Source: Candidatus Saccharimonadota bacterium
GTDB taxonomy: Bacteria > Patescibacteriota > Saccharimonadia > Saccharimonadales > UBA4665
Length of the DNA stretch: 39,354 bases
Reading direction: 5' to 3'
Assembly: GCA_013289705.1 (NCBI GenBank)
Contig: JABCZM010000010.1
Location: forward strand, 1 to 39,354
Position numbers and translations under genes: made by a program. Below the pieces are notes generated by a model. The model made no database searches, had not been told where the DNA came from, and saw only the letters and a list, made by a program, of their open reading frames with translations. This document shows, one piece after another, positions 1 to 39,354 of the stretch (the first letter of the stretch is position 1; every line of letters begins with the position of its first letter).

Positions 1-78
1 GACATATCTTTCTCCTGTTTGTTTTTAGACGGATAACCAAGAGAAAGTATGTCGCCTTTTTAGTAGCAAACAAAGAGA

Positions 79-107
79 AGCCCGGCTTACGCCGGGCTAT
101 TTGGTTT
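79..107 (+). terminator. hairpin with weak T tract
   Basis: An 8-bp perfect stem (agcccggc / gccgggct, arms 79-86 and 91-98) with a 4-nt ttac loop is followed by a T-rich but interrupted tract. It looks like the intrinsic terminator of a gene lying left of the window. The T tract is weak, so efficiency is uncertain. Confidence 0.6.
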
Positions 108-166
108 GAAGTGCACGTGGTTCAGGTTGTTTAGGATACTCATACGTGAGTTAATATCAATAGAGT

Positions 167-172
167 TATAAA
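167..172 (+). promoter_or_regulatory. -10-like box, leaderless start of the 181 gene
   Basis: TATAAA lies 8 nt before the ATG at 181, with no Shine-Dalgarno sequence between. Initiation about 7 nt downstream of this box would give a leaderless mRNA. No convincing -35 box is seen. Confidence 0.4.
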
Positions 173-180
173 ATAAAACT

Positions 181-1800
181 ATGCCAGCTGAAGATATAGA
201 CACTCCACGCCAACCATCCGAAGAACCAGCGCATGATTCAGCAGCTTGGGAACAAGCAGCACAACATATAGCTGATATTCGTGAGCTGGCAGAGAACCCC
301 GATCACCAAGCGGGGGTTGAGGCATTTATAGCGAACCACCTTAATCCTAATCTACATAAACGTAAACTAGGCCATCTTGCGGTCACTCCTAAAGCAATGT
401 CAGGCGAACAGCTGGGTGAAGACGACTCGCTTCTCCCGAACGAACGAGCAGAGCTTCAGGATGATGTCACTATGGTCGACTTATCCTCACTCACTAGAAA
501 TCCATTCGATAAAGGTCTGGAGATAGAAGAAAACACTGTTATTACCGGCAGTCATGATGAGCGTTTGGAAAGGCAACTTGAAAATCGGGATGATGGAGCA
601 CATTCTTTCGGCGAGGACATGCTAGGGGCAGTGCCCGACATACTCAAACCAAACATATTCGAGAGACACCAACGTAATTTGCGTAAGACAATAATGCGGA
701 ACGAAACAACTTCAGCTATTATGGATAAGCTGCCAATCGTTGACGATCTTCGTGACCGGTTAACGAACAATGGCTCGCGAGGCGTGCTGGAGGGTTTATC
801 AGAGTGCGAGATGGATGATTTCGTAGCATTCGCCGGCTGGAATCGAAAGCATACCCAGGAACACGCAGCATGGGTGAATGTCGACCAAGTAGAACATCCG
901 GAGGATTACGATGGGGAAGAACTCGAGGAGCCTAATGAGACTGAACGAGCAATCATTGAGTATTATCAGGATTTCAAGCATAGCCTGCAGACAGCCATTG
1001 AAGAACAGGGGCTGCCTATAACACTATCCGAGGTCCAAAATCGCTTGAGCAATCTAAGGATTCGTACAAGTGATCCCCTACTGGTGGAATTACAAGGGGA
1101 GAATGGTACTTTCGACGCTCTTACGCAAGAAATAATGATTTGTGCGGTCGACGATCCGACGGAGTTACGAGAAACGGTGTACCACGAGTTGCTCCATGCG
1201 ATATCTGGCCTAACTATGAGTATTGAGCCGAACGAATCTGAGGCTAATTATGACTCGGATGTTATACATGCTCTTCGCGCTGGCCTAGGCGGGCCAGATA
1301 ACAGGTTGCACTGGTTGAATGAAGCGATAACCGAGCAACTAACGCAAATACTGGTGGCAGACCAGCCTGTAGATTTCAACACCTTAACTGGGATAGACAT
1401 TCATAATATGCCGGAATGGCATGAGGGTGTTTATAACGATGAGAGAGAACTACTTGTGGTCATTATGGATAGCGGCGTTGAACACATACCATTTAAAACG
1501 CTATTGGAAGCATACTTTGAAGAATACCAAGCACCATATACGGATATGCGAGGCGACATAATCGTAGATACCGGCAATCCAGAGGCGGCACTGGCTTTGT
1601 ATGACGCTATCGACAGGGCTTACGGTCTTGATGGAGCCCTTGAAGAAATGCTATATGAAGATGCCGAAAGCTCTCCTCTCGAGGTAGCGGACTTGTTACA
1701 AGACCCTATGTGGCGCGATCACAAGGACACTCCGGATCGTGTCTTACAGAAATTGTTCGGTAACCCAGTAATGCCCAAAAGGCATGCTGGCGAGTCATAG
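181..1800 (+). CDS. zinc-metallopeptidase-like protein (HExxH), family unknown
   Basis: This is a 539-residue acidic protein that I cannot place in a named family. The N-terminal ~330 residues are hydrophilic, rich in Glu, Asp and Asn, without signal peptide or membrane segment. A gluzincin-type zinc motif HELLH is at residues 335-339, and NEAITE at 380-385 supplies candidate third ligands (E381 or E385) about 42 residues further on. That is the spacing and context expected for a clan MA peptidase, with E336 as catalytic base. The gene is isolated: a terminator hairpin precedes it, and two tandem hairpins separate it from the convergent Replic_Relax-like gene. It sits in an accessory region with a transposase, so horizontal acquisition is plausible. 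Peptidase activity is inferred from the motif only; the substrate is unknown. Confidence 0.7.
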   Translation: MPAEDIDTPRQPSEEPAHDSAAWEQAAQHIADIRELAENPDHQAGVEAFIANHLNPNLHKRKLGHLAVTPKAMSGEQLGEDDSLLPNERAELQDDVTMVDLSSLTRNPFDKGLEIEENTVITGSHDERLERQLENRDDGAHSFGEDMLGAVPDILKPNIFERHQRNLRKTIMRNETTSAIMDKLPIVDDLRDRLTNNGSRGVLEGLSECEMDDFVAFAGWNRKHTQEHAAWVNVDQVEHPEDYDGEELEEPNETERAIIEYYQDFKHSLQTAIEEQGLPITLSEVQNRLSNLRIRTSDPLLVELQGENGTFDALTQEIMICAVDDPTELRETVYHELLHAISGLTMSIEPNESEANYDSDVIHALRAGLGGPDNRLHWLNEAITEQLTQILVADQPVDFNTLTGIDIHNMPEWHEGVYNDERELLVVIMDSGVEHIPFKTLLEAYFEEYQAPYTDMRGDIIVDTGNPEAALALYDAIDRAYGLDGALEEMLYEDAESSPLEVADLLQDPMWRDHKDTPDRVLQKLFGNPVMPKRHAGES

Positions 1801-1870
1801 AAACAACTTGCTGGATATTTTCACGAACACCTAAGTACTGTGAGAGTGTCGCGATATCATGCTGGCGACC

Positions 1871-1921
1871 TCTATTTCCTTGCGGAAATAGAAAGCTCCT
1901 ATTAGCGAGAGCAATAGGAGC
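1871..1921. terminator. two tandem hairpins between convergent genes
   Basis: Two adjacent perfect 9-bp stems are present: arms 1871-1879/1884-1892 with a 4-nt loop, and 1895-1903/1913-1921 with a 9-nt loop. They fill the gap between two convergent genes and probably end transcription from both sides. Neither is followed by a clean T run, so they may act as RNA 3'-end protectors rather than classical intrinsic terminators. Confidence 0.5.
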
Positions 1922-1944
1922 TGCAAATGCATAACTCGGAAGCA

Positions 1945-2790
1945 CTACGCCTCTTCCCAAGCCTCCTCGCCTAACACCCCCTTCTGTTTTAGCGTCTGAG
2001 TGGTGGTGAATAACATACTCGGCCGGTCATCATCCTCCCGCTCCCATTCTCTGGCTAAGAAGCCGCGCGCACTGCGTTTGGCATAGATAAGGTCACTGGT
2101 GGTAGCACAGACAAATAGGATGCTTGGTGATGGCTCGTCCTCGCTTTCGTATTCCCATTCATCCTCACTAAAGAACTGAACATAGTTCTTTAGGCACTTG
2201 CGCATACGGTATCTTGGATAGTTCGGGTCAAAGACTTCTAGGAAGTAGGTATCCAGGGTTATCGGTTCGCTGGTACCACCATCGTAGAACTCCTTGGAGA
2301 AGCAGAGATACGGAGCAATCAGCTCACTGTCAGTCAGGAAATGGAAGAAGCTGTCCCTGCGGTACTCTGCCTCTGCTTCGTAGAAATACCAAGTGTCGTC
2401 AGTACGAGCCTTGTCGAGGGCTATACATGCATCTGCGATAAGCTGACAGCGGTCAATGTAAGACTGACTCCTACCGCTCTCACGGTAGCGCTTGTGGAGT
2501 TCATCAGTCGGATAGATGTCCTGCTCAGCCATAACATTCACTTTCTTGAGATAGCGGATACCATTAATCCCTATGTAGTAGATAGCTGGCTGTGTTTTCT
2601 TGGCGAAGTCATGTCCGTCATATATCCATTCAACGTAATGCTTGGCTCGTAAGTCCTGTAACCATGCACTAATCCGACGTTTATCCGTATGACCCATGAA
2701 GCCTTGTATCTGTGTTCTATTGAGAAATCTATACGTATATATGAGCTCTACTATGGCTTGTTGCTTATACGTTATGTTCGGTAGATTCAT
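1945..2790 (-). CDS. Replic_Relax-like winged-helix protein
   Basis: This 281-residue protein has an N-terminal ~80 residues that read as a winged helix: ITYKQQAIVELIYTYRFL, then TQIQGFMGH, then a recognition-helix region RRISAWLQDLRAKHYVEW, and a wing ending YYIGINGIRYLKK. This order (leu-rich helix, 'LTxxQI', 'RLxxLxxxGYV', 'YxLTxxG') matches the replication-relaxation family of plasmid and integrative elements. The C-terminal two thirds are acidic and unassigned, with many Asp/Glu/Tyr residues. No Shine-Dalgarno is evident at the ATG. Upstream is an unusual C-depleted tract. A role in replication or control of a mobile element is inferred from family resemblance and from the neighbouring transposase, and has not been shown. 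Confidence 0.55.
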   Translation of the reverse strand: MNLPNITYKQQAIVELIYTYRFLNRTQIQGFMGHTDKRRISAWLQDLRAKHYVEWIYDGHDFAKKTQPAIYYIGINGIRYLKKVNVMAEQDIYPTDELHKRYRESGRSQSYIDRCQLIADACIALDKARTDDTWYFYEAEAEYRRDSFFHFLTDSELIAPYLCFSKEFYDGGTSEPITLDTYFLEVFDPNYPRYRMRKCLKNYVQFFSEDEWEYESEDEPSPSILFVCATTSDLIYAKRSARGFLAREWEREDDDRPSMLFTTTQTLKQKGVLGEEAWEEA

Positions 2791-3105
2791 ATGCGTAGAG
2801 GGATTTAGATAATGATAGGTAGATAGACGTATGGTTTGGTAGTGATGTATTGGTATATAGATTTAGATGTTTATGTAGGGTATTGGTTATGTGTTATGAG
2901 TATTGTGTTTTGTTTTTGGCTGTTCTTTCTTGCCAACCCACCTACACCCTTCTTAAAAGGGTAGGTACCACGAATACTAACGCAGTAACAGTGTATAACC
3001 ATGTGCATATTTGTCACCGCCCATGGGGACAATGTACATATGCAGGGATTAGGATATTTTGAGCGCTTCTGGGCAGTCTATTGCCCGAGGGTCTATACTG
3101 GTGGC
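2791..3105. other. non-coding, strand-asymmetric tract
   Basis: No convincing gene is seen here. From 2795 to 2919 the plus strand has only a single C (2828) and is made of T, G and A, with loose repeats of tagat/gtatgg type. Further on, an imperfect inverted repeat (arms near 2941-2951 and 2957-2965, 9 bp with a 2-nt bulge) could be an operator or a hairpin. On the minus strand this tract would be the G-poor, unstructured 5' region of the Replic_Relax-like gene. Confidence 0.55.
3094..3099 (+). promoter_or_regulatory. -10-like box, leaderless start of the 3106 gene
   Basis: TATACT ends 6 nt before the ATG at 3106 and no Shine-Dalgarno intervenes. This is the main reason to believe the short gene is expressed. 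Confidence 0.45.
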
Positions 3106-3342
3106 ATGACTAACCAGCCCCTTTCAGACGAAGAACGCCAAGCCTACATAGACAAGTTGCCAGCTGATCAAGTTAATCCGGACGCAGAGGCAACGTTTGA
3201 TGATGCTATCGAACGCGCCGCGAAGCCGAAGCAATCAAAACCGGAAACACCGGATCCGTCCGATGGTTATACCGATACACAAACTCATTCAGATACAACT
3301 GAAGATATTTCCGGCTCACACAGTGATACGTCCCATCAATAG
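3106..3342 (+). CDS. small hydrophilic protein overlapping the transposase gene
   Basis: This 78-residue hydrophilic protein matches no family I know. An upstream in-frame ATG at 3001 exists, but the start at 3106 is preferred because TATACT lies 6 nt before it. Residues 1-35 (MTNQPLSDEERQAYIDKL onward) look like ordinary coding sequence. The remainder is a low-complexity tail rich in Ser, Thr, Asp, His and Pro. The last 137 nt are antisense to the 3' end of the transposase, whose conserved residues are clearly the constrained frame there. The gene may therefore be the 5' remnant of a longer gene cut by transposon insertion, with an accidental tail, or a genuine small disordered protein. I cannot separate these from sequence alone. 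Confidence 0.4.
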   Translation: MTNQPLSDEERQAYIDKLPADQVNPDAEATFDDAIERAAKPKQSKPETPDPSDGYTDTQTHSDTTEDISGSHSDTSHQ

Positions 3343-4060
3343 AACGTTTTAGTTGTCCCCAAAAGCCTTCAATGGTATTCGTGTGCACAATGCCACGGCC
3401 ATATTCACCAGCACTGTGGTTGACGCTGTCGTGGTAATAACCGACGCGGTGCAATGATCGGTAGACCTGAGCCTGGTCGCTATAGACAGTCGTGCCAGGA
3501 GCGATGTTTGTTTGCAGTCGTGGTAGCAATACCCGAGCGCCGGCACTCCGAACGTGCTCGACTTTGACGTTACCGCCACGCTCAACTATACCAAAGACGA
3601 CGGCTTTATCTTGCACGCTCACATCTTTACCACGCTGTTTGCCGCCAATGTAGGTTTCGTCGGTTTCAACGATGCCGGACAGTGGACTCGTGCCTTGGAG
3701 CATGAGGGCACGAACCTGTTTGGCGATACGCCAGGCAGTCTTATACGTTACACCCAGGTGTCGCTCGATTTCTTTAGCTGACACACCATTCTTTGCTACT
3801 GAGAATAGGTAGATAACATAGAACCAGTCTCGCAGAGATGTAGATGACTTGTGGAAGATGGTGTTAGCCAGTGGGTGTAGTTGGTTGCCACAGTCTTTGC
3901 ACTCGTAGCATTTGCGGTTACGAACGCGGTAGTAGCTGGGTTCAACGATGTCACACTTTGGGCAGGCGGGCATAGAGCCGTAAGCCTGCTCAAACATGTA
4001 GTCTAGGCAACTGTCATCGTCGGGAAAACGTTCGCTGAAGTGTTTGATGGTGAACTTCAT
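3206..4060 (-). CDS. IS1595-type (ISXO2-like) transposase
   Basis: The transposase is 284 residues from the preferred ATG at 4060, which has an AGGAG Shine-Dalgarno about 8-9 nt upstream. An upstream in-frame start at 4120 would add 20 residues without such support. An N-terminal zinc ribbon is visible (CPKC ... CYECKDCG, residues ~34-63), followed by an HTH-like segment (KEIERHLGVTYKTAWRIAKQ) and the DDE/ISXO2 catalytic domain with ETDETYIGGK, VYSDQAQVY and TIEGFWGQLKRSIDGTYH. This order is typical of IS1595-family transposases, and the length is close to normal, so it may be active. I could not find matching terminal inverted repeats or target duplications. The C-terminal end overlaps a plus-strand small gene. 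Confidence 0.9.
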   Translation of the reverse strand: MKFTIKHFSERFPDDDSCLDYMFEQAYGSMPACPKCDIVEPSYYRVRNRKCYECKDCGNQLHPLANTIFHKSSTSLRDWFYVIYLFSVAKNGVSAKEIERHLGVTYKTAWRIAKQVRALMLQGTSPLSGIVETDETYIGGKQRGKDVSVQDKAVVFGIVERGGNVKVEHVRSAGARVLLPRLQTNIAPGTTVYSDQAQVYRSLHRVGYYHDSVNHSAGEYGRGIVHTNTIEGFWGQLKRSIDGTYHCVSRKYLQLYLNEFVYRYNHRTDPVFPVLIASASRRVR

Positions 4061-4101
4061 ACCTTGAGCTCCTAGTAAATGCGATCGATGTCTGGTGTTG
4101 A

Positions 4102-4137
4102 TAAAACGAGAGGCTTGCAAGAAAGTCTCTCGTTTTA
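4102..4137 (-). terminator. 11-bp inverted repeat between DUF3892 and transposase genes
   Basis: A perfect 11-bp inverted repeat (taaaacgagag / ctctcgtttta, arms 4102-4112 and 4127-4137) is present. Read on the minus strand its 3' arm ends in TTTT, so it can serve as terminator of the DUF3892 gene upstream of the transposase. A second 6-bp stem (4136-4141/4148-4153) adjoins it. It could instead be part of the transposon end. Confidence 0.45.
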
Positions 4138-4163
4138 GCCCTAAACTGGGCTAATGGTGCCTA

Positions 4164-4448
4164 CTAAACCTCAGGGAGGCTTAGTAGGTTGTCGCTCCAC
4201 TGATTGTCAGCATGTGTTTGAAGGTACTTTGTGCCATGTTCGTTGGTACGAATAGCACACCACGCAGTCAAGTTGCCCACCTTAACGTATGCTTTTTCAC
4301 CATTCCGTTCGAGGTAGCTAATCACATCAATCCGAGTATCAATACCCGTCTCACCGTTTGCGTCTTTGCGCCAGCGGTAGTGGCTGATAGCTTCATGAGA
4401 GTTGCTTCGACCACCAGGTTTGCGGATGCCAGTAATCTGTAACGCCAT
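4164..4448 (-). CDS. DUF3892 family protein
   Basis: This 94-residue protein starts at the ATG at 4448, which has an AAAGGA-type Shine-Dalgarno about 10 nt upstream. An in-frame start at 4484 would add 12 unlikely residues. The sequence fits the DUF3892 pattern: ALQITGIRKPGG at the start, a central SHYRW ... IDVISYLE segment, and a C-terminal HGTKYLQTHADN followed by DNLLSLP. The family's function is unknown; members occur in phages and mobile elements as well as chromosomes. It is divergently transcribed from the XRE/ImmA pair, with a TACAAT -10-like box on the minus strand at 4497-4502. Confidence 0.8.
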   Translation of the reverse strand: MALQITGIRKPGGRSNSHEAISHYRWRKDANGETGIDTRIDVISYLERNGEKAYVKVGNLTAWCAIRTNEHGTKYLQTHADNQWSDNLLSLPEV

Positions 4449-4519
4449 TTTTATTATTGTCCTTTCCCCCTCTGATACCCTCAAAGAGTTAATAATATTG
4501 TAACTATCAGTTTAGCAGA

Positions 4520-4574
4520 ATGATAAATCATTGTCAACACAGATTGTGCATGTTAGTATATCAATATGATAAAT
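4520..4574 (+). promoter_or_regulatory. candidate operator sites of the XRE regulator
   Basis: The 9-mer ATGATAAAT occurs at 4520-4528 and again at 4566-4574, once just upstream of the -35 box and once on the start codon of the XRE gene. The first copy lies in an inverted repeat, aatgat-aa-atcatt (4519-4532). The arrangement suits autorepression; this is inferred. Confidence 0.4.
4531..4559 (+). promoter_or_regulatory. sigma70-type promoter, leaderless XRE gene
   Basis: TTGTCA (4531-4536), a 17-bp spacer and TAGTAT (4554-4559) stand 6 nt before the ATG at 4566. Correct spacing and near-consensus boxes make this the clearest leaderless promoter in the window. Confidence 0.65.
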
Positions 4575-4922
4575 AACACGACAACTGTAGGACAACGTAT
4601 TAAAGCCGCCCGTGAAAAAGCTGGCATAACTCAGTCTGAGCTGGCAGTCTTGCTCGGCTACACTTCACCAACAGCGATCTCTTTGATTGAGGCGGATGAA
4701 CGTAGCGTAAAAGTTGATACTCTGGAGAAGATAGCTGAAGTGCTACATCAAGATGTTCAATACTTAACTACGGGCAACAACTCTCAAATTAGTACTGTAA
4801 AGACAGCACTACGCGCAGATCCAACATTTGATAAGGATGATGTGGCAAAGATTGAGAACTTTATCGACTTCTTGGCATCACAAAAGGACAAGGATAATGG
4901 AAGAGGAACTCAGAAAGACTAG
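4566..4922 (+). CDS. XRE-family HTH transcriptional regulator
   Basis: This 118-residue DNA-binding protein has a Cro/C1-type helix-turn-helix at about residues 9-65 (VGQRIKAAREKAGITQSELA, then GYTSPTAISLIEADERSVKV, then LEKIAEVL). A short C-terminal segment follows that may dimerise. It overlaps the next gene by 26 nt, and that gene is an ImmA/IrrE-type protease. This pair is the standard repressor plus anti-repressor arrangement of phages, ICEs and some toxin systems, in which the protease cleaves the repressor on a stress signal. The promoter and candidate operators lie immediately upstream, so autoregulation is likely. Confidence 0.88.
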   Translation: MINNTTTVGQRIKAAREKAGITQSELAVLLGYTSPTAISLIEADERSVKVDTLEKIAEVLHQDVQYLTTGNNSQISTVKTALRADPTFDKDDVAKIENFIDFLASQKDKDNGRGTQKD

Positions 4923-5430
4923 TGCCGACAAAGCTAAAGCAAGGCATTGCGCTAAAGGCTTGCTAAAAGACGCCAGGGTCCAAAACGCGCCTGTGATTAT
5001 TAACACGCTTCTGCCTACAGTCAGAAAGACATTTAATATCATCGTTGCCGCTGCACCTAATGGAACCTTCAGCGGCAAGGCCGATGCCATGACTCAACGG
5101 CGTAATGATACGGTATTTATTGTATATGATAACCAAAAGGCAGAGGTTCGAAAGCGTTTCTCGGTCGCTCATGAGCTTGGCCACATCTACCTGGGACACC
5201 TCCACGGTAGTTCTAGCCTGGACTTAAATTCTGAGAATTTCGATGAGATTGAAGCCAACATATTTGCGGCTAATCTACTTATGCCTAAACTATTGCTAAG
5301 TAGTGACATAAAGAGCGGACTTTCACCGGAGGCACTTGCAAAGCGGTATGGGGTAAGTATCGATGCCTTGTGGTATCAATTAACCGATGCGGGCTTAATT
5401 AATCTTTTACATAGCACCAGCCACTCTTGA
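4897..5430 (+). CDS. ImmA/IrrE-family metallo-endopeptidase
   Basis: The protein is 177 residues from the ATG at 4897, which follows an AAGGACAAGG-like Shine-Dalgarno and overlaps the XRE gene by 26 nt. An upstream start at 4828 would add 23 residues read inside the repressor frame and is rejected. The zinc motif HELGH is at residues 92-96 within RKRFSVAHELGHIYLGH, and a downstream EIEANIFAANLLMP supplies the third ligand, as in ImmA and IrrE. The family cleaves a partner XRE repressor to release mobile-element or stress genes. The target here is most likely the adjacent regulator (inference from gene order). Confidence 0.88.
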   Translation: MEEELRKTSADKAKARHCAKGLLKDARVQNAPVIINTLLPTVRKTFNIIVAAAPNGTFSGKADAMTQRRNDTVFIVYDNQKAEVRKRFSVAHELGHIYLGHLHGSSSLDLNSENFDEIEANIFAANLLMPKLLLSSDIKSGLSPEALAKRYGVSIDALWYQLTDAGLINLLHSTSHS

Positions 5431-5510
5431 TCTAAAGAGCATCCGATACTGTAGCGGTTAAGTAATCTCTATCTTACATGCTGTAAGGGGATACTCTCGG
5501 TAAATTAGAG

Positions 5511-5539
5511 TTTACAGACATCGTCGTATCTGTTAGAAT
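5511..5539 (+). promoter_or_regulatory. rpmG promoter
   Basis: TTTACA (5511-5516), a 17-bp spacer and TAGAAT (5534-5539) match the sigma70 consensus at 5 of 6 positions in each box. The predicted leader to the rpmG ATG is about 37 nt. Confidence 0.7.
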
Positions 5540-5582
5540 GATGTGTAATTGATTTCTATAAAGGTATTAAGGTTATTACTCT

Positions 5583-5786
5583 ATGGCAAAAAAAGGCGAC
5601 AAGCGAAAACTAATTGGAATGGTCAGCGAAGAGTCTGGCGAACGTATTTATTACACCTCTAAAAACTCCATGAACACCACCGAAAAGCTTTCTTTAAAGA
5701 AGTACAGCCCCAAACTTCGCAAGCACGTACTATTTGTTGAAACCAAGAAAAACTTGGGCCGCAACGAAGTAAAACCAAAGAAATAG
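5583..5786 (+). CDS. rpmG: 50S ribosomal protein L33
   Basis: This 67-residue basic protein has the L33 core [10 protein letters not shown], a [18 protein letters not shown] segment and a C-terminal VETKK. It lacks the CxxC pairs of zinc-binding L33, so it is the zinc-independent (C-minus) form. L33 is a small protein of the large ribosomal subunit near the E site. It is slightly longer than the usual 50-55 residues because of lysine-rich N- and C-terminal tails. It stands alone as a single gene with its own promoter and a strong intrinsic terminator. Confidence 0.9.
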
Positions 5787-5807
5787 CTTATCCTAGTACT
5801 AGCAAAA

Positions 5808-5834
5808 GAGGCGCAGGAAAGCGCTTCTTTTTTT
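5808..5834. terminator. terminator shared by rpmG and the convergent GH15 gene
   Basis: A 7-bp stem (gaggcgc 5808-5814 / gcgcttc 5821-5827, one G-T pair) with a 6-nt loop is followed by T7 on the plus strand. On the minus strand the same hairpin is followed by TTTT, so it can end both convergent units. Confidence 0.8.
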
Positions 5835-5866
5835 GGCAAAAAATAGTTGAGACTGATCTATCCGAT

Positions 5867-7819
5867 CTATCTAGGTTCGCGGAGATCCAACAGTGTATTA
5901 ATGAGTTCAGCATGACTCCAGACAAGCGGTGTCACTGAGAGCGGTGAGCCATCACTAGGATTAACTTGCTCAGATAATACACCACTCGTGAGTGCCTTGG
6001 ACATCGTCCAATCAACCAATGCTTGCGCTTTAGCAGGGCTGTTAGTCCGCACATAGTACTGCGCCAACCATAGGGTCGTGACAAACCAAGGATTGCCAAG
6101 GTATGGCGGATCGACAGCAAAGTAGTTGTCGTACTCGTAGCGCGGCGAACCACCTGACGGAGAGCTATTGAGCAAGGTAGCTTCGATGGCTTGCAATGTC
6201 TGCTTGGTCTCGTCGAAGCCAAAATCGTGCAGCGCAAACATCAAAACACCATACATACTGGAGACATCGAGCGTATCATCAAACTTCAGCGAGCCATCTT
6301 CTTGCAGCAAGAAACCTTTGCGGAATGCCTTACGGTCCGGATTAAACAGCGTTTTGACGTTTTCGGCGATTTCTACGGCGGCCGCGCGCCATTTCACGGC
6401 ATCGTCGGGGAATTCAAACATATCGGCAAAGTCAGCTGCGACAAGCAGCGCCTGGTAGGTAACGGCCGTGGTATAGGTACTTGTTGAGAACTTTTCTTCC
6501 CATAGATCGTAACTGGCGTGTGGCAGCTTCGTTTTATCGTCACGGAACTCCGCCATAAAATTGCTAGCCGGTTGAATCAATGTCACATACAAGCTATCAA
6601 CAAATTCGTGATCTTTGCTGGCCGCAAGATATTCGCCTAACATATAGATAACAATGGCGGTTTCGTCTTCCTGAATAGCAAGTTCGGTGTGATTGCCGTG
6701 CAACAACGGATGCCAAGTACTGCCAATGGCGCGATCGGGCTGATATTTATGCATCAAGTAACCTTCGGTCGTCAGGATGTCGCGGCAAAATTCAAAGAAC
6801 TTCTTTGGCTCTTCAGTGTAGCCAAGTCGAATCAGCGGCCACATGGCGTACGCACCATCACGCGGCCAAACATAGCTGTAGTAGTCGCGGCCATAGTTGT
6901 AAATACTAGAGTCACAACTGGCAATAATGCCGCCACGCTTGTCGGTGTGAGCTTTGATAACCATCAATGATTTATTAACAATCGTACGTTCGGCTTCGGT
7001 CATAGCCTGCAGTTCATCTCGTGCCGTATCGAGCCACTCGTACCAGCTACTGCGCGTCTGTTGCATGCGCGTTTTAAGCGTGTCGACTTTTACCTTATCG
7101 TGGATTTTTTGGGCATTGTACTGCGAATCAGCAGCCACAATCCAATAATCAAGCTTGGTTTCATCATTACCAGCCAGTTCGACGCTGCAACGAATAACCG
7201 TGTCAACGCCGCCGTGCTCAACCGCGTTATTGCTAAGCTCACCATCTTCGGCGTCTTTGTAGGTGCCTTCTTTGCCTTCAATGCCATAATTACCAATAGA
7301 AAACTGATCGAATGCTTCGCCCTTGGCGGTTTGACCATAAATAAGTAACGAACAGCGACCCTTGTAATCAAGAATATAGTGCTCGTCCGGAACAAACAGC
7401 GCCGTGTCGCCACGACCAGCCCTAGATATCTGGAACACCTGGTGCATAAATACTCTGATCGTGCGCTCATGATCAGCCAAATTTTTGACCGTTATTTGCC
7501 GGAAGAAGACATTTAATTCGTTATCGACAAAGTCATTAAAGCTCAAAGCAACCTGTAGCCGGTTATTGGTAAGCTGAATATCGCTAACCAGTGCATCTTT
7601 TTCGAAGTTTACATAGACACCCCAGTCGCTTTCATCAACCCAACTGAACTGGTCATCAACCCAGATGCCGATTTTGTGATCCATACTGCGCGCCGTAGTA
7701 AGGTTATCGAGCCCAACATATGGATAATAAAAATCATGCACTAAACCGGCTTCATTCAAGCCAACGGTTAAGCTACCGTTTCCAAGCATTACTGGTCGTC
7801 CCATACTAGACTGCCACAC
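5867..7819 (-). CDS. GH15 glucoamylase-like glycoside hydrolase
   Basis: This 650-residue enzyme has the architecture of bacterial and archaeal GH15: an N-terminal beta-sandwich (about 1-270) and a C-terminal (alpha/alpha)6 barrel. The barrel carries VWPRDGAYAMWP, then YDLWEE with E441 as the expected general acid, and SEQVN with E617 as the expected general base. GH15 enzymes release glucose from non-reducing ends of alpha-1,4/1,6 glucans; some act on trehalose. No signal peptide is seen, so it is probably cytoplasmic and acts on storage glucan. It is the third gene of a GT4-GH57-GH15 operon and its start overlaps the end of the GH57 gene by 14 nt. Exact substrate (glycogen, maltodextrin or trehalose) cannot be told from sequence. 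Confidence 0.92.
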   Translation of the reverse strand: MWQSSMGRPVMLGNGSLTVGLNEAGLVHDFYYPYVGLDNLTTARSMDHKIGIWVDDQFSWVDESDWGVYVNFEKDALVSDIQLTNNRLQVALSFNDFVDNELNVFFRQITVKNLADHERTIRVFMHQVFQISRAGRGDTALFVPDEHYILDYKGRCSLLIYGQTAKGEAFDQFSIGNYGIEGKEGTYKDAEDGELSNNAVEHGGVDTVIRCSVELAGNDETKLDYWIVAADSQYNAQKIHDKVKVDTLKTRMQQTRSSWYEWLDTARDELQAMTEAERTIVNKSLMVIKAHTDKRGGIIASCDSSIYNYGRDYYSYVWPRDGAYAMWPLIRLGYTEEPKKFFEFCRDILTTEGYLMHKYQPDRAIGSTWHPLLHGNHTELAIQEDETAIVIYMLGEYLAASKDHEFVDSLYVTLIQPASNFMAEFRDDKTKLPHASYDLWEEKFSTSTYTTAVTYQALLVAADFADMFEFPDDAVKWRAAAVEIAENVKTLFNPDRKAFRKGFLLQEDGSLKFDDTLDVSSMYGVLMFALHDFGFDETKQTLQAIEATLLNSSPSGGSPRYEYDNYFAVDPPYLGNPWFVTTLWLAQYYVRTNSPAKAQALVDWTMSKALTSGVLSEQVNPSDGSPLSVTPLVWSHAELINTLLDLREPR

Positions 7820-9014
7820 CTTTCTCTAAAAGTCGGAATTTAAGATCGTGATAAGCGTTCATGTACGCAGTGAAGGCCTCGTACGGGTTTTCGTACGGGC
7901 TAAAGTAAGCGTGGATGTCACCGTCGTTGAAGTATTTGGTGCACATATAATAGAAGTGGTCGGAAGTTTGCAGCTTGCGCCAATCATCAATCAGCACCAA
8001 GTCATGGGTGTCTAAAATAGCATCTTGCAAATCGTATACAGCATTGATGGCCGAAAGCTGCATGTTGTTGCCAAGCCACGCCGAAAGATCACGTTCGGTA
8101 TCGGCCCAGGTGGTGGTTTGCGGTACGTCAACTCGATCGACGGGTGGAAAACTATCAATAACTTCGGATACAGTCATAAAACTGTTACCCTCTGTCTTGA
8201 GCCATTCTCTTGGCAAGTGATCGAGGAAGTCAAAAATACCAGTTTCGTGCCACTGGTGCTCGCCAAAGGTTTCGTAGTCCATGAACAGATTAAAGTTCGT
8301 GGCATCACCACTATCGTTGAGCCAGCCAGCGAATTTATCAGCCGTCAGTGGCCATTCACTCCAGTTCTGGTTGCCAAAGCGGAAAGCGATGTCATCGCTG
8401 AGTTTATAGTTTTTGAGGAGCAGCTTAATGTTGTCGGTGTAGGTTGGCTGGTAGACAAAGTTCGGTTCGCGCCAGTGCAGCACCTTGTCCCAACCTTCGG
8501 CTAAGATACCTTTGTAGCCAGCCTTGTCGGCCCAATAGGCTAGGTCATTGTTGTACGCTAGCTCGGTGTTACGGAAGACTTGCGGTGTTTGACCAAACAG
8601 CTCCTGCACCTTGCGACGGTGCATATCGACTTGCATTTCGAATTCTGGTCGTGAATAGAAGAACGCCAGGCTGTGGTGATAGGTTTCGGCCACGATTTCT
8701 ACTCGGCCAGTTGCAGTCAACTCTTGGAACGAGCTCAGTGCTTTGGGCGACCATTTTTCGAGCTGTTCTAGTACTGTACCGGTGATAGATAAGCTCAGCT
8801 TAAATTCTGGGTGTGTATTGAGTAGCCCAAGCAAGCGTTTATTCGTGGGAATGTACGATTTTTCGGCCACTTTGTGCAAAATCTGCTCGTTGCTCGTTCG
8901 GTCGTGATACGGGGCGTCGAAGTAGTCATGATTGCTACCGGCATCAAAAATCGTGTAGTGGCGTACGCGATACGGCTGGTGAACATGCATGTAGAGCACG
9001 ATTGCTTTGCTCAC
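7806..9014 (-). CDS. GH57 alpha-amylase/glucanotransferase-like enzyme
   Basis: This 402-residue GH57 enzyme begins IVLYMHVHQPYR, with the family's HxHQP motif at residues 10-14. Further conserved regions are GTVLEQL, TYHHSLAFF, FRNTELAYNN with E151 as the expected nucleophile, and LFMDYETFGEH with D246 as the expected acid/base. Length is typical of the short GH57 amylases that sit beside glycogen-synthase-like GT4 genes. It would cleave or rearrange alpha-1,4-glucan. There is no signal peptide. Its ATG overlaps the stop of the GT4 gene (ATGA) and its end overlaps the GH15 start, so the three are translationally coupled. Branching or debranching activity is also possible within GH57. Confidence 0.92.
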   Translation of the reverse strand: MSKAIVLYMHVHQPYRVRHYTIFDAGSNHDYFDAPYHDRTSNEQILHKVAEKSYIPTNKRLLGLLNTHPEFKLSLSITGTVLEQLEKWSPKALSSFQELTATGRVEIVAETYHHSLAFFYSRPEFEMQVDMHRRKVQELFGQTPQVFRNTELAYNNDLAYWADKAGYKGILAEGWDKVLHWREPNFVYQPTYTDNIKLLLKNYKLSDDIAFRFGNQNWSEWPLTADKFAGWLNDSGDATNFNLFMDYETFGEHQWHETGIFDFLDHLPREWLKTEGNSFMTVSEVIDSFPPVDRVDVPQTTTWADTERDLSAWLGNNMQLSAINAVYDLQDAILDTHDLVLIDDWRKLQTSDHFYYMCTKYFNDGDIHAYFSPYENPYEAFTAYMNAYHDLKFRLLEKGVAV

Positions 9015-10219
9015 GCTGCCGCCCCCTGGAAAATGTGCTGCTGATAGACCGAAAACAGTTTGTCGGCGGCACTATCCCAGCTCATGCGGCCCAGTTCATT
9101 TTTGGCATTGGTTTGCAAATCATCTCGTAAGGCATCATTTTGTACGACAGCAGTGATTTGGTTGGCCATTTCTGCAACGTCCCAGAAATCAACTTTTAGG
9201 CTGTTATGCAGGACTTCGCTCACGCCAGATTGCTTGCTGACAAGCGTTGGAGAACCAAAACCAATAGCTTCCAGTGGCGCAATGCCAAACGGCTCGGACA
9301 CCGAAGGCATCACAAACAGATCGGAAATTGCAAAGGTGTCTCGCCAGTTTTTACCACGTTGGAAACCGGTAAATATGACATTCTGAGAAATGCCCAGTTC
9401 GGCAGCCAACTCAATCAGTTCAAAATATTGTTCGCCACTGCCAACAATCAAAAATAGAGTCTTTGGCGCGCGGAATATAACTTCGCGGGCAGCCCTTAAC
9501 AGATTGGGCAAACCTTTTTGAATCGTAAGCCGACCAACGTTACTTACCACACGATAGCCCTGCGCTTTCATAGCAGTTAGATAGCGGTATGCGTTGTTGC
9601 TATCGAGCTCCAAGAAACTCTCGTGATCAACGCTATTATGGACGACTTCGATCTTTTCGGCTGGAATATCGTATTCTTTGACGATGGCATTTTTGGTCAA
9701 TTGGCTCACCGCAATTACGCGGTCGGCGAGCTGCATACTGCTAGCCTCTATTTCACGCACTACTGGGTTACCATCTTCACCACCAGCACGATCACGCTCA
9801 ATAGAGTGCACGTGCAAGATAAGTGGCACATCGCGGGCTTGCTTGGCACGTAATGCCGCACGGAAGGTCAGCCAATCGTGGGCATGGATCACATCAAACT
9901 CTCGTTCGCTAGCAATCCGTGCAACCGCATGTTCGAAGGCATGCTGCTGACCTATAATGTCCACCCACTCCTCGTGGCCATCTTCAAACACATACTTGTA
10001 GCTGTCGTAAGCCGCGGAATTGGCCAGTACAATCTTGGCGCCTTGCGGATGAGCGGCAGTAACCGTCATAAAATCTTCTTCAAATGGCGCGTGATAGGGG
10101 AGTACAAATTCGATATCAACAGATTTTTTCGAGAGAGCCTTGCAGAGGTGATAACATGCCACACCCAGTCCACCACTGTTATGGGGAGGTAACTCCCATC
10201 CAAGCATCAAAATCCTCAT
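9011..10219 (-). CDS. GT4 glycosyltransferase, probable glycogen synthase type
   Basis: This 402-residue GT-B fold enzyme starts MRILMLGWELPPHNSGGLG, the nucleotide-sugar loop typical of glycogen-synthase-like GT4 proteins. It continues with FDVIHAHDWLT, VSNVGRLTIQKG in the C-terminal Rossmann domain, and the EX7E motif EPFGIAPLE (E309 and E317). It would transfer glucose from ADP- or UDP-glucose (donor not resolvable) to an alpha-glucan. It is the first gene of the operon with GH57 and GH15, which is the main reason for assigning it to alpha-glucan rather than lipid or surface sugar synthesis. A GAGGG Shine-Dalgarno sits just upstream of the ATG, and a TACAAT -10-like box on the minus strand lies at 10271-10276. 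Confidence 0.87.
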   Translation of the reverse strand: MRILMLGWELPPHNSGGLGVACYHLCKALSKKSVDIEFVLPYHAPFEEDFMTVTAAHPQGAKIVLANSAAYDSYKYVFEDGHEEWVDIIGQQHAFEHAVARIASEREFDVIHAHDWLTFRAALRAKQARDVPLILHVHSIERDRAGGEDGNPVVREIEASSMQLADRVIAVSQLTKNAIVKEYDIPAEKIEVVHNSVDHESFLELDSNNAYRYLTAMKAQGYRVVSNVGRLTIQKGLPNLLRAAREVIFRAPKTLFLIVGSGEQYFELIELAAELGISQNVIFTGFQRGKNWRDTFAISDLFVMPSVSEPFGIAPLEAIGFGSPTLVSKQSGVSEVLHNSLKVDFWDVAEMANQITAVVQNDALRDDLQTNAKNELGRMSWDSAADKLFSVYQQHIFQGAAA

Positions 10220-10316
10220 CGACCCTCTGCTGATTTTTCTTGTTAGTTTATTTTGGTTCTATTTAAACAAATTGTAGCCTTAAGCACAACCACCTTACAG
10301 GCTGTCCACTAGCGCA

Positions 10317-10532
10317 TTACTCGCTGGGGGGAGGTGGAATATCGATAGAGGGTAGCTCGGAGGCTTCATTACCCACCCCCTGCTCAGTTGAATAGTATTC
10401 AGCTACGGCCCTTTCATCGACAAAGGTAGCTATTTCATTCACAAGTGCGCGTTCTCCCGCTCTCCTTTGCCTGTCTTTGTCCGCTTTTGCAGTAATATAG
10501 GCCCAATCTTCGTAATGTCCCTCACTAATCAT
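10317..10532 (-). CDS. small acidic orphan protein
   Basis: This 71-residue hydrophilic protein has no recognised family. An N-terminal helical segment (residues 1-45, charged) is followed by an acidic Pro-rich end, IDIPPPPSE. The stop of the upstream 331-residue gene overlaps a perfect TATAAT box that ends 8 nt before this ATG, so the gene probably has its own leaderless transcript. No membrane segment or signal peptide is seen. Confidence 0.5.
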   Translation of the reverse strand: MISEGHYEDWAYITAKADKDRQRRAGERALVNEIATFVDERAVAEYYSTEQGVGNEASELPSIDIPPPPSE

Positions 10533-10540
10533 AGAACTAT

Positions 10541-10546
10541 ATTATA
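10541..10546 (-). promoter_or_regulatory. TATAAT box, leaderless start of the 10532 gene
   Basis: On the minus strand a perfect TATAAT ends 8 nt before the ATG at 10532 and overlaps the stop codon of the upstream gene. No Shine-Dalgarno lies between. Confidence 0.5.
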
Positions 10547-11537
10547 GCACCTGGGTCACGACCGGTGGCTTTGAAGCCTCAGCTATGCCCATAAATTGTA
10601 ACTTAAGAGCATGGGCGCGTTCTAGCAGTATCGCAAGATGATTTAGGCCAATATCTATACCAGTTTGTGCACGTGGAGCCGTAAGCTCCGCAGGCGATTT
10701 AGCAAAATGCTTAGCCAGCCCGTCTAAGCTACGGCGCGCAGCTTCTGGCGAGGGAAAATGCGGGACGGTATGCCGTACTGGACAGCCGCTGCTTGAACCC
10801 TTGCTCCAATTATCCTCAGCCACTTCTCCTGCACGGTCAGTACCCGAAAGCCGGCTGCGGTGGCTCTGGTTACGCTCACGTATAGACTTATGTATGGCAC
10901 GCAAGGAGCCCTCGGAAAACGTAAATGTTGTCTTGCTGTGCTCATCGCTGTGAAAATCAAACCTAAAGCTATTGCTCGTACCAAAACCCGCTAGGGCAGG
11001 TACGCTAACCTTACGTACGCTGTCTTGTCCCCAAAAGCCGTTTGCACCGACGGTTGCTTGGTGGCAAACATCACGAAACCAACTGCTTCGCATAGTGCCC
11101 GCTATGTCTTTGAGATCTTCAAACACGGGTGGTAATCCTTGATCTGAGGCTTGGGAAAATGCGGCGCCAAGGACATTGATCGGAAATGCAATCATCGTAG
11201 ACAGTCCCTCTTTCATAGCCGATCCAGTCCCATCTTCAAATGTGTATTGTCGCACGTGGGCCTCAACCTCCGAATCCTGTTCGGGAAGCATGCCGTAAAA
11301 ATCAGGGCTGGTAAAAAAATTAGAAGTAAAAAGCAGCCTCGATATCGCATGGGCTTCATGGTATATTTCATACCCGTCTTCTGTATTAAGGTCAACGGCC
11401 GCTACCAATTGTCTGTCGTCAACACTTTCTACAAGTGCAGGGAAAAGCCTCTCACTTAACTCGGTAAAAAACACCATAGCCTCACCGCGCTGCCATGTTG
11501 CCCTGTTAAGATCTGCCTCGAGCGTAAGCCTGCTCAT
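10542..11537 (-). CDS. orphan protein, 331 residues
   Basis: No family is recognised. The protein is soluble, without signal peptide or clear membrane segment. Visible landmarks are an N-terminal charged helical region, a mid-protein WFRDVCHQATVGANGFWGQD stretch, a Ser/Arg-rich linker at about 220-250 (NQSHRSRLSG), a GCPVRH motif and a C-terminal helix ending FMGIAEASKP. The GCPVRH motif could bind a metal or be redox active, but it is single and not diagnostic. The ATG is preceded on the minus strand by TATAGT ending 7 nt upstream. Codon use resembles its neighbours. Confidence 0.6.
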   Translation of the reverse strand: MSRLTLEADLNRATWQRGEAMVFFTELSERLFPALVESVDDRQLVAAVDLNTEDGYEIYHEAHAISRLLFTSNFFTSPDFYGMLPEQDSEVEAHVRQYTFEDGTGSAMKEGLSTMIAFPINVLGAAFSQASDQGLPPVFEDLKDIAGTMRSSWFRDVCHQATVGANGFWGQDSVRKVSVPALAGFGTSNSFRFDFHSDEHSKTTFTFSEGSLRAIHKSIRERNQSHRSRLSGTDRAGEVAEDNWSKGSSSGCPVRHTVPHFPSPEAARRSLDGLAKHFAKSPAELTAPRAQTGIDIGLNHLAILLERAHALKLQFMGIAEASKPPVVTQVL

Positions 11538-11544
11538 TCCATAT

Positions 11545-11550
11545 ACTATA
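11545..11550 (-). promoter_or_regulatory. -10-like box, leaderless start of the 11537 gene
   Basis: TATAGT on the minus strand ends 7 nt before the ATG at 11537, with no Shine-Dalgarno between. Confidence 0.4.
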
Positions 11551-11572
11551 ACATCGTTCTCGCTTTTTTGTT

Positions 11573-12214
11573 TTACGGCATAAACAGGCGCAAAATGGCG
11601 CTAAAGTTATCTAGGCTAAAGTCTGCTTCGTCCGACTTCCCATATAGCAAACACGTCTTTATTCCAACGCTTTTGGCAGGTTTAATATCAACATCTATCC
11701 TGTCCCCAACGTACAAGATCTGGCTTGCAGATAAACCAGAGTGCTCGATCATGGCATAAAAGCCGTCTAGGGCAGGTTTACACTCAAGAATATCATCACC
11801 AGTCAGGACAGTAGTAAAATAAGCAGCCGGTATATCGAGGTGTGCCAATAAGCCAACAATTCGGTCTTTAGGGAAGTTCGTAAATAACGAGATCGGGACG
11901 ATATCTTTTAGATTTGCAAGCGTTTGAGTTACCTCGAAATCAGGGTGTAGTACAGCAGTAAAATCCATTGCATCGAGTGCCCTCATCCAATAATTTGATG
12001 GTTGCCCTAGCGCTCGAAAGACAGCAGAATTACTACCATATTTTTGGTAGAGATCCAGAAACTCTTTCTTAGCAACACTAAAATTAGTTATACCTTGTAG
12101 CTTGGCATATGTTTGATAACGAAACTGGTTATGGACCTCATTAAACTCAGGCGTTTCTTTGTAGAGTGTGCCAGCAAGGTCAAACCATACATGCTTAATG
12201 CCTTCAATATGCAT
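11573..12214 (-). CDS. HAD-superfamily hydrolase with DxAGT motif
   Basis: This 213-residue HAD-like protein has motif I as VWFDLAGTLY, with nucleophile D12. Residue 14 is Ala, where most HAD phosphatases have the catalytic acid/base Asp. Motif II is ISLFTNFPKD, the motif III lysine is in ECKPALDGF, and motif IV is VGDRIDVDIKPA. The cap between motifs I and II is helical (C1 type). DxAGT is known from phosphonoacetaldehyde hydrolase, where a Lys from the cap forms a Schiff base; whether this protein shares that chemistry cannot be said. It may alternatively be a slow phosphatase. It is divergent from the PfkB kinase gene. TATTAT lies 6 nt before its ATG. Confidence 0.82.
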   Translation of the reverse strand: MHIEGIKHVWFDLAGTLYKETPEFNEVHNQFRYQTYAKLQGITNFSVAKKEFLDLYQKYGSNSAVFRALGQPSNYWMRALDAMDFTAVLHPDFEVTQTLANLKDIVPISLFTNFPKDRIVGLLAHLDIPAAYFTTVLTGDDILECKPALDGFYAMIEHSGLSASQILYVGDRIDVDIKPAKSVGIKTCLLYGKSDEADFSLDNFSAILRLFMP

Positions 12215-12220
12215 TACATC

Positions 12221-12226
12221 ATAATA
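12221..12226 (-). promoter_or_regulatory. -10-like box, leaderless HAD gene
   Basis: TATTAT on the minus strand, preceded by TGG (extended -10 style), ends 6 nt before the ATG at 12214. Confidence 0.45.
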
Positions 12227-12325
12227 CCAGAGCCAGAAATCTAGTGTCGCCGCTTAAGTGGAGCAGCTTTTATCCAGCAGCGTTAAGAAGTCACTCATCC
12301 ATCTTAATTCTAGCATTAGACAGTG

Positions 12326-12331
12326 TATTAT
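12326..12331 (+). promoter_or_regulatory. -10-like box, leaderless PfkB gene
   Basis: TATTAT preceded by TG (extended -10) ends 6 nt before the ATG at 12338. This favours that ATG over an in-frame GTG at 12323, which lies within the promoter itself. Confidence 0.5.
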
Positions 12332-12337
12332 AAATGC

Positions 12338-13303
12338 ATGAACACCATAGTTATTGGCTCCCTCAACACTGACCTAGTGGCAGTGGGCGTAAAGAAATTC
12401 CCCAAACCTGGTGAACATGTATATGGTAGGGAACTTCGTATCGGTGCTGGTGGTAAATCACGAAACATTGCGGACATGCTGGCCCACCTGACCCCTCCTG
12501 GGTCGGTTGCCATGATTGGACGGACAGTCAAGGATCCGTACGGCCTCTGGAAGGCCCCACTTGATGCGCTTTCCAAAGTGAAGGTCAATACTGACTACGT
12601 CAATGTTCTCGAGTACGAAAAGACCCAGAAGTTACCAGGTATTGCACTTATACCCGTTGATGAGAACGGTAACAATCAGATATTTGTTTTACCTGGTATT
12701 AGTGACGACTTCAGTACTGAGGATATCGATGCTGCGACACCACTATTTGAAGCCTGTAGCCAGAACAACGGCTTTCTGATTACGACACTTGAGTGTCCCC
12801 TGGCAACCGTGAAGCACACAATAGCAAAAGCCAACGAGTACGGCCTGAAAGTTATTTTTGATCCAGGAGGCATCGAAGACAATGCTGAACTCACCGACAT
12901 ACTGCAAGCAGGTATCTACCTCATAAAACCCAACGAGCATGAGACAAAAGTACTAACTGGCATCCAGATTACTAATCTTGCTACGGCACAAGAAGCGGCC
13001 ACAAAGCTTCACTCATTCGGCATTGAAAATGTACTAATTACCGTTGGCAGCCAGGGAGCTTATCTCTCGACGAAAGAGACTTTTATACATATTGTTGTAC
13101 CGGCTATAGCGTTGGGCACCGAAAGAGACGAAACAGGCTGCGGCGATCAGACAATTGCCGCACTCTGTGCCACGCTCCAAAATGGCAAACCTCTTCAGGA
13201 AGCTGCCAACCTTGCAATACTTGCCGGCACACTCCAGTTTTATAGACTTGGCGTCCAACCAGTCGAAAAGGATGAGTTACTTTCAAGGCATGGATCGCTC
13301 TAA
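12338..13303 (+). CDS. PfkB-family carbohydrate kinase
   Basis: This 321-residue ribokinase-like sugar kinase begins MNTIVIGSLNTDLVAVGVKK, followed by GELRIGAGGK-like substrate loop residues (RIGAGGKSRNIADML), a central IFDPGG segment and NEHETKVLTG. It ends with the ATP/anion-hole signature DETGCGD, whose last Asp is the catalytic base. The family has GAGD at this place, so the Ala-to-Cys change is mild. The likely reaction is ATP-dependent phosphorylation of a sugar or nucleoside; ribokinase-like is the best guess. It stands alone between a divergent HAD gene and a convergent membrane-protein gene. Confidence 0.87.
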   Translation: MNTIVIGSLNTDLVAVGVKKFPKPGEHVYGRELRIGAGGKSRNIADMLAHLTPPGSVAMIGRTVKDPYGLWKAPLDALSKVKVNTDYVNVLEYEKTQKLPGIALIPVDENGNNQIFVLPGISDDFSTEDIDAATPLFEACSQNNGFLITTLECPLATVKHTIAKANEYGLKVIFDPGGIEDNAELTDILQAGIYLIKPNEHETKVLTGIQITNLATAQEAATKLHSFGIENVLITVGSQGAYLSTKETFIHIVVPAIALGTERDETGCGDQTIAALCATLQNGKPLQEAANLAILAGTLQFYRLGVQPVEKDELLSRHGSL

Positions 13304-13385
13304 TTGATATAGTACTTTCATGTCTTCTTGGCCGTTTTATCCGACTTGCAGCTCCAGCCCTATGATAAGTAAATAGACTGTCGAG

Positions 13386-14036
13386 CTAATAAGTTAGAAC
13401 CAAAAGAGGAAGAAAGAACGCCGTAAAATAGCCAATCTGCAAGAACATGCCTGGCAGGGTCTTTTTTCTAAGAAATACTAAGCCTAAAAGAATACTCACC
13501 ATGACTATGCTGCAAATTGCTGTAATGACTTTACTGAACGCTGAGATTGTTGGCGCCGTAAACAGCGCAAACATAACAGGCAACAATGCCAAGGCAGAGA
13601 GCCCTGCGAGAGACTGATGTGTTTGTGTTTTGCGGCCGCCTACCTCAGGCACCAACGTACAAGCGACCTGTGAGACACTCGAAACCGCCACCGCAACTAA
13701 TACATAGCTTGGCAACGTGTATTTGGGGATAAGCCAGTCACTGAAGAACAAATAGAGCGGCGGCAACACAACCACAAACAGGCAGATGTAGTAATAGATG
13801 GTCAGTTTTTGTACTGCTGCATGCTGGCTAAATGTCTTGTAGCGACTCTGTGGCCAGCGTTTAACCAGAACCAGCAAGCCAAGGACTAAAACCATCAAGC
13901 TGAATAGAAGGAGGTACTTGTCAGGAGATACTACATTACTCACCCCAATACTATACATTGAGCAAGCTTGCACGTGGGTCAGTATCTCTGCTACCAGCGG
14001 TGTCGATACCTTGACGGCAAGTAGCACGCGGTACAA
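13386..14036 (-). CDS. multi-pass membrane protein, unknown family
   Basis: About 216 residues with six hydrophobic segments: roughly 40-58, 78-98, 108-128, 145-162, 165-188 and 195-214. Arg/Lys-rich short loops (KRWPQSRYK, RKKT) suggest orientation. The general form resembles DUF998-like six-helix proteins, but no diagnostic motif is visible. The start is uncertain: TTG at 14036 and GTG at 14027 are both in frame. It is divergent from the DUF218 gene. Confidence 0.6.
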   Translation of the reverse strand: MYRVLLAVKVSTPLVAEILTHVQACSMYSIGVSNVVSPDKYLLLFSLMVLVLGLLVLVKRWPQSRYKTFSQHAAVQKLTIYYYICLFVVVLPPLYLFFSDWLIPKYTLPSYVLVAVAVSSVSQVACTLVPEVGGRKTQTHQSLAGLSALALLPVMFALFTAPTISAFSKVITAICSIVMVSILLGLVFLRKKTLPGMFLQIGYFTAFFLPLLVLTY

Positions 14037-14074
14037 TATTTTGTCGGTCCAGCTAAGCTCAGTGAGCCTTTTGC

Positions 14075-14080
14075 TATACT
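14075..14080 (+). promoter_or_regulatory. -10-like box, leaderless DUF218 gene
   Basis: TATACT ends 6 nt before the ATG at 14087; no Shine-Dalgarno is present. Confidence 0.5.
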
Positions 14081-14086
14081 ATCTCC

Positions 14087-14716
14087 ATGAAGCAGTACGA
14101 CGTTATCTTGGTACTCGGCTCACAGCCAGATTATCGTACCTGGAAGTTTCCATCGCACACCTACAAGAGCTTAGACCGGGCTATCGAGCTGCTCAACCAA
14201 GGAGTAGCGCCCTACATAGCGCTGTCGGGTGACCACGCCCTGAAGTATGACAACACTGGCATCGTCCAGCCGTTCAAAGAGTGCGACTTGGAAGAGGAGT
14301 ACGTTTTGTCTCAGGGCGTCGCTCCGAAATACATCCTCAAAGAGGGTGAATCACGAGACACTTTGGCACAGTTCTACTACCTGAAGAACCTGGTCTTTAT
14401 ACCGCACAACATAAAGAAAGTACTCATGGTGACGGTACCATTCCGAGTAGAACGCATAGAGTTTTTGTTCCACAAGGTATTTGGCCCCGACTATACCGTT
14501 AACTTTGAAACCGTTGATTACACAGAAGACGAAATCTACCGTAGCGAAGCCTTTACCTTAGAAAAGCAAGCAGCATGGCTCAAGGACATGCCAGACGGTG
14601 ACGATGCCTGGCTCAAGGATAAGTTCTATGATGCCCCCATCTACCAGTTCTGGAAAGCCCGCGACATCGAAAGACTACAAACTGAAACAGACGATCGAAA
14701 GAAATACCTTATTTAA
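14087..14716 (+). CDS. DUF218 (YdcF-like) protein
   Basis: This 209-residue cytosolic protein starts YDVILVLGSQPDY, followed by AIELLNQGVAPYIALSGDHA and KEGESRDTLAQFYYLKNL. These are the LGxx, SGG-like and ES.xT motifs of the DUF218/YdcF/SanA family. Family members bind nucleotide-like ligands, and some act in cell-envelope integrity; the activity is not settled. It lacks the membrane anchor of SanA and ElyC. It is the first of a tight four-gene plus-strand run (DUF218, 2H phosphoesterase, GGCT-like, membrane protein), with 2 nt to the next gene. Confidence 0.78.
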   Translation: MKQYDVILVLGSQPDYRTWKFPSHTYKSLDRAIELLNQGVAPYIALSGDHALKYDNTGIVQPFKECDLEEEYVLSQGVAPKYILKEGESRDTLAQFYYLKNLVFIPHNIKKVLMVTVPFRVERIEFLFHKVFGPDYTVNFETVDYTEDEIYRSEAFTLEKQAAWLKDMPDGDDAWLKDKFYDAPIYQFWKARDIERLQTETDDRKKYLI

Positions 14717-14718
14717 CT

Positions 14719-15324
14719 ATGGCCACCGACCACTTCGAGAAACACTACTACCAGAAAGACCGCGTTGACTGGAACTTCAACCTCCTGTTCGATGGGCAAC
14801 CTGCCGTAGCTCAGATGGCCAAGGAGTATGCATCAGCACTCCAACACCCCGGTCTCTACGCGCCGGTTCCACCACAGTGGCTCCATTCGACCATCCTACG
14901 TGTTGGCTTAACCGACGACTATACCGAAGCTGAGATGCTTGCCGTAGCTGCCGCCTTAGAGCAGAGCTTGGCTAGTTTAGCCTTACCTGAATTCTTCTGC
15001 GATTCATGGTGGCTCTGGGGCGGCAATGTCGTGCTGCACATCAGCCCCGATGATCAGTTCTCCAAGCTGTACGCGTGCGTGGTAGCTGCGCTCGCATCAG
15101 TTGTCGGCAAAGACCGGACAACCCATGTGCCGCATGACAGCTTTATTCCCCATATTACCTTGGCATACACCAAGACGCACCAGCAAGAGCAAGCAATACA
15201 CGACCGGTTAGTGGCCCAACCCGTGCAACCGGTAGGCTTCCACGCCAAAGGTATTGCCCTGATTAAGCAATGGCCGACTGATGGGCATTATGAGTGGGAA
15301 ATCGTCAAAGAAATAAGGCTGTAA
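14719..15324 (+). CDS. 2H phosphoesterase (LigT-like)
   Basis: This 201-residue protein carries the two HxT/S motifs of the 2H phosphoesterase superfamily: LHSTILRVG at about residue 55 and PHITLAYTK at about residue 148. These two histidines catalyse cyclic 2',3'-phosphate hydrolysis or 2'-5' RNA ligation in the LigT branch. The spacing and overall length agree with bacterial LigT/ThpR. Substrate is unknown. The gene starts 2 nt after the DUF218 stop and belongs to the same probable operon. Confidence 0.85.
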   Translation: MATDHFEKHYYQKDRVDWNFNLLFDGQPAVAQMAKEYASALQHPGLYAPVPPQWLHSTILRVGLTDDYTEAEMLAVAAALEQSLASLALPEFFCDSWWLWGGNVVLHISPDDQFSKLYACVVAALASVVGKDRTTHVPHDSFIPHITLAYTKTHQQEQAIHDRLVAQPVQPVGFHAKGIALIKQWPTDGHYEWEIVKEIRL

Positions 15325-15350
15325 GCTATACTTATGTCCCAAGAACTCAT
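15321..15350 (+). repeat. 30-nt repeat covering a gene start, copy 1
   Basis: This 30-nt segment spans the last bases before and the first codons of the GGCT-like gene. It matches 27 of 30 positions with 15873-15902, which sits at the same place relative to the next gene. Both copies contain gtaagctata before ATGTCCCA. Confidence 0.65.
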
Positions 15351-15867
15351 CTTTGGCTATGGCTCACTGCTCAACCTCGACTCGCTTAAAGCTACGATAG
15401 CTGATCCTGGCGAGATTAAAGCGGCGTATATCAGAGGCTTTCGACGAGACTTTAGTCTCTGGGACAAACAAGGTTTCACTGACACGAATCCAGCCGTGGC
15501 CAACATTCCGCACTGTGCTTTGGATGTACAAAAAGGAAATGCCACCGCAGAAGTTAATGGTGTCTGCTTTGCTGTTAATGAAGACCAGTTCGCCAAGTTA
15601 CTAGAACGAGAGCATGACTACGAACTTGTCAAAACCATGGCCTACGACTTTCACACCAATGAGCCAATTGGTGCGTGTGCGTTCTTTTCTGCTCACAAGC
15701 ATAATGGCACCTACGACTTCGATAACAAAGCCCAGCAACGGTATCTGGAGATCTGTCTTGAGGGAGCAAAAGAGTTCGGTGCGGCGTTCTACCAGACGTT
15801 CCTTGACACGACTTACCTCGGGACTACGAAGCTGAGCGAACTCCCTGAGTTACTGGTTTCAGGATAG
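15334..15867 (+). CDS. gamma-glutamylcyclotransferase-like protein
   Basis: This 177-residue GGCT-fold protein has the substrate loop LIFGYGSLLN at the N-terminus, the AYIRGFRRDFSLWD strand typical of ChaC/AIG2-like proteins, and EREHDYELV providing the expected catalytic Glu. Such enzymes cyclise gamma-glutamyl amines or degrade glutathione to 5-oxoproline. The specific substrate is unknown. It follows the 2H phosphoesterase by 9 nt. A TATACT just before the ATG is too close to make a leaderless start here. Confidence 0.8.
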   Translation: MSQELIFGYGSLLNLDSLKATIADPGEIKAAYIRGFRRDFSLWDKQGFTDTNPAVANIPHCALDVQKGNATAEVNGVCFAVNEDQFAKLLEREHDYELVKTMAYDFHTNEPIGACAFFSAHKHNGTYDFDNKAQQRYLEICLEGAKEFGAAFYQTFLDTTYLGTTKLSELPELLVSG

Positions 15868-15872
15868 GTCGA

Positions 15873-15902
15873 GTAAGCTATAGCTATGTCCCACGAACTC
15901 AT
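15873..15902 (+). repeat. 30-nt repeat covering a gene start, copy 2
   Basis: Second copy of the repeat at 15321-15350 (27 of 30 identical). It spans the region just before and the first codons of the membrane-protein gene, so the two proteins share similar first residues (MSQELI and MSHELI) though they are otherwise unrelated. Confidence 0.65.
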
Positions 15903-16464
15903 CGGCCAACTCGCTGGTATCATAGCCCTTGTTTCGCTCATTCCCTACGTCGTCAGTATCTGGAAAGGCGAAACCAAGCCTGCCCGGATGACCTACTTCA
16001 TTAAGGCCGTGGTCGCCACAATTACCATAGCTACCTACATTAGCTCAGGGGCTCGTACCTCTATCTGGACAGGCCTGGTGTTTGCTTTTACGGCATTGGT
16101 TATCTTTGGGCTATCGATTAAGCGTGGTATGGGTGGGGCGAGCAAGCTCGACCTCAGCTGTCTTATGTTGGCGACAATTGTTGGCATCGTCTGGCTCACC
16201 ACCAAAGATGCGGTGCTAGCACTGTATATGAGCATGCTCGTGAAGGCGATTGCCTATATCCCGCTCGTCCGGAAAGTCTATCTCCATCCCAAGACCGAGA
16301 ACAAGCTTTCGTGGGGCATGGCACTGCTCGCTGACAGCTTGAACTTATTTGCCCTGACCAGCCTGACGCCACACATTGCACTGTTCCCGATCTTTGAGGT
16401 TGGTAGCTCGGCGGTGATTGTGGGGCTGCTCGTAAAGCACTCGCCGCGAGTGGTGCACACATGA
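15886..16464 (+). CDS. multi-pass membrane protein, PQ-loop-like
   Basis: This 192-residue protein has about six hydrophobic helices and no signal peptide. The first helix, AGIIALVSLIPYVVSIWKGE followed by TKPARMTYF, resembles the S/PQ-loop helix of SemiSWEET/PQ-loop transporters. A second similar element, KAIAYIPLVRKVYLHPKTEN, appears after helix 4, so an internal duplication is likely. A small-molecule transporter role is only suggested. It is the last gene of the plus-strand run starting at 14087. Confidence 0.65.
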   Translation: MSHELIGQLAGIIALVSLIPYVVSIWKGETKPARMTYFIKAVVATITIATYISSGARTSIWTGLVFAFTALVIFGLSIKRGMGGASKLDLSCLMLATIVGIVWLTTKDAVLALYMSMLVKAIAYIPLVRKVYLHPKTENKLSWGMALLADSLNLFALTSLTPHIALFPIFEVGSSAVIVGLLVKHSPRVVHT

Positions 16465-16537
16465 AGTTAAGAAGCTAATCAGCTCGCAGTTGACCGAATA
16501 GCTTTCTGACCCAGCGCCGATAGGACCGCCTCACTAT

Positions 16538-17005
16538 TTACTTGAAATGCCTCGCGAACCGCATTACTACACCAGTTGCAGTGATGAGTTTTACTAATGT
16601 GTCTACGGCTATGTCATCGCCGAGCAGACTGCACTCCGCCAATGGACGTATGCCACCTTTTAACTTAACTCGTTCTCTGCGCCACCCAACGTTAGTATTG
16701 CCATAAACTGCGGTAAAGAGGCCAATAACCCCAGGGTCGGCCCTTGCTAAGTATTCAGCTTGGGCACTGGTGGGCATGATTTGTTGACCACCTAGTATTC
16801 CCACGTATGCTTCTTCATCGTCAGTAGACGCCGCGCCGAGCACTGCAGCGAATCTTTCTAAAGTGTGTGCCAGCGATGCCGTGCTAGACCATAAGACTAC
16901 TGCACTGTCAGGGTTCTCCTCAACTTGTATGTACTCTTCATCCGCAAGCTCAAAGAACGTCCCTTTGACTTGTGATTCACCCTGTGTATAGGTGGTAATC
17001 TGCAT
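16538..17005 (-). CDS. orphan protein, 155 residues
   Basis: The protein is soluble and acidic in its first half (FFELADEEYIQVEENPDSAV), with an Ala-rich middle and a basic C-terminus ending MRFARHFK. No known motif is recognised. The ATG at 17005 has no Shine-Dalgarno, and a weak GAGAAT box on the minus strand ends 8 nt upstream. Together with the next minus-strand gene (17643-17179) it forms a pair of unfamiliar proteins beside the toxin-antitoxin cluster. Confidence 0.55.
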   Translation of the reverse strand: MQITTYTQGESQVKGTFFELADEEYIQVEENPDSAVVLWSSTASLAHTLERFAAVLGAASTDDEEAYVGILGGQQIMPTSAQAEYLARADPGVIGLFTAVYGNTNVGWRRERVKLKGGIRPLAECSLLGDDIAVDTLVKLITATGVVMRFARHFK

Positions 17006-17178
17006 ATAGGCTCATTCTCGCACAGACTTTAGCCGGAGGCAAATATCGGCTAAAACACCCGTCTCTAGAACGAGCCTCTTTGCAGTTCTTTACTACCGTA
17101 TAGTATTTGGTAGTTAGCTTTTTCTGATTTATGCTTGTGGAACTTGACTTCCACCTGCCTCGGCTATTTCAACAAGAT

Positions 17179-17643
17179 TTAGGTCGTACACCAGCGCATC
17201 AAGATCGTCTGGAGTGAGATTGGCTCAAGTGTAAACTTCTCGGTTACCCAGTGATGCTGCCCGTCGGTGCTCAACACAAACTGATCCTCTGGCCCTTTCC
17301 TGGCAACAGGCGCAACACAAGCTTCCGCCTCAACTCCGTATAACTGCTGTGTAAGGCTACCGAGATGGTAGATGCTTGCACCCGCAAGTCGTACGCCATC
17401 AACCCAACCCGTCACAGATCGCTCTTCAAGCCTAAATGTCTCTGAAGGTTTCTCGCTGGCCGGAAAAGCAGTGAGCAGACCTGGCACCAAAGAACTCCGG
17501 TAATACTCCCGGGTGCAATCAGAACGTAAGACCAAATCAGCTACAGCAGTATAAAGCTTTTGGTACGGCTCCGCTCCAATCGGTTCCATAGTAGCTCGCA
17601 TAGCTTTAAAAAATTCAGCACCTTCCGAAGTAGACAAGGACAT
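17179..17643 (-). CDS. orphan protein, 154 residues
   Basis: The protein is soluble, with an N-terminal helical part (EGAEFFKAMRATMEPIG) and a beta-rich C-terminal half (FRLEERSVTGWVDGVRLAG, HHWVTEKFTLEPISLQ). No family is recognised. It might be a phage- or toxin-related accessory protein given its neighbours, but nothing in the sequence says so. No clear ribosome binding site is present. Confidence 0.5.
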   Translation of the reverse strand: MSLSTSEGAEFFKAMRATMEPIGAEPYQKLYTAVADLVLRSDCTREYYRSSLVPGLLTAFPASEKPSETFRLEERSVTGWVDGVRLAGASIYHLGSLTQQLYGVEAEACVAPVARKGPEDQFVLSTDGQHHWVTEKFTLEPISLQTILMRWCTT

Positions 17644-17694
17644 AATGTAGACACATATATACTGATAATAAACTTATGTCAAATGGCCGAGGAA

Positions 17695-17726
17695 GGGTTC
17701 GTGTTTGAGAATAGAACTCTTCTAGA
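17695..17726 (+). repeat. 32-nt direct repeat flanking the RHH-PIN module, left copy
   Basis: This 32-nt segment starting gggttcgtg matches 18516-18547 at 28 of 32 positions. The copies stand on either side of the RHH-PIN toxin-antitoxin pair, 821 nt apart. Confidence 0.65.
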
Positions 17727-17800
17727 TAACAAAGAACTTAAAGGCGACAGATAAGCTACGCATTGAAAAGAAATGGCGTGCGTTAAAGCATTGACTCCTC

Positions 17801-17819
17801 TATACAATATACTCGTATA
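17801..17819 (+). promoter_or_regulatory. candidate operator of the RHH-PIN module
   Basis: An inverted repeat tatac-N9-gtata (17801-17805/17815-17819) lies between a TTGACT box (17791-17796) and the AAGGAG Shine-Dalgarno (17823-17828). RHH antitoxins commonly bind such short palindromes to repress their own operon; this is inferred. Confidence 0.4.
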
Positions 17820-17835
17820 AGCAAGGAGCATCGCC

Positions 17836-18081
17836 ATGGCCACAAAAACACTTAATATTGCTCTCGATGAGAGCCTAATCAAAGAAATCGACAAGGCAGT
17901 AAAAAACGATATGGGCAGCCGCAGTGAGTACTTCCGCCGCCTTGCCTTGAAAGATCTTGAACGACGTCGTGACTGGAACGAGCTGTTTGATACCGGTAAT
18001 AAGCTTGGCAAAGAGGTGGGCATCACCAGCGAACAACAGGTTAACGACATAATTGCCAACTACAAGCGTGAAAAGCAATAA
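17836..18081 (+). CDS. ribbon-helix-helix antitoxin
   Basis: This 81-residue protein has the CopG/ParD-type RHH fold: strand KTLNIALDESLIKEIDKAV, a turn NDMGSRSEYFRR and a second helix LALKDLERRR. A C-terminal tail would wrap the toxin. The start is supported by an AAGGAG Shine-Dalgarno 7 nt upstream. It overlaps the PIN toxin gene by 14 nt, the normal order for antitoxin then toxin. As DNA-binding antitoxin it should neutralise the PIN RNase and repress the operon through the upstream palindrome. Confidence 0.85.
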   Translation: MATKTLNIALDESLIKEIDKAVKNDMGSRSEYFRRLALKDLERRRDWNELFDTGNKLGKEVGITSEQQVNDIIANYKREKQ

Positions 18082-18481
18082 AAAGCTCAAGGTAGTCCTT
18101 GATACAAACGTACTGGTGTCAGCGCTGGTGTTTGGAGGTACGCCACGAGTAACAGTCGAGACCGTTCTTAAAGATGGGACGTTTATTATCTCGGCAGAAA
18201 TCCTTTCCGAGCTACGCCGTATTATACATACAAAGTTTCCGCTCTTTATTGAACATCTTGAACGCCTGGAAAAGCTGATAAAACGTGATGCCGTTTTAGT
18301 TGAATTAGGAGGTGTACAAGTAGCCGTCTGTCGCGACCCTGACGATAACAAGATTATTGAAACGGCCGTTATCGGTAACGCCTCGTACATTGTGAGCAGG
18401 GATAAGGATTCGCTAGTATTACGATCATACACGGATATTGTAATCCTTGACTCGACTGAATTCTTGAAAATTCTTGAGTGA
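18068..18481 (+). CDS. PIN-domain toxin ribonuclease
   Basis: The toxin is 137 residues from the GTG at 18068. A TTG at 18053 is an alternative. The PIN signature starts KVVLDTNVLVSAL with D12 as first metal ligand. It continues with SAEILSELRR and then CRDPDDNKIIETA and SRDKDSLV, giving the usual set of acidic residues for two Mg/Mn ions. It matches the COG1569-like toxin group. The enzyme would cleave RNA when freed from the RHH antitoxin encoded just upstream. Confidence 0.87.
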   Translation: MKSNKKLKVVLDTNVLVSALVFGGTPRVTVETVLKDGTFIISAEILSELRRIIHTKFPLFIEHLERLEKLIKRDAVLVELGGVQVAVCRDPDDNKIIETAVIGNASYIVSRDKDSLVLRSYTDIVILDSTEFLKILE

Positions 18482-18515
18482 ACAACCCTACTAACTCTTA
18501 ACCATGTTGTGGTAG

Positions 18516-18547
18516 GGGTTCGTGTTCGAGAATAGAATTTTTCCAGA
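18516..18547 (+). repeat. 32-nt direct repeat flanking the RHH-PIN module, right copy
   Basis: Right copy of the repeat at 17695-17726, with four substitutions. It lies 34 nt after the PIN gene stop. Confidence 0.65.
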
Positions 18548-18601
18548 GGTGGCTAAGACAGAAAGTGACAAAAACCGTGCGTAGGTCTCGATAGGAAATT
18601 A

Positions 18602-18931
18602 CTATAGTTCAAATGCCCGACGTAGAGCTTGCTTGAGCTTATCGGCATCCCGCGGCTCAAGTTGTCCGACAATTTCCAAAACATCACTGCCTTGTAATGC
18701 TGTGAGCCGATGGACTCGAGCAACTGTAGGTTTAGACAGGCCGCTAGTTTGCCAGGCCTCCAGTGTTACATCTACATCTTCGTGCTCAGATTGGCTAGAC
18801 AGTGGCACCACTAACACGATCTTATGTTTGCCCCTCGGTCGACTCGCAATAACTACAGGCCTGATTTTGTAGGCATTGGATTCGATAAATTGGAAACGGG
18901 CTAGGTACACGCCGTAATGTTCAATAGACAT
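18602..18931 (-). CDS. MazF/PemK-like toxin
   Basis: This 109-residue protein resembles PemK/MazF endoribonucleases: an N-terminal EHYGVYLARFQFIE strand, IRPVVIASRPRG (the RPVVV strand), KIVLVVPLSS, and a late VARVHRLTALQGSDVLEIVG followed by an alpha-helix. The Arg in IRPVV and the Ser/Thr in VPLSS are in the usual active-site positions. It starts 2 nt after the antitoxin stop, in the same operon. Target sequence is not predictable. Confidence 0.82.
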   Translation of the reverse strand: MSIEHYGVYLARFQFIESNAYKIRPVVIASRPRGKHKIVLVVPLSSQSEHEDVDVTLEAWQTSGLSKPTVARVHRLTALQGSDVLEIVGQLEPRDADKLKQALRRAFEL

Positions 18932-18933
18932 GG

Positions 18934-19197
18934 CTACAAACTGACTTTTTTACCCATTCCTGCATGATAGATATCTTCTGCAGGATCCGATAAATAATCT
19001 AGGCCAACAGCATATGAAGCAGCAACTCTGAGTTCGGTGAGATCCTCAGCTCCAGCTTCCGGTTCATAAATTAAACGGCTTAATGCCAATTTAAAAATCT
19101 CAGGATCATTGAGAGCTGGGTATCGTTTTCGAGCCGCCTTAAGCACACGCTCGACTTCAGGAGTACGTGTAAGACGAATTGCGGATGCGTTGTTCAT
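18934..19197 (-). CDS. antitoxin of the MazF-like toxin
   Basis: This 87-residue protein precedes the MazF-like gene by 2 nt. The N-terminus ASAIRLTRTPEVERVLKAAR reads as a strand followed by a helix and may be RHH-like. The next segment, NDPEIFKLALSRLIYEP, is a second helix. The C-terminal acidic tail ending AEDIYHAGMGKK is suited to bind a toxin. No named antitoxin family is recognised with certainty, so the assignment rests on operon position and size. Confidence 0.65.
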   Translation of the reverse strand: MNNASAIRLTRTPEVERVLKAARKRYPALNDPEIFKLALSRLIYEPEAGAEDLTELRVAASYAVGLDYLSDPAEDIYHAGMGKKVSL

Positions 19198-19204
19198 ACA
19201 ACTA

Positions 19205-19233
19205 AGTATATGGCACTGGATGTCACATTACAA
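19205..19233 (-). promoter_or_regulatory. promoter of the MazF-like module, leaderless
   Basis: On the minus strand TTGTAA (19228-19233), a 17-bp spacer and TATACT (19205-19210) lie 7 nt before the ATG at 19197. This is a well-spaced sigma70-type promoter giving a leaderless antitoxin mRNA. Confidence 0.6.
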
Positions 19234-19349
19234 CATCCAATGTATCAAAATGACTTGCTATTAACAAAAATTCGAGGAATAAAAGAATGGTTGAACTAAG
19301 AATTTCACAAAATAGAAAATCTATAGATAGAGAGTTCTATTATTTGGCT

Positions 19350-19425
19350 TGGCAGGGGTAGCAGGACTCGAACCTACGACACCTGGTTTTGGAGACCAGT
19401 GCTCTACCAACTGAGCTATACCCCT
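19350..19425 (-). tRNA. trnW: tRNA-Trp (CCA anticodon)
   Basis: This 76-nt cloverleaf lies on the minus strand. The acceptor stem AGGGGTA/TACCCCT is perfect, the D stem GCTC/GAGC flanks AGTTGGTA, and the anticodon stem CTGGT/ACCAG holds loop CTCCAAA with anticodon CCA. The T arm is GTAGG-TTCGAGT-CCTGC. The discriminator is G73, as required by TrpRS, and the 3' CCA is encoded. It is next to the toxin-antitoxin region, a common place for integration. Confidence 0.97.
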
Positions 19426-19541
19426 AAAGTTAGCTTTTCCCTGAAGCCGCTATCTAGCTATAGGGAAGTGCTGCGACTATCTTACTTAATTTTTGTGCGA
19501 AAGTCACCCAGGTTACTTTTCAAATTAAGAGAAAACTGCTA

Positions 19542-19547
19542 TACAAT
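19542..19547 (+). promoter_or_regulatory. -10-like box before the 19558 kinase gene
   Basis: TACAAT ends 10 nt before the ATG at 19558, giving a very short or no leader. No Shine-Dalgarno is present. Confidence 0.4.
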
Positions 19548-19557
19548 AGTATACGCT

Positions 19558-20220
19558 ATGGCAAAAGTTATACCCACGAAACCACTTTTTATCATGTTAT
19601 ACGGCCTTCCTGGTGCAGGAAAGACCTATTTTGCGCGACAATTATGTGACAACTTGCAGGCTGCACATGTCCAAAGTGATCGTATTCGGGCCGAACTATT
19701 CGAAAATCCTCGCTATGACCAACAAGAAAACGCCATCGTCGCCCAACTAATGGAATACATGACCAGCGAATTTTTGAACGCCGGTGTTAGTGTTGTCTAC
19801 GACACCAACGTGGTGCGCACTTCTCAGCGCCGTACGTTACGCGAAATGGCTCGCGACGCCCACGCACAATCACTCCTTATCTGGTTCCAAATCGACATAG
19901 AGAGTGCTTACTTGCGTGCCTCAAAACGTGACCGCCGTCGAGCCGACGACCGCTATGCTATGCCCGTAGACCGTACAAGTTTCAAAAAATTGGCAGCCAA
20001 CATGCAAAATCCTGTCGCGACCGAAGATTACATCGTCATCAGCGGCAAACACCTGTTTAGCACACAGTTAAGCGCCCTCATGAAGCGTTTGCACGAACTT
20101 AAGCTGATTGCTACCGACGACATGAGCAGCCACGTTATCAAACCCGGCATGGTCAACCTAGTACCCAATCCTGCAGCCGGTAGAGTTGATATGACTCGTC
20201 GCAACATTAGAATCCGCTAA
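19558..20220 (+). CDS. P-loop kinase-like protein (AAA_33 type)
   Basis: The protein is 220 residues from the ATG at 19558. A longer in-frame start at 19399 would run into the tRNA and is rejected. Walker A is GLPGAGKT (residues 16-23), followed by VQSDRIRAEL with the acidic sensor, VVYDTNVVRTSQRR as Walker-B-like segment, and a lid rich in Arg (SKRDRRRADDRYAMP). It belongs to the AAA_33/zeta-toxin-like small-molecule kinase group. Substrate is unknown. It is followed 7 nt later by the YgjP-like peptidase gene, so the two may be co-transcribed. Confidence 0.82.
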   Translation: MAKVIPTKPLFIMLYGLPGAGKTYFARQLCDNLQAAHVQSDRIRAELFENPRYDQQENAIVAQLMEYMTSEFLNAGVSVVYDTNVVRTSQRRTLREMARDAHAQSLLIWFQIDIESAYLRASKRDRRRADDRYAMPVDRTSFKKLAANMQNPVATEDYIVISGKHLFSTQLSALMKRLHELKLIATDDMSSHVIKPGMVNLVPNPAAGRVDMTRRNIRIR

Positions 20221-20227
20221 AAAGCCA

Positions 20228-20938
20228 ATGGCTTTCAAAGAATTCGATATCGAAGATCTGGGCATGGTGACCGTCTATAAGCGCCAAGGCACCCGAAGTG
20301 TGCGGCTCAGTATTCGGCCAGATGGCAGCCTGCGCGTAACCATCCCAACTTGGACTCCTTATATAACAGGTGTCCAGTTTGCTAAATCTCGATCCGATTG
20401 GATAAAAACACACGCCAAAGCACCGGTAGCACTCCTGCAAGAGGGGCAAATGATTGGCAAGGCACATCGCCTCAAATTTATGTCGTCGGCAACAACCAAC
20501 AGGGTTACGACCCGGGTGCGCCAACTACAAGTTGTGGTGACATACCCTGGAAACCAAACCATTAGCAGTCCAGACGTGCAAGCGGCCGCCACAAAAGCCT
20601 GTGTTCGCGCACTAAAGCAACAGGCCGAAAAACTACTCCCAATGCGCCTGGCCGATCTTGCCAAGCAACACGGCTTCAGCTACGGCAACACTGATGTAAA
20701 ACAGCTCAAAACCCGTTGGGGCAGCTGCGATCAGGACAAAAATATTACCTTCAACCTGTTTCTGATGCAACTACCATGGAACCTTATCGATTACGTCTTG
20801 CTGCACGAACTGACACATACCAAGGTACTGCACCACGGACCGCTGTTCTGGCAAGCCATGGAGCAAATCGAACCCAAAACACCACAGTTGCGTAAAGAGA
20901 TCAAGGCCCATCAACCAACTTTACAAAGCCAAAATTAA
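20228..20938 (+). CDS. YgjP-like metallopeptidase (DUF45)
   Basis: This 236-residue protein shows the YgjP/DUF45 pattern: an N-terminal beta part starting VTVYKRQGTRSVRLSIRPDG, a helical middle, KQLKTRWGSCDQDKNITFN (the RWGSC motif), and the zinc site HELTH at residues 193-197. After it come HHGPLFWQAME residues that supply the third His. It is a predicted zinc-dependent peptidase of the WSS1/SprT-related fold. Physiological substrate is unknown. It sits directly after the P-loop kinase gene. Confidence 0.88.
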   Translation: MAFKEFDIEDLGMVTVYKRQGTRSVRLSIRPDGSLRVTIPTWTPYITGVQFAKSRSDWIKTHAKAPVALLQEGQMIGKAHRLKFMSSATTNRVTTRVRQLQVVVTYPGNQTISSPDVQAAATKACVRALKQQAEKLLPMRLADLAKQHGFSYGNTDVKQLKTRWGSCDQDKNITFNLFLMQLPWNLIDYVLLHELTHTKVLHHGPLFWQAMEQIEPKTPQLRKEIKAHQPTLQSQN

Positions 20939-20949
20939 ACCGCTTGTGG

Positions 20950-20955
20950 CATAAT
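20950..20955 (+). promoter_or_regulatory. -10-like box, leaderless histidine kinase gene
   Basis: CATAAT ends 7 nt before the ATG at 20963. An in-frame ATG at 20954 lies inside the box and would not be on the mRNA. Confidence 0.4.
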
Positions 20956-20962
20956 GGTAACC

Positions 20963-22081
20963 ATGCCACATAGCGATACTCTTCCTTTGCAAGATGCTCA
21001 ACTTGAACACGAACGGCTCACCAGCCTGATTAACAGCATGGCCGATGGCGTAATTGCACTGGACGAGCGCGCCCAAGTGGTACTCTACAACGCCGCGGCA
21101 TTAAACATCCTAGATCTAAACAGTTCGATGGAAGGCCAATCGCTTGGTAAATTTCTAAGCCCCATCGACGAAGAGAACATCGCCGTTGATATCGTTCGCT
21201 TGATTCAAGATACAAAACTACCAACGGTCAACCGCGAGCTACGACTCAAATACGCCGATGGCAGCATTATCAATCTGTACCTAAGCATCGCACCAGTGCA
21301 TTTGGGTTATGGCAAAGATGGCACGCTTGGGTTTACGCTGTTACTTCGTGATATTACGCGTGAAAAATCGCTGGAAGAAGAGCGCGACGAATTTATTAGT
21401 GTTGTCAGCCACGAATTACGCACACCAATCGCGATTAGCGAAGGTAATGTTAGTAATGCCCAGCTAATAGCCGACCGTGGCGGCGACCCAGCATTGATCA
21501 AAAAGGCGCTCAAAGAAACCCATAACCAGATATTATTCTTAGCCGACATGATTAACGATCTGGCAACGCTATCGCGAGCCGAGCGGGGCACACTCAAACT
21601 AGAGGTAGAGGCAATTAACGTACACGACTTAGTTACAGAGCTGGCCAGCAACTACAGAAACGACGCGGCAGCAAAAGGCCTAGAAATCAGAACGATACTC
21701 GATCCAAAACTAGAAATACTGTCTTCCAGCGAACTGTATGTCCGCGAAGTGCTGCAAAACTTTATTACCAACTCTGTTAAATACACCGACGAAGGCAGCA
21801 TAACCATCGCCGCCAAACCAAAAGACAATGGCGTCTTGTTTGAAGTTAGCGACACCGGCATCGGCATCAGCAAAAGTGATCAGGAACGAGTTTTCGACAA
21901 ATTTTTCCGCAGCGAAGATTACAGAACTCGCCAAAATAACGGCACGGGCCTAGGTCTGTACGTCACCATGAAGCTAGCCCGTCTAATCCACGCTCAACTT
22001 AACCTCACCAGCGAACTCAACAAAGGCTCCACCTTCAGCATTTTCATCCCCAATCTAGAACCCGAACAAGCCCAAAACTAA
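20963..22081 (+). CDS. soluble PAS-domain sensor histidine kinase
   Basis: The protein is 372 residues from the ATG at 20963. An N-terminal PAS domain (about 15-130: LTSLINSMADGVIALDERAQ, LLLRDITREK) is followed by HisKA with the H-box VVSHELRTP (H150) and HATPase_c with N-box LQNFITNSVKY, G1 VSDTGIGIS, F-box DKFFRS and G2 GTGLGLYV. All catalytic boxes are intact. There is no membrane segment, so it senses a cytoplasmic cue. No response regulator gene lies nearby, so its partner is encoded elsewhere. Confidence 0.93.
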   Translation: MPHSDTLPLQDAQLEHERLTSLINSMADGVIALDERAQVVLYNAAALNILDLNSSMEGQSLGKFLSPIDEENIAVDIVRLIQDTKLPTVNRELRLKYADGSIINLYLSIAPVHLGYGKDGTLGFTLLLRDITREKSLEEERDEFISVVSHELRTPIAISEGNVSNAQLIADRGGDPALIKKALKETHNQILFLADMINDLATLSRAERGTLKLEVEAINVHDLVTELASNYRNDAAAKGLEIRTILDPKLEILSSSELYVREVLQNFITNSVKYTDEGSITIAAKPKDNGVLFEVSDTGIGISKSDQERVFDKFFRSEDYRTRQNNGTGLGLYVTMKLARLIHAQLNLTSELNKGSTFSIFIPNLEPEQAQN

Positions 22082-22107
22082 AGGAAATGCGTTGCTTCAC
22101 GCATGTC

Positions 22108-23616
22108 CTAGATCCTCGGCAAGTGGGGAATGACGTGCATAACCGGGAGACAAACGTTTCGACCCTTCCAGATAACATCACTAAATTCATAACGCCACAT
22201 CGAATAATGTCGGATAGAAATGTCCAATAACACCGCGAAGGGCAACGCCCACAAACTACGCACCACAAACTGCTGATAGGCCAACTGCGTGATGCGTACA
22301 TACACAAACGTGACACAAATGCCCGCCAGTCCGCTCAGCAACGCTAGCAACCACTGCGTCGTACAGAGTGACACCACAAACAGTAAAAACGGCCCAAGCA
22401 GGCCGGTAATTTGACCAAGTGACACCAGCAATACCAATTCCGGCCTTCGGTGCAGCTGCGGATAGCGCGTGCGCACCGCCGTATCCCATTGATCGCCAAA
22501 GTCTTTAAGCGAACTCACTGCCAGACCGTCACTGGTCTGCAAAAAGCTATAGGCGTTCGCTTTGGCTGCAACTTGAGCAAAATAGCTCTCTGGCACGATC
22601 TTGTTGCTCGCAGCGGCAAAGCCACCAGCCCGCTGCAATAAACCACGCTCGGCAATCCAGCAACTACTTAAAACCGGCGGACTTTGCAGAGGCGTTCGGG
22701 GTAAACAAAGTTCCCAAGCGTAGCGCATCGGCTGCAGCAGAGATGATTGCAGATAGCCCGGTCCTTTGGGGGCAACGTTGCGTGGTAGCAAGCTAATCAT
22801 CTGTCTCTGCGAACCAAGCATGGTAACCACCAAACTTCGAAGCGTATGGGATTCAAACCTAATATCGACACCACAAAAAATCAATAATTCACCGTTAGCT
22901 TCATCGAATAATCGTTTGTAAGCCCAGTTTTTGGCCAGCCAGCTCATGGGCGCATCGGTGCCTTTAATAAACCGCACGCCTTCGTGGGCAAGATCACGCA
23001 CAATATCCGAAGTGCGATCTTGCGAACAATCATCCAGCACCAGCACCTCAAGCTTTGGATAGTCGCTGGCAATAATCGAGCGCAAGCAGTCGGTCATAGC
23101 TTCTGTTTCGTTACGAGCCGGCACACAAACCGTCAATGTAGGCAAATCGTGGTCGCTAAAGTGCTGCACAATCTGGGGTGCCAGCGTTGCTTTTACCTGT
23201 CGATACATCGTCAGTAGTAAGAGCAGGCCCGCCGTAAGCTGTGCGATACCTAACACAAGCCACCAGACATGATCCGAAGGCCGAAGCACCACCACTGCGC
23301 GCCAAATACTAACGAGCAGCAATTGCAATAACAACAGATATAAACTAGTGCGCATGGTCACGCGGTGCAAGAACTGTCGCTGCATACGATTTTCTACAAT
23401 CCTGAGCATATTGAAGATTCGATAAGCACCCACGAGCACAAACAAGCCAGTAATCAAGCAAGGCCGCTCGACAAACAGCAGACTGCTTAGTATGGCAATC
23501 GCAATCAAGACAATAGCTGCTAGCACACGTCGCAGCGGCCATATAAGTGGTACGAACACCAACAACTCAATGACACTCACCAACCCTAGCGCAACCCAAA
23601 TACTAGCCATAAGCAT
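22108..23616 (-). CDS. membrane-anchored GT2 glycosyltransferase
   Basis: The protein is about 502 residues; an ATG two codons later (23610) is also possible. Four to five N-terminal helices precede a GT-A domain with LTVCVPARNETEAM, LEVLVLDDCSQDRT, and CGVDIRFE as a DxD-like metal site. Then come an acceptor region and three further C-terminal helices. The layout resembles HpnI/CruC-type or beta-glycan GT2 enzymes. It would transfer sugar from a nucleotide donor to a lipid or polymer at the inner membrane face. A TATAGT box on the minus strand ends 10 nt before the first ATG. Confidence 0.82.
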   Translation of the reverse strand: MLMASIWVALGLVSVIELLVFVPLIWPLRRVLAAIVLIAIAILSSLLFVERPCLITGLFVLVGAYRIFNMLRIVENRMQRQFLHRVTMRTSLYLLLLQLLLVSIWRAVVVLRPSDHVWWLVLGIAQLTAGLLLLLTMYRQVKATLAPQIVQHFSDHDLPTLTVCVPARNETEAMTDCLRSIIASDYPKLEVLVLDDCSQDRTSDIVRDLAHEGVRFIKGTDAPMSWLAKNWAYKRLFDEANGELLIFCGVDIRFESHTLRSLVVTMLGSQRQMISLLPRNVAPKGPGYLQSSLLQPMRYAWELCLPRTPLQSPPVLSSCWIAERGLLQRAGGFAAASNKIVPESYFAQVAAKANAYSFLQTSDGLAVSSLKDFGDQWDTAVRTRYPQLHRRPELVLLVSLGQITGLLGPFLLFVVSLCTTQWLLALLSGLAGICVTFVYVRITQLAYQQFVVRSLWALPFAVLLDISIRHYSMWRYEFSDVIWKGRNVCLPVMHVIPHLPRI

Positions 23617-23659
23617 CGTAGCAAATACTATAGCGTATAATCGCCCTTATAGATATGTG

Positions 23660-23950
23660 CTAGACATGCGAAACAACAATAGAAATCAGTATAACCAAGC
23701 CTAACAAGCGCCGAAAATAATTTGCTCCAGCCGTGATTTCCAGGTAAGCCCAGGTAAACAAAAAAGCACTACTTACATAACCCAGACCCGTCGCAAACTG
23801 ACCTTTTTCGGCTAGCTTTGAGGCAATCATACAGATAAACCAGCCCGCTAGTGGCACATTCGGGCTTTGCCAAATAACAATTCGGCCAGATGTATCTTTG
23901 CAAAACTTTGCCCAAAGGTCAGGCCAAAAACTGCGTGCTGCTTTTTTCAT
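23660..23950 (-). CDS. small membrane protein, unknown
   Basis: This 96-residue protein has a charged N-terminus (KKAARSFWPDLWAKFCKDTSG) and about three hydrophobic segments (NVPLAGWFICMIASKL, YVSSAFLFTWAYLEIT, LLGLVILISIVVSHV). No family is recognised with confidence. TATACT on the minus strand ends 8 nt before the ATG. It follows the divergent secE promoter region. Confidence 0.6.
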   Translation of the reverse strand: MKKAARSFWPDLWAKFCKDTSGRIVIWQSPNVPLAGWFICMIASKLAEKGQFATGLGYVSSAFLFTWAYLEITAGANYFRRLLGLVILISIVVSHV

Positions 23951-23958
23951 ATGCTTTC

Positions 23959-23964
23959 AGTATA
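23959..23964 (-). promoter_or_regulatory. -10-like box, leaderless start of the 23950 gene
   Basis: TATACT on the minus strand ends 8 nt before the ATG at 23950. No -35 box is convincing. Confidence 0.4.
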
Positions 23965-24000
23965 GTCGTTCGCGAATGATACCTGGCAATAAACTTGCGC

Positions 24001-24030
24001 TTGACCTCAGTTGTCGCGTCGTGCTATGCT
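24001..24030 (+). promoter_or_regulatory. secE-nusG promoter
   Basis: TTGACC (24001-24006), an 18-bp spacer and TATGCT (24025-24030) form a plausible promoter. The predicted start near 24037 lies just before a terminator-like hairpin. Confidence 0.6.
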
Positions 24031-24041
24031 TGACTCCAGTC

Positions 24042-24067
24042 GCCTACAAATGCTGTAGGCTTTTTAA
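24042..24067 (+). terminator. terminator-like hairpin in the secE leader
   Basis: A perfect 7-bp stem (gcctaca 24042-24048 / tgtaggc 24054-24060) with a 5-nt loop is followed by TTTTTAATT. No plus-strand gene ends upstream, because the preceding gene is divergent. The hairpin therefore lies inside the secE-nusG leader and could act as an attenuator. Confidence 0.65.
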
Positions 24068-24112
24068 TTGGAAGATTAATTGAGCAGCAATTCGCTAAAG
24101 AGGAGAAGTCAG

Positions 24113-24553
24113 TTGGCAACACCAGAAACAGATCAGCCGAAGCAAAAGCGACGCTTGCGTGCCCCCGGCGAAACGCTCCGCGAAAAGACAACCAAGGCAC
24201 AAGAAGTCGCTGCGCAGCCGCCAAAGAAGCGTCGCGCACGCCGAGTATTAGGCCTGCTGCTCTTGCCATTCCGCGCCGTAGCCTGGATTAGCCACTTGTG
24301 GCCATTCAAACAAATTGGGCATGCTATTCGCTGGTTCTTTAGCCTCCGATTTATGCGATTCCTGGGCAAAATCCTGGGCATCACCTACATTCGTGACAGC
24401 GCGCGGGAGCTTAAATTGGTCACATGGCCAAGCCGCAAACAGTCACGCCAACTTACCAGCGCCGTGATTATTTTTTCGGTTATCTTCGGCGCCCTGATCG
24501 CCATTGTGGACTTCGGATTAGATAAATTATTCAAGCAAGTGATTTTAAAGTAA
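24113..24553 (+). CDS. secE: preprotein translocase subunit SecE
   Basis: The protein is 146 residues from the TTG at 24113, chosen because AGAGGAG lies 7 nt upstream. A TTG at 24080 would add 11 residues without such a site. The C-terminal ~60 residues are classical SecE: RELKLVTWPSRKQSRQLTSA followed by one membrane helix (IIFSVIFGALIAIVDFGL). SecE clamps SecY in the translocon. The first ~85 residues form an unusual, very basic, Pro/Arg-rich extension with one short hydrophobic stretch (VLGLLLLPFRAVAWISHL), making the protein about twice the usual 60-70 residues of single-helix SecE. nusG follows directly, the conserved order. Confidence 0.92.
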   Translation: MATPETDQPKQKRRLRAPGETLREKTTKAQEVAAQPPKKRRARRVLGLLLLPFRAVAWISHLWPFKQIGHAIRWFFSLRFMRFLGKILGITYIRDSARELKLVTWPSRKQSRQLTSAVIIFSVIFGALIAIVDFGLDKLFKQVILK

Positions 24554-24563
24554 GGAAATGAGC

Positions 24564-25112
24564 ATGGTTACTAGCAAACGATACGATACAAGCAAACAAT
24601 GGTACGCCATTCACACTTATAGTGGTTATGAAGAAAAGGTTGCCGAAAGCATCCGTCAGCGTGCCGATAGTCTTGACATGAAAGACAAGATTTTTGCAAT
24701 CTTGGTTCCTAAAGAAAAGATGATCGAAATCAAAAACGGCAAGCGCAAAATCGTCGAAAAACGCATTTTCCAAGGCTACGTCATGGTACAGATGAAAATG
24801 AGCGAAGACGCTTGGTACATCGTGCGCAATACACCGTCAGTAACGGGCTTTGTTGGCTCCGGTGCTGATCCTACCCCAGTTGGTGAAGATGAAATCGAAA
24901 AGATCCAGAAGCGCATGGGCTTGGATCAACCAAAGCACAAGATCGATTACAACTTGGGCGACGTCGTCAGTATTACCGATGGTCCATTCAAGGGCTTCGA
25001 CGGCTCTATCAACGAGATCGACCCACAAAAGGGCAAGCTCAAAGTTCTCGTCAACATGTTCGGCCGCGAAACTCCTGTTGAACTCGACAGCCTCCAAGTT
25101 AAACGAGTATAG
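24564..25112 (+). CDS. nusG: transcription termination/antitermination factor NusG
   Basis: The protein is 182 residues from the ATG at 24564, which has AAGGA 7 nt upstream. The ATG at 24558 is only 1 nt from that site and is less likely. The NGN domain begins KQWYAIHTYSGYEEKVAES and contains GYVMVQMKM and FVGSGADPTPV. The KOW domain at the C-terminus begins LGDVVSITDGPFKGFDG. NusG binds the RNA polymerase clamp and couples transcription to translation or Rho. Length is normal for bacteria. Confidence 0.96.
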   Translation: MVTSKRYDTSKQWYAIHTYSGYEEKVAESIRQRADSLDMKDKIFAILVPKEKMIEIKNGKRKIVEKRIFQGYVMVQMKMSEDAWYIVRNTPSVTGFVGSGADPTPVGEDEIEKIQKRMGLDQPKHKIDYNLGDVVSITDGPFKGFDGSINEIDPQKGKLKVLVNMFGRETPVELDSLQVKRV

Positions 25113-25115
25113 GTT

Positions 25116-25391
25116 ATGTCTCAATCTCCCGACGGCACTTCAGAATTGGGGGCTCTAGTTCAGCATGGCGAAGAGATTCTTGCTGCCAGCGAACAGCTTA
25201 GAGAGGAAGCCGTCACGGTTTTGTCTGCAATGAAAGGCCACCTTGCAAGCTTGTCAGCTGCAGAGATAAGAAGTGCAGCACCTGAATCAACAGTGCATAG
25301 CGCTAGCTTTACGACCGTACGATTACTGCATATCTTTGGCATAGACTCAGCCACCTATCTAGCTCTTGGAAAACAGGGCGAAGAGAGTTGA
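25116..25391 (+). CDS. small orphan protein between nusG and rplK
   Basis: This 91-residue protein starts 4 nt after the nusG stop. It is rich in Ala, Ser, Glu and Leu, with one long amphipathic helix (LGALVQHGEEILAASEQLRE) and a second near the C-terminus. There are no cysteines, no membrane segment and no known motif. Its stop codon overlaps the -35 box of the rplK promoter. Coding looks genuine from amino-acid composition and from placement in frame with no overlap, but codon use is less tuned than in nusG or rplK. It might be an unknown lineage-specific ribosome or RNA-polymerase partner; that is speculation. Confidence 0.55.
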   Translation: MSQSPDGTSELGALVQHGEEILAASEQLREEAVTVLSAMKGHLASLSAAEIRSAAPESTVHSASFTTVRLLHIFGIDSATYLALGKQGEES

Positions 25392-25416
25392 AATATATTC
25401 CATTTTAAGCTATAAT
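25388..25416 (+). promoter_or_regulatory. strong rplK promoter
   Basis: TTGAAA (25388-25393), a 17-bp spacer and a perfect TATAAT (25411-25416) form a near-consensus sigma70 promoter. It drives rplK with a leader of about 80 nt ending in a TAAGGAG Shine-Dalgarno. The leader contains a small inverted repeat (ctact/agtag) and may be a target of translational control. Confidence 0.8.
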
Positions 25417-25504
25417 CGTCGGGTTACACACTACTAAAAGGTAGGAGAACTAGTAGCTCTGCTTCAACTAAGAGCGAACATTCGTAAATCTAAGGAGAAA
25501 ACAG

Positions 25505-25933
25505 ATGGCGAAAGTCGTTAAAGCAAACTTAAAAATGAAGATTAAAGGTGGTCAAGCCAGCGCTGCGCCTCCGGTTGGTAGCACCCTTGGCCAATACGGC
25601 GTCAACATGATGGATTTTATCCAGCCATTCAACGACGCCACCAAAGACCAGATGGGTCAGCTCATTACCGCTCACATTACGGTCTACGATGATCGCACGA
25701 TGAGTTTTCGCGTTGTTGGCCTGCCCACAGATGACCGCATTCGTGCCGAATTAGGCATTCAAAAGGGTTCCGGCAAGCCAAACAGCGAAAAGATCGCCAA
25801 AAAGCTCACCGATGCACAATTAACTAAAATCGCCACCGACAAAGCCCACGACATGAACACCGACGATATCGCAGCTGTCAAAAAGATGGTAGCCGGCACC
25901 GCTCGCAGCATGGGCGTTGAGATCGAGGCCTAA
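25505..25933 (+). CDS. rplK: 50S ribosomal protein L11
   Basis: This 142-residue protein is the normal L11 length. It has the conserved N-terminal KIKGGQASAAPPVGSTLGQY and GVNMMDFIQPFNDATKDQMG, and the C-terminal rRNA-binding part ending MVAGTARSMGVEIEA. L11 forms the GTPase-associated stalk base with 23S rRNA. An AAGGAG Shine-Dalgarno precedes the ATG. It follows nusG in the usual order, but with an extra small gene and its own strong promoter between them. Confidence 0.97.
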   Translation: MAKVVKANLKMKIKGGQASAAPPVGSTLGQYGVNMMDFIQPFNDATKDQMGQLITAHITVYDDRTMSFRVVGLPTDDRIRAELGIQKGSGKPNSEKIAKKLTDAQLTKIATDKAHDMNTDDIAAVKKMVAGTARSMGVEIEA

Positions 25934-25938
25934 ACTCC

Positions 25939-26145
25939 ATGACTATACTGAGCCCCGAAGATCTACGTGTCGCAAACGATATCACCACTTCCGAAGGCCT
26001 ATCAATGCTTTCCGTGGCCGTACAGCAAACAGGAAGTGAATTCCCCCTAAGCTCGATTGCAACAGGCACGATAGGGTACCTCGCAGGTCTGGCCGCAGCA
26101 AATAGCGGTCAAGCATTTTCCCCACCAGAACTAGTACTTGAATAA
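25939..26145 (+). CDS. small orphan protein between rplK and rplA
   Basis: This 68-residue protein starts 5 nt after the rplK stop. The first half is LSPEDLRVANDITTSEGLSM, followed by a mildly hydrophobic Gly/Ala-rich segment (SIATGTIGYLAGLAAANSG) that could be a short membrane or packing helix. No Shine-Dalgarno is visible. Codons such as ATA and CTA differ from the highly expressed neighbours. It fits the gap between rplK and rplA, where most bacteria have only a short spacer. Function unknown; it may be a real lineage-specific gene or a chance ORF. Confidence 0.45.
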   Translation: MTILSPEDLRVANDITTSEGLSMLSVAVQQTGSEFPLSSIATGTIGYLAGLAAANSGQAFSPPELVLE

Positions 26146-26202
26146 ACAATATAATTTGTGGGAGAGTTAAACACTCGTCACTACCACGAAGGAGCAATCA
26201 TT

Positions 26203-27189
26203 ATGGCAACATCAAAGACAGAGCTTCTTGAAGAAGCAAAGGCATTAAACCTCGACGTAACAGCAAAGAACACTGTTGCCGAGATCAATGCGGCAATTGC
26301 AAGCGCCGCAAAGGCCAACGAAGCACCAGTTACCGAAGTCGAAACGACTGAAGCAGCCGAAGCCAAAGTTGCAAAAGCCGGTAAGCGCAGCGAAAAAGGC
26401 ATCAAAGAAGCCGAAGAAAAAGTCGCCAAAGAAGATCGCAAGGCTCACGTTGCCGAAGCAGCAGCCGAAGCCGAGGGCAAACCAAAGCAGCTTGCGAAGC
26501 CAGCACGGAGCAAACTAGAACGTAGTGGTAAGAAGTTCCGCAAGAGCGCCGAACTTATCGACAAAACCAAGTCATACAGCCTTGATGAAGCGGTTGAACT
26601 GGCTCTTAAGACCAGCCCAGTCAAGTTTGATGCGACCGTTGAACTGCATGTCAACCTCAGTGTTGACCCACGTCAGGCCGATCAGAACATCCGCGACAAC
26701 TTACTGTTGCCAGCTGGTAGCGGCAAAAAAGTCCGTGTTGCACTTATGGATGACACAAAAGTAGACGGCGTGGAAATTTCCGGCGTCGAGAATGTCATTA
26801 AAGCCCTAGAAAAAGGCGAGATGAACTTCGACATCCTGATTGCAACTCCTGCACAGATGCCAAAGCTTGGTAAATTTGCCCGCACACTTGGACCACGTGG
26901 TCTGATGCCAAACCCAAAGAGTGGCACCGTTACCAACGACGTTCAAAAAGCTGTGGCAGAAGCCAAAGCCGGTCGTGTCGAATACCGTGTTGACAGCACG
27001 GGTATCATTCACCTTGGTATCGGCAAAGCCAGCTTTACAAGCGCTCAGTTGCTTGAGAACTTGAACGCTGTCCTTGCATCAATCAAGAACAACAAACCTG
27101 GTAGTGTCAAAGGTACGTACTTCAAAGCCGTACACCTTACCACCAGCATGGGTCCTTCCATTACGGTTGACCTCAGCTCGATTGGCTAG
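26203..27189 (+). CDS. rplA: 50S ribosomal protein L1 with N-terminal extension
   Basis: The protein is 328 residues from the ATG at 26203, which has an AAGGAG Shine-Dalgarno. A GTG at 26158 is rejected. The canonical L1 core starts near residue 105 (KKFRKSAELIDKTKSYSLDEA) and includes MPKLGKFARTLGPRGLMPNP, VEYRVDSTGIIHLGIGK and GPSITVDLSS. L1 forms the mobile stalk at the ribosomal E site and often represses its own operon. The first ~35 residues (SKTELLEEAKALNLDV ... TVAEINAAIAS) resemble a SAP/HeH/Rho_N-type helix-extended-loop-helix. They are followed by a ~65-residue Ala/Glu/Lys-rich linker. The normal length is about 230 residues, so the extension is considerable. Confidence 0.94.
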   Translation: MATSKTELLEEAKALNLDVTAKNTVAEINAAIASAAKANEAPVTEVETTEAAEAKVAKAGKRSEKGIKEAEEKVAKEDRKAHVAEAAAEAEGKPKQLAKPARSKLERSGKKFRKSAELIDKTKSYSLDEAVELALKTSPVKFDATVELHVNLSVDPRQADQNIRDNLLLPAGSGKKVRVALMDDTKVDGVEISGVENVIKALEKGEMNFDILIATPAQMPKLGKFARTLGPRGLMPNPKSGTVTNDVQKAVAEAKAGRVEYRVDSTGIIHLGIGKASFTSAQLLENLNAVLASIKNNKPGSVKGTYFKAVHLTTSMGPSITVDLSSIG

Positions 27190-27209
27190 ATAAAGCAATC
27201 GACTAAAAA

Positions 27210-27236
27210 AGAGCCTCCAATGGGGGCTCTTTTTTT
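27210..27236. terminator. bidirectional terminator between rplA and sodC
   Basis: A 9-bp stem (agagcctcc / gggggctct, one G-T pair) with a 3-nt loop is followed by T7 on the plus strand. It is preceded by A6, so the minus strand also reads hairpin plus T6. It ends both convergent genes. Confidence 0.9.
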
Positions 27237-27252
27237 GTGGAATCAAGCTCGT

Positions 27253-27774
27253 TTAGGCGCGTTCGATTTTGCCGCAAGCTAAACGTGGCCCACCACTATG
27301 TCCAGAGCCAGTCTCGCCTGGTGTGTGCGGATCTGGATTGGCATGCACCATAATCGACGTGCCTTCTTCTGGCTGTAGGATAGACACTGGTCCATCGGAT
27401 AAAGTCACGCGTGTGGTGATGGCTTCCAGCGTACCTTCACCGTTCTCATCAATCACAATATTTGGCAAATCGCCAGCATGGTAGCCGTGATTAGCGTCTG
27501 GATCGCTATTACCATTAGGGCCTGGATCAAAATGCCCGCCAGCACACTTAAAGCCTTCGCATTCACAGTCTCCCTTTTCGTGAATATGCACGGCGTGCTT
27601 ACCTGGCACAAGCGTCACTGGATCACCCTTGAGCGCCAGGTTCAGATGAACGTACTTCCAACCATCAACATCATATTCGGTAAAGGTTGCCGTGCCGCTC
27701 ACACTTGGCCCGGCCACAGTAGCCACAGCAGTAGCGGTTACTTTTTTACCATCGGCTTGTAAAGCAACCTTCAT
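27253..27774 (-). CDS. sodC: Cu/Zn superoxide dismutase
   Basis: This 173-residue protein carries all SodC residues: copper ligands H63, H65, H81 and H144, zinc ligands H81, H96, H99 and D102, the active-site Arg R164 and the disulfide pair C70-C167. Recognisable blocks are HAVHIHEKGDC, AGGHFDPG, HGYHAGDLPN and GPRLACGKI. It converts superoxide to oxygen and hydrogen peroxide. Unlike most bacterial SodC, it has no N-terminal signal peptide or lipobox: the ATG is followed directly by the first beta strand. It overlaps by ATGA a small two-helix membrane protein gene, so they are translationally coupled. Two extra cysteines (C72, C76) lie near the zinc loop. Confidence 0.94.
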   Translation of the reverse strand: MKVALQADGKKVTATAVATVAGPSVSGTATFTEYDVDGWKYVHLNLALKGDPVTLVPGKHAVHIHEKGDCECEGFKCAGGHFDPGPNGNSDPDANHGYHAGDLPNIVIDENGEGTLEAITTRVTLSDGPVSILQPEEGTSIMVHANPDPHTPGETGSGHSGGPRLACGKIERA

Positions 27775-28022
27775 GATCGACCTTCTTTCTTTGTTTTAAA
27801 CAAACTAAACAGCGAGGATCCGGCTCCAGCTCCTGCGCTGAAAATCAGAACGTGCTGAACCGCATGATGCAGTTCGGACGCTTCGGCCCAAGACCTCAAA
27901 CCAAAGATTGCTACTAGCGTTAGCCCAATTGCCGCCAAAAATACCGTGACGGGCACCGCAGCAGTTTGTTTGAACTGTTTTTTTGCGCTTAAAGCCACAT
28001 TCTGCTTAGACATATTTTGCAT
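27771..28022 (-). CDS. small membrane protein coupled to sodC
   Basis: This 83-residue protein has two hydrophobic segments: VPVTVFLAAIGLTLVAIFGL (about 23-42) and HVLIFSAGAGAGSSLFSLF (about 57-75). A basic N-terminus (SAKKQFKQ) and C-terminus (KTKKEGRS) suggest that both ends are inside. The start at 28022 is favoured by AAGGGGG upstream. Its stop overlaps the sodC start (ATGA). No family is recognised. A role in anchoring or exporting SodC is possible but only implied by coupling. Confidence 0.6.
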   Translation of the reverse strand: MQNMSKQNVALSAKKQFKQTAAVPVTVFLAAIGLTLVAIFGLRSWAEASELHHAVQHVLIFSAGAGAGSSLFSLFKTKKEGRS

Positions 28023-28170
28023 AGATTATCCCCCTTATACTTCTATTGTAACACCAGCAGATTACCGGCTTGGTGGGATTTTCTTTGCTATATTTTAGCC
28101 AATTAGGGCAAAACATAGGTAAAAACCCAAGAAAACCTTCCAAAATTATAGTTTTCCCAGCGATAAGCTA

Positions 28171-28176
28171 TACAAT
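28171..28176 (+). promoter_or_regulatory. -10-like box, leaderless tmk gene
   Basis: TACAAT ends 7 nt before the ATG at 28184; no Shine-Dalgarno intervenes. Confidence 0.45.
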
Positions 28177-28183
28177 AGCTACG

Positions 28184-28810
28184 ATGAATACAAAACCTGG
28201 ATTATTACTCATGTTCGATGGGCCAGATGGAGTCGGCAAAACCACCCAGTTTGATCTGGTGACGGAGGCTTTGCGCGCCAAAGGACACGATGTCTATACC
28301 ACGCATATTTTTGGCGGTACACCGATTGGCGAAGCATTACGCACGGTGATGTTTTCGAGCGCAGCGCGGCCAGCAAATACTAATCTTCATATTAGTTTGG
28401 CAATCTACTACGCGCTCGCCAAAGAGCTCGAACAAAAGCGGCGGCAGGGAACAATCATCCTAGTCGACCGCAGCCCACTATCGCTCATTGCCTACCAAGT
28501 GTACGGTGACGGGCTCGACGAAACACTCGGCTATGCGGCCTGCGACAAAAGCCTGGAAGCTTTCAAGCCTGACAAACTCATCGTCTACAGCGCACCACTC
28601 GAAACACTTCAGAATCGCCGCACAGATCGCCAAAAGGCTACCGACTACTTCGAGCAACAAAAAGAGGCCTACCACACACGTACCACAGAAGGCTACATCG
28701 CTGCTGCCGCACGCTATAAAGCCACGACCATCGACGCTAGCGATAGCATCGAAGACGTTCATAAAAAGACTACGCAAGTGATAGCCCCGCTTCTGACATC
28801 AGACATTTGA
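28184..28810 (+). CDS. tmk: dTMP kinase-like protein (stand-alone copy)
   Basis: The protein is 208 residues from the ATG at 28184. A start at 28070 is rejected because it would include the promoter. The P-loop is FDGPDGVGKTT, the DR-type motif is ILVDRSPLSLIAYQVYG, and a lid Arg region RRTDRQKATDYFEQQ follows. Thymidylate kinase phosphorylates dTMP to dTDP with ATP. A second, fused Tmk domain is encoded at 32815. The two are divergent, so one may prefer another nucleotide. This one lacks the usual substrate loop REPG (it has THIFGGTPIG), which weakens the dTMP specificity call. Confidence 0.82.
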   Translation: MNTKPGLLLMFDGPDGVGKTTQFDLVTEALRAKGHDVYTTHIFGGTPIGEALRTVMFSSAARPANTNLHISLAIYYALAKELEQKRRQGTIILVDRSPLSLIAYQVYGDGLDETLGYAACDKSLEAFKPDKLIVYSAPLETLQNRRTDRQKATDYFEQQKEAYHTRTTEGYIAAAARYKATTIDASDSIEDVHKKTTQVIAPLLTSDI

Positions 28811-28920
28811 GCCAAACCCCGCGAGCCTCGTCACTCCGGCTACCTTCCCCGGCGTGCTCACTAGCGTTCCGCGCGCCGGGGCGCCCCTTCCACCGTGCCA
28901 CTCATGGGGTTTGGCTCAAA
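28806..28920. repeat. GC-rich element with 15-bp terminal inverted repeats
   Basis: The 115-nt element is bounded by perfect 15-bp inverted repeats (28806-28820 and 28906-28920). It contains a second perfect inner stem (ccccggcg 28847-28854 / cgccgggg 28874-28881) and is distinctly more GC-rich than its surroundings. It lies between the convergent tmk and MprF-like genes, and its left arm overlaps the tmk stop. It is not a normal terminator: on the plus strand the stem is followed by A8, and on the minus strand no T run follows. A MITE-like insertion or a structured RNA are alternatives. Confidence 0.65.
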
Positions 28921-28925
28921 AAAAA

Positions 28926-30605
28926 TTAGGACTTCACCCGCATAGCGCGAGTGAGCGCATTCATAGCCCGGACAAAGTTTCGAACACCACCCTTGTAGGC
29001 AACATAGCGATCGCTCCACTCCGGTTCATATTTTGACTTAAAACGTGTCAGGCCACTAAACGAATAGAACCTATCACCATTAGAGTATAAAAATTGCATT
29101 GCCCGACTAATAACCGACTTTTCTTCCAGATCATGCAGACCAGCAAGTGGACACAACCCCATGTTGAGTCGTTTATGGTCTTGTTGCGAAAGATGATCAA
29201 TGAAGGCCATCAAGACATAGTCGTTGATGTTACCTGGACTGTCACTTGCATGTCGTAATAAATCAAAATTAGCCTCATCAGCGTCATAGGAAGGGATCTG
29301 ATTCAAAAAAGCTTGGATTGTGCCAGCGCTATCACGGGCAATGATTATCGGGCATTGTTGCATGTAGTCTTCGCTAAAATTGCCCATCATGAAGCCACGC
29401 TCGCCACGGCCTGGCTTACTAAGCCACTCGTTCGAAATCGTTGTCAAACGGGCAATCAATGCTTTGTTATGTGGTGGCAGGAGGACTTCATTCGTAAAGC
29501 CTTCACGCTCGAATTTATTCTTAATTTGGCGAAAATATTTATTGCGTTTTACCTGATCATTAAAATTTGCCAGGTTAACAATTGCTTCTTCACCAATTTT
29601 TTGCAAGCTATAGCCATGCCGTCGATAAAACGCATTCCAGTCTGGTTCCGTATGCACAAAAACCGGCGACCAGTCGTTGCTATAACAGAGGTCTTCGAAG
29701 CTTTTTAGGAGTTGCTTGGCATTTGGCCGATCACCAAACGGGTCACCAACAACCAGTGCAACGCCACGCTCCACCTTATAAGCAAGCCCGCTTCGGCTAG
29801 CATTGTCAAAAAGATACGTTTTATCGAGAGGCCAAAGCTTAAAAAAGTCCTCACTCTTTCCTGGAGCATCGCTCATCAGCCGTTCGGCAAGCGTTCGCGT
29901 GTCATGGTGACTTGCTACCCTGGAACGAATTGGCTGAAACAACGAAATAACAGCGTAGGTTACCGCAGCAACACTCACCACCGACAGTGAATCAACAAAC
30001 AAATGGGCACGCCTGGTATGTGGCTGCAGCGGACTATTGGTCGTTAAGCCAAACTGGTCAACCGTGCGATGCATAGCCTCAGTTAACGTAATTTCCTCAT
30101 GGAAATCATGACGATCCATCAGCATAAAACCCGCGGTGCCATATGCGAATGCAACTATCAGAATAATCAGTGTAAATCGCAGCGAGAAACCAAAGCTGCG
30201 AATATCACTTTTGACCGTAAACATCCGTCGATTCAAACTTAACAGACCAATAATAACCACCGGCACCACAAATTTACCGGTAAATGACAATAAGTCGCCT
30301 CTTCCTAGCGCAGCCGTAATCCGCATCGAATAAAACCCAATCATGAAGACATAAGAACACAACGCAACGGCCCAGGCAGTTTGTTTGCGTCGTCGCAGCA
30401 ACGTACTTAAATAGATCAGCCCAAGACCAATCAATAGCGGAATATCAATATCGATATCGGTGATGCGTGAGCCATTGCGCTGCGCCAACTGATCGAGCAG
30501 CGTCGTTGCCAGTACAAACAAGCCGTGCATACCAACGGTAAACACAACCAGATCAAGCAGAAACTCACGTCGAACCTTAAATAAACGAGCAAATGACGTC
30601 GACAT
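28926..30605 (-). CDS. MprF-like phosphatidylglycerol aminoacyltransferase
   Basis: The protein is 559 residues from the ATG at 30605. The ATG at 30650 would place the promoter within the gene. Six hydrophobic helices fill the first ~240 residues. The C-terminal DUF2156/LPG-synthase domain then follows, with GVALVVGDPFGD, WSPVFVHTEPDWNAFYRRHGY, GEEAIVNLANF, KNKFEREGF and GRGERGFMMGNF. This is the GNAT-like domain that transfers an amino acid from aminoacyl-tRNA to phosphatidylglycerol. It is shorter than full MprF (about 840 residues, 14 helices) and lacks the flippase half. It would reduce the negative surface charge and affect resistance to cationic peptides. Lys versus Ala specificity is unknown. 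Confidence 0.86.
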   Translation of the reverse strand: MSTSFARLFKVRREFLLDLVVFTVGMHGLFVLATTLLDQLAQRNGSRITDIDIDIPLLIGLGLIYLSTLLRRRKQTAWAVALCSYVFMIGFYSMRITAALGRGDLLSFTGKFVVPVVIIGLLSLNRRMFTVKSDIRSFGFSLRFTLIILIVAFAYGTAGFMLMDRHDFHEEITLTEAMHRTVDQFGLTTNSPLQPHTRRAHLFVDSLSVVSVAAVTYAVISLFQPIRSRVASHHDTRTLAERLMSDAPGKSEDFFKLWPLDKTYLFDNASRSGLAYKVERGVALVVGDPFGDRPNAKQLLKSFEDLCYSNDWSPVFVHTEPDWNAFYRRHGYSLQKIGEEAIVNLANFNDQVKRNKYFRQIKNKFEREGFTNEVLLPPHNKALIARLTTISNEWLSKPGRGERGFMMGNFSEDYMQQCPIIIARDSAGTIQAFLNQIPSYDADEANFDLLRHASDSPGNINDYVLMAFIDHLSQQDHKRLNMGLCPLAGLHDLEEKSVISRAMQFLYSNGDRFYSFSGLTRFKSKYEPEWSDRYVAYKGGVRNFVRAMNALTRAMRVKS

Positions 30606-30615
30606 ACTGTGCTCT

Positions 30616-30646
30616 ATTGTAACCGATATCAGACGGTTCGTGACAA
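30616..30646 (-). promoter_or_regulatory. promoter of the MprF-like gene
   Basis: On the minus strand TTGTCA (30641-30646), a 19-bp spacer and TACAAT (30616-30621) stand 10 nt before the ATG at 30605. The leader would be only a few bases. Confidence 0.5.
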
Positions 30647-30748
30647 TCATTTCATTAGATGTGCCAATGCTACCAACAACTATTGCTTGGTCATTGACAG
30701 AGCATATACGCCAAATGAGATTTGATAGACCCTTGTTTATTAGCTACA

Positions 30749-31258
30749 TCAGCCAGTGTTAGTACAGTGCTCAAAGAGCATTAAGGGCTGTCCTGGATGG
30801 ATGAGGTTAGGGTTGGCGCCAACCAGTTTATGTTCTTGGTTGACCTCTACCGTTGCCGCAAACACCTCAGGGAGCAATGATTGTTCGGCTGGTAGCTGAT
30901 GTGTTTTCGTAACAGTATATATGTTGTCCCCCGGAAGAATGGTATAAGGCTGTGGGTTTATAACACAGCTCGGGGTCTTGCCGCGAATAACAATAGTAAA
31001 TTTTTCTAAGTCTGGCGTAGCGGGCGCAACATTGTGCGTGCTGCTTGGCGTCGGTGTAGGTTTCGCTTCCGTATGGTGCGAGCCGTTATTGCTATTTAGC
31101 AGGGCTACTGTAATGGTGGTGGTGGCAGCCGCCGCAACAGCAGCCGCCCCTATGACTTGCTTTCTCCTCAGACCTAGAAAACCCCCATCACGGTCACTCG
31201 ACGCAAATACTTCTCTGCCTTCAGGTGTAGGCCACTCTGCTTTGGAGACTCCAGCCAT
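30749..31258 (-). CDS. membrane-anchored LysM-domain protein
   Basis: The protein is 169 residues. A basic cytoplasmic head (GLRRKQ) is followed by one hydrophobic helix (VIGAAAVAAAATTTITVALL, about 35-54), then a Pro/Thr-rich stalk (TEAKPTPTPSSTHNVAPATP) and a C-terminal domain. That domain starts YTILPGDNIYTVTKTH and ends NPNLIHPGQPLMLFEHC, which is the LysM pattern. It would hold peptidoglycan or chitin-like glycan outside the membrane. Two cysteines (C in PSCVIN and EHC) could form a disulfide closing the domain. A GAGGGG Shine-Dalgarno and a TATAAT box upstream indicate a leadered mRNA. Confidence 0.78.
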   Translation of the reverse strand: MAGVSKAEWPTPEGREVFASSDRDGGFLGLRRKQVIGAAAVAAAATTTITVALLNSNNGSHHTEAKPTPTPSSTHNVAPATPDLEKFTIVIRGKTPSCVINPQPYTILPGDNIYTVTKTHQLPAEQSLLPEVFAATVEVNQEHKLVGANPNLIHPGQPLMLFEHCTNTG

Positions 31259-31439
31259 AGGTCGTACCCCTCATTACATGTTCAAAGCGACAATACCATA
31301 ATTATAAAGCGAAAACAACAATCAAGTCGCATTACTTCACAGGCAATACCGTGCTAGCATATACCTACTTATAAATTTTCTGATAAAAGAAGTCACATTG
31401 CGGCATTAGTGTTTTATCGTACTATAGCTAGATAGACGG

Positions 31440-31445
31440 GATAAT
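31440..31445 (+). promoter_or_regulatory. -10-like box, leaderless start of the 31451 gene
   Basis: GATAAT ends 5 nt before the ATG at 31451; there is no Shine-Dalgarno. Confidence 0.4.
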
Positions 31446-31450
31446 TTTAG

Positions 31451-31954
31451 ATGAGCGAACAGTTAGAAACAATGCAGCCAGACAAAGCACTACAAGCCCT
31501 TACGTCTTTTCTGGAACAGGCCTCTCGTAGTGAGCCTGTAACCTATGACTTCTGCCGGTCTCTACTGCGTCCCAGTAATGGTATTTCAGTGCCCGCTGCA
31601 ATGGCAGCCCTTATTAGCAACGAGGCCTATCCTGGCCATACCGCCACCCAAACTACCCACGACAACAGAAGCCTACAGGCCGAGTTAGTGCAGGATATCG
31701 AATTTCCTACAGTCAACGTGACAACAGCAGTCCGACTATGCAAGGCTGGCCCACGAAACTTCACGTCACTGACGCTTGGCCTAAGGCACGAGAGAAAAGA
31801 CCAAGCAATAACACGGGGTAGGTGGCTTGTCCACGGCGTGTACAGGCCAAACTATTCTCCCGCAAGTACCGATCCCGGAGCTAACCGGAATATGCAGGAA
31901 TTTCTAAGAATTACCCGGAGGGTTACCGAACAATTCATCGGATTATTACAGTAA
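31451..31954 (+). CDS. orphan protein, 167 residues
   Basis: The protein is soluble, with helical N- and C-terminal segments (ALQALTSFLEQASRS; MQEFLRITRRVTEQFIGLL) and a central beta-like region (AELVQDIEFPTVNVTTAVRL). No family is recognised, and there is no membrane segment or cysteine motif. It stands alone between a divergent LysM gene and dcd. Confidence 0.5.
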   Translation: MSEQLETMQPDKALQALTSFLEQASRSEPVTYDFCRSLLRPSNGISVPAAMAALISNEAYPGHTATQTTHDNRSLQAELVQDIEFPTVNVTTAVRLCKAGPRNFTSLTLGLRHERKDQAITRGRWLVHGVYRPNYSPASTDPGANRNMQEFLRITRRVTEQFIGLLQ

Positions 31955-32108
31955 TTTAGACAACCGAACGACTGCAAAATAGTCCATGGAAGTTTCATGA
32001 AAGCCAACTTACTTGCCCCGAAGCTATAGTGACGTACTTTTTACACCTGAATTTATTTGAATTACTTGCAAGTTATTGTGTAGAATAGAGAAAATAGAGG
32101 AGGTAAAT

Positions 32109-32822
32109 GTGGGGGTTTACAGCAACACTCAAATTCGCGCAGCTATCGATGAAGGTCACATTGTTTGTGTGCCGTTCGACGCGAAGCAAGTCTCTCACGC
32201 CAGCCTCGATGTGACGCTTGGTTATCACTACTACCGCATTGAGCGGATGAACGAGCGTACCATCTACAATCCGTTCGACCGCGAAGACGTCGAACGCTAT
32301 TTTGATGGCCCATATAAAGCTATGCCACATGGTGAATGGTGCAAACTCAACGGCATTGCTCCGGTGGCAAACATACCGCTCGATCACCCTGTTATTGCAC
32401 TCAAGCCACGTGAACGGATTTTGGCACACACCCATGAGTTCTTTGGCATTAAGCCACCGGGCGCCTGCGAAGTTCGTAGCCGTTCTAGCTGGGGGCGCAA
32501 TGGTATTGCCGTTTGCTTTGACGCCGGCTGGATTGACCCAGGCTACATCAACCGTTTAACCTTGGAAATTTATAACCTCAACGAGCGTGAAACCGTCTTG
32601 CTGCCTGTTGGCGAGCGCTTTGCGCAGATCATCTTCCACGAAACTGGTCCAGTTGACGGTAATTACGGTGTTGGGCGCGATGCTGGCTTTAGTGGCAAAT
32701 ACCAGCAAGGCACTGATCTGGACACCATTATCAAAACTTGGTCACCAGACATGATGCTACCCAAAGCTTACAAAGACCAGCGCAAGCTACCCGTAAAGAT
32801 CGAAGGATTAGCCTATGAGTAA
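32109..32822 (+). CDS. dcd: dCTP deaminase family protein
   Basis: The protein is 237 residues from the GTG at 32109, chosen for the GAGGAGG Shine-Dalgarno 5-6 nt upstream. A TTG at 32076 is rejected. It has the dCTP deaminase/dUTPase core: CEVRSRSSWGRNGIAV, DAGWIDPGYINRLTLEIYN (with the catalytic Glu in LEIYN), and LLPVGERFAQIIFHETG. It deaminates dCTP to dUTP, and bifunctional forms yield dUMP directly. It is longer than the usual ~190 residues owing to an insert (about 45-75) and a C-terminal tail. It overlaps the Tmk-ThyX gene by 8 nt, so both belong to one thymidylate operon. Confidence 0.88.
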   Translation: MGVYSNTQIRAAIDEGHIVCVPFDAKQVSHASLDVTLGYHYYRIERMNERTIYNPFDREDVERYFDGPYKAMPHGEWCKLNGIAPVANIPLDHPVIALKPRERILAHTHEFFGIKPPGACEVRSRSSWGRNGIAVCFDAGWIDPGYINRLTLEIYNLNERETVLLPVGERFAQIIFHETGPVDGNYGVGRDAGFSGKYQQGTDLDTIIKTWSPDMMLPKAYKDQRKLPVKIEGLAYE

Positions 32823-35136
32823 GGGTAAATACATCGTCCTAGAAGGGCCGGAAGGCGTCGGCAAAACCACGCAGTTAAACGAACTAGCACGCCGTTTGCA
32901 GGCTGCCGGATTACCCGTTCGCATGCTGCGCGAACCCGATAGCCAGAGCGACCTCACCGCTCGTGCCTTGCGACAGCTCACCCAAGACCCACGCTACCCA
33001 ATGAACACCAACACCGAAGTGTTACTCTACAACGCCGCCCGTTCGCAATCGCTCCAAGTGATCAAAAAAAGTGTTGAACAAGGCGTGATTTGTGTTGTTG
33101 ATCGCAACTACCTAACAACGCTTGCCATTCAGTATTACGGCCGTGGTGATGTGCCCGATTACGAAACCATCAACAAAATTATCGAATTTGCCGTCAATGG
33201 TGTCGAGCCAGACCTTTGTGTTGTGCTCGATGCACCGGTTCAGATGCTCAAGGAACGGGTTGGCAACCGTGCTCAAGGCGAACGATTCGATAACCTCGAC
33301 GAGGCATTCTTAGAGCGCGTTCGCGCCGGCTATCTTTGGGAAGCCAAGCAGCGTAATTTACCGGTAGTTTTTGCAACCGACGATGCGGCAACAGTGGCCG
33401 ATAACATCTGGAAACTCGTAGCCGAAGCACTCGCCGTTCGCGAGCCAAGCAAGGTCGGAGCAGCCGTGAGCGAGCCGGTGTCTGTCAAGCAGATCATCGA
33501 AGACAAACAATTACCCCAAAAAGAACAACTAGTTTCTGATGCACCACTTGTTGAAAAGAAGAACGGCTTGTTCCAAGTTACCGACGCTGGACGTAACTAC
33601 TTGCAAGACGCCGTCACTTCCGTAGATGGTAATGTCTACACCTTTACCGACAAACTCAGCCCGATGACCATTGCCGCTGCTATGGCTCGGCTAAGCCGCC
33701 GCGGTGACGACATGCGCATTACGCTCTTGGATGAATTTGGCGGTAAGGTTGGCAAGGACGAAAAGCTGTTGCAGCGCGTCATTACAGCCTACGGCGACGA
33801 CTCAGTCCAACAGCTAGCCGGCATCCACATGGTGGTCGAAAATGCTTCGAACTTGCTGACCAAAAAACTTGAATGGGGACGTTTGGCAGCTTATCTTGAA
33901 CAATCTACGCGCTACATTTACTTCGACCAGAAGGATAAAGCAGGCAACTACAAATACTTCGTACCTCGAAATCTCGACGCCAAAACCAAGCAAATATACA
34001 TCGAAAGTCTCGACAAGATTTTTGATATATATTCAGACCTCGTCCACAAGTTAACAACGTACGTCCAGGCCAACTCAGATGTGCCCGAAGCCGAGCGCGA
34101 CATTGCCTGGAAAGGTGCCACACGCGCCCAAGCCTGTGACGCCTGCCGCTTCCTATTGCCGGTAGCCACAAAATCTACCGTTGGCATTTTTGCCTCTGGC
34201 CAAGCGCTAGAGAGCTTAATTATGCATTTGCAAAGTGATGATCTACTCGAAGCACAAGATACCGGCAACAATATGCTTGAACAAGGCCGTAAAATCGTTC
34301 CAGCATTCCTAGAACGCGCCGATAAACCCGACCGTGGCGGCGCCATGATTGCTTACCGCTCCAACACTGCTCACGCCGTTGCGGCGCTTGCAAAAGAGTA
34401 CTTATCCGATACCTACGCCGATGACGGCACCGAAGCCGTAACCTTAGTTGAATCTTGGCCTAAGAGCGAGCTAAGCATCGTTGCCGATATGCTATACGAA
34501 CACAGCAACTTACCGCTCAAAGACATCCAGAAAGAAGTCGATAGCTGGTCATACGAGCAAAAAGTTAAAACGTTCACTGCCTACGTGGGCGAACGCCTCA
34601 ACCGCCGCCATCGACCTGGCAGAGCACTCGAAAAAATCCACTATAGCTGGGATTTGGTATGTGATTACGGCATTTTCCGCGACTTACAGCGTCACCGCAT
34701 GGTCGACGATCTGGAGTGGCAACTACTGACACCGCGCTATGGCTACGACACACCTACGCTCATCGACGAAGCCGGTTTAACAGATGAATTTGAGCAATGT
34801 TTTAGCATCAGCCTGGAACTCTATAGCACCATGCAAGCTGCCGGTTACGCACTTGAAGCCCAATACGCCACACTGCTTGGCCACAAAATGCGGTGGAAAG
34901 TTACTTACAATGCCCGCGAAGCCTTCCATCTGCACGAACTGCGCACCAGTCCGCAGGGTCACCCTGGCTATCGTAAACTAGTACAAGAAATGCACGAAAA
35001 ACTAGCAGAAGTCCATCCGCTATTGGCCGACGCCATGAAGTTTGTTAATCAAGGCGAAGACGAAGCCCTCACCAGGCTTGCCGCCGAGCGTTACACGCAG
35101 TACAAATTAGAACAGCTTGACAAGCAAGCCCAGTAG
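32815..35136 (+). CDS. fused dTMP kinase / double ThyX thymidylate synthase
   Basis: A single open frame of 773 residues. Residues 1-205 are a dTMP kinase: P-loop GPEGVGKT at 11-18, the MLREPDSQSD substrate loop, VVDRNYLTTLAIQYYG, and a lid region. Residues 206-245 are a linker. From ~246 follow two ThyX-like domains. The first contains GRLAAYLEQSTRY (E362 to Y367), RFLLPVATKSTVGIFASGQA and a helical end. The second contains LQRHRMVDDLEWQLLTPRYG (R626-H627-R628) and YNAREAFHLHELRTSPQG. ThyX methylates dUMP to dTMP with FAD, NADPH and methylene-tetrahydrofolate, and Tmk phosphorylates dTMP to dTDP. Neither ThyX domain has the whole RHRxxSxxxxSxR signature. The gene overlaps dcd by 8 nt. Confidence 0.9.
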   Translation: MSKGKYIVLEGPEGVGKTTQLNELARRLQAAGLPVRMLREPDSQSDLTARALRQLTQDPRYPMNTNTEVLLYNAARSQSLQVIKKSVEQGVICVVDRNYLTTLAIQYYGRGDVPDYETINKIIEFAVNGVEPDLCVVLDAPVQMLKERVGNRAQGERFDNLDEAFLERVRAGYLWEAKQRNLPVVFATDDAATVADNIWKLVAEALAVREPSKVGAAVSEPVSVKQIIEDKQLPQKEQLVSDAPLVEKKNGLFQVTDAGRNYLQDAVTSVDGNVYTFTDKLSPMTIAAAMARLSRRGDDMRITLLDEFGGKVGKDEKLLQRVITAYGDDSVQQLAGIHMVVENASNLLTKKLEWGRLAAYLEQSTRYIYFDQKDKAGNYKYFVPRNLDAKTKQIYIESLDKIFDIYSDLVHKLTTYVQANSDVPEAERDIAWKGATRAQACDACRFLLPVATKSTVGIFASGQALESLIMHLQSDDLLEAQDTGNNMLEQGRKIVPAFLERADKPDRGGAMIAYRSNTAHAVAALAKEYLSDTYADDGTEAVTLVESWPKSELSIVADMLYEHSNLPLKDIQKEVDSWSYEQKVKTFTAYVGERLNRRHRPGRALEKIHYSWDLVCDYGIFRDLQRHRMVDDLEWQLLTPRYGYDTPTLIDEAGLTDEFEQCFSISLELYSTMQAAGYALEAQYATLLGHKMRWKVTYNAREAFHLHELRTSPQGHPGYRKLVQEMHEKLAEVHPLLADAMKFVNQGEDEALTRLAAERYTQYKLEQLDKQAQ

Positions 35137-35146
35137 GCGTTAGATA
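35117..35146 (+). promoter_or_regulatory. ilv operon promoter within the ThyX gene end
   Basis: A perfect TTGACA (35117-35122) lies inside the last codons of the preceding gene, followed after 18 bp by TAGATA (35141-35146). The -10 box is weak. It ends 8 nt before the leader-peptide ATG, so the leader peptide would be translated from a leaderless mRNA. Confidence 0.55.
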
Positions 35147-35154
35147 GAACTGAT

Positions 35155-35244
35155 ATGAGTTTCAACCTATTGAGCATTGTGGTGATTAGCATTCTCGGCC
35201 TATCGGGGCTGTGCTTCACTATGGTTGAAGCCACCGAGCAGTAA
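35155..35244 (+). CDS. ilv operon leader peptide
   Basis: This 29-codon ORF ends in TAA. Eleven codons are for branched-chain amino acids: five Leu, three Ile and three Val, with NLLSIVVISILGLSGL as the dense run. This is the hallmark of ilv attenuator leader peptides. The codon run ends just before the sequence that can form an antiterminator with the terminator loop downstream. Ribosome stalling at low charged Leu/Ile/Val-tRNA would free that sequence. No Shine-Dalgarno is seen; a leaderless start is likely. The peptide itself is not expected to have a function. Confidence 0.75.
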   Translation: MSFNLLSIVVISILGLSGLCFTMVEATEQ

Positions 35245-35263
35245 AACGCTCACCGCACAGCCC
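35206..35263 (+). promoter_or_regulatory. ilv leader pause hairpin and antiterminator arm
   Basis: A perfect 9-bp stem (gggctgtgc 35206-35214 / gcacagccc 35255-35263) encloses the 11-nt segment tggttgaagcc (35222-35232). That segment is the exact reverse complement of ggcttcaacca (35278-35288) in the terminator. The two pairings exclude the terminator hairpin when formed. Confidence 0.7.
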
Positions 35264-35273
35264 AGGCACCACA

Positions 35274-35301
35274 AACAGGCTTCAACCAGAGCCTGTTTTT
35301 T
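35274..35301 (+). terminator. ilvB attenuator terminator
   Basis: An 8-bp stem (aacaggct 35274-35281 / agcctgtt 35290-35297) is followed by a T run (T6 from 35296 to 35301). It lies between the leader peptide and ilvB, and its 5' arm and loop are complementary to the leader segment 35222-35232. Confidence 0.85.
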
Positions 35302-35352
35302 AATGTAAAAGGAAGATACCGTGTCAAACAGAGTAAGCAACAACGGAGCATT

Positions 35353-37071
35353 ATGAAAAAACAAGACATAAACGGCGCGGAAGCACTCATATATTGCCTC
35401 GAAAAACTCGGCGTTGAATATATATTTGGCTATTCTGGCGGAGCGGCAATCCCGATCTTTGACGCCATTATTACCACTGGCACGAAAATCAAACTTATTT
35501 TAACCAGGCACGAGCAAGGCGCAGCGCATATCGCCGATGGCTATGCTCGAGCTAGCGGCAAACCAGGCGTCATACTGGTAACATCTGGGCCAGGCGCAGG
35601 CAACATTGTGACAGGTCTGATGACGGCGCATATGGACAGCGTGCCGATGATCGCCATTACTGGGCAGCAGATTCGGCCAATGCTTGGACTCGATGCCTTC
35701 CAGGAAGCTGACGTATTCAACATCACCATGCCCGTTACAAAGCACAACTACCTGATTCTCGAAACAAATCAGCTGCCAGAAATTGTCCACGAAGCATTTA
35801 GTATTGCCACGACTGGCCGACCAGGTCCGGTGCTCATCGACATTCCAAAAGATGTAAGTTCAGGACCGTTCACGGGTTCACTCGAAATCTCTGCAAGCCA
35901 GGTGACCGCACCAAAACTGGCAACCATTAGCGCCAAAACTATCAAGCGTACCACTGATCTGTTACAAATAGCCCAAAAACCGGTTATCTTGGCTGGTCAC
36001 GGCGTACTGCTTGCTGATGCTCAGGATCAATTACGTGCAGTCAGCAAACAGTTTGACGTGCCCGTTGTCACAACCTTGCTTGGCAAGGGCGCCGTGGACG
36101 AAACAACACCACTGGCATACGGAATGCTTGGCATGCACGGCACGGCCTACGCTAACAAGGCAATTCTAGAAGCAGATTTGTTGCTTAATATTGGCTCACG
36201 CTTTGATGACCGTATCATTGGTGATGGCAAGAGCTTTGGCAAAGACGCAACCATTGTTCATGTTGATATCGACGCCGCCGAAATGGGCAAGATGATTCGC
36301 CCCGACATTGCGATTGTCGCCGATGCCAAACAGTTCTTGACTCAGTTGCAGGCAACTAAACAAGCTGCCAATCATCAAAACTGGCGAGTGCGCCTTGATG
36401 GCTACCGCAAACAGTTTCCACTCGGCTACAGCGACGAGCACGGCCTGACGCAGCAACACATTCTTGACAGCCTAAACCACATAACCAACGGCGAAGCCAT
36501 CGTCACCACCGACGTTGGCCAGCACCAAATGTGGGCCGCTCAGTTCCTCAAAACCAAACACGCCAATCAGTGGGTTACCTCTGGTGGTGCTGGCACGATG
36601 GGCTTTGGCCTGCCAAGTGCTATTGGCGCCCAGTTTGCCTGCCCAGACAAGCCGGTCGTTGCTATTGTAGGCGACGGCGGTTTCCAAATGACACTTTACG
36701 AACTAGCTACGGCGGCACTACACAAACTGCCCATTAAGATCTTCGTCCTAAACAACCATTACCTGGGCATGGTACGCCAGTGGCAAGAGTTGTTTTACGA
36801 TAATCGCTTGAGTGGCGTAGACTTGGAAGGCAATCCGGATTTTGTAAAATTAGCCGAAAGTTACGGCATTAAAGCCTTCAACATCGAAAAGGCAAGCAAA
36901 GTCGACAGCATCATCCAAAAAGTCATGGCCTACAACGGTCCGGTACTGGTGAACTGCGAAGTTGCCAAAACCGACAACGTCTACCCAATGATTCCAGCCG
37001 GCCGAGCCTACACCGACATGCTCACCGAAGCGCCAACTGAAAAACTCGAAAAACCCGTGGGGAGTACCTAA
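35353..37071 (+). CDS. ilvB: acetolactate synthase large subunit
   Basis: This 572-residue ThDP enzyme is typical of anabolic AHAS. E54 in TRHEQGAAHIADGYARA is the expected ThDP-activating Glu, the FAD-linked middle domain follows, and the ThDP motif GDGGFQMTLYELATAA starts at G440 and runs to VLNNHYLGMVRQWQ. It joins two pyruvates to acetolactate, or pyruvate and 2-oxobutanoate to acetohydroxybutanoate, the first common step of Val, Leu and Ile synthesis. A GGAG Shine-Dalgarno precedes the ATG. It heads ilvB-ilvN-ridA-ilvA, with 4 nt to ilvN. Expression is likely set by the attenuator upstream. Confidence 0.96.
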   Translation: MKKQDINGAEALIYCLEKLGVEYIFGYSGGAAIPIFDAIITTGTKIKLILTRHEQGAAHIADGYARASGKPGVILVTSGPGAGNIVTGLMTAHMDSVPMIAITGQQIRPMLGLDAFQEADVFNITMPVTKHNYLILETNQLPEIVHEAFSIATTGRPGPVLIDIPKDVSSGPFTGSLEISASQVTAPKLATISAKTIKRTTDLLQIAQKPVILAGHGVLLADAQDQLRAVSKQFDVPVVTTLLGKGAVDETTPLAYGMLGMHGTAYANKAILEADLLLNIGSRFDDRIIGDGKSFGKDATIVHVDIDAAEMGKMIRPDIAIVADAKQFLTQLQATKQAANHQNWRVRLDGYRKQFPLGYSDEHGLTQQHILDSLNHITNGEAIVTTDVGQHQMWAAQFLKTKHANQWVTSGGAGTMGFGLPSAIGAQFACPDKPVVAIVGDGGFQMTLYELATAALHKLPIKIFVLNNHYLGMVRQWQELFYDNRLSGVDLEGNPDFVKLAESYGIKAFNIEKASKVDSIIQKVMAYNGPVLVNCEVAKTDNVYPMIPAGRAYTDMLTEAPTEKLEKPVGST

Positions 37072-37075
37072 ACAG

Positions 37076-37336
37076 ATGAAAAAAGACACCGATCACACCT
37101 ATATATTGACGCTCACCGTTCGGAATCGCCCTGGCGTGCTTGTTCGTTGTGCCCAAGTTTTTGGCCGCCGAGGTCACAACATCGAAGCCCTGGCCGTAAC
37201 CGCCGACATCAACAACCGTAGCTTTTCCGCTATGACCATCACCGCGTACGGCGCGCTAGAAACCATGAATCAAATCGTCGCTCAATTAACAAAACTGGTT
37301 GATGTTACTAATGTCACCGAGGAAGAAACACTATGA
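37076..37336 (+). CDS. ilvN: acetolactate synthase small (regulatory) subunit
   Basis: This 86-residue protein with a single ACT domain begins YILTLTVRNRPGVLVRCAQV and continues FGRRGHNIEALAV. It lacks the C-terminal domain of the ~160-residue IlvH type and so resembles the short IlvN/IlvM form of enterobacteria. It activates the large subunit and mediates valine feedback through the ACT domain. Its last bases overlap the ridA start (ATGA), which suggests translational coupling. Confidence 0.93.
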   Translation: MKKDTDHTYILTLTVRNRPGVLVRCAQVFGRRGHNIEALAVTADINNRSFSAMTITAYGALETMNQIVAQLTKLVDVTNVTEEETL

Positions 37337-37719
37337 CTGATCTAAACCTAACATTTGGCCCGTACACACCCGTTCGCAAAGCCGGCAATTTCTATTTTAT
37401 ATCCGGGCAAGTTGGCGTTGACCCGCTTACCAAGACAGCCAGTGCGGACGTTGCTCAGCAGACCAAGCAAGTCTTATATAACCTAGAATCCCTCTTGGCC
37501 GAGCAAAATCTAACCATGAACGACGTCATTAAAACAGCCATCTTTGTCACAAACATCGACGATTTTGCGTCGGTAAATGCCGTCTACGAAACTTTTTTCG
37601 ACAATCCACGACCAGCTCGCAGCACCGTGCAAGTCGCTGCACTACCCAAAGTTGCAGGCGAAACACCATTAGTTGTCGAAATTGAAGCCGTCGCATACAA
37701 AGAAGCGGAGGCTGCCTAA
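37333..37719 (+). CDS. ridA: RidA family enamine/imine deaminase
   Basis: This 128-residue protein is the normal RidA length. It has the conserved YFISGQVGVDP, TKQVLYNLESLLAEQNLTMN, FVTNIDDFASVN, FFDNPRPARSTVQVAALP (with the substrate-binding Arg) and VEIEAVAYK at the end. RidA hydrolyses 2-aminoacrylate and 2-aminocrotonate made by PLP dehydratases such as IlvA, which is encoded next. It therefore gives 2-oxobutanoate faster and protects PLP enzymes. Its placement between ilvN and ilvA is meaningful for the pathway. Confidence 0.94.
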   Translation: MTDLNLTFGPYTPVRKAGNFYFISGQVGVDPLTKTASADVAQQTKQVLYNLESLLAEQNLTMNDVIKTAIFVTNIDDFASVNAVYETFFDNPRPARSTVQVAALPKVAGETPLVVEIEAVAYKEAEAA

Positions 37720-37722
37720 GCC

Positions 37723-39258
37723 ATGGAAGAAGCCCTCCGCCAAACACTGCTCGCCAACGTCTATGATGTTGCCGAAGAAACACCACTACAATTAGCGCCA
37801 AAATTAACCAGTCAGCTTGGGCACGACGTTTATTTAAAGCGCGAAGATTTGCAATCCGTTCATTCGTTCAAGCTCCGTGGTGCCTACAACAAAATGTCGC
37901 AATTGACTCCCGATGAGCGCAAAAAAGGTGTGATTGCAGCCAGCGCCGGCAACCACGCCCAAGGTGTTGCATTGAGTGCCAAAAAGCTCGGCATCTCCGC
38001 ACTGATTGTCATGCCACGCACCACGCCCAGTATCAAAGTTGAAGCCGTACAGTCGTATGGCGCAGAGGTCGTGCTGTTTGGCGACAGCTATTCCGATGCC
38101 TACGAACACTCGCAAGCAATCATCAAATCATCGGGCCGGGTGTTTATTCATCCTTTCGACGATCCGCTAGTGATTGCTGGCCAGGGAACCGTTGGGCGCG
38201 AAATCCTGGAACAAAATCCAAACGTCACCCACATTTTTGTACCAGTTGGTGGCGGTGGACTACTAGCCGGAATCGCCCAGTACGTCAAGGCTATCCGCCC
38301 AGACGTCATAATCATCGGTGTTGAGCCCGAAGATAGTGCCGCGATGCATGCATCACTCAAGGCAAATAAACGCGTCATTTTGCCGCATGTCGGTATCTTT
38401 GCCGACGGTGTGGCTGTCAAGCAAGTTGGAGAACACACCTTCGCTACCGCCAAGAAATATGTCGACAAAGTTATTACCGTGAATGTCGACCAAGTTTGCG
38501 CGGCCATTAAAAGTATTTTTGAGGAAACTCGCAGCATTGTCGAGCCAGCTGGCGCGTTGGCAACGGCAGGCATTCAGGCGCTCGCACACGAACTTCCAAG
38601 CAAATCCGTATCTGTGGCTATCTGTTCTGGGGCTAATATGACCTTTGAACGCTTGCAGTTCATCGCCGAGCGAACCTTACTTGGTAGCGGCAAAGAAGCC
38701 CTATTTGCCGTTCGCTTGCTCGAACAACCAGGTGCACTGCGACATTTCTGTAAAGAAGTAGTAAACGGCTACGCCATCACCGAATTCAGCTACCGTTTAA
38801 CCAGCCGCAACGAAGCATATATATGTGTTGGCATCGGCGTGCCAAGCGAAAAAGACAAACAAGCCTTCGTGGGCCATCTAGACAAATACAACTACACCTA
38901 TCACGATCTATCCTTGGACGAACTGGCGAAGGAGCACATTCGCCATATGATAGGTGGCACCAGTAGTGAAGCCAAACACGAACACCTCTATGACATTCAG
39001 TTCCCAGAACGCCCTGGCGCCCTCAACGACTTCCTGCAAGCCATTGGCAACAACTGGAACATCAGCCTATTCCACTACCGTGGCCAAGGTGCTGACACCG
39101 GCCATGTGCTCATTGGCTTTGAAGCCTCCGACGTCAAAACTTTAGAAGCAACCCTCGCCGAAACAACTTATGACTTTAGCCGGGTCGAATCAACGGCCGC
39201 CGATCTGTTTTTGGCAAGCAAGCAAGGCGTAATCCCTCAAAATAAAAGGTTACCGTAG
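37723..39258 (+). CDS. ilvA: threonine dehydratase, biosynthetic
   Basis: This 511-residue protein has the length of the biosynthetic IlvA with two C-terminal regulatory ACT-like domains. The PLP-dependent catalytic part has the Schiff-base lysine K50 in SFKLRGAYNKM, SAGNHAQGVA, and the phosphate-binding loop VPVGGGGLLAGIA. The regulatory half (about 330-500) includes ALFAVRLLEQPGALRHF and YDIQFPERPGALNDFLQ, one per ACT-like domain. These suggest isoleucine feedback. It makes 2-oxobutanoate and ammonia from threonine. It is the last gene of the operon in this window; a partial minus-strand gene converges on it and overlaps by 9 nt. Confidence 0.95.
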   Translation: MEEALRQTLLANVYDVAEETPLQLAPKLTSQLGHDVYLKREDLQSVHSFKLRGAYNKMSQLTPDERKKGVIAASAGNHAQGVALSAKKLGISALIVMPRTTPSIKVEAVQSYGAEVVLFGDSYSDAYEHSQAIIKSSGRVFIHPFDDPLVIAGQGTVGREILEQNPNVTHIFVPVGGGGLLAGIAQYVKAIRPDVIIIGVEPEDSAAMHASLKANKRVILPHVGIFADGVAVKQVGEHTFATAKKYVDKVITVNVDQVCAAIKSIFEETRSIVEPAGALATAGIQALAHELPSKSVSVAICSGANMTFERLQFIAERTLLGSGKEALFAVRLLEQPGALRHFCKEVVNGYAITEFSYRLTSRNEAYICVGIGVPSEKDKQAFVGHLDKYNYTYHDLSLDELAKEHIRHMIGGTSSEAKHEHLYDIQFPERPGALNDFLQAIGNNWNISLFHYRGQGADTGHVLIGFEASDVKTLEATLAETTYDFSRVESTAADLFLASKQGVIPQNKRLP

Positions 39259-39354
39259 CGTCTTACCCAATTGAGTCAGTAACGTACGTATTTCAGCCAG
39301 TAGTTTCACTGGGTTTAATTGGTTGTACTCAGATTGTAGCATTGCTTTGGTAGC
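39250..39354 (-). CDS. partial gene at window edge, C-terminus only
   Basis: The minus strand is open from the window end to TAA at 39250-39252, giving the last 34 residues of a protein: a helical, Leu-rich tail with MLQSEYNQLNPVKLLAEI and ending LTQLGKTLR. No family can be assigned from this fragment. The 3' end overlaps the ilvA stop on the other strand by 9 nt. It might also be a chance open frame, since only 105 nt are visible. Confidence 0.45.
   Translation of the reverse strand, partial: ATKAMLQSEYNQLNPVKLLAEIRTLLTQLGKTLR

What the first reader, a model, noticed from the sequence alone, without database searches (positions are those of the whole stretch)
35117..35301. Complete ribosome-mediated attenuator before ilvBN-ridA-ilvA
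The 216-nt gap before ilvB contains a TTGACA promoter box, a 29-codon leader peptide with 11 Leu/Ile/Val codons, a 9-bp pause hairpin, an intrinsic terminator with a T6 tract, and an 11-nt segment (35222-35232) exactly complementary to the terminator 5' arm and loop (35278-35288). A ribosome that reaches the leader stop would cover 35222-35232 and let the terminator form. Stalling at the branched-chain codons would leave it free to form the antiterminator. This is the classical ilv/leu logic of Proteobacteria and Actinobacteria, in a reduced-genome CPR-like bacterium.
Basis: partly seen in the sequence, partly recalled or inferred. Interest (0 to 1): 0.75.

Follow-up and report, generated by a model that had tools for sequence, protein, structure and literature searches.

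The report
Leu/Ile-sensing attenuator family in Saccharibacteria
The stretch before the isoleucine/valine synthesis genes looks like a genuine genetic switch in which a ribosome reading a tiny decoy gene decides whether the real genes are switched on, and it belongs to a large, apparently undescribed family of such switches found only in the ultrasmall Saccharibacteria, where the same switch is fitted with different amino-acid 'sensor' codons ahead of different genes.

Summary
The interpretation (ribosome-mediated transcription attenuator) is strongly supported and extends well beyond this window. A second copy precedes alaX-leuS in the same genome. A covariance model finds 82 copies in 76 of 393 genomes of the same order (Saccharimonadales) and none outside it. 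The RNA consists of a leaderless leader ORF carrying sensor codons, then strands 1-5. Helix 1:3 and helix 2:4 (antiterminator) cross, and 4:5 is the terminator. Both crossing helices are kept by compensatory changes (18 of 20 pairs, 0 of 500 shuffles). Sensor codons track the genes: Leu before leuA-like genes and leuS, Ile(/Val) before ilvB/ilvA. In one genome two copies have 95% identical switches but IVIII versus LALALL sensors. The 9-bp helix is better read as an anti-antiterminator than as a pause hairpin. No Rfam family matches and no paper was found. The mechanism is a known kind; the RNA family, the crossing-helix switch and its reuse ahead of unknown small genes next to rplJL are new. 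No RNA or expression data exist.

The parts
35117..35145 (+). putative promoter: -35 TTGACA (35117-35122), 17-nt spacer, weak -10 TTAGAT (35140-35145)
   Evidence: the layout recurs in relatives; the strict scan misses it because the -10 is weak
35155..35244 (+). leader ORF, 29 codons, start 9 nt after the -10 box with no Shine-Dalgarno (leaderless or nearly so)
   Evidence: conserved frame in 74 of 82 loci; SD-like motif in 4 of 79 leaders
35167..35202 (+). sensor codons CTA TTG AGC ATT GTG GTG ATT AGC ATT CTC GGC CTA (Leu/Ile/Val)
   Evidence: the identity of this run follows the downstream gene
35206..35214 (+). strand 1 (GGGCUGUGC), pairs with strand 3
35222..35232 (+). strand 2 (UGGUUGAAGCC), antiterminator 5' strand, pairs with strand 4
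35255..35263 (+). strand 3 (GCACAGCCC), pairs with strand 1: anti-antiterminator
35278..35288 (+). strand 4 (GGCUUCAACCA), shared by antiterminator and terminator (5' arm and loop)
35273..35301 (+). intrinsic terminator hairpin (35273-35298) overlapping the T6 tract (35296-35301)
   Evidence: T-runs of 4 or more in 76 of 82 loci
35321..35356 (+). SD-led mini-ORF (GTG 35321, VSNRVSNNGAL*) whose stop overlaps the ilvB start (ATGA): possible translational coupling
   Evidence: read
35353..37071 (+). ilvB, acetolactate synthase large subunit (controlled gene)
   Evidence: TIGR00118, 704 bits, over cut-off
37076..37336 (+). ilvN, acetolactate synthase small subunit
   Evidence: TIGR00119, over cut-off
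37333..37719 (+). ridA, Rid-family hydrolase
   Evidence: TIGR00004, over cut-off
37723..39258 (+). ilvA, threonine ammonia-lyase
   Evidence: TIGR01124, over cut-off

Best explanation
It is a ribosome-mediated transcription attenuator, one member of a Saccharimonadales-specific RNA family. Transcription starts a few bases before the leader AUG and the leader is read without a Shine-Dalgarno site. If Ile-, Val- or Leu-tRNA is short, the ribosome stalls on the sensor codons (35167-35202) and its downstream edge covers strand 1 (35206-35214). Helix 1:3 then cannot form, strand 2 (35222-35232) captures strand 4 (35278-35288) as it is made, the terminator cannot form, and ilvBN-ridA-ilvA is transcribed. 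If charged tRNA is plentiful, the ribosome runs on towards the stop (35242-35244), covering strand 2 wholly or partly. Strand 1 is released, pairs with strand 3 (35255-35263) and locks strand 2 inside a loop; strand 4 folds with its 3' arm into the terminator and transcription stops after T6. Shown here: sequence anatomy, conservation, covariation of both helices, match of sensor codons to downstream genes, frame conservation, absence of SD. Inferred: the ribosome stalling step, the order of events, the start of transcription, and all regulation.
For: All elements verified in sequence. 82 homologous elements in 76 of 393 genomes of the order. Helices 1:3 and 2:4: 94.4% of cells paired, 18 of 20 pairs with changes on both sides, 68 double-change cells against 13.4 in shuffles (0 of 500), sliding controls collapse. 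Sensor specificity: the 10-codon window has Leu 4.2 / Ile 0.25 before leuA-like genes and leuS (n=16) versus Leu 2.4 / Ile 2.3 before ilvB/ilvA/ridA (n=18), Mann-Whitney p=5e-5 for Ile. Two copies in one genome (G033) with 95% identical switch but IVIII (ilvB) versus LALALL (leuA-like) sensors; own genome: I/V-rich before ilvB, LLLL before leuS. ATG-started ORF open to strand 1 in 74/2/5 loci by frame. Folding up to strand 4: P(2:4) median 0.91 (window 0.97) with strand 1 masked; with strand 1 free 1:3 wins (median 0.78 v 0.07; window 0.99 v 0.01).
Against: No expression or RNA data. Equilibrium folding of the whole stalled-state RNA does not always prefer the antiterminator (32 of 82), so a kinetic argument is needed. 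With no ribosome at all the model predicts 2:4 rather than termination in most loci (median 0.75), unlike the trp paradigm. In the window the stop codon leaves strand 2 only partly masked. ilvD is not found in this genome or in 58 of 60 relatives, so the end product of the operon is uncertain. Four loci with ilvA further downstream carry Leu-only or Leu-rich sensors.
Confidence: 0.9

Rival explanations
1. Pseudoknot variant: helices 1:3 and 2:4 form together as an H-type pseudoknot that is itself the antiterminating structure, and the ribosome (or a protein) controls that whole fold rather than switching between the two helices.
For: The two helices cross and both covary; the 7-nt spacer between strands 1 and 2 is nearly constant and rich in conserved UUCA; 7-, 22- and 14-nt loops do not forbid it sterically.
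Against: The sensor codons sit just upstream of strand 1, where a stalled ribosome would cover strand 1 and forbid 1:3; the conserved UUCA is explained by a possible local hairpin with strand 2. Secondary-structure tools used here cannot score the pseudoknot.
Confidence: 0.12
2. The conserved peptide (G-L-C-F-x-x-V-E-A) is the functional product, e.g. an arrest peptide sensed in the ribosome tunnel, and the RNA conservation follows from the codons.
For: GLCF and VEA are strongly conserved at the protein level.
Against: Third codon positions in strands 1 and 2 are as fixed as first and second ones, and in strand 1 change almost only with pairing kept. 10 of 13 amino-acid-changing substitutions inside strand 1 keep the base pair, e.g. 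GGGCAGTGC/GCACTGTCC in G034. Diverged loci have other peptides but keep both helices (G047, G095).
Confidence: 0.03
3. A ligand- or tRNA-binding switch (riboswitch or T-box) or a protein-bound attenuator, with the leader ORF incidental.
For: Such elements precede ilv/leu/leuS genes in other bacteria; the actinobacterial LEU element is suspected to bind a protein (PMC1262725).
Against: No Rfam family, T-box included, matches at E<=10 beyond chance-level hits; the codon content of the ORF tracks the downstream gene while the rest of the RNA stays constant.
Confidence: 0.03
4. Not functional: an old ORF fragment plus an ordinary terminator of the upstream gene.
For: The terminator could also end the upstream gene's transcript; reduced genomes keep short gaps.
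Against: 82 covarying copies ahead of unrelated genes and in different genomic contexts.
Confidence: 0.01

Closest known systems
Enterobacterial ilvGMEDA / ilvBN / leuABCD and trp attenuators (from general knowledge)
   Same: Leader peptide rich in the regulated amino acids, mutually exclusive antiterminator and intrinsic terminator, a third helix that blocks the antiterminator.
   Different: There the strands pair with neighbours (1:2, 2:3, 3:4), so no-translation gives termination; here the protecting helix is 1:3 and crosses the antiterminator 2:4. The leader here has no Shine-Dalgarno site. No sequence relation known to me.
Actinobacterial ilvB attenuators: Corynebacterium ilvB-II motif (PMC10272879), C. 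glutamicum three-hairpin model (PMC11857589), M. tuberculosis ilvB1 (PMC13236596)
   Same: BCAA-codon upstream ORF, terminator / antiterminator / anti-antiterminator logic, ahead of ilvB.
   Different: Those are ilvB-specific in their lineages; the Saccharimonadales RNA is one conserved switch used with different sensor codons before ilvB, ilvA, leuA-like genes, leuS and unknown small ORFs. No Rfam model matches here.
LEU element of Actinobacteria (PMC1262725)
   Same: Leucine-codon ORF ahead of leuA plus a conserved pseudoknot-type (crossing) pairing.
   Different: The LEU element's base stem pairs the Leu codons with the leuA Shine-Dalgarno box, no terminator is described for it, and it is proposed to bind a protein. 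Here there is an intrinsic terminator and the sensor codons are not part of the main helices.
Leaderless attenuator peptides: Sinorhizobium trpL (PMC7298713), mycobacterial polycysteine sORFs (cited in PMC13236596)
   Same: Leader ORF whose AUG is at or next to the transcript's 5' end.
   Different: Different amino acids, RNA structure and lineage; the start of transcription is only predicted here.
ilvB-OMG motif and Leptospira ilvB motif (PMC10272879)
   Same: RNA motifs before ilvB with BCAA-rich uORFs, attenuation proposed.
   Different: Described from other lineages with other models; no match of this window to any Rfam family at E<=10 beyond chance. Whether ilvB-OMG itself is in that library was not checked.

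Membership tests
Ribosome-mediated transcription attenuator (trp/his/ilv/leu type) | short translated leader ORF with a run of codons for the regulated amino acid | tested here: met
   window; 82 loci; class-specific codons; one conserved frame. Translation itself not shown.
Ribosome-mediated transcription attenuator (trp/his/ilv/leu type) | mutually exclusive terminator and antiterminator sharing one strand | tested here: met
   strand 4 is in both 2:4 and 4:5
Ribosome-mediated transcription attenuator (trp/his/ilv/leu type) | ribosome position selects the fold (stalling favours antitermination) | tested here: inconclusive
   computed only: masking strand 1 gives 2:4 (median P 0.91), freeing it gives 1:3; no experiment
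Ribosome-mediated transcription attenuator (trp/his/ilv/leu type) | short terminated leader transcript that varies with charged tRNA | not testable with these tools
LEU element (Actinobacteria, PMC1262725) | base stem pairing Leu codons with the SD of leuA, no terminator described | tested here: not met
   terminator present; main helices do not involve the sensor codons
T-box | Rfam T-box model match | tested here: not met
   no match at E<=10
Any described Rfam 15 family | match to a covariance model | tested here: not met
   only chance-level matches below gathering scores; only L10_leader at other places
Saccharimonadales attenuator family defined here (model R1) | strands 1-4 with covarying 1:3 and 2:4, leader ORF, terminator | tested here: met
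   window is a 105-bit match, but it was one of the 25 seed sequences; second own-genome copy 104 bits (also seed); 57 further matches not in the seed

The most novel reading that the evidence does not exclude
A single attenuator module has spread and been re-coded within one order of ultrasmall bacteria. In many lineages it no longer controls branched-chain synthesis but switches on fast-evolving, Leu-poor small proteins of unknown function next to the ribosomal stalk operon rplJL, turning a biosynthesis switch into an amino-acid-starvation sensor for another response.
Probability: 0.3. Interest if true: 0.75.

Novelty: new variant of a known kind. Interest (0 to 1): 0.58.

Why it matters
Regulation in the Candidate Phyla Radiation is almost unexplored; a 2024 review says that how these cells live on hosts and regulate their cell cycle is virtually unknown (PMC11665869). 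This gives a widespread RNA switch with a precise, testable mechanism. Because the switch part stays nearly constant while the sensor codons change with the gene (95% identical switches with Ile or Leu sensors in one genome), it is a natural codon-swap experiment for attenuation. It also predicts which genes these cells treat as Leu- or Ile-responsive, including leuS and unknown small proteins, and the crossing-helix layout is a different solution to the anti-antiterminator problem.

Tried and rejected
Rfam search of the region at E<=10: nothing beyond chance. Equilibrium folding of the full stalled-state RNA: ambiguous (32 of 82 choose 2:4), replaced by folding up to strand 4. Considered that rplJ-rplL is the regulated operon where it lies downstream: 13 of the 17 loci searched carry a canonical L10_leader, so rplJL has its own control and may simply be a neighbour; left open. 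Considered that the 1b:2 local hairpin (GCUUCA/UGAAGC) is the functional pause hairpin: 96.7% paired but only 5 double-change cells, so not established. Leader 5' segments complementary to strand 2 or strand 1 (AAGCA motif in 44 of 82 leaders versus 8.1 expected) are enriched but no role is assigned. Phylum-wide search with R1: matches only in genomes of the same order. Exact-pattern scan of 84,980 species: 29 stretches, every informatively named one Saccharibacteria/Saccharimonadales; the eight records titled only 'bacterium' have contig lengths equal to contigs of genomes placed in the order. Literature searches for this element in Saccharibacteria/CPR: nothing; one search listed no paper naming both Saccharibacteria and ilvB.
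Full report
WHAT IS THERE. Between the upstream ORF (ends 35136) and ilvB (35353) lie a 29-codon ORF (35155-35244), strand 1 GGGCUGUGC (35206-35214), strand 2 UGGUUGAAGCC (35222-35232), strand 3 GCACAGCCC (35255-35263), strand 4 GGCUUCAACCA (35278-35288) and a terminator hairpin (35273-35298) running into T6 (35296-35301). Strand 1 pairs with 3 (9 bp), strand 2 with 4 (11 bp), and strand 4 is also the 5' arm and loop of the terminator. The order 1-2-3-4 makes helices 1:3 and 2:4 cross. An inverted repeat of 11 bp or more arises in 0.6% of shuffles. The operon is ilvB-ilvN-ridA-ilvA by NCBIfam.

A SECOND COPY IN THE SAME GENOME. A search of the window's own genome (1.24 Mb, 13 contigs) found one more copy, at C1:197355-197513. 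It has 33 identical bases across strands 1 and 2 and the leader MSFNVRSSFGLLLLSLQGLCFTMVEATE. It lies upstream of a 100-aa ORF, an AlaX-type editing protein and leuS. The sensor there is LLLLSL; before ilvB it is LLSIVVISIL.

A FAMILY. DNA search of 60 relatives gave matches in 24 genomes. A covariance model R1 built on 25 of these sequences found 82 matches in 76 of 393 genomes of the same order; 57 of the 82 were not in the seed. A phylum-wide sample of 380 genomes gave matches only in genomes of the same order. A core pattern scanned over 84,980 species hit 29 stretches; all with informative names are Saccharibacteria or Saccharimonadales, and the eight titled only 'bacterium' have contig lengths equal to contigs of genomes already placed in the order. 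Rfam has no matching family.

RNA-LEVEL SELECTION. On the 82-row alignment, helices 1:3 and 2:4 together have 94.4% of cells paired; 18 of 20 pairs show changes on both sides, with 68 double-change cells against 13.4 in shuffles and none of 500 shuffles reaching any measure. Sliding the partners by 1-3 columns drops pairing to 23-42%. Caveat: alignment A3 was fitted to a model holding 8 of the 9 pairs of 1:3, so those counts lean towards it; 2:4 was not in the model. Helix 1:3 also shows double changes on the sequence-only alignment. Examples: GGGCAGTGC with GCACTGTCC (G034); GTTACTGAGGCC with GGCCTCAGTAA (G066, G124); strongly diverged but still paired strands in G047, whose leader precedes ilvC- and ilvD-type genes. 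Third codon positions in strands 1 and 2 are as fixed as the others, so the constraint is on RNA rather than on the peptide.

THE LEADER ORF. An ATG-started ORF runs open to strand 1 in 74 loci in the observed frame, against 2 and 5 in the other frames. The start codon usually lies 7-9 nt after the -10 box (48 of 69 loci with a good promoter score). SD-like motifs occur before 4 of 79 leaders but before 72 of 82 first genes after the terminator. The leader is therefore probably read from a leaderless or nearly leaderless transcript. In the window the -10 (TTAGAT) is weak, and the strict scan reports no promoter.

SENSOR MATCHES GENE. In the 10-codon window ending two codons before strand 1, leuA-like and leuS loci (n=16) have 4.2 Leu and 0.25 Ile; ilvB/ilvA/ridA loci (n=18) have 2.4 Leu and 2.3 Ile (Mann-Whitney p=5e-5 for Ile, 3e-4 for Leu; loci are related, so these are not independent samples). 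The most telling case is G033, where two adjacent copies are each other's nearest neighbours (95% identical from strand 1 through strand 4) but carry IVIIILG before ilvB and LALALLG before the leuA-like gene. The leuA-like proteins match 2-isopropylmalate synthase models but below the equivalog cut-offs.

HOW IT WOULD WORK. Folding the RNA up to strand 4 (before the terminator's 3' arm exists) gives P(2:4)=0.97 in the window (median 0.91 over 82) when strand 1 is masked. When the RNA from strand 1 onward is free, P(1:3)=0.99 and P(2:4)=0.01 in the window (medians 0.78 and 0.07). So a ribosome stalled on the sensor codons, whose leading edge reaches strand 1, permits the antiterminator; a ribosome that has moved on releases strand 1, and 1:3 blocks the antiterminator. 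In 21 loci the stop codon follows strand 2 directly, so a stopped ribosome would mask strand 2 fully; in nearly all others, including this window, it lies 6 or more nt further on and masks strand 2 only partly. The 9-bp helix is therefore better called an anti-antiterminator than a pause hairpin. Without any ribosome the calculation favours 2:4 (median 0.75), which differs from trp and remains untested. Equilibrium folding of the complete stalled RNA is ambiguous (32 of 82 choose 2:4).

WHAT IT CONTROLS. Downstream genes fall into leuA-like/leuS (16 loci), ilvB/ilvA/ridA (18), rplJL-adjacent (30) and other (18). The rplJ and rplL labels rest on my reading of the sequences and on Rfam L10_leader hits in 13 of 17 loci searched; rplJL thus has its own control element. 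In most rplJL-adjacent loci the first gene after the terminator is an SD-led ORF of about 40-130 aa with little similarity between genomes; five downstream proteins of unknown function tested had no Pfam match. These ORFs are Leu-poor (5.3% v 9.2% in larger downstream ORFs). In several genomes leader, leuA-like or ridA-ilvA genes and rplJL stand in one run, so loss of the synthesis genes could have left the switch ahead of the small ORF.

A METABOLIC PUZZLE. ilvD (PF00920) is not found in this genome or in 58 of 60 relatives, while all 14 control genomes ring. The only KARI_N match is weak and partial. The contig ends 96 bp after ilvA, so genes could lie on a missing piece, but the same lack in relatives suggests a truncated route. 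What the cells gain from acetolactate synthase without the later steps is open.

COMPARISON. In logic this is the ilv/leu attenuator of textbooks and of Actinobacteria (PMC10272879, PMC11857589, PMC13236596). It is not the LEU element (PMC1262725), for which no terminator is described and whose Leu codons pair with the SD. Leaderless attenuator peptides are known (Sinorhizobium trpL, PMC7298713). I found no description of this RNA in Saccharibacteria; the library holds only open-licence papers.

VERDICT. Observation confirmed, interpretation supported and refined; a new RNA family and structural variant of a known kind of regulation, with a real but unproven extension to unknown small proteins.

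Noticed in passing
G000 C1:197355-197513 (L003:7356-7514): Second attenuator copy with an LLLLSL sensor ahead of a 100-aa unknown ORF, an AlaX-type editing protein and leuS.
   Followed up: yes
first ORF after the terminator in 58 loci, e.g. L119, L121, L118, L100, L069: SD-led, fast-evolving ORFs of 40-130 aa, Leu-poor (5.3% v 9.2%); those tested have no Pfam match. Several share a V-x-I-P-Y-A-G-T-E motif and a C-terminal ANLPA/ANMPG/ANMIP ending, others end in DPLSQGI/DPIAQGI.
   Followed up: partly
L065, L067, L076, L095, L099, L102, L119 and others: The attenuator is often directly upstream of rplJ-rplL, which in most cases has its own L10_leader; in some genomes leuA-like or ridA-ilvA genes sit between. 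Suggests loss of synthesis genes with retention of the switch.
   Followed up: partly
G276 (L101), G265 (L125), G270 (L117): Variant sensors MIYVLG, NMYILG, YMIVLG ahead of a small ORF and an unannotated protein of about 200 aa (the one tested has no Pfam match), next to tmk-thyX-like genes in opposite orientation; the amino acid sensed may differ (Met/Tyr/Ile).
   Followed up: no
G000 and relatives: ilvD (PF00920) absent in this genome and in 58 of 60 relatives although ilvBN-ridA-ilvA is present here; ilvC evidence weak.
   Followed up: partly
leader ORFs, 24-36 nt upstream of strand 1: Motif AAGCA in 44 of 82 leaders (8.1 expected), complementary to UGCUU of strand 1; and leader 5' ends complementary to strand 2 more often than shuffles (7 or more nt in 16% v 2%). 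Possible extra alternative pairings.
   Followed up: partly
window 32815-35136: 773-aa ORF that looks like thymidylate kinase joined to a ThyX-like domain in one frame, directly upstream of the attenuator; its 3' end contains the -35 box. By reading only.
   Followed up: no
window 25505-27189: Ribosomal L11 and L1 genes (rplK-rplA, by reading) are not followed by rplJL in the window; in relatives rplJL often sits beside the attenuator.
   Followed up: no
window 3206-4120: Probable transposase of the IS1595/ISXO2 type (by reading, not searched).
   Followed up: no
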